The position numbers and the translations under genes are program-made. The notes beneath the pieces are model-generated. The model was not told where the DNA came from. It saw only the letters and a list, made by a program, of their open reading frames with translations, and ran no database searches. Positions 1 through 64,000 of a DNA stretch of 64,000 nucleotides are shown in pieces (position 1 is the stretch's first letter; each line of letters starts with the position of its first letter). Origin of the DNA: an uncultured archaeon. Its GTDB lineage: Archaea; Halobacteriota; Methanosarcinia; Methanosarcinales; Methanoperedenaceae. The DNA is taken from contig CABMIB010000083.1 in NCBI GenBank assembly GCA_902386135.1, forward strand, positions 1-64,000. The letters are read 5' to 3'.

Positions 1-13
1 CTCAATTTTGACC

Positions 14-35
14 ATGATGTTATCTCTAACATCAT
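14..35. repeat. 9-bp perfect inverted repeat (hairpin)
   Basis: ATGATGTTA (14-22) and TAACATCAT (27-35) flank a TCTC loop. It lies at the window edge in AT-rich, apparently non-coding DNA downstream of the zinc-ribbon gene, so it may be a terminator for a leftward or off-window transcript. No gene was recognised in 1-118. Confidence 0.45.
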
Positions 36-118
36 AGTGAACAAAAACCTGTGGGGAGTGATCGTTAACATCTGTGCCCAGTTCATTACACAATATAAAT
101 TTATAATATTATATAAAT

Positions 119-301
119 TTAATATCTCTTTGGTTTATGTTTCTGGTAGCATTCCCTGCAGTACACCGGTCTGTCACCGGATGGTTGGAAAGGTACTTCA
201 GTTTCCTGACCGCAGTCCGCACAGGTTGCCTTGTGCATCTCTCTTGGTCCTCTGAAACCGCCACTTCCTCCGCGGAAGCCACCTCTTCTATCGTCGCCCA
301 T
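119..301 (-). CDS. CxxC-x17-CxxC zinc-ribbon small protein
   Basis: A 60-residue protein with a Gly/Arg-rich N-terminus (residues 5-20) followed by C27-x2-C30-x17-C48-x2-C51. That spacing matches the archaeal 'CxxC-x17-CxxC' domain (TIGR04272-type), which probably binds one zinc. The RGG-like N-terminus suggests nucleic-acid contact, but this is inference. The ATG at 301 has a good ribosome binding site (AAGGAG, 8 nt upstream). It lies 18 bp downstream of the TRAM gene in the same direction, so the two are probably co-transcribed, consistent with an RNA-related role. The family is recognised by cysteine spacing only and its exact function is unknown. Confidence 0.8.
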   Translation of the reverse strand: MGDDRRGGFRGGSGGFRGPREMHKATCADCGQETEVPFQPSGDRPVYCRECYQKHKPKRY

Positions 302-319
302 TTATACTTCTCCTTATTA

Positions 320-580
320 TTAGTTTGTCCCATCAAGGGTTGCAATCGCAAATTTTCTCATGACCCGCTCAATTTTTATCTTGACCTGGTCTCCGATCTT
401 CGTACCGGGCACAAAAATAACAAAGCCCTCAATACGCGCGATTCCATCCCCCTTTTTGGCAATGCCCTCGATTGTGACATCGTGGACCCCGCCTGCCGAG
501 ACTGGAGCGTTTTTATCTTCTTCTGTAAACAATCTATTCCCTCTGTTCAATTCATCAATCAACCTAAAAGAAGCACACAC
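320..580 (-). CDS. TRAM-domain RNA-binding protein
   Basis: A TRAM domain of about 60 residues occupies the C-terminal two thirds. Hallmarks are the GIAKKGDGIARIEGFVIFVPGT stretch (about residues 39-60, given here only as the family signature) and the following GDQV.IKI strand. Stand-alone TRAM proteins are common in methanogens, where some act as RNA chaperones or cold-responsive proteins. The first start in the frame is GTG at 580. The N-terminal 25-30 residues do not look conserved, so an internal TTG start near residue 12 is possible. It precedes the zinc-ribbon gene by 18 bp and probably forms a two-gene RNA-binding operon. Domain assignment is firm; the start is not. Confidence 0.85.
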   Translation of the reverse strand: MCASFRLIDELNRGNRLFTEEDKNAPVSAGGVHDVTIEGIAKKGDGIARIEGFVIFVPGTKIGDQVKIKIERVMRKFAIATLDGTN

Positions 581-691
581 AGACGGGATTAACCCGGACT
601 CGTTTACTCAATTAGCCAACTGATTTAGTAGTAATAGGTTCTGTGAATATATAAACTCTTGGTCGTTTTTAGCTAAATCCGTTTTTTCGGG

Positions 692-1261
692 TTAAACGAC
701 GGCCTGTTTCTTAGCCAGCTCATAATAATATCTCAATTTGCAGCTGTGCTCTACCAGCGTTGTAACGACATAAGCTTCTTCAAGGTTCATCCCGGTAGCA
801 AACGTGCCGTGGCTAAAAACGATAATGCCCTTGTGGTCTTTGAGGGCCTCAGCAGCATTTTTTGCAAGCCCATCGGTGCCGCTGCCTCCTTTTACTACAG
901 GGATATTATGCAGGAAGTGCTCTCCTTCTATGTCCAGCGGAGCTATCATATCTTCCGCAGCCAGTAATGATTCAATAACAGCAAAAGGGGGATGTGCATG
1001 GATCACTGCCAGAGCCCGGGTATTTTTGTATATGGCCCTGTGTACAATACTCTCCGAGGATGCGATCGCATCGAGGCTTGAGGGTTTATCAATATCCACT
1101 TCAACGACGCTGTTTTCGTCTATCCCGTCAAGAGCCGAGCCTGTTCTTGTTATAAGCATCCTGCTCCCGGTGCGGATGCTGATATTCCCGAAATGCGACT
1201 CAACAAGCCCGTGGTCCACGAGCATCTTTCCGAATTTGGCTATGTCCTGCCACATATTCAT
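692..1261 (-). CDS. Class II aldolase / fuculose-1-phosphate aldolase-like protein
   Basis: A 189-residue protein of the class II aldolase/adducin family. Visible motifs are GNIS.R near residue 26, TRTGSALDGI near 39, the SSES..H segment near 68, the zinc-ligand IHAHPP near 92-97 and a late HG near 150. Members cleave or epimerise sugar phosphates using a zinc ion held by three histidines. The archaeal homologue in Methanocaldococcus jannaschii was proposed to make lactaldehyde for coenzyme F420. The length is close to the short archaeal form. It is a single transcription unit with no close neighbour. The substrate cannot be told from sequence. Confidence 0.82.
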   Translation of the reverse strand: MNMWQDIAKFGKMLVDHGLVESHFGNISIRTGSRMLITRTGSALDGIDENSVVEVDIDKPSSLDAIASSESIVHRAIYKNTRALAVIHAHPPFAVIESLLAAEDMIAPLDIEGEHFLHNIPVVKGGSGTDGLAKNAAEALKDHKGIIVFSHGTFATGMNLEEAYVVTTLVEHSCKLRYYYELAKKQAVV

Positions 1262-1328
1262 CTCATTTTGAAGATACCTTAACTTAAATTCTGGTGAACC
1301 TGTCAGAGATGTATATATTCAGGATTTT

Positions 1329-1961
1329 TTATTTACCGAATATACTCTTTAAGTGATCCAAAGCAGTATTATAACCCCAAAAGGCACTGGCAGCCACCCC
1401 GGAAAAAAACCCTATTATAAAAGCGACACCGGTTTCCTTAATAAAAACTATTTTTCTGAACCTGTTTAATTCCTGAAACTTGATGCCATCAACGCTATTG
1501 ATAAGCTCATTTCCAACTGCTATAGCCTCTTTATATATTTCAACTGCGGTAAGTGGATTTGCTCCTATAGAATCCAGCTCGGCTATTCTTGCGCTCTGTG
1601 CTTTCTCCCTGAAATTATTGTATCCTTTAATAAATTCGTCTTCAGAGATATTAAGTACAAAAGCTCTTTTTTTCTTATCCAGGTAGATCGATCTTAGTTC
1701 ATTGTTCATTTCCACCCACAGTATTTTATAGCAATCGAGGGTAACTCTTGTCAAATGGCTATGTGCTTTCTTCAGGTTCTCTTCTCTCATTCTGGGATTT
1801 AACCCGGGGTTATAGTATTGAGCAATATGGGCAAGGGTATTTTCCATTTCAATAAGGAATTGTATATGTTTTTTTGCAGTATAACCGACAACATCGGAGT
1901 AAGCAGGTAAAAAAGTATCCCGGTAATACTCAAATAAATCTTCTGGGTTCAAGGAACTCAC
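1329..1961 (-). CDS. Hypothetical protein with C-terminal membrane helix
   Basis: A 210-residue protein, mostly helical and charged, with a single hydrophobic Gly/Ala-rich segment near residues 175-198 just before a short C-terminal tail. It looks like a tail-anchored cytoplasmic protein. I recognise no catalytic motif or family. Its ATG (1961) overlaps the stop of the preceding gene by 4 bp (ATGA), so translation of the two is likely coupled. Function unknown. Confidence 0.7.
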   Translation of the reverse strand: MSSLNPEDLFEYYRDTFLPAYSDVVGYTAKKHIQFLIEMENTLAHIAQYYNPGLNPRMREENLKKAHSHLTRVTLDCYKILWVEMNNELRSIYLDKKKRAFVLNISEDEFIKGYNNFREKAQSARIAELDSIGANPLTAVEIYKEAIAVGNELINSVDGIKFQELNRFRKIVFIKETGVAFIIGFFSGVAASAFWGYNTALDHLKSIFGK

Positions 1962-2179
1962 TTTTTGATGGCTTTATCAAACCTGCCATTGATGTCTACA
2001 TTCACTACTGGAATTACAGTCCCCCCGGTACTGATAATATCCGGACTGACCGATACGACTTCCAGCGACTTCTTCCCCGTTTTCCTCGCTACAAATTTGT
2101 CCACTTCGCACGTAGTAAAAAAGTCCTTGATTTTTACTTTATACTTATCCTCAAACAGAACTGTATTTGCTTTTCCCAT
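1958..2179 (-). CDS. Hypothetical small protein, coupled to downstream tail-anchored protein
   Basis: A 73-residue protein of unknown function with mixed alpha/beta composition, no cysteines beyond one and no membrane segment. A longer reading frame begins at 2221, but the ATG at 2179 is preceded by a very strong Shine-Dalgarno (GGAGGGAGAGGT a few bases upstream), so I place the start there. The stop overlaps the start of the 210-residue membrane-anchored protein by 4 bp. This suggests the two products work together, possibly as a soluble partner and its anchor. Confidence 0.65.
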   Translation of the reverse strand: MGKANTVLFEDKYKVKIKDFFTTCEVDKFVARKTGKKSLEVVSVSPDIISTGGTVIPVVNVDINGRFDKAIKK

Positions 2180-2300
2180 TACCTCTCTCCCTCCAGCACA
2201 CAGCATTGATTGGACAGACAATCGTGGTTAGAATTACCTGAAGAAGCAACAATTCCTGTCCAAGATGGAATGTTTTTTATCATATCGACCACATCAAACT

Positions 2301-2316
2301 ACCTGCCAGGGCAGGT
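2301..2316. repeat. Short inverted repeat
   Basis: ACCTGCC and GGCAGGT are separated by AG, a 7-bp perfect stem in the 300-bp gap between the 73-residue gene and the LigD-like gene. It could be a weak terminator for the leftward LigD/Nth transcript's neighbour or have no function. Nothing else in 2222-2483 looks coding. Confidence 0.3.
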
Positions 2317-2483
2317 CTGCGCCTGTAACAGCACAGGACATTATATACATTCCATATTATTTATAATTTTGCAGTGCAATTATTAATGAAATAATCAATA
2401 AAATAGTAAGTTACCGAGTACTTTTTCTTGTATAAATATTGTTTATTAGGCAGCACCAGCAGTTTTAGAAATCTTACGCGGTT

Positions 2484-2933
2484 TTACTCTTTCCTTTTAA
2501 AGAAAAGCCAGGAATCCTTTCCCTTGAATTTCGTCTTTATCAGTGCGTACTTGCCTGTCAGCCTTCTCCCTTTCAGCTCAAAAAGCAGCCTGTCGCTCAT
2601 CTCTTCCTCAAGGATGAGCTCGCCCTTATCCCAGATGCGCACTGTTCCTGCGCCGTACATTCCTTCAGGGATGGTGCCTTCAAAATCCGCATATTCAAGA
2701 GGATGGTCTTCAGTCTGGATTGCAAGGCGCTTCACGCCTTCTTTCTCAGGCGGCTCCTTCGGGACAGCCCACGAACGAAGCACCCCGCCAATTTCCAGCC
2801 GCAGGTCATAATGAAGATGCGAGACGTCATGCTCATGCACAACGAAGATGCGGCCTCCGCCCTTTTTGGCGCCGCCTTCTGGCTCAGGTGATTTTGTAAA
2901 ATCCCTCAACTTGCGGTATTCATCAAGCGGCAT
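2484..2933 (-). CDS. Stand-alone LigD-type 3'-phosphoesterase (DNA repair end-healing)
   Basis: A 149-residue protein equal to the phosphoesterase module of bacterial LigD. The metal/active-site pattern is complete: H35, H41, D43, R45 and H77 have the same spacing as H42, H48, D50, R52 and H84 of the Pseudomonas enzyme. Such enzymes remove 3'-terminal ribonucleotides and 3'-phosphates from DNA ends before ligation. Archaea carry it as a free-standing protein without ligase or polymerase domains, as here. Its start lies 3 bp after the endonuclease III stop, so the two form an operon in which the enzyme probably trims ends left by Nth. I see no ligase or Ku gene nearby. Confidence 0.92.
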   Translation of the reverse strand: MPLDEYRKLRDFTKSPEPEGGAKKGGGRIFVVHEHDVSHLHYDLRLEIGGVLRSWAVPKEPPEKEGVKRLAIQTEDHPLEYADFEGTIPEGMYGAGTVRIWDKGELILEEEMSDRLLFELKGRRLTGKYALIKTKFKGKDSWLFFKRKE

Positions 2934-2936
2934 ATC

Positions 2937-3572
2937 TCACCCGAAAGTAAAAGCCGACGGGCATATTTTATTCAAAACGCAGTCCTGGCAGCGCGGTTTT
3001 TTTGCCGTGCAAATCTCTCTCCCGTGCCTTATGAGCAGCAGCGAAAAGAGCCCCCAGTCATTTTTCGGTACTGTCGCCATCAGGTCTTTTTCGATCTTTT
3101 CAGGGTTCGTGTTCTCTGTAAGACCGAGCCTTGCCGAGACACGTTTCACATGTGTATCTACTGCAATCCCCTCGTTTTTCCCGAAAGCGCTCCATAGTAC
3201 GACGTTGGCAGTCTTTCGTGCCACACCTGGCAGCGTGATTAGGTCTTCCATATTATCAGGAACTTTTCCACCGAAGTTTTCAACAAGAAGCTCGCACAAT
3301 TTTTTAATATTCTTTGCCTTGTTCTTATAAAAATTCGTAGAGTGGATATCTTTCTCAAGCTCATCAAGGGGAGTTTTTATATAATCCCGCGGTGTCCTGT
3401 ATTTTTTAAAAAGATTTTTTGTGACCACGTTTACCTGCCTGTCGGTGCTCTGGGCAGAGAGTATGGTGGAGACTAACAGTTCCAGGGGGTTTGAGTAATC
3501 AAGCGCGGTCCTTACATCCGGGTATTCTTTTTTTAACAGCGCAATAATCTCGTTGACTCTTTCATCTGGCAT
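2937..3572 (-). CDS. nth: Endonuclease III (DNA glycosylase/AP lyase)
   Basis: A 211-residue base-excision-repair enzyme for oxidised pyrimidines. The helix-hairpin-helix LPGVARKT contains the catalytic K120, and D139 lies in the VDTH motif. The four iron-sulfur ligands C188-x6-C195-x2-C198-x5-C204 are all present. Length and residue numbering are almost the same as in E. coli Nth. The gene is immediately upstream of the LigD-type phosphoesterase with a 3-bp gap, which makes a compact repair operon. There is no sign of truncation. Confidence 0.97.
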   Translation of the reverse strand: MPDERVNEIIALLKKEYPDVRTALDYSNPLELLVSTILSAQSTDRQVNVVTKNLFKKYRTPRDYIKTPLDELEKDIHSTNFYKNKAKNIKKLCELLVENFGGKVPDNMEDLITLPGVARKTANVVLWSAFGKNEGIAVDTHVKRVSARLGLTENTNPEKIEKDLMATVPKNDWGLFSLLLIRHGREICTAKKPRCQDCVLNKICPSAFTFG

Positions 3573-3625
3573 GTGTTCTGATTATAAGATACAATATAAT
3601 TAAGACTTTTGACGGTACAGGGAAG

Positions 3626-3934
3626 TCATTCGATCGGTATTTTAACCCCTACCTTGATAGGATGCTTGAATGCAGCTTTAACAGTCAGAAGACCGTTATC
3701 GAATCTGGCGCTTACATCCCCGGTATCGACGCTGTGCGCTAAAGAGTAACATGCACTGTACACCGCATCCTCCTTGGGAGCGCGGAGGCAGAGCGAATCC
3801 TCACCCACTTCGAGGTCAATATCCTCTTTTTTCACGCCGGGGAGTTCGATTTCGATATGGTACTTTTCCTTGTCATGGTCCACGCATACCTCTGGAAGAA
3901 CCTCAGGTAATTCTGATTTAGCAGTCTTAGCCAT
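3626..3934 (-). CDS. Small heat shock protein (Hsp20/alpha-crystallin-like)
   Basis: A 102-residue protein made almost entirely of an alpha-crystallin/CS domain. It has the IEIELPGVKKEDI strand-loop near residues 27-39 and the DNGLLTVKA segment near 78-86 that ends the domain in Hsp20 proteins. The usual C-terminal I-x-I anchor is replaced by a final KIPIE. It is shorter than typical archaeal Hsp20 (about 150 residues), so oligomerisation may differ. It has a strong ribosome binding site (GGAGGT) before the ATG. Probably an ATP-independent holdase chaperone in the cytoplasm. Single-gene unit. Confidence 0.85.
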   Translation of the reverse strand: MAKTAKSELPEVLPEVCVDHDKEKYHIEIELPGVKKEDIDLEVGEDSLCLRAPKEDAVYSACYSLAHSVDTGDVSARFDNGLLTVKAAFKHPIKVGVKIPIE

Positions 3935-4112
3935 AAAACCTCCACTTCAATTTATTACAATAATATTGTTAAGACTTTTCTTCGTGATATAGTTTTGTTT
4001 GATGATTGTGCAATAAACCTATCAACAAGAGACTAATATCATACCTTCAACCGATATGTATAAATCTCATTAGCGATAAAAACAAAAATATAAAATAACT
4101 GGAGGGAAATTG

Positions 4113-4325
4113 ATGGCAAACAAGACAACGGGAAAACCCGCCACTTCGTGGTGGGAAGAGAGAAGTAAAATACTGGCTGAGATGACAAAATCTAAACCTG
4201 CAAAAGCAAAAAAGGTCAAGGCAAAAAAGCCAACCAAGGTGAAAAAACCGGCTAAGGCAAAGAAAGTAGTTAAAACGAAGAAAGCAAAGAAAACAAAGAG
4301 GGTAAGAAGGGCAAGGAGGGCATAG
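4113..4325 (+). CDS. Lysine/alanine-rich basic protein (histone H1-like)
   Basis: A 70-residue protein. After a 25-residue head with a TSWWEERSK segment, the rest is a near-continuous run of AK/KK/PAK repeats ending in an Arg-rich tail. This resembles the unstructured DNA-compacting tails of bacterial HU/H1-like proteins, so a nucleoid or RNA-binding role is plausible but unproven. The reading frame opens at TTG 4110, but the ATG at 4113 sits 6 nt after GGAGGG (4101-4106). A TATA-like TGTATAAAT lies near 4056. It converges with the MidA gene 21 bp away. Low-complexity composition makes homology claims unsafe. Confidence 0.75.
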   Translation: MANKTTGKPATSWWEERSKILAEMTKSKPAKAKKVKAKKPTKVKKPAKAKKVVKTKKAKKTKRVRRARRA

Positions 4326-4346
4326 AAGCTAGAAGTCAAACTGCGG

Positions 4347-5441
4347 TTATATCTTCCAGCGGCTCTGAAACTTGAAACCTGAAAGTTCTTTGCATTCTAT
4401 TTCTTTTTTCTGTATCAGGATTTTGAATGTTTCACCCATCTCCATGATCAGAGTTTTCACCTGGAGCATTTTTTTCAGGTAGTTTTTAGCATCACCTTCC
4501 TGCAGTTTTTTAAGATACTCCTCGACCCCAAGCCCGAGCAAAAAGTGCGCCTGGTCATTGAAACCGCAAAGCTCAAGCCCGCTTTTCCTGCCCCAGTGCT
4601 CAAGCGCAGAAAAATTCACATGTGACGTGATATCCTGCTCTCCTATGTGCTCGCAGGGATTATCATTCACGGTATGCTTATAATAGCACATAAGCGTCCC
4701 CGAACTCCTGTATTCCTGGTATAATTCAGAAGACGGATAGCCGTAGTCTATTGTCAGGACAAATCCTTTTTTGAGCAACGAGCCGATTTCCCGTATCCAT
4801 TTTACTGCATCGAGGTTTACTTCAGTCCTGTATCCCCGGGGCAGAGCAACTCCCAGTTCAGAGAAATAGTTTTTAAGCTCAGCCGATGCAGGTCTCAATA
4901 CCTCCCGGAAGCCATCCCTGTAATCCACAAATACCTCCATCAGTTCTTCTCCCATCACGACCTGATGCACGGGAAATGCATCCACAAGCTCGTTTGAGAA
5001 CACACATCCTGTCATTCCTGAAAGCTCCTGCATGGAATTGCACCACCTCACCTCATCGCCCAGTCTCTCTTTCTGTTCTTTTTGCATCGCCGGGCTTTTC
5101 TCGATAATACAGTAATCAAGGTTCTGGTATAATTCCCGGTTTTTTTTGAGATATCCAAGAACATCCCGGGATAGCAACCCCACGCCTGCCCCCATCTCCA
5201 CGACTGTGAATTTTTCCTCTCCGAGGATATGCCACATCTCCTCAAGCTGCCTCCCGAGCATCTCCCCGAAAATGGATGTCACATTAGAGCTTGTATAGTA
5301 ATCTCCCTGTTTTCCTATCCTGTCTTTTTGCGAATTGTAGTATCCAAATTCAGGGTAATACAGAGCCATTTCCATAAAATCGCGAAAGGATATGGGACCG
5401 TTTTGCCGGATTTTCTGGATTATGAGTTCGGATAAGGACAT
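4347..5441 (-). CDS. SAM-dependent methyltransferase, MidA/NDUFAF7 family (COG1565)
   Basis: A 364-residue protein of the COG1565 family. The N-terminal FRDFMEMALYYPEFGYY motif (about residues 19-33), the GDYYTSS segment near 46 and the VVEMGAGVGLL SAM-binding loop (about 80-90) are typical. The eukaryotic relative NDUFAF7 (MidA) dimethylates an arginine of complex I. In a methanogen-lineage cell the target is unknown, but a respiratory or Fpo-type complex subunit is a possible inference. Full length. Monocistronic, with an AT-rich intergenic region shared with the divergent small membrane protein at 5538. Confidence 0.9.
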   Translation of the reverse strand: MSLSELIIQKIRQNGPISFRDFMEMALYYPEFGYYNSQKDRIGKQGDYYTSSNVTSIFGEMLGRQLEEMWHILGEEKFTVVEMGAGVGLLSRDVLGYLKKNRELYQNLDYCIIEKSPAMQKEQKERLGDEVRWCNSMQELSGMTGCVFSNELVDAFPVHQVVMGEELMEVFVDYRDGFREVLRPASAELKNYFSELGVALPRGYRTEVNLDAVKWIREIGSLLKKGFVLTIDYGYPSSELYQEYRSSGTLMCYYKHTVNDNPCEHIGEQDITSHVNFSALEHWGRKSGLELCGFNDQAHFLLGLGVEEYLKKLQEGDAKNYLKKMLQVKTLIMEMGETFKILIQKKEIECKELSGFKFQSRWKI

Positions 5442-5537
5442 TACCCGTATATCTACTCACTATGGTAATAAATCCTGAACATTGGCTACCGTAAAATATA
5501 ATTATACTTATTTTATATCTATAAACAGAGGTGACTA

Positions 5538-5711
5538 ATGGTGAAGAACTTAATAAAGCATGATGACGGAGGCTTAGACCCTATGGCAATAGTAGCATTG
5601 GTAGGAATGGTAGCCGTATTAATCGTAGTGCTATATCTAGTCTCTAAATATATAATACCGGCATCCTGTAGCAGTATGCAGTTTGCTGCCCAATGGATTC
5701 CCTGGTGCTGA
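5538..5711 (+). CDS. Small single-pass membrane protein (57 residues)
   Basis: The frame runs ATG 5538 to TGA 5709-5711. It encodes a charged N-terminus (MVKNLIKHDDGG), then one long hydrophobic helix (about residues 15-38) and a short tail with Cys and Trp (ending QWIPWC). A good ribosome binding site (GAGGTGA, 3-4 nt before the ATG) and an AT-rich TATA-like stretch near 5500-5515 support it. It is shorter than the usual gene-calling cut-off. No family recognised. The DPM...hydrophobic arrangement is vaguely pilin-like, but no class III signal peptidase site is clear. Confidence 0.6.
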   Translation: MVKNLIKHDDGGLDPMAIVALVGMVAVLIVVLYLVSKYIIPASCSSMQFAAQWIPWC

Positions 5712-5764
5712 CCTTCAAGACTATGGTAAATCCAGTACTCTGTTTGCTTCACCAGTTCCATTCA

Positions 5765-6130
5765 TCAAAATGTTGAGGCAACTAGCCAAATGACTGCAAC
5801 TAAAAGTAAAAGCTTGACTTCATTTCTTAGCTCCCACTGGTGTTGATTAAATACAGAGCGCACAGCATTTCCGACTGTCCAAAAGCTACTTATTCCAGTT
5901 CCTTTTTCCAATTGTTTTGACGTTTTAAAAATATCTTCATATTCTTCATTAGACTTTAAAATACTCAACCAATAGTTGTACCATGGGTGCTCTTTGGAAA
6001 CCACACACATTTCCTCGTCATAGCAAGTCATGCATTTAGCTTTCATGCAAATTCTGTTGCTGCTCACCCAGATTTTTATCGGTACCAATGTGTGGGTTTT
6101 ACATTTAAAAAATAATCTTTTAAAAAACAT
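5765..6130 (-). CDS. Hypothetical Cys-containing protein with C-terminal membrane helix
   Basis: A protein of 121 residues from the ATG at 6130. A longer frame begins at 6154, but AAGGA lies 7 nt before the 6130 ATG. Cysteines cluster as C10 and then C28, C32, C35 and C42 in the N-terminal half, suggesting a metal site or disulfides. The C-terminus has one hydrophobic helix (LLLLVAVIWLVASTF). No family recognised. The 240 bp upstream to 6369 hold no convincing gene. AT-rich like the accessory cluster that follows. Confidence 0.5.
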   Translation of the reverse strand: MFFKRLFFKCKTHTLVPIKIWVSSNRICMKAKCMTCYDEEMCVVSKEHPWYNYWLSILKSNEEYEDIFKTSKQLEKGTGISSFWTVGNAVRSVFNQHQWELRNEVKLLLLVAVIWLVASTF

Positions 6131-6369
6131 TATATGTTCCTTACGAAAATTCATAGAGTCTTAATATAACTTGCTTTTATTAAAGCTTGGTGTGCCTTAA
6201 TAAAACAATAAACTCTTATTTTAGGGGCGAAGCTTCATAATTTTAAGTGTAAACGTCACTTTATTCGGGGGAACTCAAAAACTTTCGTACATTCGATATG
6301 AACACCCCTCCAGACCTTTCGGATTGCATTTAACACGCTACCAAATTTCTATCTTCAAATTTAGAAAAG

Positions 6370-6981
6370 TTAAGGATTTTTGGAAATTAAACCCATCTCT
6401 AATGCTTTATTCTCTACATCTCCATTCCAATGGAACATATAATAAAAATCGACGTCTTTTAACTCTTTAAGTATTGATTGGTCTATCCATTCAGGTAATA
6501 AAGCAATAACCATTATAATTGGTAAGCCTCCATGATCTTTTATAATTTTAAATCCATTATAAGCTGTTAGACCTGTTCGTAAAACTGAATCCACAAGTAG
6601 AACTTTTTTTCCTTTAATATCCTCATCAGGCAGAGGCGGTTTAATCGGTTGAAATTTTTTTGTGATACCCCATCTATCATTGATAAAAATAAAATTTTTA
6701 TCATAGTATAGTGATAAGCCCACCGCCAAAGGTGATCCTGATCCGCCTAAAGCTGCAATATAATCTATTCCTGTCCAAATAGGTTCTACTTGGCTATGTA
6801 GTTTAGTAATAATTTTTTTAAGAAGATTATTGGATTTATAAGCTTTCCACTCTGCTAAATCATAAGGATGGTAGTTATATGTAGCTATTAACGTTTCCTT
6901 AACAGTTTCATCCTCTAGCATCGTTTTTATTGAATCAGAATTAATTACATTAAGTGAGTCTACTATTTCTTTCAATATCAT
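6370..6981 (-). CDS. PRTase-fold (orotate phosphoribosyltransferase-like) protein of an accessory cluster
   Basis: A 203-residue protein with a type I phosphoribosyltransferase PRPP loop, VLLVDSVLRTGLT (residues 127-139). The usual two acidic residues are D131 followed by Ser, so one acid is missing. An upstream Gly-rich segment (ALGGSGSPLA, 77-86) matches the pyrophosphate loop region. Genuine pyrE enzymes are close in length, but this one has an unusual N-terminal 70 residues and sits in an AT-rich cluster without pyrimidine genes. It overlaps the 275-residue gene by 32 bp, so they are translated together. It may be a regulatory or effector PRTase rather than a biosynthetic one (inference). 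Confidence 0.75.
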   Translation of the reverse strand: MILKEIVDSLNVINSDSIKTMLEDETVKETLIATYNYHPYDLAEWKAYKSNNLLKKIITKLHSQVEPIWTGIDYIAALGGSGSPLAVGLSLYYDKNFIFINDRWGITKKFQPIKPPLPDEDIKGKKVLLVDSVLRTGLTAYNGFKIIKDHGGLPIIMVIALLPEWIDQSILKELKDVDFYYMFHWNGDVENKALEMGLISKNP

Positions 6982-7777
6982 TTCTGTTCTCTAATAAAAC
7001 GTTATTGTTAATAAGTTCTGTGATATTATACAGTTCATTGTAAGTCTTATTATAATCTCTTGATTTCAGTGATTTAGATAAGATAATAAGGTACTCTCCC
7101 AACTTATTACAAAAATTTTTAAATTGAATATTAGTTAAAGATGCCCTTTGTTCATATGTAAATTCATAAAACAATTGGTAAACATAATTTATTAAAAAAG
7201 TCTCTATTGGTAATCCTGCAAGAGGCTTATTGCAATAATTTTCAAATAAACTAAATATATGTATAAGTTCATGTTTATCATCAATTAACATTTTTCCAGA
7301 TGTCTCTAGGCAATTTATAAAATCTTTTCGTTTAATAACATTATTTTGATTAGGCTCTAGCTGGCATAAATAATAATAATATAAGTTAGCGTTAATGGAA
7401 AAAATAGCAGGTAAATCGCTAATTAAATAATACTTCTGTAATTTTGACAATGAATCGTTTTCTTTTTCCTCTATTACTTTCAATATGTTTCCTTCTCTAT
7501 CCATAAGTTCATTACGAACTAGTTCTGGACTGGATAACACTAAATTGATTTGCGCTGCAAGAAAATGCGAGGCGGGATCTAGTTTTTTATATAGATAATC
7601 GGTCCAATTCTGTAGAGATTTTCTTCGTGAACTTAGCTTGTTTTGAGTAATGATGCTGTTTATTGTATCACGGGTTATGTTTCTATCGGTTTCTGAAATG
7701 TTTTCAAAAGTTTTTAATGATTCATTTTTAAAAAAAGGAATTAGTATTCCTTTGTTCTTAATAAACATTTCTCTCAT
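6950..7777 (-). CDS. Hypothetical protein of the PRTase-associated cluster
   Basis: A 275-residue, predominantly helical protein rich in Asn, Lys, Leu and Tyr, with no signal peptide, clear membrane helix or recognised motif. It begins 6 bp after the stop of the 4-helix membrane protein, and its ribosome binding site (GAGGT) lies inside the end of that gene. Its own end overlaps the PRTase start by 32 bp. The tight packing indicates a three-gene operon. Codon use is strongly A/T-biased compared with the flanks at 4-5 kb and 10-13 kb, suggesting acquisition. Function unknown. Confidence 0.65.
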   Translation of the reverse strand: MREMFIKNKGILIPFFKNESLKTFENISETDRNITRDTINSIITQNKLSSRRKSLQNWTDYLYKKLDPASHFLAAQINLVLSSPELVRNELMDREGNILKVIEEKENDSLSKLQKYYLISDLPAIFSINANLYYYYLCQLEPNQNNVIKRKDFINCLETSGKMLIDDKHELIHIFSLFENYCNKPLAGLPIETFLINYVYQLFYEFTYEQRASLTNIQFKNFCNKLGEYLIILSKSLKSRDYNKTYNELYNITELINNNVLLENRNDIERNSRLT

Positions 7778-7783
7778 TTTATA

Positions 7784-8290
7784 TTACCTCATTAATAAAC
7801 TGTATACGAACGAACCTATTGTCGAAGAGCTAAGCCAAGCAAAAGATAAAACTCCTAATTTTGTCATAAAATTGAGAAAATGACCATTTGTATTTTCAAT
7901 TGTATTATAAGCTAATATAAAAAATACTCCTAAGAGTGCTAAACCAATAAGTATGCAAACATCCATGTTACCTTTTGCATTTTCCTTATTTATTGAAAGG
8001 TCTGGTTCTTTTTCATAAATTTCTAAAATTTGTGTGCTCACACAAAATATTATTACAATTAGTAATGTCAGTAGCCAACCTAGAAACTGATAAGAAGATG
8101 GTAAATCTGTAGAAAGCTCTAGGAGCCAAAGTACAATAGTTAAACTAAATATAAATTCAAATGACTTTTTATCAAGTATATCCTGATACGCCATATTATA
8201 TAAGCTCCTACAAAATTTTTGATAACTATTTGTAGTGAACCCCACTAATGAACCCAAGTTATATGAAATTATCGACTCAAATGCCACCAT
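7784..8290 (-). CDS. Small polytopic membrane protein of the PRTase-associated cluster
   Basis: A 168-residue protein with about four hydrophobic segments (roughly residues 40-60, 67-87, 107-128 and 140-162) joined by short polar loops and preceded by a 35-residue polar N-terminus. No enzymatic motif. It is the first gene of the leftward three-gene unit. A TATA-like AAATATATATAC sits about 30 bp before the ATG, so the transcript may be leaderless. In an accessory system it could be a membrane effector or sensor; that is inference from layout only. Confidence 0.65.
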   Translation of the reverse strand: MVAFESIISYNLGSLVGFTTNSYQKFCRSLYNMAYQDILDKKSFEFIFSLTIVLWLLELSTDLPSSYQFLGWLLTLLIVIIFCVSTQILEIYEKEPDLSINKENAKGNMDVCILIGLALLGVFFILAYNTIENTNGHFLNFMTKLGVLSFAWLSSSTIGSFVYSLLMR

Positions 8291-8407
8291 TTATAATAGT
8301 AATTGGCATTTACAGTATATATATTTTTTCTAAAATGAGCTAATTTGATATAATTTATACTGATTAAAGCAATCTTTATCTACTTTCATAGTAAATATTA
8401 ATTTGTT
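8291..8407. promoter_or_regulatory. Divergent promoter region between membrane protein and wHTH gene
   Basis: This 117-bp, very AT-rich spacer carries a TATA-like AAATATATATAC near 8309-8325 (minus strand, facing the membrane-protein gene) and a TGATATAATTTATAC near 8347-8361 (plus strand, facing the winged-helix gene). The divergent layout is typical of a local regulator controlling itself and the adjacent operon. Confidence 0.45.
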
Positions 8408-8671
8408 ATGTCAGATGTTATTGGAAAATTTCAAATTAAGTTCAGTGATCTTAATGAAACTCAAAGGAAAATAATAGAATTACTAAATGAAAAGATTGAT
8501 ATTAAAGTTACAAGTAAAGAAATCGCTGATAAACTGGAATATAATCCTCAATACGTAACACAAACAATTAATTCACTGAGAAAGTTAAACTGTCCTGTGA
8601 TCTTAATTAGAGAGAAAAAAAAAGCTTACCATAAGCTTATGAGGAAAATAGAAATTGAGATGGATATTTAA
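8408..8671 (+). CDS. Winged helix-turn-helix DNA-binding protein
   Basis: An 87-residue protein that is essentially one winged helix domain: helix 1 LNETQRKIIELL (about 15-26), a KEIADKLEYNPQYVTQTINSL turn/recognition segment (about 38-58) and a basic wing (REKKKAYHK). It resembles MarR/ArsR-type DNA-binding domains without ligand or metal sites. Transcribed away from the membrane protein/275-residue/PRTase operon across a 117-bp spacer, it is a likely local regulator of that operon. Composition is AT-rich like its neighbours. The fold is fairly sure; the target is inference. Confidence 0.72.
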   Translation: MSDVIGKFQIKFSDLNETQRKIIELLNEKIDIKVTSKEIADKLEYNPQYVTQTINSLRKLNCPVILIREKKKAYHKLMRKIEIEMDI

Positions 8672-8777
8672 GTATATTCCAGCTTAAAACATAAGGCAAA
8701 ATAACAGTAGCAACGTATTATTTAATATTATTTAATAGCTAATAACTGAATTAGAAATTATTATTCGGTTTGATAAT

Positions 8778-9743
8778 ATGATGGATAAAAAATATCAAGT
8801 TGTTGGTTTTGGCGCTCTGAACTGGGACGATATAAGAGAGGTCAATGAAATAGTGCGTCCTGGAGGAGAAACTTCGGGCGAGGTTTTATTGGCGTCTCCT
8901 GGGGGTTCGGCAGCAAATACTATTGTCGGTCTTTCAAGATTGGGTGTTAGTACAGCATTTGTTGGGGCGATTGGAAATGATGAAATAGGCAAACGCATTG
9001 TAAATGATTTGGAAAAAGAGAAAGTTGAGCAAATGATTGTATCTAAGAAAGGTTATACAGGGAATTGCACAGTACTTGTCGATAATAAAGGTGAAAGGTC
9101 AATATATGTTTTTCCTGAAGTGAATGATACTATTTCAATCAAAGACATTCCTGAAAGCACAATAAAAGTCATAAAAGAAGTGGGTTATTTTTACTCGGCG
9201 ACATTTGCATGTCGTTCATATGAATCGCTTGAAACACAACTTAAGCTGTCAAAAATAGCGCAAAAATTCGTTTTTTCCCCCGGAACCCTTTACACTAATC
9301 CTGATAGCAAAGTAGTACAAGAAAAAAACGAAGTGATAGATGCTCTTCTCGATAATACCGATATCTTGTTTCTGAATCATGAAGAGATTAAAATGCGAAC
9401 TGGGCAGAGCGAATATTCAAGAGCCTCCAAGAAGCTAATGGAAACATATGATAATATAGGTACCATTGCAGTAACTCTTGGAGAAAATGGCTGTTTTGTT
9501 AAAACACGAACGGATGAAATAAAGATCCCGGCATACAAGGCGGAAATTATTAAGGATACAGTGGGGGCCGGAGATTCGTTTGCAGCAGGATTCATGTACG
9601 GTTTGATTAAAGGCAAAAGCCCAAAGACTTGTGGAGAGATCGGAAATTACGTTGCAAATAAAGTTATTGGAAAGGCAGGGGCTCGCGAAGGTTTGCCATC
9701 CCATGATGACGCTCATATTGAAAAGTTGCTATCTCAAATATAG
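8778..9743 (+). CDS. PfkB-family carbohydrate/nucleoside kinase
   Basis: A 321-residue ribokinase-type kinase. PfkB signature 1 is the GGSAANTIVGLSRLG segment (about residues 41-55). Signature 2, DTVGAGDSFAAGFMYG (about 262-277), contains the catalytic Asp and anion hole. ATP-dependent phosphorylation of a sugar or nucleoside is expected. The substrate (ribose, fructose, adenosine, nucleoside) cannot be fixed from these motifs. Full length and monocistronic. The start could be either of two adjacent ATGs (8778 or 8781), and the ribosome binding site is weak. The 160 bp after the gene hold nothing recognisable. Confidence 0.9.
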   Translation: MMDKKYQVVGFGALNWDDIREVNEIVRPGGETSGEVLLASPGGSAANTIVGLSRLGVSTAFVGAIGNDEIGKRIVNDLEKEKVEQMIVSKKGYTGNCTVLVDNKGERSIYVFPEVNDTISIKDIPESTIKVIKEVGYFYSATFACRSYESLETQLKLSKIAQKFVFSPGTLYTNPDSKVVQEKNEVIDALLDNTDILFLNHEEIKMRTGQSEYSRASKKLMETYDNIGTIAVTLGENGCFVKTRTDEIKIPAYKAEIIKDTVGAGDSFAAGFMYGLIKGKSPKTCGEIGNYVANKVIGKAGAREGLPSHDDAHIEKLLSQI

Positions 9744-9905
9744 ACACCATACAAAAATATAGCATTTCATAAATTACTAATTATAAATAGATTTTTAAAT
9801 ATCTCGTGATTTTTATGGGTTAAAAAATAAAAATCGAGAATGCTTCCTTTCGATATCAGCTAAAAATAACACTTACTATATGCATGTCGATTTAAGAGAT
9901 ATACT

Positions 9906-11066
9906 TCAACTCTGGTATGAAATCCTGTATATCTTCCCTGCATTATCATCGCTCACAAACAGCGAGCCATCATTTGCAACTATTATATCCACAGGTCTTC
10001 CCAGCACGTTTGCTCCCTGAAGCCAGCCCGTAGCGAAATCTGTTACCGTGAAATTGTTCATATCTATGCGCACGATCTTATACCCCGTCGGTACCCTGCG
10101 GTTCCATTAGCCGTGGTACGCAACGAACAGGTTACCCCTGTATTCCTGGGGGAAGCTGTTACCATAGTAGAAAGCAAGCCCCAGGGGTGCGGAATGAGCC
10201 TGGAGGTCGATAAGACTGGGTGTCATATCCATGCATGGGTCTCTAACATAAACATTCTTATCAAAATCCGTATCATGGATATTCTTGCCGTAGCATATGG
10301 GCCAGCCGTAATTTTTACCATCCTCGATCAGGTTTATCTCATCAGGCGGCACGTCCTCCCCGAGATTGTCGCGGCCATTATCAGTTGCATACATTTTGCC
10401 TGTTACCGGGTGGAACACAAAACCGACCGCGTTCCTCAAACCTTTTGCAAAAATCCTGCACTCTTTTCCTTCGGGGGTACATATGCTAATAGCAGCCCTT
10501 CTTTCATCCTGCTCATAGCAGACATTACAGGAAGAGCCGATGCTGAGGTATAAACTGCCGTTATGGACTTTTATCGTTCTTGTGAAATGACCGCCCGTCG
10601 GCAGGTTATCGATAAGTACTTCCAGGGTGCTTCTATCAGCAACTGAATTGTTATTGCCACTCTTCACCCTTATCACCCTGTTTTCCTCAGCGACGTAGAA
10701 CCAGCCATTATAGAAATCGATCCCGTGCGGATTGTTCAGTCCATCGATGAATGTTGTTACTTTATCGGCTTTTTTATCGCCGCTTCGGTAAGGGAGCGCA
10801 ACAACCTTTCCCTGGTTCGGTATACTAACATACAGAACATCGTCTTTGAGGAGCATCATCCTTGGACCCGGGTTTGCACCGGGATATGAGACTGCGCTTC
10901 CACCAAGATTGTCTGCATAGATATCTATCCCGAACCCCTGCGGCAGGTTGATATAATTGAGCGTATCGGACTTAACCGATGGTCGCAAACCCAGTAAGGT
11001 AGACGCAACAGTTATAGCTGCGATTACGAGCAACACAACCAGCACCCATACAATTTTCCTGCTCAT
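9906..11066 (-). pseudogene. PQQ-dependent sugar dehydrogenase-like beta-propeller protein, interrupted by in-frame TAA
   Basis: The reading frame from 11066 encodes an N-terminal membrane anchor/signal (residues 5-25) and a glucose/sorbosone dehydrogenase-type beta-propeller (GPRMMLLKDDVLYVS, ATDNGRDNLGEDVPPDEIN and NYGWP motifs). It stops at TAA (10107-10109) right after NLFVAYHG. The same frame then continues without gap for 66 codons (WNRRVPTGYK...) to TGA at 9906-9908, which completes the expected C-terminal blades. The TAA stands where the family has Ser in a HGSWNR motif, so one base change (TCA to TAA) explains it. Either a recent pseudogene, a truncated protein or a sequencing error. 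The adjacent upstream gene (3-bp spacing) encodes a small membrane protein. Confidence 0.85.
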
Positions 11067-11069
11067 ATT

Positions 11070-11468
11070 TCAACCCACCTGAGGCGGCAGATAATAGGCT
11101 GCTATCGCCACCACAGCGCCGATGATCACAGAGTATATAATAATGCGCCACGCCTTTCTGCGGTCCATAGCGCGGAACTCAGCCTGTTCAACCGTATCGG
11201 TCTTTCCGACTTCGGGGCTAAAATTAAGCAATCCCAGCATGCCAAAATAAGCGCAAAAATGCATGCGCGCCTGCAGGAAACCAACAGCCGCCATCGTTGC
11301 CGGAATAAAGGTGATAAGGCGCCAGAGCCGCGGCGCGTTAAGAAATATAAACATACCCAAGAGGAGAACCGTGAGGATCAACCCGAACCAACCGGCCTGT
11401 TCCCTTCTCTTGATCTCACTTCTTCCGATGTTGCATACTCCCGGAATATACTGGTCTTGTGCTTGCAT
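11070..11468 (-). CDS. Small integral membrane protein, operon partner of sugar dehydrogenase-like gene
   Basis: A 132-residue protein with three or four hydrophobic helices (about residues 27-45, 50-80 and 108-127). A conserved-looking N-terminal VCNIGRSEIKRRE motif precedes helix 1. Met/Trp/Cys residues in the middle (QARMHFCAYFG) could matter for cofactor or membrane packing. No enzyme family recognised. It ends 3 bp before the beta-propeller dehydrogenase gene, so it is probably its membrane partner or an electron-transfer anchor (inference). The short Rieske gene lies 34 bp upstream in the same direction. Confidence 0.7.
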   Translation of the reverse strand: MQAQDQYIPGVCNIGRSEIKRREQAGWFGLILTVLLLGMFIFLNAPRLWRLITFIPATMAAVGFLQARMHFCAYFGMLGLLNFSPEVGKTDTVEQAEFRAMDRRKAWRIIIYSVIIGAVVAIAAYYLPPQVG

Positions 11469-11502
11469 ATATTTGTAGCCAGATGTTAAATGCGATTATT
11501 CT

Positions 11503-11889
11503 CTACGCATCCACCATTATCGAATTTCCCTCTACTTTAACAGGATATGTCCCTATATCATAAATTTTTATCCTTGACAAAAGCATGCCGGTATACTGGA
11601 GCGCATTCTTCAGATGTTCAGGAAGCGGTTCATCTCCCGTACTGCGGGGGACGGGACCACTTAATGCCTCACCTGTAGTTATATCGAATTGTGAATAATG
11701 CATGGGGCAGGTTAGAATATAACCCTCCAGGGTTCCCATTTCCAGCGGCGCATTCGTATGACCGCATCGCCTGCTGACCGTGTATATTTTCCCGTCATAG
11801 TTGCACAGGACGATCTCTTTGCCATTTGCTTCAACTGCTATCATTCCCCCGGATGCGATATCATCCATCCTGGCCACTTCAACGAACAT
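11503..11889 (-). CDS. Rieske [2Fe-2S] ferredoxin-type protein
   Basis: A 128-residue soluble Rieske protein. The cluster ligands are C42-x-H44 and C61-x2-H64, within the RRCGHTNAPL and CPMHYSQFD motifs. There is no signal peptide or membrane helix, so it is a cytoplasmic electron carrier of the dioxygenase-ferredoxin type with an extra 35-residue C-terminal extension. Its start overlaps the FTR-like gene by 11 bp (11879-11889), so they are co-translated. It probably passes electrons to or from the FTR-like partner, perhaps coupled to the downstream membrane protein/dehydrogenase genes (inference). Confidence 0.9.
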   Translation of the reverse strand: MFVEVARMDDIASGGMIAVEANGKEIVLCNYDGKIYTVSRRCGHTNAPLEMGTLEGYILTCPMHYSQFDITTGEALSGPVPRSTGDEPLPEHLKNALQYTGMLLSRIKIYDIGTYPVKVEGNSIMVDA

Positions 11890-12241
11890 TATTACCTCTT
11901 TTGAACGCAGCAGCGGGTATTTCAGTAACAGGTATCTGTCTTAATCCGCTGGTATCCGTAACGTCTTTATGCACATATAGCAGGCACCAGCAGCATTTCA
12001 TATAATCGAAATGTTCCCTGTGAAAAGGTATACATGGGCAGACAAGCTTCATCCTCCCTTCTCTGTCCTTTGGCAGTCCCTGGCATGGACAAAAGGGGAT
12101 GCCGTGTTTTTGCTCCAATCCAACTTCCTGCTCAAGTAAAAAATCAACCAGCTCCTCATCAGGATTGAACTTGTATCCCAGTGGGTCCACTACTTTTTGG
12201 AACAAATATCTCAGAGCCTTTTTCCTTGATTCGACGTTCAT
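11879..12241 (-). CDS. Ferredoxin:thioredoxin reductase catalytic-subunit-like protein
   Basis: A 120-residue protein with the FTR beta-type cysteine pattern: C51-P-C53, C68-P-C70 and C83-C84-W-C86. These can hold a [4Fe-4S] cluster next to a redox-active disulfide. The third motif is CCWC instead of the plant CHC, and the spacing between motifs differs slightly from chloroplast FTR, so the substrate may not be a standard thioredoxin. It overlaps the Rieske gene by 11 bp. Together they look like a cytoplasmic thiol-redox pair. Methanogens have several FTR homologues. Confidence 0.85.
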   Translation of the reverse strand: MNVESRKKALRYLFQKVVDPLGYKFNPDEELVDFLLEQEVGLEQKHGIPFCPCQGLPKDREGRMKLVCPCIPFHREHFDYMKCCWCLLYVHKDVTDTSGLRQIPVTEIPAAAFKRGNNVR

Positions 12242-12459
12242 TTCTGTTTACCTTTATCTATCTTCTTCACTCTGAAGGTCATAATCCACGTATGATATGC
12301 ATTCATAAACCGGCAATTTATCCTCTTTGATTGCAAACCCATGAAGACCTCACGATTCATTTTTTTCCACTCCCAATATAACTATTAGTAACAGCGGTAT
12401 ATAATCCCTATTGTTTCTTTGAGGCAGTTTCAAATCGTGTTGATTATACCATAAGATAC

Positions 12460-13062
12460 CTACAATCGTGTTATAGATGAGAGCCACGCTCGCGCTCCAC
12501 CGTCATGGACATTGCTCTCGAACATCGCCTCCCGGATATAATTGATCTTCCATCCCTTTTGGAACGTTGTCCGTATCTCCACCTGTGTAACCCGCCTCGG
12601 TCCCCATGAGCCAGTTTCGTACTCGCTGAAGCAGAGCATGTAGTATATCCCGCCGGAGCGGAGAACCGATGCAAGGCTGCTTACGAAAACCGGTCGTTCC
12701 TCATCCGAGAATACGTGAAATAGACCGGAATCAATAACAGTATCGAATGTCCTTCCGAGGTGTTGAAGCTTCAGCGCATCGAAAACAAGGAAAGTTGCCT
12801 TCAAACCGCGCTTCCGGGCTTTTGTTTTCGCCTTCTCGATAGCTGCGGGTGTAGAATCAATTCCCCACACATCGTGACCCAAGCCAGCAAGATACAGGTC
12901 GTTCTCTCCCGTGCCGCAACCAACATCAAGCACGCTACCCCGTATCTCGCCCGCCTCCTCTAACCGCACGAATTCCTGCTGCGGACGACCAATATCCCAG
13001 GGAGGCACGCCTTCATAGATCGAGTTGAAAAAATCCATAGTTGAGACGGCTTTCAGCGTCAC
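12460..13062 (-). CDS. Class I SAM-dependent methyltransferase (TehB/TPMT-like)
   Basis: A 200-residue methyltransferase with motif I VLDVGCGTGENDLYLA (about residues 44-59), motif II GIDSTPAAIEKA (about 69-80) and the DSGLFHVFSDEER loop (about 111-123) found in thiopurine/tellurite-type enzymes. These act on small molecules in the cytoplasm. The frame opens at GTG 13062, but the ATG at 13038 (MDFFNSIYEG) fits the family N-terminus better. The strong AGGAGGTGA lies at the GTG, so the start is unsettled. Monocistronic. The 218 bp downstream hold no gene. Confidence 0.85.
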   Translation of the reverse strand: MTLKAVSTMDFFNSIYEGVPPWDIGRPQQEFVRLEEAGEIRGSVLDVGCGTGENDLYLAGLGHDVWGIDSTPAAIEKAKTKARKRGLKATFLVFDALKLQHLGRTFDTVIDSGLFHVFSDEERPVFVSSLASVLRSGGIYYMLCFSEYETGSWGPRRVTQVEIRTTFQKGWKINYIREAMFESNVHDGGARAWLSSITRL

Positions 13063-13103
13063 CTCCTGCAGGTGCTTTACTTTTTTCTATACAATCCTTA
13101 CTT

Positions 13104-13367
13104 TTACATCTTCTCCATCATTTCCAGTGCTTCTTCAAGCGGCAAAGCAGGAGCTATATGTGGCACGCCTATTTCTCTGAAAGGGTAGGTTATCTTTAGA
13201 ATTGCTTCCTCATTTGGGGCATCAAATATTGCTACAGAAATATGTCTTCCTATCAGCAGATATCTGCCTATCAATTTCACTTCTTGCGGATATTTAAAAT
13301 CTTTCCAGAGTCCCAGAAGTTCTGATGTATTTTCCGGAACCCACTTGAACCATAGTACAAACAACAT
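13104..13367 (-). CDS. DUF3303-like small protein
   Basis: An 87-residue ferredoxin-fold-like protein starting MLFVLWFKW, with the LIGRYLLIGRHISVAIFDAPNEEAI core (about residues 32-56) that resembles DUF3303 proteins found in methanogens and bacteria. No metal-binding cysteines. A good ribosome binding site (GGAGGT) precedes the ATG. The family probably forms dimeric alpha+beta barrels, but its role is unknown. It is separated by 40-90 bp from the flanking methyltransferase and flavodoxin genes in the same direction. Confidence 0.7.
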   Translation of the reverse strand: MLFVLWFKWVPENTSELLGLWKDFKYPQEVKLIGRYLLIGRHISVAIFDAPNEEAILKITYPFREIGVPHIAPALPLEEALEMMEKM

Positions 13368-13456
13368 ATACTAACCTCCAATTATACGTGTATGTAATTA
13401 AGTGATATAAATATGTTGATACCATTCTTCTCAACGTATATCGAAATCGTCTCTAT

Positions 13457-13891
13457 TCAAGCTTTTTTCACTTTGTTAGCGATGTCTTTCCCCAGCCGCT
13501 TGCACTCTTCAAGGTCTTTTTCCGTAGGCTGATACTGGATACGCAGTACAGGGTCAATCACATTCATACCAAGTTCACGCATCTTTTCTGCAATCATCAC
13601 AGGCGCCTCGCCGCTCCATCCGTAAGAGCCGAATGCCGCCCCAACTTTGTCTGCTACTTTTGCTTTTTCAAGGCTTTCAATAAATTTTTCCATGGGAGGC
13701 AGCATCTTATAATAGAAAGTCGAAGAGCCAACCGCTATGGCATCCGCAGCTTTCATGTCCTCTATTCTTACTTCATGGAAATTCACTGCTATAGCGTCGA
13801 CGTTCCTTGATTTTGCACCTTCTACGATGGCTTCTGCCATCGCTTTAGTATTACCCGATGTACTGAGATATACAACAACTACTTTTGGCAT
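13457..13891 (-). CDS. Flavodoxin-like FMN protein
   Basis: A 144-residue flavodoxin domain. The phosphate-binding loop STSGNTKAMAEAI (about residues 10-22), the GSSTFYYKMLPPM loop (about 55-67) and the GSYGWSGEAP motif (about 88-97) fit the C-terminal half of A-type flavoproteins (FprA-like), here as a free-standing protein. It is a one- or two-electron carrier or flavin reductase partner in the cytoplasm. There is a clear ribosome binding site (AGGAGAG) before the ATG. No beta-lactamase (diiron) partner gene is adjacent. Confidence 0.9.
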   Translation of the reverse strand: MPKVVVVYLSTSGNTKAMAEAIVEGAKSRNVDAIAVNFHEVRIEDMKAADAIAVGSSTFYYKMLPPMEKFIESLEKAKVADKVGAAFGSYGWSGEAPVMIAEKMRELGMNVIDPVLRIQYQPTEKDLEECKRLGKDIANKVKKA

Positions 13892-14113
13892 ATTTTTCTC
13901 TCCTTATCATGTTAATTGGGTGGTTTTATGGCTCCCACTCACACAATAATATTAGGGGTGGTTATTAGATAAAAACTTTCGCTCAATATCAAGTATAGAA
14001 ATAGGTTTTTCAGGACGTTTCAGTTCATGGTATTCGAAAAGCTACATACGGAAGCACTATATCCAAGACTTTAAGCTATGTGAGCATCAAACTGTGGTTT
14101 ATGTGGGTATGAT

Positions 14114-14818
14114 ATGGTTAAAAAATTCAGTAAAGAAGAATTGAAAAAATTCGATGGCAAAAGTGGAGCGCCAATTTATGTGGCATATAAAAATAAGGTT
14201 TATGACCTTACACAAAGCCCTTTGTGGAAATTTGGCATCCATGCAAATACTCACAAAGCTGGAATAGACTCAACTGAGAGCATATTGAATGCGCCGCATG
14301 GTGAGGAAGTTTTTGAGAGATACTCTGTAGTCGGTGAGCTTGGAGAAGAATCAGGGTTTGACTTAGAAGGAAAACTTTTGAGAGTTATTAAGACCGGGGG
14401 TATGGATAGAAGAATTCATAGAATGACCTCTCACTTTCCTATTTCTCTTCTCATGACCGCTTCTCTGTTAATTCTTCTTTATGAGTACATTGGCAATAGA
14501 TCATTTGAAGTTGCGGCATACTATACTTTATCGCTTGGAGTTATAGCCTCACCAATCTCAGTTTTAAGCGGCTTATGGGGTTGGAAAATCTCTTATCTTG
14601 GAGTAATGACAAAAATTTTTAAAAGAAAGATACTAATTTCCGTACCTCTTTTAGTTATTGGTTTCGTGTGCCTTATTTTACGGAGTCTTTATCCCGATAT
14701 TCTGGTAGAAAAATTACTCTTAAGCTGGATCTATCTAATAATGGTTTTATGTCTTACACCCATAGTTATTACTCTTGGATATTATGGAGGAAAAATAACA
14801 TTCTTAAGACCATTTTAA
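14114..14818 (+). CDS. Cytochrome b5-like heme domain fused to a DUF2231-like membrane domain
   Basis: Residues 1-75 form a cytochrome b5-like domain: FSKEELKKFDGKSGAPIYVA, VYDLTQSPLWKFG and GIHANTHKAGID, with the prokaryotic variant in which the heme ligands are less obvious than in animal b5. Residues about 95-230 contain four hydrophobic helices beginning RRIHRMTSHFPISLL, a DUF2231-like start whose His residues may bind heme. Probably a membrane-bound heme redox protein. The coiled-coil/ferritin-like gene follows 15 bp downstream, so the two form an operon. The fusion is known in anaerobic archaea and bacteria. The electron partner is unknown. Confidence 0.82.
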   Translation: MVKKFSKEELKKFDGKSGAPIYVAYKNKVYDLTQSPLWKFGIHANTHKAGIDSTESILNAPHGEEVFERYSVVGELGEESGFDLEGKLLRVIKTGGMDRRIHRMTSHFPISLLMTASLLILLYEYIGNRSFEVAAYYTLSLGVIASPISVLSGLWGWKISYLGVMTKIFKRKILISVPLLVIGFVCLILRSLYPDILVEKLLLSWIYLIMVLCLTPIVITLGYYGGKITFLRPF

Positions 14819-14833
14819 TTTAGAGGGAAGATA

Positions 14834-15151
14834 ATGGAAACGAATAATAAAAAAGAATTACAGGGTATGATAAAAGAATTGCAAGATAAAATAAATGAAT
14901 TGCAGGATATGATAGAGGCTATCTTGTTAGCCATACCCAGGGAAAGGGAAGCTCATGAATATTACGCAAACGCCTACCGTGAAGCTACCAGCGAGGCTTC
15001 ACGAAAGATGTATTCTTATTTAGCTGAGCAAGAAACATTGCATGAGACTACATTAAGGAAAAGATTGGACGAGCTCCAACAGGAGCTAGTCGAAACAAAA
15101 ATAAAACTAGAATTAGAGCGCATGAAACTGAAAGGGGAAAGAGGGGGTTAG
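14834..15151 (+). CDS. Coiled-coil protein with a half rubrerythrin/ferritin-like motif
   Basis: A 105-residue all-helical protein. Residues 5-30 and 72-100 are heptad-like coiled coil. The middle has REREAHEYYANAYREA (36-51) followed by LAEQETLH (63-70). E39/E42 and the E67-x2-H70 pair resemble one half of a rubrerythrin diiron site. Two-helix versions that dimerise exist in encapsulated ferritins, so it may bind iron as an oligomer. Lies 15 bp after the cytochrome b5-like gene with GAGGG as ribosome binding site. Iron binding is inference. Confidence 0.7.
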   Translation: METNNKKELQGMIKELQDKINELQDMIEAILLAIPREREAHEYYANAYREATSEASRKMYSYLAEQETLHETTLRKRLDELQQELVETKIKLELERMKLKGERGG

Positions 15152-15652
15152 CCTAATTTTGCCCAAAAGGTTTCTTATATAAAATCCTTGCATGCACGGC
15201 TTGTTTGGTATACGTTCTTTTTTATTTTCAAGCAATAGCCATCAAATCCCTGTTTAATTCCACTTTTTACTTTCTAGAAAAAATATTACAGTCTACACAA
15301 TAGTACACTGCCTCTCCTACACTTAATTACCTCTTGTCATAATAATACGAACTTCTTTTCTCCATCTCCCATCATGGAAATACTCACAATAGATATATTC
15401 TTGCATGCAACATTCCGGTCTTTTCTGAATATCGCATCCACTGTGCATTCGAGGACATTTATTAGGTAATAACATGCTCTCCCGCGCATGGTTTTATAAG
15501 CTTCTTAGTATAAATAGCTGGCGCTCGACCCTGTAAAACTATAAATTGTACCTAACTCTGTATATAATAACTTCATGTCACTCGAGACCGGTAAAGAATA
15601 AAACTAAGAGGTATGGTGTACATAATATATACACCTGCAAGTTGGTGGTGTA
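15152..15652. other. 500-bp intergenic region with promoter elements
   Basis: No long gene. It contains a possible 50-residue Cys-rich frame on the minus strand (15323-15475, listed separately). It also carries TATA-like sites near 15493 (CTTATAAA, minus strand) and near 15561 (TATATAATAA, plus strand), plus a CATAATATATAC close to the start of the next plus-strand gene. No tandem repeats seen. Confidence 0.5.
15323..15475 (-). CDS. Possible 50-residue cysteine-rich protein
   Basis: ATG at 15475 to TAA at 15323-15325. The product has five cysteines (residues 7, 14, 22, 23 and 30) spaced as in small metal-binding proteins, with NKCPRMHSGCDI and ECCMQEYIYCEYFHDG segments and a basic C-terminus. 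The amino-acid make-up looks protein-like rather than random. The ribosome binding site (GGGAG) is too close to the ATG to be ideal, and the TATA-like CTTATAAA is only about 20 bp upstream. No family recognised. Confidence 0.4.
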   Translation of the reverse strand: MLLPNKCPRMHSGCDIQKRPECCMQEYIYCEYFHDGRWRKEVRIIMTRGN

Positions 15653-15922
15653 ATGGCTTACGGCTTTATCTTACGTTTCCAAACTCAGGGCGAATTGAAT
15701 TCTGTTTATGCGCTGTTAAAGGAAAAATCGAATCCTTTCACATTGAGAAAATTTTTCAATTCAGCTAACGTTCCATGTTCTTTTGCTCTCGTTATTGAAT
15801 GCAGAGAGCAAGATATAGTAAAATTGTTGGAAAATTATTTCTTACGTTCTTATTGGGGTGATGTCGACATTTCTCTCCTACAGGGACATGAATCTGAAAT
15901 TGATAAACTGATGCCGATTTAA
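15653..15922 (+). CDS. Hypothetical small protein
   Basis: An 89-residue soluble alpha/beta protein with no recognised motif, one buried-looking region FALVIEC and no membrane helix. GGTGGTG lies about 5 nt before the ATG. A TATA-like TATATAATAA near 15561 could drive it. It converges with the desulforedoxin-like gene 24 bp away. Function unknown; the frame is the only substantial one here and has normal composition. Confidence 0.6.
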   Translation: MAYGFILRFQTQGELNSVYALLKEKSNPFTLRKFFNSANVPCSFALVIECREQDIVKLLENYFLRSYWGDVDISLLQGHESEIDKLMPI

Positions 15923-15946
15923 TGTATGCAATGGGATTCAACACAG

Positions 15947-16129
15947 TTATTCACAGACTAAAAGCATCGGCTCATTACAGCATACAATAGCTTCGGCACC
16001 GGGTTCAATACATACAATCTCGCACCCACAAACCTCGCAATAATATCTCTCGCCTTTTTCCGTCTTCTCTGCCTTTTCTGTCTTCTTTGCTTTCGTCTTA
16101 TTTGGTCTAGACTCTGTCTTTTTTGCCAA
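15947..16129 (-). CDS. Desulforedoxin-like rubredoxin-type iron protein with Lys-rich N-terminal tail
   Basis: From TTG at 16129 the protein has 60 residues. The TTG start is chosen because AGGAGGT lies 4-6 nt upstream; the longer ATG frame at 16153 would run through that site. Residues 2-28 are a Lys/Thr/Glu-rich tail. Residues 29-60 carry C31-x2-C34 and C50-C51, the Fe(Cys)4 pattern of desulforedoxin and of the N-terminal domain of desulfoferrodoxin. Extra cysteines at 36, 40 and 59 are unusual. It probably acts as a small electron carrier or metal sensor. Confidence 0.75.
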   Translation of the reverse strand: MAKKTESRPNKTKAKKTEKAEKTEKGERYYCEVCGCEIVCIEPGAEAIVCCNEPMLLVCE

Positions 16130-16271
16130 GGTTAACCTCCTCTTAATTCTCATAATTATTAAGATTTATACATATCGTCCAAAATGTCCTCTCCACTGTG
16201 CGGGTGGAGCGTCAAATTAATATAATAAGTAGTTATCTGACACATCAATAAGTTGCAAAGGTATTGGAACG

Positions 16272-18779
16272 ATGAGACGGGAGGGGGAACTGCTGCTTAT
16301 TTCAAGAGGAAAAGCTGTGAAAAACGAGGATAAAGCCAAAGAACAAATCATAAAAGAACTGCGCCAGAGGATTGCGGAGTTAGAAAAATCAGAGACTCTA
16401 CGTAAGCGAGCAAAGGAAACACTGCGACTTCAGACTGAAAACCCGCAAGAGCTATCGACTGAGAATGTCCAGAGTCTGATTCACGAACAGCAAGTGCATC
16501 AAATCGAACTTGAAATGCAGAACGAGGAGCTTCGCAGGGTACAAAATGAACTCAAAGAAGCACGCAACAAGTACTCCGACCTGTATGATTTCGCTCCAAT
16601 AGGTTATTTTACTTTTGATAAAAATGGGCTTATTTTAGAAGTAAACCTTACAGGTGCTAATAAATTAGGTGTGGAAAGAAGCTTTTTGATTAAAAAACCA
16701 TTTTCTCTTTATGTTGCTTTCAGCAGCAGGAATGTGTTTTATCTGCACCTGCGGCAGGTTTTTAAAACAGAGACCAGGCAAACTTGCGAGATCAAACTTG
16801 TGGACCAGAATAAGAATCAATTCAATGCTCGACTGGAAAGTCTGGCAATGCAGGATGGCGAGGGTAAATCTGGTCAATGCAGAACAGCGATAAGCGACAT
16901 CACTGAGCACAAGCAGATGGATGAAGCACTACTGGAGAGTGAAGAGAGGCACAGGGAACTTGCTGAAAGCATCGATGAAGTCTTCTATGCAATGGATAGA
17001 GATTTAAAATACATATATTGGAATAATGCATCTGAAAAGCTTACAGGTATTTCATCAAAAGATGCTGTTGGAAAATCTCTCATTGAGCTTTTCCCTGAAC
17101 TGAAAGGGGCAAGAGCGGAGAAGTTGTACATGGAGGTATTAAAAACGCACCAACCTCAGCATTTTGTGCATAAGTATCTGGTTGAGGGCAAGAACCTCTT
17201 TTTTGAAATTAACGCCTATCCCTCTAAGTTTGGCATATCAGTTATTGCCAAAAATATCACCCAGCATAAACTGGCTGAGGAGCAGATACGAGAACAGGCG
17301 TCACTTCTTGACAAAGCACATGATGCTATTGTCGTCCGAGACTTAAAAAACCGTTTCATCTACTGGAATAAAGGCGCCGAGCGACTATATGGCTGGACAG
17401 CAGAGGAGGCCATTGGCAAAAATGCTTTTGAGCTTCTGTATAAAGGAGAATCACCCATACTTATTAAAGCTCAGAAAAGCGTAATTGAAATGGGGGAATG
17501 GAGCGGTGAGTTGCATAAAGTAACCAAAGATGGTAAAGAAATCATTGTAGAAAGCCGCTGGACCCTGGTGCACGATAACGAAGGAAAACCAAGATCAATA
17601 CTTGTCATAAACACTGACATCACTGAGAAGAAAAAGCTTGAAGCGCATTTATTACGTGCCCAAAGAATGGAGAGCTTAGGTACACTTGCTGGCGGTATAG
17701 CGCATGACCTCAACAATGTCCTGACGCCAATGATGCTGTCGCTGCAAATGTTAAAAGAAAAATTCAAAGATGAACAGAGCCAGAAATTGCTTTCTATTCT
17801 CGAAAAGAACTCCCAGCGCGGAGCCAACTTGATAAAGCAGGTACTTTCATTTGCACGAGGTGTAGAGGGTGAACGCAATCCTCTTCAAGCAAAACACATT
17901 ATATCTGAAGTTGAAAAGGTTGCAAAAGAGACATTTCCAAGAAATATTGAAATTCAAACTGATGTGCAGGAAGACCTTTGGACTATTGCTGGAGATACAA
18001 CGCAACTGTATCAGGTTCTGATGAACCTCTGTGTGAATGCACGTGATGCGATGTTAGACGGTGGAATACTTCGCATCTCTGCTAAGAATTTTTTTGTTGA
18101 TAAGAAATATGCAAGGATGAATACTGAAGCAAATGTTGGTTCTTATGTTTTCATTGCAGTCACTGATACTGGAACTGGTATCCCCCCTGAAATAATGGAT
18201 AGGATTTTCGAACCGTTTTTCACGACAAAAGAACACGGTAAAGGCACCGGTCTTGGTCTTTCGACCTCCCTTGGGATTGTGAAAAGCCACTGCGGATTTA
18301 TAAATGTGTACAGCAAAATCGGGAAGGGAACAACTTTCAAGGTTTATCTGCCAGCGATTAAAGCTGAACTACAAACAGGAGATGAGCAGCAGTTTGAACT
18401 GCCAATAGGGCAAGGAGAATTGATTCTCGTTGCTGAAGACGAAGGCTCGATTCGTGAGGTTACCACTTCAACATTAGAAACATACGGATATAGAGTGCTT
18501 ACAGCAGATGATGGTGCGCAGGCAGTAATGTTGTATGCAGAGAATAAAGATGAAATCAAGGTTATTCTTATGGATATGATGATGCCAGTAATGGACGGTC
18601 AAGCAAGCATACGAGCGATTCGTAAAATCAACCCTGAAGTCAAAATCATCGTAGTTAGCGGATTAACAGATAAAGACATGCTTCTGAATTTTGCAGATTA
18701 CTCAAATGCTTTTTTGCCAAAGCCTTATACTACTGAAAGATTGCTTAAAACCCTGCATGAGGTGTTAAGTGCAAGATAG
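16272..18779 (+). CDS. Cytoplasmic PAS-domain hybrid histidine kinase with receiver domain
   Basis: An 835-residue sensor. After an N-terminal coiled coil (about 15-95) come three PAS domains (about 98-210, 225-335 and 345-455; motifs such as FDKNGLILEVN and FIYWNKGAERLYGW). Next is a HisKA domain with phospho-acceptor His near 477 in GGIAHDLNNV, then a HATPase with N-box NLCVNARDAM, DTGTGIPP and GTGLGLS. A C-terminal receiver follows (phospho-Asp near 767 in LMDMMMPVMDG, Lys in LPKPY). No membrane helix, so it senses an internal signal such as redox or a ligand. Similar kinases are abundant in Methanosarcinales. No response-regulator output gene is adjacent. Confidence 0.95.
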   Translation: MRREGELLLISRGKAVKNEDKAKEQIIKELRQRIAELEKSETLRKRAKETLRLQTENPQELSTENVQSLIHEQQVHQIELEMQNEELRRVQNELKEARNKYSDLYDFAPIGYFTFDKNGLILEVNLTGANKLGVERSFLIKKPFSLYVAFSSRNVFYLHLRQVFKTETRQTCEIKLVDQNKNQFNARLESLAMQDGEGKSGQCRTAISDITEHKQMDEALLESEERHRELAESIDEVFYAMDRDLKYIYWNNASEKLTGISSKDAVGKSLIELFPELKGARAEKLYMEVLKTHQPQHFVHKYLVEGKNLFFEINAYPSKFGISVIAKNITQHKLAEEQIREQASLLDKAHDAIVVRDLKNRFIYWNKGAERLYGWTAEEAIGKNAFELLYKGESPILIKAQKSVIEMGEWSGELHKVTKDGKEIIVESRWTLVHDNEGKPRSILVINTDITEKKKLEAHLLRAQRMESLGTLAGGIAHDLNNVLTPMMLSLQMLKEKFKDEQSQKLLSILEKNSQRGANLIKQVLSFARGVEGERNPLQAKHIISEVEKVAKETFPRNIEIQTDVQEDLWTIAGDTTQLYQVLMNLCVNARDAMLDGGILRISAKNFFVDKKYARMNTEANVGSYVFIAVTDTGTGIPPEIMDRIFEPFFTTKEHGKGTGLGLSTSLGIVKSHCGFINVYSKIGKGTTFKVYLPAIKAELQTGDEQQFELPIGQGELILVAEDEGSIREVTTSTLETYGYRVLTADDGAQAVMLYAENKDEIKVILMDMMMPVMDGQASIRAIRKINPEVKIIVVSGLTDKDMLLNFADYSNAFLPKPYTTERLLKTLHEVLSAR

Positions 18780-18811
18780 AGAATACGCGGAAATCAAGAT
18801 AGGCGGCTGCC

Positions 18812-19768
18812 TCAATAGCCTCCAAGCATCTCCGGGGCCTTACCAAGTTTTGCCTCGACACTAAACCTCTCCTTGCCCCGTATCACTGTCAATTTAACCC
18901 GCTCCCCCACACTTTTCTTATTAATTTCACTGGTCAGATCTTTCATATTACCTATGCTTACATCATCTATTTTCTGGATCAGGTCCTTTTCTTCCAGCCC
19001 GGCCTTATCGGCTGGACTGTTTGGAACCACCCTCATAACTATGATACCTTTACTCACAGGTAAATCATAGTAGGCAACAACCTTGGGAGTTATATCCAGG
19101 CCAGTTATTCCCAGCCAGGGTCGCTGGACTTCTCCATAGGCCATGAGGTCCTCTGCGACTCGTCTCGCTGTATTTATTGGTATGGCAAACCCGATTCCCT
19201 GGGCAAAGGGAACAATGGCTGCGTTTATCCCGAACACCACTCCAGAGCTATCCACAAGCGGACCGCCGCTGTTTCCCGGGTTTATAGCTGCATCTGTCTG
19301 GACCAGTCCCTCCATAAAACCCCTCTCGGACTGGATGGAACGGTTAAGAGCACTTACTACGCCAGTGGTAACCGTAGGCCCACCTACAAGACCGAGGGGG
19401 TTCCCAATAGCAATGGCTATCTGGCCTACCATCAGCTTATCTGAGTCGCCCAGCGTTGGAACCGGGAGGTTTGTATCATCTATCTCTATCTTAATCACGG
19501 CTATGTCTGTGCTCTTGTCAACTCCCACAACCTTTCCAGGGAACTTTCTCCCGTCCACAAGGATAACTTCAATCTCCCTGGCTCCCTCAATTACGTGGGC
19601 ATTGGTCAAAATAAATCCGCCAGGATCTATTATCAGCCCGGAGCCTACCCCTTTGACAGGTATAACACGATAATAGTAATCTCTTACAAGCATCACGTTT
19701 GCAATATTAACCACGCTTGGAGCTACCTTTTTCATTGCCGAGATAACCGCTTCATCAAAAGGGATCAT
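18812..19768 (-). CDS. HtrA/Deg-type serine protease with PDZ domain
   Basis: A 318-residue trypsin-like protease with a complete triad: H58 (LTNAHV), D88 (DKSTDIAVIK) and S167 (NPGNSGGP). One C-terminal PDZ domain spans about residues 230-312 and includes the GIIVMRVVPNSPADKAGL loop. There is no signal peptide or anchor, so it is likely cytoplasmic, unlike periplasmic DegP. It degrades or refolds damaged proteins. It converges with the hybrid kinase gene (32-bp gap) and appears monocistronic. Confidence 0.93.
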   Translation of the reverse strand: MIPFDEAVISAMKKVAPSVVNIANVMLVRDYYYRVIPVKGVGSGLIIDPGGFILTNAHVIEGAREIEVILVDGRKFPGKVVGVDKSTDIAVIKIEIDDTNLPVPTLGDSDKLMVGQIAIAIGNPLGLVGGPTVTTGVVSALNRSIQSERGFMEGLVQTDAAINPGNSGGPLVDSSGVVFGINAAIVPFAQGIGFAIPINTARRVAEDLMAYGEVQRPWLGITGLDITPKVVAYYDLPVSKGIIVMRVVPNSPADKAGLEEKDLIQKIDDVSIGNMKDLTSEINKKSVGERVKLTVIRGKERFSVEAKLGKAPEMLGGY

Positions 19769-19900
19769 AATTTCACCGTATTGCTTATCTACACGAAATT
19801 CCGTTTTTTCGATAGCAGCGCCAGCCGCATGCCAAAATTAAATAGGCGGTGCAAATCAACACTATCTACTTAATACTTAGCGATCAAAAGGGATGAATCA

Positions 19901-20845
19901 TCAGTCTTCCTTTATCCTCAAGACAACCTTGCCCCGCGGGTGCCCCTTTTGCAGGAATGAGAGCGCTTCTCCTGCCTGTTCCAGAGGAAATGTTCTTTCA
20001 ACGTGCACTTTGATAGCATGTTTCTCTACGAGTTCAGCCAGCTTAGACAATCGTTCACTGTTCACCTGCGTGAATTGTCCTATGGCATTCACTTTGTATT
20101 GTTCCATGAGGTCTGAACGGGGCTGCTCTAACATGGAAACGATTATGCCGCCTTTCTTGAGCACTTTGAAGGATCTTACGTACGTCTCGCCGCCTACCGT
20201 ATCATAGACTGCGTCATAATCGTGTACAATATCTTCGAAGGGCTGGTTTTTGTAATCTATAGCCTCATCAGCGCCCAGTTCTTTGACATACGGTATATCT
20301 TTTGCGCTCACCGTTGTTGCCACATATGCTCCCAGGTACCTGGCGAGCTGGATTGCGATTGACCCGATACCGCCTGCGCCGCCATGTACGAGTATCTTTT
20401 CGTCCCTGGAAAGACCTATATGATTCACTAGTGCCTGCCAGGCGCTTACCCCTGTAAGCGGCAGTGCAGCAGCTTCAACATGACCTGTGTTCTTCGGTTT
20501 ATGTGCCGTGGTGTTAACATCTGCCGAAGCAAATTCGGCGAAAGAGCCTGACCCGCCCCTTGTGATGCTGGCCTGCCCGTAAACCTCATCGCCTTTTTTG
20601 AAGCCGGGAACGCCTTCCCCGACTTCTGCTACAACTCCTGAATAATCTCCTCCCAGAGTTGCCGGGAACTTTAGCGGCGCCATCTGCCGCATATACCCTT
20701 CGCGGATTTTCCAATCGACAGGATTAACTCCGGCTGCATATACCTCGACAAGAAGCTGTCCCTGGGATACAGTGGGTTTCGGTGCATTTTCATTAATCTT
20801 TACAACCTCACTGCCTCCGTAGTTATTAATCTGTGCTGCTTTCAT
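19901..20845 (-). CDS. NAD(P)H-dependent MDR-family oxidoreductase (quinone reductase-like)
   Basis: A 314-residue medium-chain dehydrogenase/reductase. The N-terminal GroES-like domain has the AGVNPVDWKIREG motif (about 34-46). The Rossmann domain has VHGGAGGIGSIAIQLAR (about 149-165). Zinc ligands are missing, placing it with quinone/enone reductases rather than zinc alcohol dehydrogenases. The start is preceded by GGGGGT. The promoter shares a 30-bp element with that of the 3-hydroxyacyl-CoA dehydrogenase upstream (see the regulatory entries), which suggests co-regulation. Confidence 0.9.
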   Translation of the reverse strand: MKAAQINNYGGSEVVKINENAPKPTVSQGQLLVEVYAAGVNPVDWKIREGYMRQMAPLKFPATLGGDYSGVVAEVGEGVPGFKKGDEVYGQASITRGGSGSFAEFASADVNTTAHKPKNTGHVEAAALPLTGVSAWQALVNHIGLSRDEKILVHGGAGGIGSIAIQLARYLGAYVATTVSAKDIPYVKELGADEAIDYKNQPFEDIVHDYDAVYDTVGGETYVRSFKVLKKGGIIVSMLEQPRSDLMEQYKVNAIGQFTQVNSERLSKLAELVEKHAIKVHVERTFPLEQAGEALSFLQKGHPRGKVVLRIKED

Positions 20846-20863
20846 ATTATACCCCCTTTCTGT

Positions 20864-20895
20864 AAAATATATATTTTATCTATAGAACTTATAAC
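20864..20895 (-). promoter_or_regulatory. Promoter element shared with the hydroxyacyl-CoA dehydrogenase gene (copy A)
   Basis: Read on the minus strand, TATAAGTTCTATAGATA is followed by AAAATATATAT and ends about 18 bp before the oxidoreductase ATG. An almost identical block precedes the gene at 21856. The downstream A/T part can serve as a TATA box, and the TATAAGTYCTATMGATA part as an operator or BRE-region element. Confidence 0.55.
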
Positions 20896-20941
20896 TTTCT
20901 AGAGCCCTGTTGATTCTGTTAACCCGGCACAACTCATTAAC

Positions 20942-21856
20942 TCATTCTTTACCGCCGCCTCTTAACCAGTAGGGCTGCTCGAAGGAAGGATTAGGATATG
21001 TATAGAAGCCTTTGCCTGTCTTAACGCCCATCTCACCCTTCTCTATTTTATCAAGAAGGAGCCTGGGAGGATAATCCGATTCATTGCCTGACTCATGATA
21101 GTATTCCAGTTCAATGTCCCGAACGACATCAAGCCCGACAAGATCCATCAGACCGAAGGGACCGATCTTCATCCCTGTAAAGATCATCCATGCCCTGTCC
21201 ACATCTTCGTAAGTTGCAACTCCGTTATCCACGATGTGCAGGCACTCTTTCTTGATCGCCCGCCATACCCGGTTGAAGAGAAAGCCGGTGCTCTCCTTAA
21301 GTACAAGAAGGGGCGTTAACCCGATATTGCGGGCAAATTCACGCACGCTTTCGATCGTCTCGTCGGATGTTCTCGTACCGCGCATCAGTTCTACCATCGG
21401 GCGCTCCCATATCGGTGGATAGAAATGCATATTGAGGACTTTATCCGGACGGTTTGTGGCATCTTCTATAGCTGAGATGCGAATGGACGAGCTGTTCGTC
21501 GCCAGGATAGTATGGCTTGGACAAACCTTATCCAATTGGGCGAAAACTTCTCGCTTGGTGTCTAATTTTTCAGGAACAGCTTCGATCACCAGGTCAACGG
21601 AATCTGCACATTCTTTTATGTCCTTGGTTAAATGTATCCGGCTGAGGATAGCCTTCGATTCATTCGTAGTGATCTGCTGTTTTTTGACCCGTGCTTCTAA
21701 TTCCTGCACAAAGCTATCCGAAGCCTGTTTCAACGACTTTTCGGAATGACCGACGATCCAGGTCGTATAGCCATGAGATGCGCTCTGGAGCCCTATCTGG
21801 GCCCCCATAAACCCTGCTCCGAAGATACAGACGGTTCTGATAGGTGTTATTTCCAT
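20942..21856 (-). CDS. 3-hydroxyacyl-CoA dehydrogenase (NAD-dependent)
   Basis: A 304-residue enzyme with an N-terminal Rossmann motif CIFGAGFMGAQIGL (about 10-23). The catalytic His lies in the NMHFYPP segment (about 143), Glu in the conserved DLVIEAVPE region, and the C-terminal domain contains DLVGLDV. It oxidises 3-hydroxyacyl-CoA to 3-ketoacyl-CoA, or runs in reverse in butyrate/PHB-type pathways. The frame opens at GTG 21865, but AGGAG with 8-nt spacing supports the ATG at 21856. No thiolase or crotonase neighbour. The pathway is unclear. Promoter element shared with the MDR gene. Confidence 0.9.
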   Translation of the reverse strand: MEITPIRTVCIFGAGFMGAQIGLQSASHGYTTWIVGHSEKSLKQASDSFVQELEARVKKQQITTNESKAILSRIHLTKDIKECADSVDLVIEAVPEKLDTKREVFAQLDKVCPSHTILATNSSSIRISAIEDATNRPDKVLNMHFYPPIWERPMVELMRGTRTSDETIESVREFARNIGLTPLLVLKESTGFLFNRVWRAIKKECLHIVDNGVATYEDVDRAWMIFTGMKIGPFGLMDLVGLDVVRDIELEYYHESGNESDYPPRLLLDKIEKGEMGVKTGKGFYTYPNPSFEQPYWLRGGGKE

Positions 21857-21880
21857 TTTACCCACTCCTTTCTCTAAGGA

Positions 21881-21909
21881 ATATATTTTATATCGATAGG
21901 ACTTATAGC
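21881..21909 (-). promoter_or_regulatory. Promoter element shared with the MDR oxidoreductase gene (copy B)
   Basis: On the minus strand this reads TATAAGTCCTATCGATA followed by TAAAATATAT, ending about 25 bp before the ATG at 21856. Compared with copy A only two positions of the first 17 differ. A repeated element at the same promoter distance in two adjacent catabolic-looking genes suggests a common regulator. Confidence 0.55.
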
Positions 21910-21970
21910 TTCTGGGGTAATTAGAAATATTTTAAGTAAAAGCAATGTACATTAAAGTAAGGGGGAATAA

Positions 21971-22939
21971 ATTATTGCAACTGGTGGAGGAAATGGAAGA
22001 ATACGCATTGCTATAGCATGCCAGGGCGGCGGGAGTTTTACAGCTTTTACTGCAGGAGCACTGAAAAGGCTGCTGAAAGAAAATGGGAATTACGAGATCG
22101 TGGCATTAAGCGGTTCTTCCGGCGGTTCCATCTGTGCCCTGCTGGCATGGTACGGCTTATTAACGAATGATGAGGAAAAGGCTATCAGGCTCCTGGATTC
22201 TTTCTGGGAGGATGTATCAGCGAGTACGCCTGCGGATATCCTTTTGAACAACTGGGTTGTCTGGACATCCAGATTGAGCGATCTTGTTCCCGTACCCGAA
22301 GTCAGCCCGTATTATTATCCTCCCTGGGCTCAGGAATATTTGAGAACCATCCTGGAAAAGCATGTTGAGTTCGGAAAAATCAAAGAGCTCATAACCCCAT
22401 CAAGCCCTGATCTATTTGTTGGGGCTGTTGATGTTCTCTCCGGTGAATTCAAAACTTTCAAGAATAATGATATCAGTGTTGATACAATTCTTGCTTCGGC
22501 CGCGCTTCCGGAGCTGTTTCCAGCAGTACGGATCGATGATACACTGTACTGGGATGGCATGTTCTCACATAATCCTCCTTTACTATGCGTTCTTCAGGGC
22601 GCGATAAAACCCGATGAGATATGGGTAATACATATAAACCCGGATACGATTCAGAAATACAGGGAGCCGGTGTCGATAGGAGAGATACGTGACAGGCGTA
22701 ATACGCTCTCAGGCAATCTTTCATTACACCAGGAAATTGATTTTGTAAGAATGATCAACGAATGGATAAGACTCGGATACCTTCCAGATGATAAATTCAA
22801 GCATATTAAGGTAAGATTCATCCAGATGCTTTACGAGCTGGATAAGGAATCAAAGATGGATCGCAGTCCGTCATTTATACATTGCATGATGGATTACGGT
22901 GAAGAGCAGGCTGAGAAATTATTGATGGAACTGGCATAA
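21971..22939 (+). CDS. Patatin-like phospholipase/acyl hydrolase, 5' end unresolved
   Basis: The open frame after TAA (21968-21970) encodes RIRIAIACQGGGSFTAFTAG, the patatin oxyanion-hole region. The nucleophile elbow GSSGG follows near 22115 and the catalytic Asp in WDGMFSHNPP near 22551. The first ATG/GTG/TTG in this frame is GTG 22100, which lies after the oxyanion hole and would give a dead protein. True initiation must use a rare codon (ATA 22001, 10 nt after GGTGGAGG; or ATT 21971/21974), or a 1-base frameshift separates it from the ATG at 21993. The enzyme probably cleaves acyl esters in lipids. Confidence 0.8.
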   Translation: MIATGGGNGRIRIAIACQGGGSFTAFTAGALKRLLKENGNYEIVALSGSSGGSICALLAWYGLLTNDEEKAIRLLDSFWEDVSASTPADILLNNWVVWTSRLSDLVPVPEVSPYYYPPWAQEYLRTILEKHVEFGKIKELITPSSPDLFVGAVDVLSGEFKTFKNNDISVDTILASAALPELFPAVRIDDTLYWDGMFSHNPPLLCVLQGAIKPDEIWVIHINPDTIQKYREPVSIGEIRDRRNTLSGNLSLHQEIDFVRMINEWIRLGYLPDDKFKHIKVRFIQMLYELDKESKMDRSPSFIHCMMDYGEEQAEKLLMELA

Positions 22940-23043
22940 GCGGATAGACAACGTGCTAAGCGCTCATATAAGCAACAAAGTCCTGGGGAAATTATATTCC
23001 TCTTGGACACCAATAAATTATCAGATAAATCAGGGGGCAGCGT

Positions 23044-23631
23044 ATGACAGGAGTAAAGCTTTATGACGAACTGAAAGTTCTCAGGGGAAAAGATAAGTAT
23101 CCCAGTAAAGAACTGGAAGAACATTTAGTAAATAGGATTTTTCCCAAGACCGCAGAGGAGTTAGCTCTGGTACTTTCCAACGTTACAGCAGGATTCTATG
23201 GATTTACTTTAAAACACATAGGCCAGCAATGTGGTTGGGACAGGGTGGATTCGATTTCCAAGTCTCTCTTCAGGGAACTTGGCCAATTAAAGACAAAAGA
23301 GGCAATCGAAAGAGGCGTAGAAGTACCGAGGGACACCAGAGGACTTGCGATAGTGTGTATTTCAGCAATATATACTAGCAGTCCGGAATTTAACTTTGCA
23401 ATCTTGAAGTATGATCCCGAAGAGACGTTAGTGAGAATCTTCGGGGCATCCAGATATTTTCGGATAGCCAGAAAGTTGAATATTGATAGATATATCTCAT
23501 GGCCTGTCCTGATACCTTTCTTTGAAGGAATAGCTCAACAAATAGGCATAAGATGTAAAGTAGAAATGGAGACCAAAAAACTTGAGGATGATGGGAGATG
23601 CGATTGTTTAGCAAGGTTTACTTTGATATGA
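23044..23631 (+). CDS. Hypothetical protein (195 residues)
   Basis: A soluble alpha/beta protein with a helical first half and a second half built from strands (FNFAILKYDPEETLVRIFGASRYFR). The final CDCLARFTL could be a small-molecule-binding beta-sheet edge, as in V4R- or MEDS-like sensory folds, but the match is not good enough to name a family. GGGGG lies a few bases before the ATG. It follows the patatin gene by 104 bp in the same direction, and a hairpin lies just after it. Function unknown. Confidence 0.65.
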   Translation: MTGVKLYDELKVLRGKDKYPSKELEEHLVNRIFPKTAEELALVLSNVTAGFYGFTLKHIGQQCGWDRVDSISKSLFRELGQLKTKEAIERGVEVPRDTRGLAIVCISAIYTSSPEFNFAILKYDPEETLVRIFGASRYFRIARKLNIDRYISWPVLIPFFEGIAQQIGIRCKVEMETKKLEDDGRCDCLARFTLI

Positions 23632-23647
23632 TGTCCGGGAGAGAACC

Positions 23648-23668
23648 TCAAGCTCATCAAGAGCTTGA
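23648..23668. terminator. Hairpin between convergent genes
   Basis: TCAAGCTC and GAGCTTGA form a perfect 8-bp stem around ATCAA. It lies 17 bp after the stop of the 195-residue gene and 60 bp before the end of the glutaredoxin gene on the other strand, where a bidirectional terminator would be expected. No strong T-run follows. Confidence 0.4.
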
Positions 23669-23728
23669 AACCATTGCGCTCCGGACTGCACCAATCGAAT
23701 GCATCTTTTTTTGATTCCACGCTTATTT

Positions 23729-23986
23729 TTATTTTTCCCCGCCAGTCTCTAATAACTCAGAATACTTTTCAGGGTTATATCCGATAATCACCTTACCGTT
23801 GATCTTCACGAACGGAAAAGCAGAACCGCCATACTTGGACATCTCTTCCAGTATCTTTTCCTGTTCTTTCTCATCCGCCAGGTCATAATCTATATATTCA
23901 AACGGAATGTTCCTGTCAGTGAAGAATTTTTTTGTTCTCCTGCACCACGGACATGTACTGAGCGTATACATAGATATTTTCACCAT
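23729..23986 (-). CDS. Glutaredoxin-family thiol-disulfide protein
   Basis: An 85-residue glutaredoxin fold with active site C12-P-W-C15, the FPFVKINGKVIIGYNPEK cis-Pro/GSH-loop region and no membrane segment. A longer frame starts at TTG 24001, but GGGGAGTG sits 6-7 nt before the ATG at 23986. It starts 4 bp after the stop of the Rieske gene, so the two are co-transcribed. In methanogen-lineage archaea, which lack glutathione, such proteins take electrons from thioredoxin reductase/FTR systems or coenzyme M-type thiols (inference). Confidence 0.88.
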   Translation of the reverse strand: MVKISMYTLSTCPWCRRTKKFFTDRNIPFEYIDYDLADEKEQEKILEEMSKYGGSAFPFVKINGKVIIGYNPEKYSELLETGGEK

Positions 23987-23990
23987 ATTT

Positions 23991-24308
23991 TCACTCCCCA
24001 ATTTTTATAAATATTTTCCCTTCCGACGACTTCCATTCATAAACCTTTAATTTGATCTCTGCGGCATCTAAAAATTCACCTGTCCTGATATCGAATCTCC
24101 AGTCATGACAAGGGCACCTGATTATATAGTCTTTTAACGTACCACCTGCCAGTGCACATGCCATATGCGCGCATTTATTGGATATTGCGTAGATCTCCCC
24201 TGCTTTTTTGATAAGAAGGACAGGCAGCCCTTTCGGGAACACCATGCTAGCAAAATTATCCTGCAATTTATTTTCCTCAATCGCGAAAACCCATGAAGTT
24301 TCAGGCAT
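23991..24308 (-). CDS. Rieske [2Fe-2S] protein (second copy)
   Basis: A 105-residue soluble Rieske ferredoxin with C46-x-H48 (NKCAHMACAL) and C65-x2-H68 (RCPCHDWRFD). It is shorter than the Rieske protein at 11503 and clearly a distinct paralogue. The start is ATG 24308, with a GTG just before it. Its stop overlaps the ribosome binding site of the glutaredoxin gene, so the pair is translated together. Together they repeat the theme of the 11.5-12.2 kb pair: one Rieske protein plus one thiol-redox protein. The partner enzyme is unknown. Confidence 0.88.
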   Translation of the reverse strand: MPETSWVFAIEENKLQDNFASMVFPKGLPVLLIKKAGEIYAISNKCAHMACALAGGTLKDYIIRCPCHDWRFDIRTGEFLDAAEIKLKVYEWKSSEGKIFIKIGE

Positions 24309-24406
24309 CACTTTTACCCCCCAGTATAATCATTGCTATCAGCAATATATATTCTTATTGTCTCCGGGATTTTTTGGAAGCTGTATACATATATCTTCAA
24401 AACAGT

Positions 24407-25234
24407 TCATCCGATCCTGAAGCATCTCATGGAGATCGAAGCGTTTTGGAACCCTTCATAAACGAACGTGAGTGGCTCATTTTTTCCCTGTAAAGCAATC
24501 GTATATATCATCGGCAGATAATGATCGAGGGTCGGCACAGCTAATGAAGCTTCTTCACCCATGTCCTTGTAATTGATCAGCTCTCTGTGGTTCTTATGGA
24601 GCAGGTTAAACTTTAATTTCTCATCAAACTCTACAGCCCAATCATATGTTTTCGCGTTTATGTCACGAAAATCGATCAGCCCGAGGTTATGTACCACGTT
24701 GCCGCTGCCTATGATCAAAATTCCTTTCTCCCTTAACCCGGCAAGCCCGGACGCCAGTTCATAATGATACTGTAGCGGTTTCGGGTCCCATTCGTTGAAA
24801 GAATAATCAAGGCTCATTTCAAAAACAGGGATGTCGGCTTCCGGATACATGTGTTTTAAGATAGCCCAGGAAGCATGGTCCAGCCCCCAGTCGGTGTTGC
24901 ATTCGATTGGCACTTTTTTTATATATTCTTTTACCAGTCCCGCCTGCCCCGGTGCCCCTGGACTCGGGTATCCTATTTTGTATAATTCCTGCGGGAATCC
25001 ATAGAAATCATAAATGGTTCGTGGTCTTTCCATGCATGTTACATAAGTCCCCCTTGTTAGCCAGTGTGCTGAAATAACCATTATTGCCTCGGGCTTCGGC
25101 AGCTCTCTCCCCAATTTTGCAAGAGCCCTGGTAAAATCGTTCTTTAAGATGATATTTACAGGCGAACCATGACCTATGAATAATACAGGCATTTTCCCGG
25201 CTGCATCTGGATTTTTTTTAGTCTTATCTGCCAT
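24407..25234 (-). CDS. Class III extradiol ring-cleavage dioxygenase family protein (YgiD-like)
   Basis: A 275-residue protein of the DODA/YgiD family. Metal ligands by position are H22 (FIGHGSP), H57 (ISAHW) and H182 (GNVVHNL), with H238 (TLDHYLP) as likely active-site base. E. coli YgiD has H22, H57 and H177. In bacteria the enzyme opens catechol rings such as DOPA with oxygen. In a strict anaerobe the natural reaction may differ. A 12-residue N-terminal extension precedes the conserved core. Monocistronic, divergent from the methyltransferase at 25322. Confidence 0.9.
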   Translation of the reverse strand: MADKTKKNPDAAGKMPVLFIGHGSPVNIILKNDFTRALAKLGRELPKPEAIMVISAHWLTRGTYVTCMERPRTIYDFYGFPQELYKIGYPSPGAPGQAGLVKEYIKKVPIECNTDWGLDHASWAILKHMYPEADIPVFEMSLDYSFNEWDPKPLQYHYELASGLAGLREKGILIIGSGNVVHNLGLIDFRDINAKTYDWAVEFDEKLKFNLLHKNHRELINYKDMGEEASLAVPTLDHYLPMIYTIALQGKNEPLTFVYEGFQNASISMRCFRIG

Positions 25235-25321
25235 TATCTACCCCTTGAAATAGTGTATGCAACAGGGCGGTATAAATACTTTGATACCGTCTGATAATCT
25301 TCTCGTAAAAGAGGTTAAAAA

Positions 25322-26293
25322 ATGACAGAAGAGCTTGATCTTGAACATGCAGGCGAAGACGCACGCAAACTTGTTTTACTCGGTGCAGCGCAAAAAGCAG
25401 GGCTCTTTCCGGCTTTGACAGAGGAGACGGATATAAAAACCCTGAAACGTAAGCTTAAAGCAGACGAGAGGGCTTTATTCATTGTTCTTGAGGCGCTCTA
25501 TCGTCTCGGATACGTGAACAAGAGAAATGAAAGGTACATCCTTGCGGATAAGGCGCGCCCTCTTTTCATTGAACACGGCGATGACTACGTCGGAGGCTAT
25601 CTCCCTCATTTCCTGAATATTCTGGAAGCATGGCTTGCCCTCCCTGAAATAATCAAAGGGTCAAAACCTGAGAGGGAAACACCGAGGGATGTGTCATCCT
25701 TTATGCATGCCATGGCTTCCAAGCCTGATAAGGCTGTAGAATACGTGGTAAACCTGTGCCTTAAACGAAAGAAGGACGCAAAGAGCGCACTTGACCTGGG
25801 CGGAGGGCCCGGTAAATACGCAAAAGCCTTCGTGAACAGGGGTCTGAGTGCGGTTCTCTATGATATGCCGCAGACCATAGATTATGTCGGTACGGAATTT
25901 GAGTTAAAAGGCATAAAGAACCTTATGTTGAAGAAAGGGGATTTTACCAGAGACGAGTTCGTGAAGGAATTCGAAGCGGAATTGTTCGACATCGTTTTCA
26001 TGGGCAACATCTGCCACATCTATTCTGAAGAAGGGAACAAGAGGCTTTTAAAGAATGTAACGAAGCTCCTGAGAAAAGGCGGAATGGTGGCGATAGAGGA
26101 CTTCGTGCGCGGAAGAAGCCCGGATGCGGAGATGTTCGCAGTGAACATGCTTGCCAATACAGAAGGCGGCAGTACGTGGACCGAAGCTCAGTACAGAGAA
26201 TGGCTGGAGAGTGCAGGTTTTCATAACATAGAAATAACCGACCTTGCCGGGAGAGGGAACCAGCTTATAACAGCTTTCCTGGAGAAGGCATAG
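25322..26293 (+). CDS. O-methyltransferase-type SAM enzyme with winged-helix dimerisation domain
   Basis: A 323-residue protein. Residues 1-80 form a winged-helix dimerisation module (LGAAQKAGLFPAL, LEALYRLGYVNKRNERY). Residues about 150-320 are the SAM domain with ALDLGGGPGKYAKAF (about 159-173), the YDMPQTID acidic loop and GNICHIYSEEGNKRLL. This is the plant/bacterial O-methyltransferase architecture (PF00891-like). Methanogen relatives act on small aromatic, thiol or pterin substrates. It starts after GAGGT, and its stop codon directly abuts the truA ATG, so the genes are co-transcribed. Confidence 0.88.
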   Translation: MTEELDLEHAGEDARKLVLLGAAQKAGLFPALTEETDIKTLKRKLKADERALFIVLEALYRLGYVNKRNERYILADKARPLFIEHGDDYVGGYLPHFLNILEAWLALPEIIKGSKPERETPRDVSSFMHAMASKPDKAVEYVVNLCLKRKKDAKSALDLGGGPGKYAKAFVNRGLSAVLYDMPQTIDYVGTEFELKGIKNLMLKKGDFTRDEFVKEFEAELFDIVFMGNICHIYSEEGNKRLLKNVTKLLRKGGMVAIEDFVRGRSPDAEMFAVNMLANTEGGSTWTEAQYREWLESAGFHNIEITDLAGRGNQLITAFLEKA

Positions 26294-27097
26294 ATGAGAC
26301 TTGCACTCAAACTGGCTTATCTTGGCACCGAATACCACGGCTACCAGATACAGCCTGGCGTGCCGACAATAGAGGGGAAAATACTTAAGGCGCTGCGGGA
26401 CCTGGGCGCGGTAAAAAATCCCTCAAAAGCAAGGTATTCTGCCGCGGGAAGGACAGACAGGGGCGTACATGCCCTGTGCCAGGTAATAGCTTTTGATACT
26501 GATGCTCCTGACGCTTCGATGCCCCGCGCGCTCAACAGCCAGCTTGAAAGGATATGGGCGTACGCATGGGCGCAGGTGGGGGCGGATTTCAATGCACGGA
26601 AATCCGCTATCGAGAGAGAGTACAGGTACATGCTCTGGGGCAGGGGGCTTGATATTGCTAAAATAAAAGACGCAGTATCGATATTCCCGGGTACGCATGA
26701 TTTCAGGAATTTCGTGAATGTTGAAAAAGGCAAATCAACAACATGTGATGTAAGAAGTGTTTCAGTCCGGGAGCAGGATGGATGGATCTATATCGATATT
26801 GCAGCGAACAGGTTCCTGTGGCACATGGTCAGGAAAATAGCAACTGCCCTGAAATTGATAGGAAAGGGAGAGAGGGATAAGGAATGGCTTGGCAAAATGC
26901 TGGATACTACTTTGAGTGAGAGCCTTCCGCCCCTGGATTCGCACGGCTTGATCCTGAAAGATGTCAGGTATCCTGATGTAAAATGGAACATAGACACTTA
27001 TGCCAGGAACAGGGCGCTTGAGGAGCTCCACGAGCTTTTTATAAGCTATGAGATAACTGCAAAAATTCTGGAAGAGATCCAGAGCGGGATGCAGTAG
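26294..27097 (+). CDS. truA: tRNA pseudouridine(38-40) synthase
   Basis: A 267-residue TruA. The catalytic D55 is in AAGRTDRGVHA. Further family motifs are the FNARKSAIEREYRY segment (about residues 94-107), the GTHDFRNF motif (about 133-140) and FLWHMVRKIA (about 173-182). It isomerises uridines at positions 38-40 of the tRNA anticodon arm. Length is normal for archaea. The ATG follows the methyltransferase stop with no gap. A strong inverted repeat lies between its end and the convergent aglB gene. Confidence 0.96.
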   Translation: MRLALKLAYLGTEYHGYQIQPGVPTIEGKILKALRDLGAVKNPSKARYSAAGRTDRGVHALCQVIAFDTDAPDASMPRALNSQLERIWAYAWAQVGADFNARKSAIEREYRYMLWGRGLDIAKIKDAVSIFPGTHDFRNFVNVEKGKSTTCDVRSVSVREQDGWIYIDIAANRFLWHMVRKIATALKLIGKGERDKEWLGKMLDTTLSESLPPLDSHGLILKDVRYPDVKWNIDTYARNRALEELHELFISYEITAKILEEIQSGMQ

Positions 27098-27137
27098 CCT
27101 GACACGACGGTTAAACTTAACAATCCGGAACACGGAT

Positions 27138-27181
27138 GGCACGGATTCGATGGATATTCACAGACATCCTTAATCCGTGCC
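27138..27181. repeat. Long imperfect hairpin between truA and aglB
   Basis: GGCACGGATT (27138-27147) and AATCCGTGCC (27172-27181) form a perfect 10-bp stem. Inner GGAT/ATCC segments extend the pairing. It sits between two convergent genes and may act as a bidirectional terminator or be a dispersed REP-like repeat. Confidence 0.5.
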
Positions 27182-27214
27182 AGTATGGTTTTTATATTCC
27201 TTCAAGTTACGCCG

Positions 27215-29842
27215 CTAAATCAAATCCAGGGTCACAGTGCCGCCATTAAGAACATCCTCTTCTTTGACATTAACAGGCTTTGAGATGTTGCCCGCGGTCA
27301 CTGTGTAAGGACCTTTCGGTCCGGTATCGAACAGCGTTTGTCCCGCGATCGGTTTTCCTGTGGAATAGGGAACTGTAAATTCATATGTTCCATCCGAGGA
27401 AGTGTTCTGGGAATACTGGATAGTTCTTCCAATATTTGTACTGACAGTATTTGTCAGTGTAACCATAGTATTTGGCGGCGCTCTCCCTGTGATTTTTGCG
27501 CCTTTTACATATTCAAAAATCTTTACGACTCCCGAATCTTCAACCGGGATATTGCCTCTGTACAATACATTATAAACATTTTTATCAAATTTCTCCCGAT
27601 AGCCTCCCTCCGTATTTGGATTTGTAGGAGATTCGTGTACCAGTCTGTACTGTTTTAAGCCATTGCCATCAAGGATATGTAATTTACCTTCCATGCTTGT
27701 AAAAGATTTCAAGCCAGGAATGCGGACGGCACCCTGACTTGTATACGCAATGGAATCATAATAATTCGTGGGGTCCGGTCTTACATTCTGACCAAATAAA
27801 GCCGGATCGTATGAGGCATTCTCTTCGTCGTTCCAGGTGGCGAATATAGGCTGGATGCCATATGCCATGTAACCATTGCTCACTATGTATCGAGCACCGG
27901 GTTTTCCATTGATCCCTAGGGCATCAAGCACTTTATTCGCTTCTTCCTCGCTCTTTGCGGTCAGGAAAGTAGAAGCCCCGGGCGCATGCGTTGCTCCTCC
28001 GCCGATACCTGCCTGGAATGGGTTTGCATTGGGTATCCTGTGCGCCCAGTACGTGATACTATGTCCATAGTCCCACCAGCTCATGACGCCGTAAGCACTT
28101 TCCGGATACTGGTACGTGCCGTTTTTGGGTTGTTCATAAATGCCAAAATAATCTAATCCCGGATCGGGCGTATTGTAGCGCATCCAGTTAAGCGCTTCCG
28201 TCCACGGATCGTACCCGCCGCCTGAAGGTTCACTGCCTCCGTAACGCGAAAGCGGAGGCGAAGTCGCGGTGCCAATAGCAGTAACCACAAGGCTCGGATA
28301 CACAAAGAAAAGCACAAGCATCGCTACAAGGATCAGGGAAAGTGCGTGAGACAGGCCGATATTTTTGCCCTGGTTCTCATACCATCCCCCGAACTTCATT
28401 ATCCGCTCTGAAAGTGCCACTGAAACGTAACCGATCATTAAAGCAATATTCACTGCAAAATAATAAGCCCACCTGACCTGCCCGTATATCGCAAGAAGCA
28501 TTACCAGGTTCCATACAAGCAGGAGCATCTCTTCAGGTCTTTGTCTTCTTGCAACCCTGTATCCTGTATAGGCAAGAGCAATAAATATGAACACGAGCAC
28601 CCAGTTATCAGTTTGCAGGAAACCCGTCACAGGGAAATTTCCCCAGACCATGCCGCCGGCTTGGGTAAAAATTGACTGGCCCTCTCCAACAGTGGCAGCA
28701 CCTCCTGTATGTACTGCAAAGATGAGACCGGGCGCTTCCATCAGGGAATCAAACAAATTGGGAAGGATTATTTTTAATCCCAGCAGCGCCGCCGCAAATA
28801 ATGCCACAAGAGAGAGCGGGTAATACAGAGGATTATATCCTCTTTCCTTAATCTCTTTTGAAAGTATATTCAATGCTGCCGGAACTGCCATGCCTGCGAT
28901 AGGCACAGCAACATGGAACCATGAATAATTGGATATTCCGAAACCGTACTCAGAATGAACATACGGCAGCACCGCTATTAATTCGATCAAGAACATGGGA
29001 ACCGCAGCAACAACAATGTAATCCGTTGACCTGCCCCGTAAGTGATCCACTATAAATTGGACAAAAATGAAGATCAAGAATATCATGATGAAGAACAGAG
29101 CGCCGGGCCATGTGATATGGAAAGCTGCAAGCATTATCCCTGCAAGTATAGAATACAACACCGGTTTTTCTTTTAAATTTTCTTTTAAATTCAGTCCTGA
29201 GAGTTTTATATTCCTTTCACGGCCGGCTTTTATTGCAAGCATAAAGAGAGCCATCGCCGCTGTGCTGAAAAAAACCTCGGCGACATGGTGGTCTGTGAAT
29301 CCCAGCGTTGAGCGGCTGAAGAACTGCCCCGGCAGGACGGCGATCATAAATGCTGCAAGCAGGCCCGCACTTCTGTTATACAGGAGCTTACCGATGTAAT
29401 ACACCGGGAAAACGACAAGCGCACCCATTACGGCAGGGAAATAGGCGGCTATGGCGTTCACGGTTTGCATGTTGTAACTGCCCAATCCTGCGATGAGCGA
29501 GAGAGTCGCGATCATCTGCGTCCACAGGGGTCCCCAGTGTATCGCGGTGCCAGTGGGGTAGACCGTAAATGCATCGTAAAAAAGCCTGTGTGGAAAATTA
29601 TTCAGTGTATTTTCAACAAGACGCATCTGGAAAACGGCATCATCCGAAGCAAATGCAACATAGCCGTTCCTGAAAACGCTATCATATGGCATTACAGTCC
29701 GTAAGTAAAGGGAAAGGACAAATATTGCCAGAAGGATTATGCCTGCTACATAGCCAAAATAAGAAGGAAAATTTAACTTTTGTTCTTTATCTTTTCCCGC
29801 TCTTACGGATTTCTCTTCACGCTTCTTTTTGTTCTTAGTCAT
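27215..29842 (-). CDS. aglB: AglB/STT3-type dolichyl-phosphooligosaccharide-protein glycotransferase (copy 1)
   Basis: An 875-residue enzyme that transfers a lipid-linked glycan to Asn in N-x-S/T sequons outside the membrane. About 12-13 helices lie in residues 30-515. The first acidic metal motif is SDDAVFQMR (D67/D68). The signature WWDYG is near residue 589, followed by a soluble C-terminal region. The last about 90 residues form a beta-rich, carboxypeptidase-regulatory-like module (TGRAPPNTMVTLTN...). It is the second copy transcribed leftward, after a 95-bp spacer carrying a TATA-like GTATATAAT near 29885, so it has its own promoter. Nearly identical to copy 2. Confidence 0.95.
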   Translation of the reverse strand: MTKNKKKREEKSVRAGKDKEQKLNFPSYFGYVAGIILLAIFVLSLYLRTVMPYDSVFRNGYVAFASDDAVFQMRLVENTLNNFPHRLFYDAFTVYPTGTAIHWGPLWTQMIATLSLIAGLGSYNMQTVNAIAAYFPAVMGALVVFPVYYIGKLLYNRSAGLLAAFMIAVLPGQFFSRSTLGFTDHHVAEVFFSTAAMALFMLAIKAGRERNIKLSGLNLKENLKEKPVLYSILAGIMLAAFHITWPGALFFIMIFLIFIFVQFIVDHLRGRSTDYIVVAAVPMFLIELIAVLPYVHSEYGFGISNYSWFHVAVPIAGMAVPAALNILSKEIKERGYNPLYYPLSLVALFAAALLGLKIILPNLFDSLMEAPGLIFAVHTGGAATVGEGQSIFTQAGGMVWGNFPVTGFLQTDNWVLVFIFIALAYTGYRVARRQRPEEMLLLVWNLVMLLAIYGQVRWAYYFAVNIALMIGYVSVALSERIMKFGGWYENQGKNIGLSHALSLILVAMLVLFFVYPSLVVTAIGTATSPPLSRYGGSEPSGGGYDPWTEALNWMRYNTPDPGLDYFGIYEQPKNGTYQYPESAYGVMSWWDYGHSITYWAHRIPNANPFQAGIGGGATHAPGASTFLTAKSEEEANKVLDALGINGKPGARYIVSNGYMAYGIQPIFATWNDEENASYDPALFGQNVRPDPTNYYDSIAYTSQGAVRIPGLKSFTSMEGKLHILDGNGLKQYRLVHESPTNPNTEGGYREKFDKNVYNVLYRGNIPVEDSGVVKIFEYVKGAKITGRAPPNTMVTLTNTVSTNIGRTIQYSQNTSSDGTYEFTVPYSTGKPIAGQTLFDTGPKGPYTVTAGNISKPVNVKEEDVLNGGTVTLDLI

Positions 29843-29879
29843 ATTAAACCTGTGATTAAACCTTTGATAGAACAGTTCG

Positions 29880-29896
29880 TGTATTATATACTTAAC
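29880..29896 (-). promoter_or_regulatory. TATA box of aglB copy 1
   Basis: On the minus strand the spacer reads TTAAGTATATAATACACG, a good archaeal TATA box about 40-45 bp before the ATG at 29842. The equivalent spot upstream of copy 2 reads TTAAGTTCGTAAATACACG, so the core is damaged there. The two copies may therefore differ in expression. Confidence 0.5.
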
Positions 29897-29936
29897 CCAT
29901 GCCAGTCTGGTTATTCATGTTCCTTCAAGTTACACG

Positions 29937-32561
29937 CTAGATCAAATCCAGGGTCACAGTGCCGCCATTAAGAACATCCTCTTCTTTGACATCAACAGCC
30001 TTTGAAATATTGCTCGCTGTCACTGTATAGGGACCTGTCGGTTTGGTATCGAACAGCGTCTGTCCCGCCATCGGAGCCCCTGTGGAATAAGGAACTGTAA
30101 ATTCATATGTTCCATCTGAGGAAGTGCTCTGGGAATACTGGATAGTTCTTTCGATATTTGTTTTAATGGTATTTGTCAGTGTAACCGTAGTATTTGGCGG
30201 TGCTCTTCCTGTGATCTTTGCGCCTTTTACATATTCAAAAATCTTTACAACCCCTGAGTTCTCAACCGGGATATTGCCTCCGTACAGTAAATTATAAACA
30301 TTTTTATAATATGTCTCCTGATAGCCTCCTTCAGTGTTTGGATTTGTAGGAGATTCGTGTACCAGCCTGTACTGTTTTAAGCCGTTACCATCAAGAATAT
30401 GTAATTTCCCTTCCATGCTTGTAAAAACTCTCAAGCCAGGAATGCGGACGGCACCTTGATTTGTAAATGCAATAGACTCGTAATAACTCGCTGGGTCTGG
30501 TCTTACATTCTGACCTCCCTCAGCCGGGTCGTATATTGCATTATCATCATTCCAGGTGGCGAATACACTCTGGATGCCATATGCCATGTAACCATTACTC
30601 ACTATGTATCGGGCACCGGGTTTTCCATTGATCCCCAGGGCATCAAGCACTTTATTCGCTTCATCCTCGCTTTTTGCGGTCAGGAAAGTAGAAGCTCCGG
30701 GCGCATGAGTTGATCCTCCACCGATTCCCGCCTGGAACGGGTTTGCATTGGGTATCCTGTGTGCCCAGTATGTGATACTATGTCCATAGTCCCACCAGCT
30801 CATGACGCCGTATGCGCTATCTAGATATGGATACGTGCCGCCGTTTTTAGGTTGTACATAAATAGCATAATAATCTAATCCCGGATCGGGCGTATTGTAG
30901 CGCATCCAGTTAAGCGCTTCCGTCCACTCATTGTACCCTCCGCCTGAAGGTTCCCCGCCCCCATAACGCGACTGCGGGGGTGAATTCGCGGTACCAATAG
31001 CAGTAACTACAACGCTCGGATACACAAAGAAAAGCACAAGCATCGCTACAAGGATCAGGGAAAGTGCGTGAGATAGGCCGATATTTTTGCCCTGGTTCTC
31101 ATACCATCCCCCGAACTTCATTATCCGCTCTGAAAGCGCCACTGCAACGTAACCGATCATTAAAGCAATATTCACTGCAAAATAATAAGCCCACCTGATC
31201 TGACCGTATATCGCAAGAAGCATTACCAGGTTCCATACAAGCAGGAGCATCTCTTCAGGTCTTTGTCTTCTTGCAACCCTGTATCCTACATAGGCAAGAG
31301 CAGCGAATATGAACACAAGCACCCAGGTATCATTTTGCAGGAAACCGGTCACAGGGAAATTTTCCCAGACCCAGCCGCTTTTGGAAAAAATTGACATGCC
31401 CTCTGCAACAGTATTAGCACCTCCTGTATGTACTGCAAAGATGAGACCGGGCGCTTCCGCCAGGGAATCAAACAAACTGGGAAGGATTATTTTTAATCCC
31501 AGCAGCGTCGCCGCAAAGAGTGCCACAAGAGAGAGCGGGTAATATAGGGGTTTATACCCTCTTTTATTAATCTCTTTTGAAAGTATATTCAATGCTGCCG
31601 GAACTGCCATGCCTGCGATAGGCACAGCAACATGGAACCATGAATAATTGGATATTCCGAAACCATAGTTAAAATTAACATACGGCAGCACCGCTATTAA
31701 TTCAATTAAAAACATGGGAACCGCAGCAACAACAATATAATCCGTTGACCTGCCCCGTAAGTGGTCAGCTATGGATTGGATAAAAATGAATATCAAGAAT
31801 ATCATAATGAAGAACAGAGCGCCGGGCCATGTGATATGGAAAGCTGCAAGCATTATTCCTGCAAGTACTGAATACAACACCGGTTTTTCTTTTAAATTTT
31901 CTTTTAAATTCAATCCTGAGAGTTTTATATTTCTTTGACTGCCTGCCTTTATTGCAAGCATAAAGAGAACCATCGCCGCTGTGCTGAAAAAAACCTCGGC
32001 GACGTGGTGGTCTGTGAATCCCAGTACCGAGCGCTGGAAGAACGGCCCCGGCAGAACAGCGATCATAAATGCTGCAAGCAGGCCTGCATTCCTGTTATAC
32101 AGGAGCTTACCGATGTAATACACCGGGAAAACAACGAGCGCACCAAGTACGGCAGGGAAATAGGCGGCTATGGCGTTCACGGTTTGCATGTTGTAACTGC
32201 CCATTCCTGCGATGAGCGAGAGAGTCGCGATCATCTGCGTCCACAGGGGTCCCCAGTGTATCGCGGTGCCAGTGGGGTAGACCGTAAATGCATCGTAAAA
32301 AAGCCTATGTGGAAAATTATTCAGTGTATTTTCAACAAGACGCATCTGGAAAACGGCATCATCCGAAGCAAACGCAACAAAGCCGTTCCTGAAAACGCTA
32401 TCATATGGCATTACAGTCCGTAAGTAAAGGGACAGGACAAATATTGCCAGAAGGATTATGCCTGGTATATAGTTAAAATAAGAAGGAAAATTTAACTTTT
32501 GTTCTTTATCTTTTCCAGCTCTTACGGATTTCTCTTCACGCTTCTTTTTGTTCTTAGTCAT
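29937..32561 (-). CDS. aglB: AglB/STT3-type oligosaccharyltransferase (copy 2)
   Basis: An 874-residue paralogue of the neighbouring gene with the same architecture: a Lys-rich cytoplasmic start, multiple membrane helices, SDDAVFQMR at about 66-74, WWDYG at about 588 and the same C-terminal beta module. Differences cluster in the soluble loops around residues 385-400 and 545-580 and in the C-terminal module. This suggests relaxed or divergent selection on acceptor- or glycan-facing surfaces rather than decay. No frameshift or stop. Its promoter core differs from copy 1. Two OST genes are known in several archaea and may use different glycans. Confidence 0.95.
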   Translation of the reverse strand: MTKNKKKREEKSVRAGKDKEQKLNFPSYFNYIPGIILLAIFVLSLYLRTVMPYDSVFRNGFVAFASDDAVFQMRLVENTLNNFPHRLFYDAFTVYPTGTAIHWGPLWTQMIATLSLIAGMGSYNMQTVNAIAAYFPAVLGALVVFPVYYIGKLLYNRNAGLLAAFMIAVLPGPFFQRSVLGFTDHHVAEVFFSTAAMVLFMLAIKAGSQRNIKLSGLNLKENLKEKPVLYSVLAGIMLAAFHITWPGALFFIMIFLIFIFIQSIADHLRGRSTDYIVVAAVPMFLIELIAVLPYVNFNYGFGISNYSWFHVAVPIAGMAVPAALNILSKEINKRGYKPLYYPLSLVALFAATLLGLKIILPSLFDSLAEAPGLIFAVHTGGANTVAEGMSIFSKSGWVWENFPVTGFLQNDTWVLVFIFAALAYVGYRVARRQRPEEMLLLVWNLVMLLAIYGQIRWAYYFAVNIALMIGYVAVALSERIMKFGGWYENQGKNIGLSHALSLILVAMLVLFFVYPSVVVTAIGTANSPPQSRYGGGEPSGGGYNEWTEALNWMRYNTPDPGLDYYAIYVQPKNGGTYPYLDSAYGVMSWWDYGHSITYWAHRIPNANPFQAGIGGGSTHAPGASTFLTAKSEDEANKVLDALGINGKPGARYIVSNGYMAYGIQSVFATWNDDNAIYDPAEGGQNVRPDPASYYESIAFTNQGAVRIPGLRVFTSMEGKLHILDGNGLKQYRLVHESPTNPNTEGGYQETYYKNVYNLLYGGNIPVENSGVVKIFEYVKGAKITGRAPPNTTVTLTNTIKTNIERTIQYSQSTSSDGTYEFTVPYSTGAPMAGQTLFDTKPTGPYTVTASNISKAVDVKEEDVLNGGTVTLDLI

Positions 32562-32612
32562 ATTAAACCTTTGATAGAACGGTTCGTGTATTTACGAACT
32601 TAACATTTACAG

Positions 32613-33764
32613 TTATTGCCTTAGTGATACCACTTTGAGATACTGATCACTTATTTCATTCCATCCTAATGCTGGCGGATTATATATTTTTTCTCTCTCA
32701 AAGTTCTCAAGGAGCTTTTTCTTTATCTCATCGCTATTCATGGGAGGTACAAAAATAGCTCCTGCATATTTCCCCAGCGATTCTTTTAATCCTCCTACAT
32801 CAGAAGCGATCACCGGTTTCCCGAAGGACATTGCAATATGAGCGATACCGCTCTGTGAAGCCCGCGTGTAGGGCAGGACTACGATGCTTGCGGCGCTGAA
32901 ATACACAGGAACTTTGTTGTCAGGAACATATTCATCCACAAGTGTGATTTTTTCGGTGAAGGGAGAAGATCTTATCCGGGAAAGCAGCTCTTCCCTGTCC
33001 TCCCACATCTCGCCCACGATAAGCAGCCTGCTTCTTTTAACTATGTTTTCCGGCAGCAGCTCAAAAGCCTTGATCAGGTAAGGCACCCCTTTATACCTCC
33101 TGATCAGGCCGAAGGAAAGGATAACGAACTCTTCTTTGATGGACAGGAGTTCCCTTGCCTTTTTTGTATCCATGACACTGCCGTAATGGTCGTACAGGCC
33201 ATGCGGGATCACATGGATTTTTTGCGGGTCAATTCCGTACCTCTTAGACACCAAAAACTTATCCGATGTTGAATGTACGATGTAAGTATCAAGATCATCG
33301 CGAAGGATCTTTCCCATCAAACGCGAATAAATCCTGAGGGGAAAGATGCTTTCTTCCAGCGGGTCAACCACTTCATGAAAGTCGATTACCAACCTTGATT
33401 TCAAGGATAAGCCCATTATTTTCATGAGCAGGTGCATATGGGATACAGAGGATGTCCACCACTGCAAAATAATGATATCGGGCTTTGTTCTCCTGAGGTG
33501 GCGGTATGCCCTGTACCATGTTACCGGGTTGTTATAGTCCATCCCGTCGTACACCTGCACTGCCGGCGAGAACTCAAGGTGCGAAATCTCTTTACCCACA
33601 TGCGCGCGCCCGGGGAACAGGAAGCGGGGGAGAAGGTTCCTGTAACAGATAACAGACACGCTGCAGGAAGCCGATAAAGAATTCGCAAGCCGCATAATAA
33701 AATAGCTGATCCAGCTCAGGAAATGTTTTGATGGCCCGACGATGCAGACTTTTACATTTTGCAT
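32613..33764 (-). CDS. GT4-family glycosyltransferase
   Basis: A 383-residue GT-B enzyme. The C-terminal donor-binding half has VILSFGLIRRYKGVPYLIKAF (about 213-233, given as a family hallmark in 20 residues: LSFGLIRRYKGVPYLIKAF) and a distal SGIAHIAMSFGKPVIASDVGG, with Ser where many enzymes have a Glu. The N-terminal half carries the acceptor site. It probably adds one sugar to the lipid-linked glycan at the cytoplasmic face. It is divergent from the GT cluster that starts at 33829 and shares a 64-bp promoter region, and it lies just upstream of the aglB pair. Confidence 0.88.
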   Translation of the reverse strand: MQNVKVCIVGPSKHFLSWISYFIMRLANSLSASCSVSVICYRNLLPRFLFPGRAHVGKEISHLEFSPAVQVYDGMDYNNPVTWYRAYRHLRRTKPDIIILQWWTSSVSHMHLLMKIMGLSLKSRLVIDFHEVVDPLEESIFPLRIYSRLMGKILRDDLDTYIVHSTSDKFLVSKRYGIDPQKIHVIPHGLYDHYGSVMDTKKARELLSIKEEFVILSFGLIRRYKGVPYLIKAFELLPENIVKRSRLLIVGEMWEDREELLSRIRSSPFTEKITLVDEYVPDNKVPVYFSAASIVVLPYTRASQSGIAHIAMSFGKPVIASDVGGLKESLGKYAGAIFVPPMNSDEIKKKLLENFEREKIYNPPALGWNEISDQYLKVVSLRQ

Positions 33765-33828
33765 ATCATTCGCAAGTACATTACCTTTATATTTAAATTA
33801 ATGCATAAGAAGCCTGAGGCAGTTTTTA
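33765..33828. promoter_or_regulatory. Divergent promoter of the two glycosyltransferase transcription units
   Basis: This 64-bp spacer contains the nearly palindromic TATA-like CTTTATATTTAAATTAAT (33786-33803). It could bind TBP in either direction, and so serve the leftward GT/aglB genes and the rightward GT operon. Confidence 0.45.
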
Positions 33829-34911
33829 GTGAAAATAGCACAGGTATGTCCCCGTTACTACCCTGATATCGGTGGAGTAGAGACACACGTGCAGGAAATA
33901 AGTGAAAGGCTTGTAAAACGCGGTTTTGAGGTCGAAGTGGTCTGTACCGATCCCGCAGGTATTTTACGCAGGCACGAGATGATAAACGGCGTCACTGTAA
34001 CAAGATTCAGGTCTTTTGCGCCGGGAGAAGCGTACTACATTGCGCCGCAGATATATTTTTATTTGAAGGAACAAAGCTATGACCTGGTACATGCGCACAG
34101 CTATCATGCACTGCCTGCGCTTTTTGCCGCGCTTGCAAAGAACGGGCGGCGGATGGTGTTCACGCCGCACTATCACAGGAGCGGGCACACGTTCATCAGG
34201 GATGTGCTTCATAAGCCATACAGGCTTATCGGGAGCGGGATTTTTGAAAAAGCGGATAAAGTGATCTGTGTGTCCGAGCATGAGCGACGGAAAGTTACTC
34301 AGGATTTCAACCTGCCTGAAGGAAAAGTAAAAGTCATACCAAACGGTCTGGATCTTGAAGAGTTCAAAAACACAGGATACGGCAGGAAGGATGATAGCAA
34401 GGGAACATTGCTGTACGTTGGAAGGCTGGAAGAATATAAAGGCGTACAGCACATAATCAACGCTCTTCCCCTGTTAAGAGATTCCAGGCTGGAAATAATC
34501 GGGCATGGACCTTATGAGCCCAGTCTGCGAAAACTTGCAGAAAAACTATTAGTAACGGAGCGCATTAACTGGTATAAACAAATGACAAGAGAAGAACTGC
34601 TCCGGCATTATGCATCCGCAGATGTGTTCATCATGCTCTCCAGGCACGAAGCATACGGTATTACAGTTGCCGAGGCGCTTGCCTCAGGAACGCCGTGCAT
34701 CGTTGCAGCCGGAAGCGCTCTTGATGAGTTCACGGATGGGAAGCGGTGCCTGGGCATTGAAGCGCCTGTTACGACCGATAAACTGGCTAAAGCTATACGA
34801 CAGTTAAGGGAATCCCGCATTAAAGATGATATGAAGATAGAAAATCTCCCGATCCATGACTGGAACGATGTAACAGATAAACTAATAGAGGTTTACAGAA
34901 GCATACAATGA
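33829..34911 (+). CDS. GT4-family glycosyltransferase, first gene of GT operon
   Basis: A 360-residue GT-B enzyme. It starts at GTG with VKIAQVCPRYYPDIGGVETHV, an N-terminal acceptor-domain hallmark with the GG loop. The donor site has LLYVGRLEEYKGVQHIINAL and the SRHEAYGITVAEALASGTP nucleotide-sugar EX7E motif. It transfers a sugar from a nucleotide donor to a lipid-linked acceptor. Its stop overlaps the next glycosyltransferase start by 4 bp (ATGA), the first of a chain of overlaps to 37889 that indicates one operon. Confidence 0.92.
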   Translation: MKIAQVCPRYYPDIGGVETHVQEISERLVKRGFEVEVVCTDPAGILRRHEMINGVTVTRFRSFAPGEAYYIAPQIYFYLKEQSYDLVHAHSYHALPALFAALAKNGRRMVFTPHYHRSGHTFIRDVLHKPYRLIGSGIFEKADKVICVSEHERRKVTQDFNLPEGKVKVIPNGLDLEEFKNTGYGRKDDSKGTLLYVGRLEEYKGVQHIINALPLLRDSRLEIIGHGPYEPSLRKLAEKLLVTERINWYKQMTREELLRHYASADVFIMLSRHEAYGITVAEALASGTPCIVAAGSALDEFTDGKRCLGIEAPVTTDKLAKAIRQLRESRIKDDMKIENLPIHDWNDVTDKLIEVYRSIQ

Positions 34912-36035
34912 ATATCGGCATCGTCGTACCTTACTTCACTCCTTATGTGCGCGGCAATGAGTACGGACTGGCACAGGGTCTCACCCGGCTCGGGCATAAC
35001 ATCACGATAATCACATCAACCGCCAGGGCTCCGCGTGAAAAGGCGATCACAGATAAAGCACCTCAGGGTAATAAAATCGATTTTGACGTGAGATACCTTC
35101 CGGTCTTTATTGATATGGGAGACAATCCCATCGTATCCGGAGTAAAAGATCATATCAAAGAGCAGGATATCGTGATGCTTCAGGAGGATTATCCGCTCAT
35201 CTGCCATAAAGCATACAGCGCCGCAAGGGAATACGATATACCCGTGATTCTATCGTCAGAGCGGACATATTCACCGGAAAACATCGCAAAGCGGTATACT
35301 CTTAAATTACTGGATGCAACGACAAACAGGAAACTGTGGGAGGGTGCTGATGCGCTGACCGCCCACTGCACAGCAGCTAAAGAATTCATAATAGAGGAAC
35401 TGGGAGTAAAAAGAGAGATCACGGTTATACATGTGGGCGTGGATACAGACATGTTCCGACCGCAACAACAGGGGAGAAAATACCTCACAAAAGGAGACTT
35501 TCGGATTTTGACCGTGGCGCGGCTGCACAGATATAAGGGGCTTGAATACCTGGTAGAGGCAATGGAAACGGTCAGGAAAGAAATACCGCAAGTGCATCTC
35601 TACATCCTTGGAAAAGGCGGGGAGGAGCAAAACCTAAAAAGCCTTGTAAATAAGCTGCAACTGGACGACGTTGTTACATTTCTCACAAAGACTGTCCCGA
35701 ATTACGAAATACCAAAACTGTATGCCGAGTGCGATATATACGTCCAGCCCAGCATCGTAGAACCTTACGGCATTGCTGTTGTGGAAGCTATGGCATGCGG
35801 AAAGCCGGTTGTCGGGACGAAGGTAGGAGGAATGCGTGACACGGTACTGGACAAGGAGACAGGTTTCCTGGTCGAGCCCGGGAATCCGGCAGAACTTGCG
35901 GGGCGTATAACGGTGTTAAGGGACGATGAACTGCGCAGAGAAAAGGGAGCAAGGGCAAGAGCGAGGGTGGAAAAAGAATTTGACTGGAAATACATCGCGT
36001 CCCGGTACCAGGAGTTAATTGATGTCATCACATGA
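34908..36035 (+). CDS. GT4-family glycosyltransferase
   Basis: A 375-residue GT-B enzyme with the N-terminal VVPYFTPYVRGNEYGLAQGL segment (about residues 6-25) and the ILTVARLHRYKGLEYLVEAM donor motif. The EX7E motif EPYGIAVVEAMACGKPVVG is intact, with both acidic residues. It overlaps the upstream and downstream genes by 4 and 17 bp. It probably acts directly after or before the neighbouring GT4 enzyme in glycan assembly. Acceptor and sugar cannot be told. Confidence 0.92.
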   Translation: MNIGIVVPYFTPYVRGNEYGLAQGLTRLGHNITIITSTARAPREKAITDKAPQGNKIDFDVRYLPVFIDMGDNPIVSGVKDHIKEQDIVMLQEDYPLICHKAYSAAREYDIPVILSSERTYSPENIAKRYTLKLLDATTNRKLWEGADALTAHCTAAKEFIIEELGVKREITVIHVGVDTDMFRPQQQGRKYLTKGDFRILTVARLHRYKGLEYLVEAMETVRKEIPQVHLYILGKGGEEQNLKSLVNKLQLDDVVTFLTKTVPNYEIPKLYAECDIYVQPSIVEPYGIAVVEAMACGKPVVGTKVGGMRDTVLDKETGFLVEPGNPAELAGRITVLRDDELRREKGARARARVEKEFDWKYIASRYQELIDVIT

Positions 36036-36732
36036 ATACGATGGGGACTATTTTAAGAAAACGCGCAGCAACGTAGGTCTCCTTCTAACAACAATGCGCC
36101 CGCTCTGGGGAAGATGGGTAAAGATCATCCGGGAATACAAGAGCAGTGGAAAGCTGCTTGATATCGGCTGCGGTGAGGGTTATTTCCTGCAATATGCTGA
36201 AAAGTATTACGAAGCTTATGGAATGGATGTTTCGGACTACTGCATAAGCGAGGCATACCGGAGGACGAAAAAAACAAAACTCTCAACCGGCAGTATCGCA
36301 CACATAGATCACGGGAACGAATTCTTTGATGCGGTCACATGCTTTGATGTTCTGGAACATCTTGATGACCCGGAAGCTGCTGTACGGGAGTGCAGGCGTG
36401 TTCTCAGGCCCGGGGGAGTGCTCGTGATCAGGATTCCGAATACATCCTCTTTAGGAGCTAACTGGAAAAAAGAAGATTGGTTCGGCTATAAAGACACGAC
36501 TCATAAGTCACTGCTTTCAAATGAAGGCTGGCTCTCCGTGCTCCGGGAGAATAATTTTGAGGTGCTGAGCATATTCTATGATGGATTATGGGATACCCCA
36601 TATCTGAAATATATTCCCAAAATTTTTCAGGACGCTTTCATAAAATTCCCTTCTCTGATATTGTTTTCTCTGGGGACGAAGTATTCTAAAAAGTACGGTG
36701 AAAATCTATGCATGATCGCGCGCAGGCTATGA
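36019..36732 (+). CDS. Class I SAM-dependent methyltransferase of the glycan cluster
   Basis: A 237-residue methyltransferase with LLDIGCGEGYFLQYAEKYYE (about 43-62; motif I), GMDVSDYCISEA (motif II) and AVTCFDVLEHLDDPEAA (post-I). It belongs to the UbiE/class I type common in polysaccharide clusters. It overlaps the upstream glycosyltransferase by 17 bp and the next one by 4 bp, so it is very probably a sugar O-methyltransferase that caps or decorates the glycan. Methylated sugars are common in archaeal N-glycans. Confidence 0.88.
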   Translation: MMSSHEYDGDYFKKTRSNVGLLLTTMRPLWGRWVKIIREYKSSGKLLDIGCGEGYFLQYAEKYYEAYGMDVSDYCISEAYRRTKKTKLSTGSIAHIDHGNEFFDAVTCFDVLEHLDDPEAAVRECRRVLRPGGVLVIRIPNTSSLGANWKKEDWFGYKDTTHKSLLSNEGWLSVLRENNFEVLSIFYDGLWDTPYLKYIPKIFQDAFIKFPSLILFSLGTKYSKKYGENLCMIARRL

Positions 36733-37889
36733 AAAGCGTATCTTCTCTATTTGAGCTGTTAAAAAACGAGAAAAAGGTCTGCATTATGATCACTAACTTC
36801 CCGCCATACCCTGAAAAAACCGAAGCATTCAGGGGGGGTGTTACAGAGGTACATGAGCAGCTTTATAACCAACTCATAAAAAATGGCGTGGATACATTTG
36901 TCATCTCTTTTTCCCTGTACGGCAGGTCACCTCATAAGGATGGTATTTACAGGATCGGCACGTACATCCCTTACTCTAAAAGTAAAGTCAGGAGATTGAT
37001 ATTCCCTTTTCTTGAGTTTTTTAATCCCCTGATGTTTGTTAATGTAATGCGAATTTTAATCAGGGAGAAACCGTCCTGCGTGGAATATGCCTCGCTGCTG
37101 CAGGGATCGGTTGCGCCGCTTGTGGCATCGGTGTTATTCAGAACCAGGATCATCGTCCGCAACGACTGGTTATGCCCGAATCTTTACGCAAAGAGCCAGT
37201 CCTGCAGCGATTCGCAGAGATTGAGAGAATGCGCAGAATGTCTGGGCATTAAAAATTCTCTTTTGAAACCAGTGGCTGGATTATATTCGATCATTATATT
37301 AAAATTTAAGCGGTTCCTGTGGAACAGATATTGTACGATTATAGTCCAGAGCAGTTATCACAAAAATTTACTTGAAGGATGGGGAATACTTCCTGAAAAG
37401 ATGATATTAATACCTCCCACGTCTGATATATTCGAAGACCCTCTCTATACCGGGGAACTTGTTAAACTTAAAAAAGATAAAATTATCCTGGCTTATATAG
37501 GACGGCTCACTGTTGAGAAAGGATTTGACCTGTTGCTTGAGGCTTTTAAAATGGTAATGCAAAAAAGGCCGGATGCAGTGCTGTGGGTGGCGGGCACCGG
37601 GGAGTTAAAAAGAGATATAGATGGCGTGGAATATCTTGGCTGGGTAGAAAAGGATAGACTGGGAAGCGTGTATAAAGTTGCAGATATTGTTGTCGTTCCG
37701 ACTGTAGTTCCTGAGGCGCATCCTGCAACGGTGGATGATGCAATTAAATATAAAAAACCAATTGTTGCATTCAGGGTGGGAGCACTTGAAGAGATGATTG
37801 GGAATGAAGGCATATTTTGCGATGAGATAACATCTAAATCATTATATAATCAGATAATAAAAGGGATGAATCATATAAATAGAAACTGA
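36729..37889 (+). CDS. GT4-family glycosyltransferase with internal Cys cluster
   Basis: A 386-residue GT-B enzyme, using the ATG at 36729 that overlaps the methyltransferase stop (ATGA). A longer frame from 36708 would overlap by 25 bp. The donor domain has ILAYIGRLTVEKGFDLLLEA and VVPEAHPATVDDAIKYKKPIV. The insert near residues 157-173 has C-x8-C-x6-C-x2-C, an unusual potential metal site (also found in some GT4 proteins with 'CxxCLG' motifs). A broken second copy of this gene's C-terminus lies at 38648-38871. Confidence 0.88.
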   Translation: MKSVSSLFELLKNEKKVCIMITNFPPYPEKTEAFRGGVTEVHEQLYNQLIKNGVDTFVISFSLYGRSPHKDGIYRIGTYIPYSKSKVRRLIFPFLEFFNPLMFVNVMRILIREKPSCVEYASLLQGSVAPLVASVLFRTRIIVRNDWLCPNLYAKSQSCSDSQRLRECAECLGIKNSLLKPVAGLYSIIILKFKRFLWNRYCTIIVQSSYHKNLLEGWGILPEKMILIPPTSDIFEDPLYTGELVKLKKDKIILAYIGRLTVEKGFDLLLEAFKMVMQKRPDAVLWVAGTGELKRDIDGVEYLGWVEKDRLGSVYKVADIVVVPTVVPEAHPATVDDAIKYKKPIVAFRVGALEEMIGNEGIFCDEITSKSLYNQIIKGMNHINRN

Positions 37890-37890
37890 A

Positions 37891-38640
37891 GTGAAAAATA
37901 TTATGCAAACAATTAAAAATAAAAAGGAAGAAATTAACTACAATAAAGATCAATCCTTAGATTCTATAACGGAATATATAGAACGTTGTTTCAAAATATA
38001 CCCATTTGAATCATATTACTCACATATACATAGCTACCTAAATAGGCCAAATATGAATATTTTAGAAATGGGATGTGGAAATGGATTTTTAAGCTTTTGG
38101 TTAGAAAAAAAAACTAAAAGAACTATTTATGGAACAGATATATCCAAAGAATTTGTTAATACTGCACACGTTTATGGAAATGCACACGGATACCAATCCC
38201 AATTCATATTGATGGATATTGAAAATTCTGGATTGAAACCATACAGTTTCGACCTGATCATAATGCTCGATGCACTACATCATTTTCCAGATACTGGATA
38301 TGTCCTAAAAGAGATATATAGATCATTAAAAAATAACGGAGTATTTATAATATTTGAACCAAATCCATTCAATCCATGGATTATGTATAACAGGATTAGA
38401 AGGAAAATTGATAAAGAGGAATGGGGATTCGAACACGAAAAAATGTTCAGTAAAAGACATTATATAAATAGTTTTAAAAGTATGGGATTTGACATAGTTG
38501 AAAGTAAGACTATCAGATATATCCCAAAAAGAACTATAGATGAGAGAAAATATCTATTCCAATTCGATGGGCTATTGAGCAAGATTCCAATAATCAATTC
38601 TTTTGGTTTCGCTACATTTATATGTGCTCGAAAAAGATAG
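37891..38640 (+). CDS. AT-rich SAM-dependent methyltransferase
   Basis: A 249-residue class I methyltransferase with ILEMGCGNGFLSFWLEKKTK (motif I, about 50-69), GTDISKEFVNTA and LIIMLDALHHFPDTGYVLKEI. The gene is much richer in A/T than its neighbours on either side. It sits exactly between an intact glycosyltransferase and a broken copy of that glycosyltransferase's C-terminus, which suggests it arrived by recombination. The start is GTG 37891 or ATG 37903; the ribosome binding site is poor for both. Likely a glycan methyltransferase. Confidence 0.83.
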   Translation: MKNIMQTIKNKKEEINYNKDQSLDSITEYIERCFKIYPFESYYSHIHSYLNRPNMNILEMGCGNGFLSFWLEKKTKRTIYGTDISKEFVNTAHVYGNAHGYQSQFILMDIENSGLKPYSFDLIIMLDALHHFPDTGYVLKEIYRSLKNNGVFIIFEPNPFNPWIMYNRIRRKIDKEEWGFEHEKMFSKRHYINSFKSMGFDIVESKTIRYIPKRTIDERKYLFQFDGLLSKIPIINSFGFATFICARKR

Positions 38641-38647
38641 ATTGTGA

Positions 38648-38871
38648 AGCAGGTATGGAGTTGCTGATAGTGTGGTTTTCTCAGCAGTTGTCCCTGAAGC
38701 ATATACTACAACCGTGGATGAAACAATTAAATATGAACATATATTATCATGTTCAGGATAGGAGCATTGGAAGAAATGATAGGGGATGATGGCATATTTT
38801 GCAATGAATTGAACCTCGGTTCATTATATAAAGGTTTGATTAAAACCATTGATAGCCTGAAGGAGAATTAA
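38648..38871 (+). pseudogene. Frameshifted C-terminal remnant of a GT4 glycosyltransferase
   Basis: Translation from 38648 gives SRYGVADSVVFSAVVPEAYT (first 20 residues), continuing with TTVDETIKYEHILSCSG up to TAG near 38758. A shift of frame then continues RIGALEEMIGDDGIFCNEL and SLYKGLIKTIDSLKEN to TAA 38869-38871. It aligns along its length with the C-terminal 70 residues of the intact GT4 gene at 36729-37889. No start codon or N-terminal domain remains. Its last bases supply the ribosome binding site (AAGGAG) for asparagine synthase. Confidence 0.85.
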
Positions 38872-38874
38872 AAA

Positions 38875-40722
38875 ATGTGCGGGATTTGCGGATTTTACGG
38901 ATTTGAAGATGGAAATATCCTTAAGCGGATGATAAAAAATCTGTCTCACCGTGGTCCCGATGACAGTGGATCGTATGTAGATGGAAATGTCTCCCTCGGT
39001 CATACGCGCCTCAGCATCATCGATACATCCGACAAAGGAAAGCAGCCGATGAGCAACGAAAACGGGACTGTCTGGATCACGTACAACGGTGAAACATATA
39101 ATTTCATGGATATGAGAAAAAACTTAAAGGGAAGGCATGATTTTTATTCAAATACCGATACCGAAGTTCTGATTCATGCCTATGAGGACTTTGGAATTGA
39201 TTTTGTTAAAAACCTCAGGGGAATGTTCGCATTCGCGATATACGATTCTATAAAGAAAAAATTGATACTCGCAAGAGACCCTATAGGTAAGAAACCCCTG
39301 TATTATTACTGGGATGGAAACAGGTTCGTTTTCGCCTCTGAGATCAAAGCTATCCTTGAAGCCGGGATTAAAAGAGAAATCGACACGCAAGGGCTGTGCG
39401 CATATCTGACGCATCAATACACCATCGGAAGAAATACCATGTTCCTTGGCATCAGGAAAGTGCTCGGGGGCGAGATACTTACCTTTGATATCAGCAGTAG
39501 AACTGTAACAATAGATAAATATTTTGAGATTAAAGAAGATATTGTAAACGCGCCAGAGGAATTTTTCGTTCGGAAGCTTCGAGCGCTGCTTGAAGAATCG
39601 GCGCAGCTTCGAACCATAGCCGATACTCCCGTTGGCGCATTTTTATCCGGCGGGATTGATTCTACAAGTGTAGTTGCGCTTACAAAGCCAAAGATTGACT
39701 ATGACCTGCATACGTTTTCAATGGGTTTTGAAGGCTATTTCTCAGAGCTTGACTTTGCAAAAATGGCGGCGGAGCATGTCGATACGGTACACCACGAAGT
39801 TGAGATAGGTGCAGGGGATGTTATTAAAGAACTGGAAAAGATAGCCTGGCATTATGACGAACCGATTGGCGAAGCAGCAGTCATCGCAAATTATTTCCTT
39901 GCAAAAGAAGCAAGAAGATATGTTAAAGTGGTAGTTGCCGGTGAAGCGGGGGATGAGCTATTCGGGGGATACGGTCATTACAAGATAGGCTTGAAGACCT
40001 ATCCTTGGTTCAGCCTGCCCCGTATTTTCAGAAGCACGTTAAAAAACATTGTTTCATCCTATTTGAAACAAGAGTGTTTTTTTAAAAAGGAGTTCCCGTA
40101 TTACGTACTAAATTATTTTTCGCAAAAAGATTTGTACCATGCGTCGTTAGACCTGACAAAAGCAGCGATGGCAGATGAAGAACTGAAGCGGTTCACTTCT
40201 GAGCGCATGAGCTTTGATGAAGATTTGATCGTATTCCCGGCCGATATGAAGCATCCATTGAACAAGATGCTCGCTCTCGATTGCAAGAACCTGTTACCTG
40301 AAAAATACCTGATGAAAGCAGATAAAGCTACAATGGCAAATGCTGTTGAGGAAAGGCTGCCGCTGATGGATAAAGACATTGTTGAGTTCAGTTTTAAAAT
40401 CCCGCCCAACTTTAAGATCAAAAACGGGGATGGAAAGCATATATTGAAGATGGCAGTCAAAGATCTGGTTCCTGAAGAAATTATAAAAAGAAAGAAAACA
40501 GGTTTCAGTGTACCCTATATCCACTGGGTAAAGAATGAAATGAAAGAACCGGTTGAGCAGAAACTGGATGAAGGGGAATTGATAAATAGACTATTCGAGA
40601 AAGAGAAAGTCAAAATGTTAATTGAGAATTCCCGGAGAAATGACTGGTATCGCAACACTGACCTTGTCTGGAACCTGTTTGCCCTTGAACTGTGGTATGA
40701 ACAGTTTTTTCATGATACATAA
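38875..40722 (+). CDS. asnB: Asparagine synthase (glutamine-hydrolysing)
   Basis: A 615-residue enzyme. The N-terminal glutaminase domain begins MCGICGFYG, with nucleophile C2 exposed after Met removal and RGPDDSG following. The synthetase domain has the PP-loop FLSGGIDSTSV near residue 255 and later VVAGEAGDELFGGYGHY. It uses Gln and ATP to amidate Asp. Copies inside surface-polysaccharide clusters often amidate sugar acids or peptide carboxylates instead of making free Asn. The uronic-acid dehydrogenase at 60152 makes that plausible here (inference). Confidence 0.94.
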   Translation: MCGICGFYGFEDGNILKRMIKNLSHRGPDDSGSYVDGNVSLGHTRLSIIDTSDKGKQPMSNENGTVWITYNGETYNFMDMRKNLKGRHDFYSNTDTEVLIHAYEDFGIDFVKNLRGMFAFAIYDSIKKKLILARDPIGKKPLYYYWDGNRFVFASEIKAILEAGIKREIDTQGLCAYLTHQYTIGRNTMFLGIRKVLGGEILTFDISSRTVTIDKYFEIKEDIVNAPEEFFVRKLRALLEESAQLRTIADTPVGAFLSGGIDSTSVVALTKPKIDYDLHTFSMGFEGYFSELDFAKMAAEHVDTVHHEVEIGAGDVIKELEKIAWHYDEPIGEAAVIANYFLAKEARRYVKVVVAGEAGDELFGGYGHYKIGLKTYPWFSLPRIFRSTLKNIVSSYLKQECFFKKEFPYYVLNYFSQKDLYHASLDLTKAAMADEELKRFTSERMSFDEDLIVFPADMKHPLNKMLALDCKNLLPEKYLMKADKATMANAVEERLPLMDKDIVEFSFKIPPNFKIKNGDGKHILKMAVKDLVPEEIIKRKKTGFSVPYIHWVKNEMKEPVEQKLDEGELINRLFEKEKVKMLIENSRRNDWYRNTDLVWNLFALELWYEQFFHDT

Positions 40723-40764
40723 TGTTTTATCCATGTAGAATAATATATTACAAATCAATAAAAT

Positions 40765-41760
40765 ATGAAAGAGAGTATAATTAACGATTTATATTGCCCC
40801 GCCTGTCATGGTAAGCTTGAGCGCAGGATAACGAAAGCACAGAGCAATGAGGTCGAAGAAGGCGTGTTGATCTGTAAAAATTGTTCAGGTAATTATCCTG
40901 TCAGGAACTGCATCCCGAGATTTGTAAAAGAAGATAACTATGCAGCCTCCTTTGGACTTGAATGGAATAAGCACTCCAGGACACAGATAGATAAATTCAA
41001 CGGCACGAATATCTCAGAAAAACGTTTTTATTCCCAGACGAAGTGGGATAGGAATTTAAAAAACCAGAAAATACTGGAAGTGGGATGCGGGGCGGGAAGA
41101 TTTACCCAGATAGCTATAGAGACCGGCGCGGAGGTATATTCGTTTGATCTCAGTACTGCGGTTGATGCCTGCCTCGCTAACAATGGACTGGCAAAAAACC
41201 TTCATATCTTCCAGGCCAGCATCTATGAACTTCCTTTTCAAAAAGGATATTTTGATAAAATCTTTTGTTTTGGGGTTTTGCAGCATACACCTGATGTCAA
41301 AAAGGCATTTTCAAGTCTGGTACCGTACCTGAAGCCAGGTGGAGAGATCGTTGTGGATATTTATAAGAAAAGCGTCAGGAATTATTTTCAGTCAAAATAT
41401 TTTTTGCGTGTTTTCACGAAACAAATTGATAGCGCTAAATTATATGTTATACTTACTAGAGTTGTACCCATATTGCTTCCAGCCAGCAATGCCCTGAAAA
41501 AAATCCCGGCTTTTGGCAATTCCCTGAGTTCCTTAATCCCGATAATAAATTATAAGAACGTGCTGCCAGTGAAGGACGAAGACCTCATGGACTGGGCCAT
41601 TCTTGACACTTTTGATATGCTGTCGCCCAGGTATGACAATCCCCAAACGATGAAGACCCTGAAAAGATGGTTCATGGAAGCCGGGCTTACAGATATCCAG
41701 GTATCTTCACCGGGGATGGTCGTGGGGAGGGGAGTAAAACCCGACGGGAACGGGTCATGA
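40765..41760 (+). CDS. Methyltransferase with N-terminal Trm112-like zinc ribbon
   Basis: A 331-residue protein. Residues 10-55 form a Trm112-like C-x2-C...C-x2-C ribbon (YCPACHGKLE, LICKNCSGNYPV). Residues about 100-210 are a class I SAM domain (KILEVGCGAGRFTQIAIETG, AVDACLANNG, CFGVLQHTPDVKKAF). The C-terminal 90 residues are specific. The zinc-ribbon/methyltransferase fusion is common in O-antigen-like and archaeal glycan clusters. Its stop overlaps the next glycosyltransferase start by 4 bp. Likely a sugar or lipid-carrier methyltransferase. Confidence 0.88.
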   Translation: MKESIINDLYCPACHGKLERRITKAQSNEVEEGVLICKNCSGNYPVRNCIPRFVKEDNYAASFGLEWNKHSRTQIDKFNGTNISEKRFYSQTKWDRNLKNQKILEVGCGAGRFTQIAIETGAEVYSFDLSTAVDACLANNGLAKNLHIFQASIYELPFQKGYFDKIFCFGVLQHTPDVKKAFSSLVPYLKPGGEIVVDIYKKSVRNYFQSKYFLRVFTKQIDSAKLYVILTRVVPILLPASNALKKIPAFGNSLSSLIPIINYKNVLPVKDEDLMDWAILDTFDMLSPRYDNPQTMKTLKRWFMEAGLTDIQVSSPGMVVGRGVKPDGNGS

Positions 41761-42857
41761 AAATATGCTTTTTTTCACCCGGTGCATATTCGTATCTCTC
41801 GCAGAGAAATACCGGGTCAGCCGGCGGTGCAGAGCTCCACCAGGCGCTTGTAGCAAAAGAACTGGCAAAAAAAGGGTTTGACATATCTTTTATAGTGGAT
41901 GATTACGGGCAGGAGAATGTAGAGGTCCAGGACGGGATAAAAATCTTAAAATTTCCAATCAGGGGTTATACAAATGTTATATATTTTCCTTTAAGGGTTT
42001 ATCGTCTCTTGAAAGTTTTAGAAAAGGCTGGCGCAGATATTTATTACCAGAGGGCAGCAACCGCGGAGACCGGCATTATCGCTTTTTTCTGCGCCATGAG
42101 AAAAAGAAAATTCGTGTATGGGATGTCAAGCGACATTGAAGTGAATGGGATATTTACCGAAAGAGCAAAGTTCTACGAAAGGATCCTTTATAATTCTGGC
42201 GTAAAAAGGGCTAAGCGAATAATTGTGCAGAGTGAATATCAGCATATTATGCTGAAGAAAAAATCCGACCTTGATAGCATAATTATAAAAAATCCATGCT
42301 ATCAGGCTGGGTGCACAGAAAAAAACAAACCCGACCCGCCTGTTGTTCTCTGGGTGGGGACGATAAAACCGGAATGGAAGCAGCCGGGCTTGTTCCTTGA
42401 GCTTGCAAGGGCTATTCCGGACGCTAAGTTCCAGATGGTCGGAGGCTCCGGCGGCAACAGACAGTTTTATGATGGGATAAAGAAAGAGGCAGAGCTAATA
42501 TCAAATCTTGAGTTCACAGGCTTTGTGCCATATCCGGAAATAAATAACTATTTTAATAGCGCATCGATCCTGGTAAACACCTCAACAGTTGAGGGTTTTT
42601 CAAATACTTTTTTGCAGGCGTGGGCAGGATATACCCCGGTTGTAAGCCTGAGCGTCGACCCGGATGAGATCATCTGCAAATATAAACTGGGGTTTCATTC
42701 AGGGACATTTGAGCAGATGGTGTTCGATGTTAAGACTTTAATTAAAAATAAAGAGCTAAGGGATGAGATGGGGATGAACGGGCGGCGGTATGTTGAGAAG
42801 GAACATGACCTGAGGAAGATCGTTGAAAAATATACCGAAGTTTTTGAGAAGATATAA
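41757..42857 (+). CDS. GT4-family glycosyltransferase
   Basis: A 366-residue GT-B enzyme. The frame opens upstream at 41667, but the ATG at 41757 overlaps the methyltransferase stop (ATGA) and gives the proper N-terminus MKICFFSPGAYSY. Motifs are GSAGGAELHQALVAKEL in the acceptor domain and VVLWVGTIKPEWKQPGLFLE in the donor domain. VNTSTVEGFSNTFLQAWAGY has Glu and Gln in place of the usual two acids. It ends the rightward GT operon. A 190-bp AT-rich promoter region follows. Confidence 0.9.
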   Translation: MKICFFSPGAYSYLSQRNTGSAGGAELHQALVAKELAKKGFDISFIVDDYGQENVEVQDGIKILKFPIRGYTNVIYFPLRVYRLLKVLEKAGADIYYQRAATAETGIIAFFCAMRKRKFVYGMSSDIEVNGIFTERAKFYERILYNSGVKRAKRIIVQSEYQHIMLKKKSDLDSIIIKNPCYQAGCTEKNKPDPPVVLWVGTIKPEWKQPGLFLELARAIPDAKFQMVGGSGGNRQFYDGIKKEAELISNLEFTGFVPYPEINNYFNSASILVNTSTVEGFSNTFLQAWAGYTPVVSLSVDPDEIICKYKLGFHSGTFEQMVFDVKTLIKNKELRDEMGMNGRRYVEKEHDLRKIVEKYTEVFEKI

Positions 42858-42980
42858 ATAGTTTCGTGATGTTATTTCAATCGGTTTTCGTGCCTGTATG
42901 GCAACGCTTCTTTGAGGCTGTCTCTACACTTTGGTTTTTAATGCAATAATAGAAATTATTTTATATTTAGTTGCAAAAAT

Positions 42981-42988
42981 CTTATATA
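42981..42988 (+). promoter_or_regulatory. TATA box of the secreted subtilase-like gene
   Basis: CTTATATA lies in the 190-bp AT-rich spacer, about 130 bp upstream of the preferred ATG at 43122. A leader of roughly 100 nt would result. No terminator hairpin for the GT operon is obvious in 42858-42980. Confidence 0.45.
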
Positions 42989-43121
42989 GTACTTTTGCAC
43001 TTGAGGGATGCCAAAAGGATAGAAAGTGACAATGTTACACGCATTATAATTGCAGCGCTTGGCGATTTTCTATCTGAATCGAAGACGGTACAAAAAGGTA
43101 TTAGTGGAAAAAGTGGTAAAA

Positions 43122-46100
43122 ATGAATTATAAAAAATATGTGGTTATGTTTTTAATAATTATTAGCAGTGCAGATATTTCATTTGCAGATGATAATTTTG
43201 TTTTTGGTCCGACTGTTTATGAGAGAACAAAAGGATCAACGGATATTTTTGTGGATAATTTTTCCTCTCCTGAGGGCGATTTTATACTGCATGTGGAAAA
43301 CAGCAGGGACGACAGCCATAAAATAAGAGGCACAAAAACCACGCGTAACGGAGAAACGATCGCCAGGCGAAAGGAATTCGATCATGAAGATGAAAAATCT
43401 GCAGACGATGATTTTTCCTCTCCTGAGGGCGATTTTATACCCCATGTGGATAACGACGGGGACGATGGCCATAAAATAAGCAGCGCAACGATCACACTTA
43501 ACGGAGAAACAATCGTCAGGCAAAAGGAATTCAAAAAAAATGTTAATTCGATCAATAAATCGATAAAACTGAAATCTCACAACAATCTGCAGGTGAAGCT
43601 CAACAGTAAGCCGGGCGGTTCAATAACCATATACATTCATGCAGCGCCTGTTGTTGAAATTGAGTTTCCAATAAAAAATGCCTACCATCCTGTTAGTGTC
43701 CCTCTTGATGGAACACCGGTTGAATTTAAAACTGCTGTCACCGGAACTATTAGAGGGAACGTTACAAATGCTACGATAAAAGTAAATAATGAAATCTTTG
43801 ATGTACCTGTTATCAATGGCAGCTTTTACCAGGATGTAACACTGATCGAAAACGGCAACCAGATAAGCGTTTCTGCTATAGATACGCTCGGTTACGCAGG
43901 AAATGCGGACATAGTCGCGTATGTGGAGAATACGAATAAAGAGCTGACAATGCCGCTTCCCCCGCAAAACCCGTTTGAGAATGATAAGCTTGGCACGGGG
44001 CTGAATTACACTGCGTACCTGTACGAAACCCAGGGTATGGATGCAGCAGTTGCCTTCATCTCAAGGAACCCTCACAATATCGTTGAAAACGGCAGTATCC
44101 GGGTAAGAATACCGGTTCCGGAAGAGAATGAAACGTACATAAGCACGTTAAGATCGATGGGCATAGATGTTTTAGGTGTTATTAATGCGACCGACATCGG
44201 TGGTGAAATCCTCATTGAAGCGTCTTTACCCATTTCTAAGATACGTGAAGCAGGGGAACTGGGTTTTATAACACGGGTCTATGTTGTTGCTACACCATAT
44301 CTGGAATCAACTGCTGAAGGGGATGCCATTATAGGTGGTGACAGGGTAAGGAGCCTTGGGTTCACAGGTTTGAAGCCTGACGGCTCGAAGGTGAAAGTAG
44401 CTGTGATCGATGGTTCTACCTCGCCTCATGAAGCCAAAATCATGGATGTCATCCAAACAATCGCGCCCGGCGCCAATGTAACCGCTTACAGAGAAGACTG
44501 GAACAATGAAATAGAAAATGCCACAGCCAATGGAGTGGATATAATCTCGGTATCACAATCAGCACCCAATCTAGACCTGGATGGGACTGACCCGATCTCT
44601 AAAAATATTACATTGGCGAGAGCAAACGGCATTCTTTATATCAATGCCGCAGGTAATTACGCGCGGCTTCACTACAAAGGGACGTACCAGGACAATAATA
44701 AGAATGGCTGGCATGAATTCGCAAGTTTCAGCAAGGGATACGATGAGACATTAAATGCAGTATGGTCTTCTAAGCTAGATACTACTGTCACAGCGTACCT
44801 TCATTTAAACCCTGCTGATGCTGATAAACTAGATATTAAAATTGGAACTAATGATACCGAACCGCTACTCTTAGATAGCAGTCAGGATCGCTACTCCAGA
44901 GGGGTGAGAGGCATAGCAATCCCGGTTAATGGATCAAGCGATGTTAGAATTTTCGTTACTAATTCAAGTAAATACAAATCTTCCGACGTGCTAGGAACAC
45001 CTTTCCAGGTTTTTATCCTTCCTTCTTCCAGATCTGATCTTCCGTTATCAGAAATACTTGACAAACAGAACCAGTGGGTTGATAATTATGTTAAGGAATC
45101 CAGCATAACAGCACCGGCTACAAGCAGATATTCGTTCACTGTAGGAGCCACACTTCCTAATTTAGTCGAGCCGTACGTTAATACTGCCGCTTTTCTTACT
45201 GCAATTTACGGGAACCTACAAACAAACAAAGAATCTAAAGTGAAATATATGATTCTTGCAACAGATATAAAAAATAAATTTTATCAAGGTGATCTTGCAT
45301 ACTTCAGCGGTCAGGGACCGGTATATGATGCTGCCGGCAACACGCTCATCAAACCCGATGTCGTTGCTCCCACCTTCGTCTCTACCTCTCACGGTATTTT
45401 TGGCGGCACATCCGCTTCAGCGCCTCATGTTGCAGGCGCTGCTGCCCTTGTGCTGAGCGCAAATCCGTATCTTACCCCGGACGAAGTACAGCAGGCTCTT
45501 GAAGAAAGCGCTGTTGATCTCGGGTCTGCGGGTAAGGACAATCAATACGGCTCAGGGAGGATAGATGTATACCAGGCTGTGCAAAAAGTCTTGCCGGACT
45601 TGCGGCCTACAAATATCCAGGCTGTCCGTGATAGTGCAACAAAAGGTTTCACCGTAAAAGCGGATGTTAACAATGCCGGGCACGGGGTCACTCGAAACGT
45701 AGAGGTGCAGTTCCTTAAAGATAGCAGCGTCTTCAATACCTCCGTAATACCGGTATTAAAAGCAGGAGAGACCGTAACTCTGGAAACAAAGTGGATGGCT
45801 GAAAACTACGGTTCATATAATATATCGGTAATAGTTGACCCCGGGAAAAAGATCCCGGAACTTGATGAGAACAACAATTATGCGAATGTAACAGTCGATG
45901 TAACCGGGCTTCCCGGCTGGGGCTTCAGTAAGAAATTAAGCATCAGGGGAACTACAGCAGGGGCGCAAACGAATTATCAGCTAAAGCTTACGGTCAGGAA
46001 AGGTTCCGGAACCGATGTGCCGGGTACGGTGTATCTTGGAAATAACGTGCGGAATGATTTCGGGGATATAAGGTTCACAAGATCGGACGGGGTTACTTTG

Positions 46101-46730
46101 CTGGACTACTGGGTAGAATCGTATGCGCCCGGTGGCAGTGCTGAGGTGTGGGTTGAGGTTGATTCGATACCGGAGAGTCCGGGGACGGCGGATGTGTACG
46201 TATATTACGGCAATGAATCTGCGGCATCAACCACTAGTGGAGCAAACACATTCATACAATGGCACGGATATGACGAACAAAGTTTTATTGACTCTGCAAT
46301 TGTGCCGCCCACAAATGTTGCGTATGAAGCAATGGTAATGAGAACAAGGAACCCTGCAAATATTCTGTTCGGGTTGAGTGATAGCAGCACAATGATGCAT
46401 GATCGTGTTATGATACAATCGATTAGCATAGACGGGGCGAATCTTAGAAATATCTATGCCACGAACAATGGTGTAGAATTTTATTACTCAGAAACCCCAC
46501 AATTTCCACAAGATGTTTGGATTCGGCTTTCTATTTTGGTTACGGAAGGAGTAGCCAGATACTATGTAGATGGCATTGAAATTGGGTCAGACGGGTTAGT
46601 TACCAACCTACCCGATGAGAATATGGGGTTACAGCAGCACATACGGAGTAGAACACCACAGGCGGGAAAACAAAACTTTTCTTTCGCAAGAAAGTATGTA
46701 TTGCCAGAACCAATATGGGGGTTAGAATAA
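43122..46730 (+). CDS. Large secreted subtilase-like (S8) protein with CARDB and DUF2341 domains
   Basis: A 1,202-residue protein from the ATG at 43122, chosen because MNYKKYVVMFLIIISSADIS is a signal peptide; a longer frame starts at TTG 43050. Order: a 51-residue tandem repeat (about 47-148), a beta-domain, an S8 domain (D430 in VAVIDG, nearby H436, NAAGN, S764 in GGTSASAPHVAG), a CARDB-like domain (about 855-950) and a DUF2341 domain (about 955-1070) with a lectin-like C-terminus. The Asp-His distance is only 6 residues and the His motif is HEA instead of HGT, so activity is uncertain. Many N-x-S/T sites make it a probable AglB substrate. No C-terminal anchor seen. Confidence 0.88.
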   Translation: MNYKKYVVMFLIIISSADISFADDNFVFGPTVYERTKGSTDIFVDNFSSPEGDFILHVENSRDDSHKIRGTKTTRNGETIARRKEFDHEDEKSADDDFSSPEGDFIPHVDNDGDDGHKISSATITLNGETIVRQKEFKKNVNSINKSIKLKSHNNLQVKLNSKPGGSITIYIHAAPVVEIEFPIKNAYHPVSVPLDGTPVEFKTAVTGTIRGNVTNATIKVNNEIFDVPVINGSFYQDVTLIENGNQISVSAIDTLGYAGNADIVAYVENTNKELTMPLPPQNPFENDKLGTGLNYTAYLYETQGMDAAVAFISRNPHNIVENGSIRVRIPVPEENETYISTLRSMGIDVLGVINATDIGGEILIEASLPISKIREAGELGFITRVYVVATPYLESTAEGDAIIGGDRVRSLGFTGLKPDGSKVKVAVIDGSTSPHEAKIMDVIQTIAPGANVTAYREDWNNEIENATANGVDIISVSQSAPNLDLDGTDPISKNITLARANGILYINAAGNYARLHYKGTYQDNNKNGWHEFASFSKGYDETLNAVWSSKLDTTVTAYLHLNPADADKLDIKIGTNDTEPLLLDSSQDRYSRGVRGIAIPVNGSSDVRIFVTNSSKYKSSDVLGTPFQVFILPSSRSDLPLSEILDKQNQWVDNYVKESSITAPATSRYSFTVGATLPNLVEPYVNTAAFLTAIYGNLQTNKESKVKYMILATDIKNKFYQGDLAYFSGQGPVYDAAGNTLIKPDVVAPTFVSTSHGIFGGTSASAPHVAGAAALVLSANPYLTPDEVQQALEESAVDLGSAGKDNQYGSGRIDVYQAVQKVLPDLRPTNIQAVRDSATKGFTVKADVNNAGHGVTRNVEVQFLKDSSVFNTSVIPVLKAGETVTLETKWMAENYGSYNISVIVDPGKKIPELDENNNYANVTVDVTGLPGWGFSKKLSIRGTTAGAQTNYQLKLTVRKGSGTDVPGTVYLGNNVRNDFGDIRFTRSDGVTLLDYWVESYAPGGSAEVWVEVDSIPESPGTADVYVYYGNESAASTTSGANTFIQWHGYDEQSFIDSAIVPPTNVAYEAMVMRTRNPANILFGLSDSSTMMHDRVMIQSISIDGANLRNIYATNNGVEFYYSETPQFPQDVWIRLSILVTEGVARYYVDGIEIGSDGLVTNLPDENMGLQQHIRSRTPQAGKQNFSFARKYVLPEPIWGLE
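43261..43566 (+). repeat. 153-bp in-frame tandem duplication in the subtilase-like gene
   Basis: Two units offset by 153 bp encode FSSPEGDFI..HV.N..DD.HKI and NGETI.R.KEF. DNA such as TTTCCTCTCCTGAGGGCGAT is identical in both, so the duplication is recent. Unit 2 is closer to the usual archaeal surface-protein form of this motif (SSATITLNGETIV); unit 1 has drifted. Confidence 0.8.
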
Positions 46731-46751
46731 CAAATTTTTTCTTATTTCATC

Positions 46752-46766
46752 GATTCAAGATGAATC
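46752..46766 (+). terminator. Short hairpin after the subtilase-like gene
   Basis: GATTCA-AGA-TGAATC, a 6-bp stem 21 bp after the stop codon at 46728-46730. Weak, but in the right place. The rest of 46767-46880 looks non-coding. Confidence 0.3.
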
Positions 46767-46880
46767 AATGAGACTTTCCAGAAGAGGAGGTACATTTGTT
46801 GATATGATTTAAATATTCGAGTCTTCAGATGGTGTAAACTCATTATGTGCTGGCGTTGTACAGTGTAAGGTTTAGTTCGT

Positions 46881-46928
46881 GGTATCAAGAACCCCACCGC
46901 CTTTTAAGGTTGTGGGGTTCTTGATACC
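46881..46928. repeat. 17-bp perfect inverted repeat, likely IS200-type left-end hairpin
   Basis: GGTATCAAGAACCCCAC (46881-46897) pairs with GTGGGGTTCTTGATACC (46912-46928). The spacer CGCCTTTTAAGGTT can extend the stem through CCTT/AAGG. IS200/IS605 Y1 transposases recognise such single-strand hairpins near the element ends. Alternatively it is a terminator of the preceding gene. Confidence 0.65.
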
Positions 46929-47038
46929 ATCGTTTTTTGAATAGTAGTCCGTAATTAGGATGCGAGAGGATAGTTGCATATCCCTTCGCAAACAAACTTT
47001 CGGGTAGCGTGAAGCTTCTCGAATACTGGAGGCATTCA

Positions 47039-47845
47039 ATGGAATTCGATAGGTGTAGCCATAGCCTTGGCGAGAGTAACTACTATTTCCAGTTCACGCC
47101 GAAATACCGACGTGATGTATTTAGGGATGTTATCCTTAAAAAGGCTTGTGAGGAATCTTTTCTCAGAATAGCTGAAAAATACAAAATAATTGTTCGTGCT
47201 CTGGAATTCGGCCCAGATCACGTTCATCTGTTTGTAGGTAATTGCAAGAAATATAGTGTTCCACAGATTGCTCAATATTTCAAAGGAGCAAGAGGAGTAA
47301 GTTCAAGGGAACTTCGTGAACGATACTGGGAGCATGTTAGAGTAAAAGAATATGACCACTCTTTCTGGAGTGGCGGCTACTTTTACGAATCAGTAAGTAG
47401 AGTAACAAGTGAATCAGTGGAATACTACATAAATCGACAGCAAGGGAAACAGTGGGCAAACATAGAGGATATCCCAAAACTTAAAAAGGCTTGTGGAAAA
47501 ATAATACATATGACATTTAGGGAAGTGGATGATAAGCTGTGGGTAAAGGTCAAGCCATTCCTGCCACCAAGAAAACCAAAAACAGGGAGACTCAGAACTG
47601 ATGAGAGAATAGCATTCGATGGTATCCTATATGGGCTGACTACTGGCTGTGCATGGTCAGATACACCAAGGACATATGGAACGAAATCAACAATTCATAG
47701 GTTACACTTGGAACTCTGCAAGAATGGAGCATACAAACAAATTTTCCAAATGTTTGTCTCAGAAAGGTACGAGCTAAAAAAGCTCAATTTATCCATTTGC
47801 TCGATTGATACCGATTCCATTCATGCTAAAAAGGAGGAGATATAG
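47039..47845 (+). CDS. Fused transposase: Y1 (IS200-type TnpA) plus N-terminal part of IS5-type DDE transposase
   Basis: From ATG 47039 (GGAGG 6 nt upstream) the first about 145 residues are a complete Y1 HUH transposase: CSHSLGESNYYFQFTPKYRR, HUH motif DHVHLFV and catalytic Tyr in SVEYYINRQQGKQW. Without a stop the frame runs into MTFREVDDKLWVKVKPFLPP (about residue 159 on), the usual start of an IS5-group transposase. It includes GCAWSDTPRTYG and the first catalytic Asp region SIDTDSIHAKK, and ends at TAG 47843-47845. Two unrelated transposases are thus read as one protein. Confidence 0.82.
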   Translation: MEFDRCSHSLGESNYYFQFTPKYRRDVFRDVILKKACEESFLRIAEKYKIIVRALEFGPDHVHLFVGNCKKYSVPQIAQYFKGARGVSSRELRERYWEHVRVKEYDHSFWSGGYFYESVSRVTSESVEYYINRQQGKQWANIEDIPKLKKACGKIIHMTFREVDDKLWVKVKPFLPPRKPKTGRLRTDERIAFDGILYGLTTGCAWSDTPRTYGTKSTIHRLHLELCKNGAYKQIFQMFVSERYELKKLNLSICSIDTDSIHAKKEEI

Positions 47846-47865
47846 GCTATGATGGGTATAAGAAG

Positions 47866-48339
47866 GTGAAGGGATCAAAGATAAGCATACTAGCAGATAA
47901 AGATGGATTACCATTATCTGTTGCATTATTTCCTGCAAACATACATGACTCAAAGACTTACAAGCCAACAATAGAAGACTTCAAGATAAACAGAGAAGCA
48001 GGAAGGCCAATAACAAGACCTAAAGCTATGAACTGTGATTCAGCTTACGATTCAGAAGAGATTAGAAGTTACAACAGGAGAAGAGGTATAAAATCTAACA
48101 TACCGGTGAATGAGAGAAACAGAAAAAATAAAAAGAGGGGGAGGCCAAAGAAGTTCATGCAACTGGATTATAAATTCAGAAGATATGTAGAAAGGGCTTT
48201 TGCCTGGCTAACTTCTTTTAAAAGATTAGCCCTCAGGTATGAGATCGAAGAGAAGTCTCTTATTGGTTTGCTCTACTTAGTATCTTCTCTCATTTATGGA
48301 GAGTTTTGGGATGAACTCGAAGATAAAGGAGGGTGTTAA
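47866..48339 (+). pseudogene. C-terminal part of IS5-type DDE transposase (other frame)
   Basis: The DDE domain continues one base back from the fused gene: GGA GGA GAT ATA GGC reads GGDIGYDGYKKVKGSKI, then DKDGLPLSVAL and CDSAYDSEEIR (second Asp). RRYVERAFAWLTSFKRLALR follows, with the final Glu motif. A -1 shift at AAA AAG G (47831-47838 region) would join both parts. Some IS5-group elements use programmed frameshifting, but the site here (T AAA AAG) is imperfect, so decay is equally possible. GTG 47866 could also restart translation. Confidence 0.7.
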
Positions 48340-48426
48340 GTATCGCAGTATCATGGGATTTAAAAGCATCCCATAAAGATTTAATAGAACCAAGAAGAGA
48401 GCACCTTGAGAATCGGCTTAAGAGGT

Positions 48427-48516
48427 TCACATAAATGTTGTTATATAGAATGCAATAATAATCAAACTTACAATAGCCTCAGCTATTATAATTTTTTTAA
48501 CCATGTCGTCGTCCAT
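48427..48516 (-). CDS. Possible 29-residue single-helix membrane peptide
   Basis: ATG 48516 to TGA 48427-48429 encodes MDDDMVKKIIIAEAIVSLII and a further hydrophobic stretch ending ITTFM. This is an acidic/basic head followed by one membrane helix. GAGATGA lies 4 nt upstream. The start lies inside the end of the 49-residue frame above it (overlap 20 bp), so translation may be coupled. Very short; no family recognised. Confidence 0.4.
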   Translation of the reverse strand: MDDDMVKKIIIAEAIVSLIIIAFYITTFM

Positions 48517-48646
48517 TGTTCATCTCTTTGCCGACGTTGCTAAAAATATTCCTCTCGTAGCCGATACTGATCTCCTTATCCAAGCTAAAGTAAGATTTTA
48601 TTGCATTTTTTAAGTTTCTGAAACAGCTTGTGATGTAATCTATCAT
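48497..48646 (-). CDS. Possible 49-residue small protein
   Basis: ATG 48646 to TAA 48497-48499, preceded by GTGGTGG with short spacing. The product (MIDYITSCFRNLKNAIKSYF...NIFSNVGKEMNNGRRHG) is amphipathic and helical at its start. It overlaps the next small membrane frame by 20 bp. It lies between the chimeric IS and the MITE, downstream of nothing else on this strand. Coding status uncertain. Confidence 0.38.
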   Translation of the reverse strand: MIDYITSCFRNLKNAIKSYFSLDKEISIGYERNIFSNVGKEMNNGRRHG

Positions 48647-48700
48647 ATATCCACCACTTACAATAAATGTTATTACACATATTTTAATGTTTGCCTAACT

Positions 48701-48783
48701 GGTTCTGTTAAGTCTATGTAGGATAAAGGAAGGTGTTAAGTATCGTGGGATTTAAGAGCATCCCACAATGATTTAACAGAACC
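48701..48783. mobile_element. 83-bp MITE derived from the IS5-like element
   Basis: Perfect 11-bp terminal repeats GGTTCTGTTAA (48701-48711) and TTAACAGAACC (48773-48783). The right 62 bp (GATAAAGGAAGGTGTTAAGT...) match the right end of the IS5-like element at 48326-48391, except for an 8-bp insertion there. An internal hairpin GTGGGAT...ATCCCAC is shared. So it is an internally deleted copy that keeps both ends. No obvious target duplication. It lies just after the end of the GT gene at 48804. Confidence 0.75.
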
Positions 48784-48803
48784 TTATCCGCTGCAATCGG
48801 TTA

Positions 48804-49883
48804 TTACACATCCTTCGCCATGCGCAACTTTAACAGGCTCTCTCTCAACGCATGATAGGCAACTTCATAAGAATATCTTTCTTTCATCCGTTGCGCATTG
48901 GCACGACCCATTTTAATCCTTAAACTTTTATCCTCAATTAATTGCGAAATCTTTAGATACCATTCATCTTCTGAATCCGCAAGGAAACCATTTTCACTAT
49001 TAAAGACTATTTCGTTATTTACTCCAATCGGCGATGCTACTGAAGGGATACCTACTGCACCATATTGTAAAAGTTTGTAGCCTCCCTTTCCTCTTGTCCA
49101 TTCATTATCTGGAAGCGGCATAATTCCAATATCGAAATTCTGTATGTCTGAAATCTCCGTGTTCATATTCCATCTTTTCACCTTGAATCTTACCCCATCT
49201 AAATTTATATTTGACGCACCTATGAATTCAAAAATTAAATTCGGATATTTATTAGATAATTTCTTAAATATTTCCTTACACGGACAAAGATATCCCTGCG
49301 TGGAAGGGCTACCTATCCATCCGACTACAACTTCTTCTTTATGAGCGTCCTCTTTTGAGCAGTAGTTTTTAACATCGATTGGACCAGTTATTTTCAATAC
49401 ATTTTTATTTCCACGTTCGTTAACATATCTCTTTGTATATTCGTTTTCTAATATTATTAGATCATAAAGAGGGATTTGAGAATCAAATCGATTCTTATTA
49501 TAACATTGTGCATCCGCATAGATTGCATCGTCAAAATCAAAAACAATTTTCCTATGGTATAGACTTTTTATGATTTTCACGACAATATTTGGAAGTAAAA
49601 CTTTTTGAATAAATATTATGTCGTAGAATTTTGCTATGCTGATAAGCCTCAGTGTTTGAAAGCTCGAAAAAAGTACATCGCATAGCCCAATAAATTTGTA
49701 AATCAAATTTCGCAGAAAAAAATTTTCAGGCCAATACCCATGCAAATAATAGTCCAGGCCAGTTCTGTAAAGAAGTACTTTGTAATCTATTTTATCTTTC
49801 AAGAAAAATGGTAAATACTGATATACTCTGGTTCTGCTACTAGCAGCAATTTTAGGAGCAATAACCAAAAACAAAATCTTCAT
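48804..49883 (-). CDS. GT-B glycosyltransferase (GT4-like)
   Basis: A 359-residue enzyme with a short N-terminal start MKILFLVIAPKIAASSRTRV, a FDFDDAIYADA segment near residue 116 and a donor half with VVVGWIGSPSTQGYL (about 187-201). GIMPLPDNEWTRGKGGYKLLQYGAVGIPSV (given as motif GKGGYKLLQYGAVGIP) is typical of 'glycosyltransferase family protein' genes in archaeal surface clusters. It starts 9 bp after the aminotransferase stop, so it ends the long leftward operon 48.8-55.7 kb. AT-rich. Confidence 0.85.
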   Translation of the reverse strand: MKILFLVIAPKIAASSRTRVYQYLPFFLKDKIDYKVLLYRTGLDYYLHGYWPENFFLRNLIYKFIGLCDVLFSSFQTLRLISIAKFYDIIFIQKVLLPNIVVKIIKSLYHRKIVFDFDDAIYADAQCYNKNRFDSQIPLYDLIILENEYTKRYVNERGNKNVLKITGPIDVKNYCSKEDAHKEEVVVGWIGSPSTQGYLCPCKEIFKKLSNKYPNLIFEFIGASNINLDGVRFKVKRWNMNTEISDIQNFDIGIMPLPDNEWTRGKGGYKLLQYGAVGIPSVASPIGVNNEIVFNSENGFLADSEDEWYLKISQLIEDKSLRIKMGRANAQRMKERYSYEVAYHALRESLLKLRMAKDV

Positions 49884-49892
49884 ACAGTTGCC

Positions 49893-51017
49893 TTATAAGC
49901 TATTAATTTCACCGAACTTGATTATTTCGCCGACAATTTTTTCGAAATCAGTTTCGGACATATCTGGATAAAGCGGAAGTGTTAATAACTTCTGCCAGAC
50001 TCTCTCTGTTACCGGAAGGTCCGCTTTTACTTCTTTGAAAACTTTAAAATGATGGATTGGTTCATAATGAACCCCTGTAGAAACGCCTTTAGTCTGTAAA
50101 TATTCATGTAATTCATTCCTTTTCGGAACCTTGATTACATAGTTGTGACGATCGCTATAGGCATAATTTTTTTCAACAGGAGTTTCAATCCAGTTAATAT
50201 CCTTAAATGCTTCATCATACTTGTTAGCATATTTTCTACGAATCAGGTTATGTTCATCTAGTACTTTAAGCTGCGCCAATCCAATAACCGAAGTAATATC
50301 GTTCATATGATATTTGAATCCCAGACTATCTATTGAATATCTCCAAGAATAACCTTTTTCAGCAGATCTAGTCCATGTATCTTTGTCTATTCCGAGCCAT
50401 CTTAATTTATTGAGCTTATTATATATCACCTCATCATTGGTAGTTATCATCCCTCCATCGCCTGTTGGAAGATTTTTTACTGCATGGAAACTAAAACAAC
50501 CTATAACGCCAATTGAACCTAGCATTTTATCTTTATATTTGCCTCCACAACCATGTGCGTTATCCTCTATAATCCACAAATTATTTTCCTTTGCTAATTT
50601 CATTATTTCCTCCATCCTGCATGCGTGACCCCCATAATGAACAGGAATAATTGCCTTTGTTTTTGAGGTTATTTTTCTTTCAATATCAGTAGGATTGATA
50701 CATAAAGTATCTTCTTCAATATCAGCAAAAATAGGTGTAGCTCCACAATATAATGGAGCAAGTGCTGTAGATACAAATGTTATTGAAGGAACAATCACTT
50801 CATCGCCTTTTCTGATTCCCAGAACTAGATTTGCCAGATGCAAAGCGGCAGTTGCAGAATTTACACCAACTGCATATTTCACACCTATATAATTGGCGAA
50901 TTTTTTCTCAAATTCAGCGGTCTTGTTACCAAGTCCAATCCAACCTAAATCAAAAATTTTTTCTAATTCAGGTAATATTTCAGCTTTATTCATTTTCGGT
51001 TTAAATATCGGTATCAT
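49893..51017 (-). CDS. DegT/DnrJ/EryC1/StrS-family sugar aminotransferase
   Basis: A 374-residue PLP enzyme with internal-aldimine Lys K181 in FSFHAVKNLPTGDGG, SATAALHLA near 54-62 and EDNAHGCGG near 151. The family transfers an amino group from Glu/Gln to a keto-sugar nucleotide. It lies in an operon with rmlA, rmlB and an RmlC-like gene but no rmlD. The likely substrate is a dTDP-keto-deoxy-sugar, giving an amino-deoxyhexose for the glycan (inference). Full length. Confidence 0.92.
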   Translation of the reverse strand: MIPIFKPKMNKAEILPELEKIFDLGWIGLGNKTAEFEKKFANYIGVKYAVGVNSATAALHLANLVLGIRKGDEVIVPSITFVSTALAPLYCGATPIFADIEEDTLCINPTDIERKITSKTKAIIPVHYGGHACRMEEIMKLAKENNLWIIEDNAHGCGGKYKDKMLGSIGVIGCFSFHAVKNLPTGDGGMITTNDEVIYNKLNKLRWLGIDKDTWTRSAEKGYSWRYSIDSLGFKYHMNDITSVIGLAQLKVLDEHNLIRRKYANKYDEAFKDINWIETPVEKNYAYSDRHNYVIKVPKRNELHEYLQTKGVSTGVHYEPIHHFKVFKEVKADLPVTERVWQKLLTLPLYPDMSETDFEKIVGEIIKFGEINSL

Positions 51018-51033
51018 TTTATTCTCACCATTG

Positions 51034-51597
51034 TTAATGTTCTTTCACGACTTCTAACTCAATCCATACTGAATGAACTACATTAATAAGGTGGTCTCTT
51101 AAAAATTTTTTGAATGGGAAAAACGGCAGGTTAAATGGTGGAAGATAATTATATTTTACATTTTTTAATTGAAAGTTTGTATTGATGTTGTAGTCTGAGC
51201 CATACCATTTATCATCTGTAAAATATCTAAATGTTTCTATTGTTATGACCTGTTTATGTGTTGGATCCTTCCATTGCGTTACTGATGACCACTGTGGAAA
51301 ACTTGCCTTTATTATTGCCCCGTTCCGACAAATTCTGTAAAGTTCTTGCATAAATGGAATAAAATTTATAATATGCTCGAAAAGAAAATTTGAATATACC
51401 AAGTCAATTGTATTATCTTCGAAAGGTAGTCCATTTTCGTTAACATCATAGACAATATCAACCCCTTCTAATTTTGCAGTATCCACTCCAATATATCCCT
51501 TTTGTTTTCGGCTACCACAGCCTAAATCAACACAAATAGTATCATTGTTTATATTGAATCTCTGTTTTAACAACTCACGGCTGTACTTCTCCAACAA
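51034..51597 (-). CDS. Class I SAM-dependent methyltransferase
   Basis: A 187-residue protein with CVDLGCGSRKQKGYIGVD (motif I, about 23-40), DIVYDVNENGLPFEDNTIDLV and YSNFLFEHI in the post-I region. The TTG start at 51597 is supported by GGGGG with 7-nt spacing; no ATG lies near. Proteins of this type are short methyltransferases common next to GTs and radical SAM enzymes in glycan clusters. It is positioned between the aminotransferase and the radical SAM gene, 16 and 26 bp away. The substrate is probably a sugar. Confidence 0.83.
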   Translation of the reverse strand: MLEKYSRELLKQRFNINNDTICVDLGCGSRKQKGYIGVDTAKLEGVDIVYDVNENGLPFEDNTIDLVYSNFLFEHIINFIPFMQELYRICRNGAIIKASFPQWSSVTQWKDPTHKQVITIETFRYFTDDKWYGSDYNINTNFQLKNVKYNYLPPFNLPFFPFKKFLRDHLINVVHSVWIELEVVKEH

Positions 51598-51623
51598 TAA
51601 TCCCCCTTTACTATTTTAAAAAC

Positions 51624-53138
51624 TCAAAATTCATAATCATTCCATAATTCTATTGATAAATCTATAATTCCCATTTTATCTAATATTTTAAGTAAATTAT
51701 AAAAAATCTCTGCATCAATTTGATATTTAAAAAAATTGGTTTTGAAACGAATATCTATCAATGAATATAATATAGTTTTAATAGATATTTTTACAATATT
51801 ATCATCAGAATAAATCGTTGTTTTGCTGTGATATTTGAAATAGAAGCAAACATAATTTCTTATAAACTTTTTTGCACCTTTAGTCAACCATGGTGACTTG
51901 AATTTTCTCAGCGTATGGCTCGACCATCCATCCAAACTGGTAGGTGGCTTGAATCCATTTTTTACAGCATATTCGTACAATGGTGTTCCTGGATAAGGCG
52001 TATAATAGAACACCCTTACCATTAATCTCTCCTCTATCTTCTGGCAATTTGTTATCATGTTAATAGTATCTAGATAGTCATTACCATTGCCTATAGGAAA
52101 TCCTACCATCGTAGAGAATAGCGGGATAATGTCCCATTTTTTTAGCACTCTTACAAATTCATAATTATCTTCAACTGAGGAATGTTTATTAATGATTTTC
52201 TCTAATATTTCACTGTTGCCTGTTTCTGCGCCAATGTATATTCTGGAACACCCACTTTTTTTCAATAAATCCATAAATGAGTCGTCGCACATTTTCAAGA
52301 AAGAGGATGCATGCGCTGAACAATCCCATTTTATATTGATATTGTTTTCTATAAATGCATTTAAAAGAGTTACTGTAAATTTCTTATTTACAAAAAAGTT
52401 GTCATCGTCAAAAGTAACTCCATTTACATTGTATTTTTCCTTAAGATATTTTATCTCCTTGATTATCGAATCGACATTTTTAGGATACCATTTTCTTTTA
52501 AATACTCTAAACACCGAACAAAACGCACAGTTAAATGGGCATCCATGACTGGCAAATAACCCTATAGTTCTATCTGAATGATCAGATTTATAAATGTATT
52601 TATTACAATCGATAAAATCAAAATTTATTTCTGGAAAAGAATTAGGATTTATAAATTCTCGTGAAGCGTTTATTTTAATGCTCCCGTTGTTTTTATAGCC
52701 AATTCCTTTAATCGCACTTACATCTGTTGAATGGCCATCTAAGTATTTTATAAGTTCTTTAAATGTTTCTTCGCCCTGACCTATTACTATGTAGTCGATG
52801 TTACTATTTTCAAGCGTCTGTTCAGGTTCTAAAGTAGGATGCCACCCGCCCCAGACAATAGATACATTTCTGTTTTTTTCTTTTATTTTTTTTGAGATGG
52901 TTAGAGCAGAGTGAATTTGATATCCTGTAAATACAGTGATGCCTATACATAGGGCTTTGTCTGACTGGCTAATAATTAAGTCCAAATCAAATCCCGCGTC
53001 CCTTTCATCAAATATTTCAACTTCGTAATCTTGGTAAATATTTCGTGCAATATAAAGTAATGAAAAAGGGACTCTGCCAACCATCTGTGAAGATTCCGAA
53101 GGCCATGCTTTTGGGAATATAAGGATTATTTTATTCAA
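51624..53138 (-). CDS. B12-binding radical SAM protein
   Basis: A 504-residue protein. The N-terminal cobalamin-binding-like domain (about 1-150) has CIGITVFTGYQIHSALTISK and VWGGWHPTLEP. The radical SAM domain has the cluster motif C-P-F-N-C-A-F-C near residue 200, GVTFDDDNFFV and a C-terminal extension of about 150 residues. Such enzymes methylate unreactive carbons or rearrange sugars or lipids in anaerobes. Its place in the sugar operon suggests C-methylation or another modification of the glycan or its lipid carrier (inference). AT-rich but intact. Confidence 0.9.
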   Translation of the reverse strand: MNKIILIFPKAWPSESSQMVGRVPFSLLYIARNIYQDYEVEIFDERDAGFDLDLIISQSDKALCIGITVFTGYQIHSALTISKKIKEKNRNVSIVWGGWHPTLEPEQTLENSNIDYIVIGQGEETFKELIKYLDGHSTDVSAIKGIGYKNNGSIKINASREFINPNSFPEINFDFIDCNKYIYKSDHSDRTIGLFASHGCPFNCAFCSVFRVFKRKWYPKNVDSIIKEIKYLKEKYNVNGVTFDDDNFFVNKKFTVTLLNAFIENNINIKWDCSAHASSFLKMCDDSFMDLLKKSGCSRIYIGAETGNSEILEKIINKHSSVEDNYEFVRVLKKWDIIPLFSTMVGFPIGNGNDYLDTINMITNCQKIEERLMVRVFYYTPYPGTPLYEYAVKNGFKPPTSLDGWSSHTLRKFKSPWLTKGAKKFIRNYVCFYFKYHSKTTIYSDDNIVKISIKTILYSLIDIRFKTNFFKYQIDAEIFYNLLKILDKMGIIDLSIELWNDYEF

Positions 53139-53186
53139 TCAGTTTTTCTCCTTTTAAATGCTATCTTATCGATTAAACTAAAAGTC

Positions 53187-54155
53187 TTAATTAAATATAT
53201 CATTATTATCAAATATTATAGATTTCCACCACCAATCATTTTCAGTATACCATTTTACCGTATATCTGAGAGCATCTTCAAACTTATATTGCGGTGACCA
53301 GCCAAGATTTTTAATTTTTTCGCAATTTAAAGAGTATCTGAAATCGTGCCCCGGTCTATCTTTTACATATTTTATCAAATTTTTTGATATCTTTAATTCC
53401 ATGAGAATCTGATTTGCAATCTCTATATTTGTTTTTTCATTTCCTGCTCCAATATTGTATATCTCTCCCGTCTTTCCTTTTCTAAATACATAATCTATTC
53501 CAGCGCAGTTGTCTTTCACATAAATCCAATCTCTGACATTTAAGCCGTTTCCATAAATCGGTAGCGCCTTATCATGTAATGCTTTAAGAATCAAGACAGG
53601 TATTAATTTTTCAGGATATTGATAAGGGCCAAAATTATTTGAGCTTCGAGTGATCAAAACTGGCAAATTATATGTTTTAAAAAAGGCACCGACCAGTAAA
53701 TCTGCCCCTGCTTTGCTTGCAGAATATGGGGATGAAGGATCTAAAAGATCATCTTCATGAAAAGAATCTTTTACAGTGCTTCCATATACCTCATCCGTGC
53801 TTATTTGAATATACCTCCTGATATCATTTTTTCTGGCAAACTCCAGAAGATTATAAGTTCCAAGGACATCAGTTTTAACGAAAACATCTGCACTCTTAAT
53901 CGAGCGATCAACATGTGTTTCTGCTGCAAAGTTGAAGATTATATCGCATTTTCCAGCTTTTGCTATATCTTGGGCATTACAGATGTCCCCTTTAATAAAG
54001 ATAATCTTATCCATCACATCTTTCAAGTTTTCTAATTTTCCAGCATATGTCAGTTTATCCAGAACAACTAATCTCTCATCAGGATATTTATCTAACAGAT
54101 AGTGAACGAAATTACTGCCTATGAATCCAGAGCCGCCAGTTATTAAAATTTTCAT
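53187..54155 (-). CDS. rfbB: dTDP-glucose 4,6-dehydratase
   Basis: A 322-residue extended SDR. GGSGFIGSNFVHYLLD near the start binds NAD. STDEVYGS (about 116-123) and YSASKAGADL (catalytic Tyr/Lys, about 142-151) and RDWIYVKDNC complete the family set. It converts dTDP-glucose to dTDP-4-keto-6-deoxyglucose. An ATG at 54167 opens the same frame and overlaps the RmlC-like gene by 8 bp. The ATG at 54155 (MKILITGGSG) fits the family and has GGATGA upstream. Last rml gene of the operon rmlA-rmlC-rmlB. Confidence 0.95.
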   Translation of the reverse strand: MKILITGGSGFIGSNFVHYLLDKYPDERLVVLDKLTYAGKLENLKDVMDKIIFIKGDICNAQDIAKAGKCDIIFNFAAETHVDRSIKSADVFVKTDVLGTYNLLEFARKNDIRRYIQISTDEVYGSTVKDSFHEDDLLDPSSPYSASKAGADLLVGAFFKTYNLPVLITRSSNNFGPYQYPEKLIPVLILKALHDKALPIYGNGLNVRDWIYVKDNCAGIDYVFRKGKTGEIYNIGAGNEKTNIEIANQILMELKISKNLIKYVKDRPGHDFRYSLNCEKIKNLGWSPQYKFEDALRYTVKWYTENDWWWKSIIFDNNDIFN

Positions 54156-54159
54156 TCTT

Positions 54160-54627
54160 TCATCCATGTTTCTTTCCAGGGGTTAATACCCAGTCATATG
54201 GGATTTCTGCTGTATCTGGTGGCAACCTATATTCATCCGGCTCCTCATATCTATAAGGTTCTGTGGGGATGTTTACCACTATAGATTCTTCTTGGGAGAT
54301 ACATTTCCAACCATGATATACTTCTTTCGGAATTGAAATAAGCATAGAATTGTGGTCTCCAATAAAAAATTCGTTTATTTTTCCATTTGTATTTGAATTT
54401 TGTCTTGAATCGTATAGAACAATTTTTATCATGCCTTTTAAACAGCACACATTATCTGTCTGCTTCTTGTGGAAGTGCCAAGCTTTTACCACTCCAGGAT
54501 AATTAACCGTAATATAGACCTGCCCGAATTTTTGAAACATGTCATCATCACAACGCAAAATCTCCATCAAGCGGCCTCTTTCATCAGGTAAGACTTTAAG
54601 CTTTTTTATTTTCACTCCATCTATCAT
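54160..54627 (-). CDS. rfbC: dTDP-4-dehydrorhamnose 3,5-epimerase-like cupin
   Basis: A 155-residue RmlC-family cupin, shorter than classic RmlC (about 180). ERGRLMEILRCDD near 16-28, VVKAWHFHKKQTDNV (catalytic-type His near 51-53) and PKEVYHGW near 100 are seen. The C-terminal PYRYEEPDEYRLPPDTAEIP is typical of the archaeal/bacterial 'RmlC family' variants. As rmlD is absent and a DegT aminotransferase is present, it may be a keto-sugar isomerase rather than a true rhamnose epimerase. It overlaps rmlA by 4 bp and rmlB by a few bases. Confidence 0.82.
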   Translation of the reverse strand: MIDGVKIKKLKVLPDERGRLMEILRCDDDMFQKFGQVYITVNYPGVVKAWHFHKKQTDNVCCLKGMIKIVLYDSRQNSNTNGKINEFFIGDHNSMLISIPKEVYHGWKCISQEESIVVNIPTEPYRYEEPDEYRLPPDTAEIPYDWVLTPGKKHG

Positions 54628-55685
54628 ATTCCCACCTTTGAATTGTCACCTATAATAAACTTTTTTCCTCCAGACAAGTGGTCGCTCTTTTCGATGCAAA
54701 CTTCTTTTCCAATCAAACTTTCAACAATTTTTCCAGCATCTATTATCTTTGTTCCTTCTAGAATAATGGAATCTTCAACATTCGTATTTATAATCTGACC
54801 ATTATCACCAATACTCGTGTTTGGTCCTATATAAGAACCGGATATTGTACAATCTTTTCCAATAATTACTGGTCCAATTATTGTAGATTCTTCTTTGATT
54901 ATTGTTTTCTCTCCAATACTTACTTTACCTTTTATTTTGCTATTTATCATTTTCCCTTTGTTTTCTGTTTTAAGGTTATCTAAAATTAAGCGATTTGCTT
55001 CAAGGATTGCTTCAGGAGTTCCTGTATCCTTCCACCATCCATTTACCATATCATATCTTACTTGATAACCACTTTCAATCAACCAGTGCAGTGCATCTGT
55101 GATTTCCAGTTCTCCTCGCCAAGATGGTTTAATATCATCGATTGCTTTAAATATAATCGATGTTAATCCATAAATACCCACAATTGATAAGTTAGATGGT
55201 GGTTTTTTTGGTTTTTCAATTAATTTGATAATAATTTTTTTCTGCTCATCTACCAGAGCAACCCCATATTGCTCAGGATTTTCAACCCTTGTTAAAAGTA
55301 AACTCGCTTCAACATCTGAATTAACAAAATCTTCAACAAAATTTTTTATACCACCTTTTAATAAATTATCTCCAAGATACATAACAAATTTATCCTTGCC
55401 TATAAACTCTTCAGAAATTTTAACAGCATGTGCCAATCCCAGCGGGGCTTCCTGATAAATAAATTCGATATCAGCATCCCAATTAACAGATCTAACAGTA
55501 TCTATTACCAGTTCCTTGTTTGGACCCACAATAATTCCAATTTTTTTTATGCCAGCATTAATCAAATCCTCAATACAATAAAATAGTATGGGTTTGTTTG
55601 CTACGGGAATCAACTGCTTTTGCTGAGAATAAGTTATTGGTCTTAACCGTGTTCCATGCCCGCCTGATAATATTAGTCCTTTCAT
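54624..55685 (-). CDS. rfbA: Glucose-1-phosphate thymidylyltransferase, long form
   Basis: A 353-residue protein. The nucleotidyltransferase domain (1-240) starts MKGLILSGGHGTRLRPITYS and has QEAPLGLAHAV and YLGDNLL. A left-handed beta-helix of hexapeptide-like repeats (KGKVSIGEKTIIKEESTIIG...) forms the C-terminal 100 residues, as in archaeal long RmlA/GlmU-like enzymes. It makes dTDP-glucose (or a UDP sugar). The frame opens at ATG 55727 with a fair ribosome binding site, but the ATG at 55685 gives the family N-terminus. Overlaps the RmlC-like gene by 4 bp. Confidence 0.92.
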   Translation of the reverse strand: MKGLILSGGHGTRLRPITYSQQKQLIPVANKPILFYCIEDLINAGIKKIGIIVGPNKELVIDTVRSVNWDADIEFIYQEAPLGLAHAVKISEEFIGKDKFVMYLGDNLLKGGIKNFVEDFVNSDVEASLLLTRVENPEQYGVALVDEQKKIIIKLIEKPKKPPSNLSIVGIYGLTSIIFKAIDDIKPSWRGELEITDALHWLIESGYQVRYDMVNGWWKDTGTPEAILEANRLILDNLKTENKGKMINSKIKGKVSIGEKTIIKEESTIIGPVIIGKDCTISGSYIGPNTSIGDNGQIINTNVEDSIILEGTKIIDAGKIVESLIGKEVCIEKSDHLSGGKKFIIGDNSKVGI

Positions 55686-55737
55686 TTTTCCTATTTTTAT
55701 AGACGCTTCTGATGGTGCTTTCAACATATATATCCTT

Positions 55738-57018
55738 TTAAAGTATGCGACTTAGTTTAAGAAGAACTGCTGTATTTATAGCGTAGGAAACATTGAAGGC
55801 TATCACACCTCCAACAAGTCCAACCCTAGGTATCAGTAAAAAATTTAAAACAAGGTTAATCACACCTACTATTATTGCAGCTATCGACATGATTTTCATT
55901 CCCTCTGCACCGGCTGAGCTTATCAGCCATGAATAAATGCTGGTTATGCATGCCAGTATCCCTCCAATACCAAAAAGAAATGCAAGTTTTATATCAAATG
56001 GATACGCATTTCCATATAACTTCAAAATTATAAATTCAAAAAAAATAGTAGCTGGTAATCCAAATACAATTAAATAAAATATACTTTTATTTATTCTATT
56101 TAATATCACTTTTTTATCTTTATATCTGCATGCTAGAGGGAAAAAAACTGCAACAAACATACCGATAAATAACCCTACAAGATTTATCGATGCAAAGTAA
56201 TACGATCTGTAAATTCCAATATCGGCAGTTGTCAGATATTTGTATATAATAATTTTATCTATATTTGAATAAAAAACAGATGCCAATCCTCCCAGACTCG
56301 CGTAAGAACCGTACCGTACCAATTTTTTTGCCCAATATATCTTGAAATTAAATTTTATATGGTTTTTTATGGAATATATCATAATAAACCCTGTAATCCC
56401 AAGAGCGATATACATCGAAATCAATGCTGATTTAAAAGAAACGAAATTCGTAAAGAAAAACAAAAAAAATATCAATAACAGGATAATATTAGGTATTGGC
56501 TGAAAACATGCATATTCTTTCATTTTATGTAAACTTCTAAGAGTACCTGTTGCAAACGCGCTGACTACCGATAGGACTGCAAATATAATAGCCAGATATA
56601 ACATATTCGTTGAAATGGAGAAAATCTCTGAGATTCGAGATGAGAATATATAATAAATTAAAATAGAAATTAATGTAAAAATAATTACTAGAATAATCGT
56701 AGTGCTTATTATTGTTGACTGACTTTCAAATTCATTCTGTTCGGCAGTATAGGTAATCATAGCTGTATCGATCCCTAACATCATTGGAACAAGCAAAAAC
56801 ATTGCAACAGTCTGAATGAGGGTAAACTCCCCATATTCCCCTGGGCCAAGAACCCGCCCTGCGAAGATGTTAAAAATAGTAGACAATATGGCTGCTATGC
56901 CTGATGCAACTACAATGTAGGATAAATTTTTTATGAGTCCTTTTGCATCTTCCCCCATCTTCTCATGAAATATCCTCTCATAAGAAAAACGGACTAAATT
57001 TAGTGCAATATCCTTCAT
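55738..57018 (-). CDS. Polysaccharide flippase (Wzx/MATE-like, RfbX family)
   Basis: A 426-residue membrane protein with about 12-14 hydrophobic helices and the N-terminal VASGIAAILSTIFNIFAGRVLGPGEYGEF segment (key part FAGRVLGPGEYGEF, about 52-65), typical of oligosaccharide flippases of the MVF/MOP superfamily. It would move lipid-linked sugars from the inner to the outer face of the membrane, supplying AglB. Adjacent to rmlA, 10 bp before its longer frame, in the same direction. AT-rich, intact. Confidence 0.9.
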   Translation of the reverse strand: MKDIALNLVRFSYERIFHEKMGEDAKGLIKNLSYIVVASGIAAILSTIFNIFAGRVLGPGEYGEFTLIQTVAMFLLVPMMLGIDTAMITYTAEQNEFESQSTIISTTIILVIIFTLISILIYYIFSSRISEIFSISTNMLYLAIIFAVLSVVSAFATGTLRSLHKMKEYACFQPIPNIILLLIFFLFFFTNFVSFKSALISMYIALGITGFIMIYSIKNHIKFNFKIYWAKKLVRYGSYASLGGLASVFYSNIDKIIIYKYLTTADIGIYRSYYFASINLVGLFIGMFVAVFFPLACRYKDKKVILNRINKSIFYLIVFGLPATIFFEFIILKLYGNAYPFDIKLAFLFGIGGILACITSIYSWLISSAGAEGMKIMSIAAIIVGVINLVLNFLLIPRVGLVGGVIAFNVSYAINTAVLLKLSRIL

Positions 57019-57071
57019 TTATTTCCTTCTCAATAATGCCATAATTTGAAAAATCTTTGAATTAGCTTGAG

Positions 57072-58160
57072 TCATTTTAAAGGCTTGCCATCTTTGGAAT
57101 AGATTATCCCATCAGTTATCATTCCTTTTTTAGCATTTTCAAGGGTATTATAGAGAATATTAGAATATTTATAACATCTTATTGCTTTTTTAAATCCTGC
57201 TGCTGCAATCTTTTTCCGTTCTTCTCCATGCTCGAGATAATACTTGATAAGTCCTATAGCTTCCTCAATTGTATCATATCCAATAATCTCTTTTCCTGGT
57301 TCAAAAATTTCATATAAAATATCCGCACAATCGCATATCTGCATAACACCATTCATAGGGAGCTGATACAATCTACCATTGCCTAATTCACCGCTCAGAT
57401 GCATATTAATGCCAATTTTTGTATTTTGATATGTGCTAACAAATGAACCTACAGGAAGTGGTTTTACCCATACCCATTTACCTTTCAAAAGATAATATCC
57501 CCAAAATTTCACTCCCCAATGACCGTAAAGTCTAAATTTATCGCCAAAAGCTTTTTTAAGTTGCAAAAGCGCATTAACCTTCTCTCTATAAAAAGCTCCT
57601 ACATATAAAATATCTATCTGTCGTTCTTTATTAAAAATATCTTCTTCTGTCAAGTCTGGATTATAAAGACCATCTATAACTCCATAGGGAGTCCACGTAG
57701 CTCTTTTAGCTCCCCATTCGATGAGCTTATCTGTCATTTTAACGGGTATATCTTTATGATAGCGAACATTGACACAAGTGACATGGTCAAAAGCCCATAA
57801 ATAAGGAACAGTTCTTGCGTACGAGGAGTCGGGATCATCCGAGGACATGAGAACCTTATAGACATCTAAATTTTTTAAGAATTCTGGATGATATATATTG
57901 TCTCCCAAGACAAGAAGAATATCCACTTTTTTAGAATTAATCAGTTTTTTCAATTCATCGTATGTCTTCAAAAGATTTTTATCCTTATTCCGGTACAGAT
58001 AATCCAGCATATTAGCATTTTCAATTATCGTACCCAAATTTTCTCTATGGTTAAAAAAAATAAATTCATACTCCTCATTACTCATTTTTTTAAAACTGCT
58101 GTCGTTGTACGTTTCTTTATTAAAATTTCTCAACCCAACTGAATAAATAATCTTAAGCAT
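57072..58160 (-). CDS. CgeB-like glycosyltransferase
   Basis: A 362-residue protein of the CgeB/glycosyl-transferase-1-2 type. The N-terminal half is variable (DYLYRNKDKNLLKTYDELKK). The C-terminal half has DILYVGAFYREKVNALLQLK (about 189-208), LSGELGNGRLYQLPMNGVMQI and EIIGYDTIEEAIGLIKYYLEH, the usual signature of this family. It should transfer a sugar to the growing glycan. Lies in line with the flippase (53-bp gap) and the epimerase gene (29-bp gap) on the same strand. Confidence 0.84.
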   Translation of the reverse strand: MLKIIYSVGLRNFNKETYNDSSFKKMSNEEYEFIFFNHRENLGTIIENANMLDYLYRNKDKNLLKTYDELKKLINSKKVDILLVLGDNIYHPEFLKNLDVYKVLMSSDDPDSSYARTVPYLWAFDHVTCVNVRYHKDIPVKMTDKLIEWGAKRATWTPYGVIDGLYNPDLTEEDIFNKERQIDILYVGAFYREKVNALLQLKKAFGDKFRLYGHWGVKFWGYYLLKGKWVWVKPLPVGSFVSTYQNTKIGINMHLSGELGNGRLYQLPMNGVMQICDCADILYEIFEPGKEIIGYDTIEEAIGLIKYYLEHGEERKKIAAAGFKKAIRCYKYSNILYNTLENAKKGMITDGIIYSKDGKPLK

Positions 58161-58189
58161 ACTTAACCTTTTTTTTCTGTAAACACTTA

Positions 58190-59152
58190 CTATTTCCTAA
58201 CCTGGTCTAGAATCCATTCATAAGTTTTCTTTAAACCATTCTCTAAAGAAACCTGCGGCTCCCATTTAAGAACCTCCCGCAATTTTGTATTATCACTATT
58301 TCTCCCCCTCACCCCTTGAGGCGCCAAAAGATTATATTTCTTTTTTACATTCTTACCTGATATTTTAATAATAATATCAGCAAGGCCATCAATCGACACA
58401 AGCCTATCTGAGCCTATATTTAACGGTTTATCATAATCGGATTCCATTAGCATGATAGTACCTTTCACGCAGTCATCTATATAGCAATATGACCGTGTTT
58501 GTTTCCCATCACCCCAGATTTCAATTACACCGGGATTGGAAGCTTCAGCCACCTTCCTACAAAGTGCAGCAGGAGATTTCTCTCTTCCTCCTTTCCATGT
58601 ACCTTCGGGACCATAGATATTATGATATCTTACAATTCTTACTTCCAGGCCATAATCCTTTTTATATGCCTCAGCCATTTTTTCTGTAAATAGTTTCTCC
58701 CATCCATAAAAGTTATCGGGATCTGCCGGATAAGCATCATCTTCTTTAAGAGCAGTAACATTTGGATCTGTCTGGCGGTACGTAGGATAAATACACGCTG
58801 AAGACGAATAGAACAGTCTCTCAACTTTATTGATATGCGATGCCTGAAGCATATGCGCGTTTATTAATACGTTATCATGCATCACTTCTGCCCCTACCTC
58901 TGTAATAAACCCAATGCCACCCATATTTGCTGCAAGGTTAAAAACATAGTCAATATCTTTGGTGGCTTTGATACAATTTTCCCATACCCTTAAGTCGAGA
59001 GTATCTTTTTCAGAATAGTATGGTTCTTCTATATAATTATCCCATTTTATATCTACAGCTCTTACAAAATTGCCTTTTTGATAAAGTTCTCTCGACAAAT
59101 GGCTTCCTATAAATCCTCCAGCTCCTGTTACTAAAACCCTTTTACTTTCCAT
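58190..59152 (-). CDS. NAD-dependent sugar epimerase (GDP-mannose 3,5-epimerase-like)
   Basis: A 320-residue extended SDR with VTGAGGFIGSHLSRELYQKG at the N-terminus, FYSSSACIYPTYRQ (about 114-127), YGWEKLFTE (catalytic Tyr/Lys) and the C-terminal GVRGRNSDNTKLREVL. The last is a good hallmark of the GDP-mannose 3,5-epimerase group, although the exact nucleotide sugar is not certain. It makes a precursor sugar for the glycan. Flanked by the CgeB-like GT and, after 126 bp, the FkbM gene. Confidence 0.88.
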   Translation of the reverse strand: MESKRVLVTGAGGFIGSHLSRELYQKGNFVRAVDIKWDNYIEEPYYSEKDTLDLRVWENCIKATKDIDYVFNLAANMGGIGFITEVGAEVMHDNVLINAHMLQASHINKVERLFYSSSACIYPTYRQTDPNVTALKEDDAYPADPDNFYGWEKLFTEKMAEAYKKDYGLEVRIVRYHNIYGPEGTWKGGREKSPAALCRKVAEASNPGVIEIWGDGKQTRSYCYIDDCVKGTIMLMESDYDKPLNIGSDRLVSIDGLADIIIKISGKNVKKKYNLLAPQGVRGRNSDNTKLREVLKWEPQVSLENGLKKTYEWILDQVRK

Positions 59153-59278
59153 GTTAATCCTCTTATAACTTCCAGCAATTATAATCTAATTTTTCTGTTA
59201 CTTACTCTTTATTGAATATTTACTTTTTGATAAACTGAACTTATCCTTATGTCAAGGCTTTTTTGTTATTTCAAAATC

Positions 59279-60121
59279 CTATAACGTCTCATATTTGCAC
59301 AAAACATTAATTGTTCCATCTTTTGGTATCGAATTAATCATGGCATCGCTATTCTGGAAACGATTTAAGTTGTTTTCGGAATAGAATTTATACCCAATGC
59401 CTGTAAGTGTATTTACTAAATCATGTATGTTATCTCCAGCACCTTGAAGCGAGTATACTCCCAGTTCCATTAGTAATAATGGCTTATCTCGCTTAAGCGT
59501 GGCTAGTCCTCCGCTAATCACTTTGTATTCATAGCCATCAACATCTAATTTTATAAAATCAACTTTATCTATATTATGCATTATAATATATTCATCCAGA
59601 GTGATAAAATCAATAATTTCCTTATTGTTTGGACCTTGTGAAGTTCCATCTAAAGTCCAACTAGTCCGAAAATAGATATCTTGTGAAGTCTGGATAACGT
59701 TTGATAATGCAATTTTTTCTAATTTAATATTATTAAAATCATTTAATTCTATGTTTCGCTTAAGCTTTGAATATGCCCATGACATCGGTTCAAACGAAAT
59801 TACTTTCCCCCTACCGACTAATTTTGCGAACAGAAGCGTGTGGCAGCCGATGTTCGCTCCGATGTCTAAAACAGTCATACCTTCCCTAACATGTTTTTTG
59901 ATAACTGCTGTCGTCATAGGTTCAAAACAACCTTCATAATATATTGAGCTATCTATTATTTCTGTCAGGTCAAGTTGATATTTAATTCCATCAACTTCAG
60001 CTATAACAGTTTTATTTTTGTTGCGTGATTTATATATCTTATACAATTTATTCAAAGGTCTATTAAGTGGTTTAACAGGTAATTTTCGATAAATACTAAT
60101 CAAATCTGGCAGGATTTGCAT
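59279..60121 (-). CDS. FkbM-family methyltransferase
   Basis: A 280-residue protein with MTVLDIGANIGCHTLLFAKL (about residues 88-107; motif I), SFEPMSWAYSKLKRNIELND (motif II) and VDFIKLDVDGYEYKVISGG, the classic FkbM trio. FkbM proteins O-methylate sugars or polyketides. Position in this locus supports sugar methylation. The frame is intact and AT-rich. It follows the UDP-sugar dehydrogenase gene by 30 bp. Confidence 0.9.
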   Translation of the reverse strand: MQILPDLISIYRKLPVKPLNRPLNKLYKIYKSRNKNKTVIAEVDGIKYQLDLTEIIDSSIYYEGCFEPMTTAVIKKHVREGMTVLDIGANIGCHTLLFAKLVGRGKVISFEPMSWAYSKLKRNIELNDFNNIKLEKIALSNVIQTSQDIYFRTSWTLDGTSQGPNNKEIIDFITLDEYIIMHNIDKVDFIKLDVDGYEYKVISGGLATLKRDKPLLLMELGVYSLQGAGDNIHDLVNTLTGIGYKFYSENNLNRFQNSDAMINSIPKDGTINVLCKYETL

Positions 60122-60151
60122 ATCAATTAACCCCTGAGTATACTATAGTCT

Positions 60152-61492
60152 TTATCTCTTATTCGCCGCCCCGATGCCGCGGTAAGTGAACCCAAGCCCG
60201 ATTGCCCCGTCCTTCTCAAACACGCGCCTGCCATCGATCAGTATAGGGGTGCGCATGAGTTCCTTTGCCCTTTGCAGTTCGAGTTCCCTGAACTCCCTGT
60301 GCGCTGTCATCAGCACCATGGCATCCGCGCCGTCAAGAGCGCTGTAAACATCCTTTTCCACTTCTCCGTACTTTTGCAGGTATTCGCTCTCTATATACGG
60401 ATCAACGATATGGATTCTGGCATCTCTCCTTTCCAGTTCTTCCACAAAGATCTCAACCGGGCTCTCCCTCGGGTCGCCAACATTCTCTTTATACGAGAAA
60501 CCGAGCACAACAACTTTTGAATTTTTCACAGACTTTTCACGTTCATTGAGAGCATCCACCAGCAGCTCGAACACGTGCACGGGCATATAATCATTTATCG
60601 CCCTCCCTGCTGTGATAACTTTTGAGTGGTATCCCAGTTCCTCTGCTTTTTTCACCAGGTAATACGGATCAACAGGCAGGCAGTGCCCGCCGACCCCTGC
60701 GCCGGGATAGTAAACGTTGAAGTTCCACTTGGTAGATGCGGCTTTTATCACATCCATGACATCGATGTTCATCCTCTCGAAAATAAGCGCCAACTCGTTC
60801 ATCAAAGCGATGTTCAGATCCCTCTGGATGTTTTCTATTACCTTGGCAGCCTCTGCTGTCTTGATATCCTTCACCAGGAACACATCCTTAACGATATGCC
60901 TATACAATTGCTTTGTAGTTTCGCCCCATTGCGGCGTTATGCCCCCGATAACCCTCACGACATCGCCGATAGTATGCTTGCTGTCTCCAGGATTGTATCT
61001 CTCAGGGCAGTGCGCAAGTCCGAAATCAACCCCTGCTTTCAATCCTGATTCTTCAAGCAAGGGATTGAGAACGTCCTCGGTAACGCCGGGATATACTGTG
61101 GACTCAAGGACCACAAGCTTATTCTTCCCCAGTCCCTTCGCGATATCCTCCCCGGAAGAGATGACGGGTATCAGGTCGGGTCTTTTATCAGGCGTCACAG
61201 GCGTGGGCACAATAATAAGGATCGCATCGCTTTTTCGTGTAGCTTCTGCGGTATCGGAAGTAGCGGTCAGTTTTTTATCCTGGACTACTTTTTTTACTCT
61301 CTCGTCAAGGTTCAGATCCTTTAAATGGCAGCCGCCCCTGTTGATAAGGTCAACGACCTGTTTTTTCTTATCCGCTCCTATGACCCTGAAACCCTTTTCG
61401 GCGAAACTTACTGCTGTTGGGAGGCCAACATACCCAAGTCCAATTATACAAACTACGGCAGATTTATTATTGAACTTTTCAGATAATTCCAT
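60152..61492 (-). CDS. wecC: UDP-N-acetyl-D-mannosaminuronate dehydrogenase-type nucleotide-sugar dehydrogenase
   Basis: A 446-residue UDP-sugar dehydrogenase: Rossmann GLGYVGLPTAVSFAEKGF (about 18-35), LESTVYPGVTE, HCPERYNPGD and catalytic C271 in GVGGHCLPVDPYY. The sequence fits the UDP-ManNAc/UDP-GlcNAc 6-dehydrogenase branch rather than UDP-glucose dehydrogenase, so it makes a 2-acetamido-uronic acid. This may be amidated by the asparagine-synthase-like enzyme (inference). It overlaps the GalE-like gene by 14 bp. Higher GC than the AT-rich genes to its left. Confidence 0.92.
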   Translation of the reverse strand: MELSEKFNNKSAVVCIIGLGYVGLPTAVSFAEKGFRVIGADKKKQVVDLINRGGCHLKDLNLDERVKKVVQDKKLTATSDTAEATRKSDAILIIVPTPVTPDKRPDLIPVISSGEDIAKGLGKNKLVVLESTVYPGVTEDVLNPLLEESGLKAGVDFGLAHCPERYNPGDSKHTIGDVVRVIGGITPQWGETTKQLYRHIVKDVFLVKDIKTAEAAKVIENIQRDLNIALMNELALIFERMNIDVMDVIKAASTKWNFNVYYPGAGVGGHCLPVDPYYLVKKAEELGYHSKVITAGRAINDYMPVHVFELLVDALNEREKSVKNSKVVVLGFSYKENVGDPRESPVEIFVEELERRDARIHIVDPYIESEYLQKYGEVEKDVYSALDGADAMVLMTAHREFRELELQRAKELMRTPILIDGRRVFEKDGAIGLGFTYRGIGAANKR

Positions 61493-62408
61493 CGCTAAAC
61501 CACCTTATTGTCTCCTTCAGTCCCTCTTTAAAATTGCTTTTAGGTTCATATCCGAATGATTTTGCTCTTGAAATATCAGCTAAAGAATGTTTAATATCTC
61601 CTGCTCTTGATGCGACATATACAGGTTTAACATCCTTTCCAAGAATCTCATTAATCATATCGACCAATTTATTAATAGTTATCCTTCCCCCGCAGGCTAT
61701 ATTGAACACCCCTGTCGCATCAGATCCGGCTGCTAGGATATTGGCTTCAACTACATACTTAACAAAGGTAAAATCCCTGCTCTGCTCCCCATCTCCGTAT
61801 ATTGTGGGAGGCTTATTGTTCAATATGCTGGTTATAAATTTCGGGATTACTGCCGCATACTCGGAGGTCGGGTCCTGCCTCTGCCCGAAAACATTGAAGT
61901 ACCTCAAAGATACGGTCTTTAATCCGTATACTTCCTGGAATACTTTACAATAATATTCCCCGGCAATTTTTGTTACGGCGTAAGGTGACAGCGGATTTGG
62001 TTTCATATCCTCCCTCTTTGGCATCTCGGGAGCGTCGCCATAAACCGATGACGATGAAGCACATATTACTTTTTTTACTCCCGCATCTTTTGACGCCATC
62101 AGGACATTCAATGTGCCGTTTATATTTGCATCGTTCGATGCGGATGGTTTCTCTATGCTTCTCGGGACACTCGGGATCGCACCCTGGTGGAAAACATAAT
62201 CCACATCCCCAATGATATCCTGAAGAAGGGTAAGATCCGTCATGCTTCCTTTAACAAATTTAACGTTGCCTTTTTTAACCAGGTCTTTTATATTATCCAT
62301 TCTTCCTGTCGACAGGTTATCCAGGATAATTACTTCGTTATCCTTTGCCAGTTCTTCTGCAAGATGCGAGCCTATGAAGCCCGCGCCGCCGGTTACCAAC
62401 GCTTTCAT
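61479..62408 (-). CDS. UDP-glucose/UDP-GlcNAc 4-epimerase-like SDR
   Basis: A 309-residue extended SDR: VTGGAGFIGSHLAEELAKDN (about 5-24), CASSSSVYGDAPEMP (catalytic Ser region, about 117-131), SPYAVTKIAGEYY (Tyr/Lys) and RYFNVFGQRQDP. It fits the UDP-hexose/UDP-GlcNAc(A) 4-epimerase group (GalE/WbpP-like). The start has GAGGTGA upstream. Its end overlaps the UDP-sugar dehydrogenase start by 14 bp, so the two act together in making UDP-amino-uronic or galacto-type sugars. Confidence 0.92.
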   Translation of the reverse strand: MKALVTGGAGFIGSHLAEELAKDNEVIILDNLSTGRMDNIKDLVKKGNVKFVKGSMTDLTLLQDIIGDVDYVFHQGAIPSVPRSIEKPSASNDANINGTLNVLMASKDAGVKKVICASSSSVYGDAPEMPKREDMKPNPLSPYAVTKIAGEYYCKVFQEVYGLKTVSLRYFNVFGQRQDPTSEYAAVIPKFITSILNNKPPTIYGDGEQSRDFTFVKYVVEANILAAGSDATGVFNIACGGRITINKLVDMINEILGKDVKPVYVASRAGDIKHSLADISRAKSFGYEPKSNFKEGLKETIRWFSDGII

Positions 62409-62525
62409 TCTAGTTCACCTCGTCTAATATACCTTGAAGTATTTTACTGTTTCTTTTAATCGCAGCGATCAACTTCACAGCCTCAGGTGCCCTTGCAGTA
62501 TACCCAAGGTTCGTCTTTATTTTCC

Positions 62526-63275
62526 CTACAACCCTAATCTCTTCGCAATTTCCCCGACCCCTTTCATCGCAGCCGAGTCCTCAGGCAATTCAGCCAGCGG
62601 CCTCCCCTCAAGATCAAAGCGTGCAAGTGTCTCATCAAAAGGCACAACGCCCACGAGATCCATTTTCAACTCCCTTGCATACTCCTCGATGCGCGCACGG
62701 TTCTCAGGAGTGACTTTGTTCGCGATAACATGCATCTTCTTGACATTCAGGTTCAGAGACATCGCAAGCCCGCGTATCCTCTCTGCGGTCTGCAAACCCC
62801 GGCGCGAGCCATCTGTCACGACAAGAAGTTCATCCACATCGCGGATAATCCGCCGAGACAGGTGCTCAAGTCCTGCCGCCGTGTCTATTATAGTCAGGTC
62901 ATAGTTCTTGAGTATCCGGTCCATTATTCCGCGCAGCAGGTTATTGGCAAAACAGTAGCATCCCGAACCTTCTGGACGTCCCATCACCAGCAGGTCGTAG
63001 TGCGGCATCTCTGTAAGGACCTCATAAACCTTTGACTCAAGCACTCTTTCCTTATTGGTATCAGGAGGCATCTTATCGCGCTCCTGCAGCATGAACTCCC
63101 GCATGTCCCCGATGGTTTTGCCGATTTTCACGCCAAGCACGTCCGGGAGGTTTGAATCAGGGTCGGCATCGATGGCAAGCAGTGTCTTATTGCCTTTCGT
63201 GATGTGTCTTATAAGCATCCCTGCGACTGCTGTCTTGCCAGTTCCGCCTTTTCCTGTTATTGCGATTACTTTCAT
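62526..63275 (-). CDS. cooC: CooC-type nickel-insertion ATPase for CO dehydrogenase/acetyl-CoA synthase
   Basis: A 249-residue ParA/MinD-type ATPase with deviant Walker A GKGGTGKT (8-15), DADPDSNLPDVLG (about 36-48) and the C106-x-C108 motif in GSGCYCFANN that marks CooC. It loads Ni into CODH/ACS. The frame opens upstream at 63335, but that part is made of the intergenic CGCAAAG repeats, so the ATG at 63275 is used. In Methanosarcina a CooC gene sits between cdhC and cdhD. Here cdhC is upstream as expected, but sugar genes follow instead of cdhD. Confidence 0.92.
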   Translation of the reverse strand: MKVIAITGKGGTGKTAVAGMLIRHITKGNKTLLAIDADPDSNLPDVLGVKIGKTIGDMREFMLQERDKMPPDTNKERVLESKVYEVLTEMPHYDLLVMGRPEGSGCYCFANNLLRGIMDRILKNYDLTIIDTAAGLEHLSRRIIRDVDELLVVTDGSRRGLQTAERIRGLAMSLNLNVKKMHVIANKVTPENRARIEEYARELKMDLVGVVPFDETLARFDLEGRPLAELPEDSAAMKGVGEIAKRLGL

Positions 63276-63305
63276 GGTTGAGTATTTTCCGAATATCTTT
63301 GCGCC

Positions 63306-63365
63306 CTTTGCGTGCTTTGCGGTGTTAAAGTCCAATTCACCGCAAAGAGCGCCAAGAACGCAAAG
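63306..63365. repeat. CGCAAAG-type inverted repeat between cooC and cdhC
   Basis: CTTTGCGGTG (63315-63324) and CACCGCAAAG (63338-63347) form a perfect 10-bp stem. Outer copies CTTTGCG (63306-63312) and CGCAAAG (63359-63365) extend it. Repeated CGCAAAG units resemble dispersed intergenic repeats of some archaeal and bacterial genomes. Confidence 0.6.
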
Positions 63366-63395
63366 AATCGATAAACAGATAAAACAATGAACTCA

Positions 63396-63437
63396 ATACG
63401 AACTAAAACGAACTCTTGAGTTAGTTTGAGTTCGTAT
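63396..63437. repeat. 20-bp stem hairpin downstream of cdhC
   Basis: ATACGAACTAAAACGAACTC (63396-63415) faces GAGTTAGTTTGAGTTCGTAT (63418-63437): 18 of 20 positions pair around a 2-nt loop. The unit ACGAACT repeats in each arm. It lies 33 bp after the cdhC stop in cdhC's direction, so it is a possible terminator or processing hairpin. Confidence 0.55.
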
Positions 63438-63469
63438 CAGTTCGTTGTTAAATTTTTAAATTAACTACA

Positions 63470-64000
63470 TTACTTCTCTTTACCTTTCAATACGATGCGG
63501 TCAATAGTAATCTTAGCGTTCTTGAGAACTATTTTCACGCCCTCGCCGCCACCAAGCTGCATCGGCGGCATCATCGGCATACCTGCCGGCAGGTTCATCG
63601 CAGGTGCGGGCACCGACCATGCCGGCGCTCCGGCCTGGGATGCATCTCCGTCGGAAGATTCCGCTTCAGCAGAAGCTTCCTCTTTCTTCCAGAGCTTGGT
63701 AACAGGATGCTGCTTTTTCTCAAGATAATCTTTCAGGGATTTTAAGTCGCTCACGTCTTCTTCCGTGGGTAACTTATCTACAAGCTCCTGCGGTATATCT
63801 GCCTTTATCTTCTCTCTCAGGTTCTTTGGCATCCATACAACGCGGTTCCAGCCGCCATCAGCTTGGATGAACTTGGGCGAGCGGAAATAATTAACACCTA
63901 CGCCAAGGAAACCGATGATCTGCTTTCCACCGCCGGTCTGGCCGGCCATTGTGGAGAACGCAAGACCGTTAGGTGCATTGCCGCTGAAATCCCTGTCGAC
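63470..64000 (-). CDS. cdhC: Acetyl-CoA decarbonylase/synthase beta subunit, C-terminal part (runs off the window)
   Basis: The frame is open to the window edge at 64000 (an internal ATG at 63949 is not the true start) and ends at 63470. It encodes NGLAFSTMAGQTGGGKQIIG, GVNYFRSPKFIQADGGWNRVVWMP (key part SPKFIQADGGWNRVVWMP), then a charged linker with SWS/PAM-rich sequence and a final hydrophobic VKIVLKNAKITIDRIVLKG. This is the C-terminus of archaeal CdhC, which forms the A-cluster-containing acetyl-CoA synthase unit of the ACDS complex. The N-terminal two thirds lie outside the window. Confidence 0.92.
   Translation of the reverse strand, partial: VDRDFSGNAPNGLAFSTMAGQTGGGKQIIGFLGVGVNYFRSPKFIQADGGWNRVVWMPKNLREKIKADIPQELVDKLPTEEDVSDLKSLKDYLEKKQHPVTKLWKKEEASAEAESSDGDASQAGAPAWSVPAPAMNLPAGMPMMPPMQLGGGEGVKIVLKNAKITIDRIVLKGKEK

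Follow-up and report, generated by a model that had tools for sequence, protein, structure and literature searches.

A tandem pair of AglB oligosaccharyltransferase genes in an uncultured Methanoperedenaceae archaeon and the possible diversification of acceptor choice through EL5

The aglB pair and its surroundings

The analysed window comprises 64,000 nucleotides of contig CABMIB010000083.1 (C83 in our numbering) from an uncultured Methanoperedenaceae archaeon (GCA_902386135.1), whose genome totals 3.24 Mb in 120 contigs and whose nearest relatives are Ca. Methanoperedens. The relatives referred to below are M. nitroreducens Mnv1 (G008), archaeon FeB_1 (G019), Fe_173 (G013) and BE2012_43_12 (G040). 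According to the list of open reading frames, the host genome carries two aglB genes in head-to-tail orientation, termed here the upstream and the downstream copy (Table 1).

Table 1. Features of the aglB locus. Coordinates are those of the window.
Feature	Coordinates	Strand	Description
GT4-type glycosyltransferase gene	32613-33764	minus	directly upstream of the upstream copy; PF00534/PF13692/PF13439
Gap between glycosyltransferase gene and upstream copy	32562-32612	minus	holds the TTCGT-N6-ACGAA inverted repeat
aglB, upstream copy	29937-32561	minus	874 aa; PF02516 STT3, PF22627 AglB_core and PF18079 AglB_L1 above cut-off
EL5 of the upstream copy	31350-31493	minus	residues 357-404, TVAE = TIXE motif at 384-387; from HMMER alignment to AfAglB, coordinates calculated
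Junction	29843-29936	minus	3' flank of the upstream copy, TTAAG (29895-29891), TATATAAT (29890-29883), start of the downstream copy
aglB, downstream copy	27215-29842	minus	875 aa; PF02516, PF22627 and PF18079 above cut-off; 90% protein identity to the upstream copy
EL5 of the downstream copy	28628-28774	minus	TVGE motif, one extra Gly; from alignment of the copies, coordinates calculated

The ATG codons at 32561 and 29842 lie 2,719 bp apart, and the copies share 2399 of 2619 aligned nucleotides (91.6%). The likeness extends about 45 bp into each flank, with 39 of 46 aligned columns matching beyond the stop codons and 39 of 44 ahead of the ATGs. The pentanucleotide TTAAG is found at 32603, 29895 and 27173, that is, at both edges of the duplication and at the junction, which suggests that a crossover at this short repeat may have produced the second copy. 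The earlier note had proposed a duplication of the whole unit with similarity past both gene ends, and both proposals are borne out by these observations. That the pair is an assembly artefact or a strain chimera is highly improbable: the host genome is fragmented and the aglB gene of Mnv1 is itself split over two contig ends, but the copies are 8.4% different throughout, lie deep within a 107-kb contig and are joined by a unique junction, and a separate tandem pair is present in FeB_1.

The upstream copy matches the A. fulgidus AglB (AfAglB, 3waj) with E=9.7e-108 (HMMER). Both copies keep DXD1, DXD2, TIXE and WWDYG, the catalytic motifs being SDDA (66-69), TDHH (183-186), TVAE or TVGE (384-387) and WWDYG (589-593). 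The Ser/Thr-pocket, whose signature is defined as a DK or MI motif (PMC3703281), reads MAYGI in both, with Ile663 aligned to Lys618 of AfAglB, hence an Ile-type pocket. From the domains and motifs, both proteins are predicted to be working AglB-L enzymes that carry out oligosaccharyl transfer. In AfAglB, external loop 5 (EL5) spans residues 331-374 with TIXE at 357-360; the first half of the loop joins in lipid-donor binding, and alanine scanning of residues 356-365 caused a sharp loss of activity (PMC8342417). The second, C-terminal half binds the acceptor sequon. Outside the pair, the host genome has three more STT3 matches, on C118, on C39 and as a fragment on C6. The one on C118 (L128, 7331-10747) is a long STT3-like open reading frame of 1139 aa, which resembles a frame of 1147 aa on C186 of Mnv1 (L127, 5901-9341) in being about 27% identical to AglB; these are apparently another type of oligosaccharyltransferase.

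The neighbourhood is rich in glycosyltransferases, as judged from Pfam matches. A homologue of the GT4-type glycosyltransferase precedes aglB in Mnv1, G022, G005, G016, G040 and G013, and the aglB start in the relatives coincides with, or lies close to, the end of the glycosyltransferase gene. In Mnv1, gene order is conserved on either side, with protein identities of 93% for the upstream glycosyltransferase and 95% for a downstream frame of 267 aa. This frame presumably encodes a protein resembling the TruA pseudouridine synthase.

The sequences ahead of the two copies are not alike. The inverted repeat TTCGT-N6-ACGAA at 32583-32598 is the sole match in the window and stands ahead of the upstream copy only, its left arm being absent ahead of the downstream one; Mnv1 has TTCGTA-N4-TACGAA at the equivalent position, and the repeat is a possible operator. 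Conversely, TATATAAT occurs only ahead of the downstream copy. As putative promoter elements, TATATA lies 48 nt ahead of the downstream ATG and TAAATA 33 nt ahead of the upstream one; the earlier note had described a TATA box as intact for one copy only. The upstream copy would be read together with the preceding glycosyltransferase gene, and the downstream copy may have its own promoter in addition. It is conceivable, but unlikely, that the copies diverged mainly in expression and serve under different conditions. The distribution of the two elements and the usual position of aglB behind a glycosyltransferase gene would agree with this; however, TATA matches are weak evidence, and the sole visible aglB 5' end of Mnv1 carries TATATTTA inside the inverted repeat, so that TATATT and the repeat are both present there and the TATA-like element is not new. 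Divergence in expression can also coexist with divergence in acceptor choice.

Divergence of the copies and age of the duplication

The amino acid differences between the copies are concentrated in EL5, where 10 of 48 residues differ in addition to a one-residue indel, versus 27 of 418 in the remaining membrane domain (p=0.002). Within the loop, the C-terminal acceptor half differs at 8 of 27 residues and the N-terminal lipid-donor half at 2 of 21. Of the ten positions that match AfAglB 356-365 in the alignment, three have changed (N383A, A386G and M389Q), and T384 and E387 are the same in both copies. The excess is weaker in residues 644-779 (20 of 136) and in L1 (12 of 90). Thus, of the claim that differences gather in the external loops and the C-terminal module, the part on loops holds for EL5, and the part on the module holds less strongly.

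At the codon level, EL5 carries 15 nonsynonymous (N) and 1 synonymous (S) substitutions, compared with 95:109 elsewhere (Fisher p=3.3e-4); against strict neutrality, the value for the loop is p=0.077. In a scan with 48-codon windows, N minus S peaks in windows starting at 378-383 (18N/4S, codon-shuffle p=0.013). When polarised with Mnv1, EL5 shows 10N/1S on the upstream and 3N/0S on the downstream copy, so 10 of the 13 resolved amino-acid-changing substitutions fall on the former. For the whole gene, the figures are 59N/56S and 37N/44S, respectively, with 20 substitutions left unpolarised. With about three nonsynonymous sites per synonymous site, these convert to omega of approximately 0.25-0.32; both copies are under purifying selection, and neither has the dN/dS near 1 throughout that the earlier note had named as evidence against its reading. 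Between Mnv1 and each copy, omega in EL5 is 0.92 and 0.68, versus 0.25 and 0.23 elsewhere.

The copies show a silent divergence (pS) of 0.18 from each other and of 0.27-0.28 from Mnv1, their nearest relative, a proportion of about two thirds; the duplication is therefore not very young, and it was recent, as had been claimed, in relative terms only. The silent divergence is uneven along the gene: 0.14 in the TM segment 35-356, 0.03 in EL5, 0.09 in 405-500 and 0.25-0.31 in 501-779, the last approaching the distance to Mnv1. Correspondingly, dS is 0.03 in EL5 and 0.22 elsewhere. Silent sites agree more often in the N-terminal part (43 of 74) than in the C-terminal part (36 of 95, p=0.013), and one way to read this contrast is as conversion of the N-terminal part; the longest silent run is within chance (p=0.34), so gene conversion in the pair is weakly suggested. 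That EL5 was imported from a diverged homologue was rejected, because import would bring many silent changes and the loop has a single one.

In a tree of 67 AglB proteins, from which the Mnv1 pieces were left out as too short, the copies are sisters with support of 100. The Mnv1 pieces are slightly closer to the downstream copy (piece A, 88.4% versus 87.3% identity to the upstream copy; piece B, 87.7% versus 85.6%), and their informative sites lean the same way, 49:35 and 66:46. These distances, taken from a Mnv1 gene cut at contig ends, fit a duplication after the split from Mnv1 with the upstream copy evolving faster. The junction piece between the copies was searched for in Mnv1, where the gene ends at two contig ends, and was not found.

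EL5 in tandem aglB genes of other genomes

Tandem aglB genes are an already known kind of arrangement: MM0646 and MM0647, neighbours by their locus numbers, are aglB genes of M. mazei (PMC4350412), and aglB duplications in archaea generally have been described (PMC4973528). Among 31 genomes of the genus, full-length pairs on the same contig were found in the host genome and in FeB_1. The FeB_1 pair (L117, 3156-8494) is a separate one with very different EL5 sequences and a six-residue gap. BE2012_43_12 has a second, partial aglB about 2.6 kb downstream with another open reading frame in between, and the two Fe_173 copies, which group as sisters (support 99), sit on two contigs, each ending in aglB. 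In G041 (L136) and nzgw23 (L079), aglB lies in two overlapping frames near residue 475, due to a frameshift or a low-coverage assembly error, and in G032:C109 (L121), from another genome of the taxonomic order, several partial C-terminal pieces of aglB follow one another, perhaps the remains of an array in decay. In Methanosarcina, at least 14 of 23 genomes have 2-4 aglB matches close together on one contig.

The ratio of divergence in the EL5 C-terminal half to that in the TM regions was compared between 14 tandem pairs (the closest pair per genome, both members long enough, membrane-domain distance 0.02-0.30) and 26 greedily chosen disjoint single-copy pairs (distance up to 0.26); the multi-copy genomes were chosen by hand, and contig ends restrict how surely a genome can be called single-copy. 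The median was 2.9 for the tandem pairs and 0.97 for the controls (p=9e-6). At matched distances the values were 3.06 (13 pairs) and 0.80 (10 pairs, p=5e-4), and by clade 3.0 (9 clades) and 0.80 (12 controls, p=0.004). Relative to the membrane domain, the ratio is 4.6 for the host pair and 6.6 for FeB_1. The 90 between-genome control pairs of Methanoperedenaceae gave a higher median of 1.87 and a maximum of 2.89, although they are more distant than the tandem pairs and saturation may lower their ratios; the excess of the host and FeB_1 pairs is therefore smaller against their own family.

In most Methanosarcina pairs and in FeB_1, silent divergence is high in EL5 as well, with dS in EL5 and elsewhere of 1.40/0.23 (G112), 1.27/0.32 (G113), 1.61/0.38 (L067), 1.34/0.44 (G130) and 0.85/0.22 (G019); G108, G110 and G119 show no such rise. 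The EL5/TM silent ratio was 0.9-5.2 in 12 tandem pairs and 0.6-1.6 in 15 controls (p=0.001), with G125 left out owing to silent saturation and the host pair shown apart from the profile. The controls were the closest 12 of the 26 and three picked by hand, namely G004/G019 and two pairs from different species in which an array member took part. Window p-values of the silent profiles are uncorrected, and paralogue pairs of related Methanosarcina are non-independent. A high EL5 omega as a general signature of arrays was rejected, since the pooled N:S odds ratio was 1.27 in the 14 pairs and 1.37 in the 15 controls; EL5 stands out in arrays because silent and amino-acid changes are both high.

For 26 copies from 11 genomes (the short copy G109_5854m was dropped), we determined how often the nearest relative was a paralogue from the same genome. 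This was so for 24 copies in residues 93-308 and 22 in 789-860, and for only 4 in the EL5 C-terminal half, 4 in 525-548, 5 in 645-668 and 8 in 45-68. Windows of 24 codons repeated the profile, with no result for 669-692. Hence paralogues in one genome are homogenised along much of their length and distinct at substrate stretches: those that stay distinct across species hold DXD1 (EL1), TIXE (EL5), the linker between TM13 and the globular domain, and the Ser/Thr-pocket helix. For the Methanosarcina arrays, the simplest explanation of these sequence patterns would be gene conversion together with selection against conversion at the substrate site. More broadly, we tentatively suggest, at somewhat less than an even chance, that Methanosarcinales arrays diversify acceptor recognition, with conversion homogenising the scaffold and the tail and selection keeping the four stretches distinct; the Methanoperedens pair would then be an early stage in which EL5 is changing by amino acids.

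Two further observations concern the substrate site. Of 45 sequences that come from multi-copy genomes, 12 have a bulky or charged residue (D, E, L, Q or R) as the X of TIXE; of 79 others, 2 do so, one being the host genome's own distant paralogue. In the Methanosarcina arrays at L145-L149, L152, L155, L156, L067, L072 and L076, one or two members carry TIDE, TIEE, TILE, TIQE or TIRE instead of a TIXE with a small X, and often adjoin a copy with a small X. Lys and Ile pockets occur together in four genomes, G113 (L150), G115 (L151), G121 (L153) and G125 (L154), the former being of the EMATGKFYAM and the latter of the MATxIFxAM type. According to PMC3703281, paralogues within one organism always have the same pocket type, and its structure-guided alignment gives the three M. 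mazei AglBs as DK variants. The mixed pockets would contradict this rule; we regard them as a lead that rests on one alignment column.

Possible divergence in acceptor choice and its wider meaning

The best reading of the host pair, to which we give an even chance, is that the two copies diverged in acceptor choice. An ordinary archaeal oligosaccharyltransferase gene would have been duplicated in tandem, with edges at TTAAG, to give two working AglB-L enzymes. As the scaffold, the metal site and the Ser/Thr-pocket are identical, both would use the lipid-linked glycans of one pathway; they would prefer different residues flanking the N-X-S/T sequon, and so together cover more acceptor sites. 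The earlier note had left acceptor, glycan and expression side by side. Since the excess of EL5 changes falls in the acceptor half rather than the lipid-donor half, acceptor choice is favoured over glycan choice; upstream sequences do differ. Transfer of different lipid-linked glycans by the two copies seems improbable: the participation of the first half of EL5 in donor binding (PMC8342417) and the many glycosyltransferase genes nearby would suit it, but only two residues of that half have changed.

The main rival is that the duplicate adds capacity for the same work and that redundancy relaxes the constraint on an already fast EL5, which we consider rather unlikely. EL5 does evolve fast between Mnv1 and each copy too and is not significantly above neutral, and both facts count against divergence in acceptor choice, as does the lack in this pair of the high EL5 silent divergence seen in most other arrays. 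Relaxation, however, fits less well with changes in and beside the essential TIXE segment that leave T384, E387 and the other tested motifs intact, with constraint on the remainder of both genes, and with the excess of EL5 C-half divergence in tandem pairs over single-copy controls.

Divergence in acceptor choice can be compared with known systems. The Methanosarcina arrays likewise consist of neighbouring AglB-L paralogues with raised divergence in the EL5 C-terminal half, and on the tree they are lineage-specific duplications separate from that of the host. Unlike the host pair, they comprise 2-4 genes with strong marks of gene conversion and, in most cases, high EL5 silent divergence; one member often carries a bulky TIXE X, and four genomes have pockets of both types, features that the host pair lacks. 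Their concerted evolution, with a homogenised scaffold and an EL5 silent peak, is likewise not seen in the host pair. Trypanosoma brucei also has related single-subunit oligosaccharyltransferases in one organism, STT3A, STT3B and STT3C, which differ in acceptor and donor specificity, with a region including residues 397 and 406 controlling acceptor choice (PMC5724017); this region would correspond to EL5. Those enzymes are eukaryotic, and as their specificity was measured they serve as a functional precedent. The A. fulgidus AglB-L, a relative of solved structure (3waj, 5gmy, 7e9s), has its fold family, motifs and L1 domain in common with both copies but Lys in place of Ile in the pocket, and its AglB-S1 and AglB-S2 paralogues are not near-identical tandem copies but much shorter proteins (PMC3703281). 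Plant STT3a and STT3b also differ near EL5, with Ka/Ks peaks in divergent regions, but stem from an ancient green-plant duplication and act in a multi-subunit enzyme (PMC7050244). A survey of concerted evolution in prokaryotes names seven genes from archaea, including four from Methanosarcinales, with no oligosaccharyltransferase among those it names (PMC6053082), and in the freely accessible literature searched we found no description of tandem aglB genes undergoing gene conversion or diverging in EL5.

Little is known of the roles of AglB paralogues, as stated in PMC3703281. With its near-identical scaffold and few acceptor-loop differences, a tandem pair of this kind amounts to a natural set of mutants, and exchange of EL5 between copies could help to choose enzymes for glycoprotein engineering. 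The main point of interest, beyond the single pair, is the pattern across arrays, which singles out four short segments as possible determinants of acceptor choice. In the methane-oxidising host, two adjacent enzymes may divide between them the protein targets for the attachment of sugar chains.
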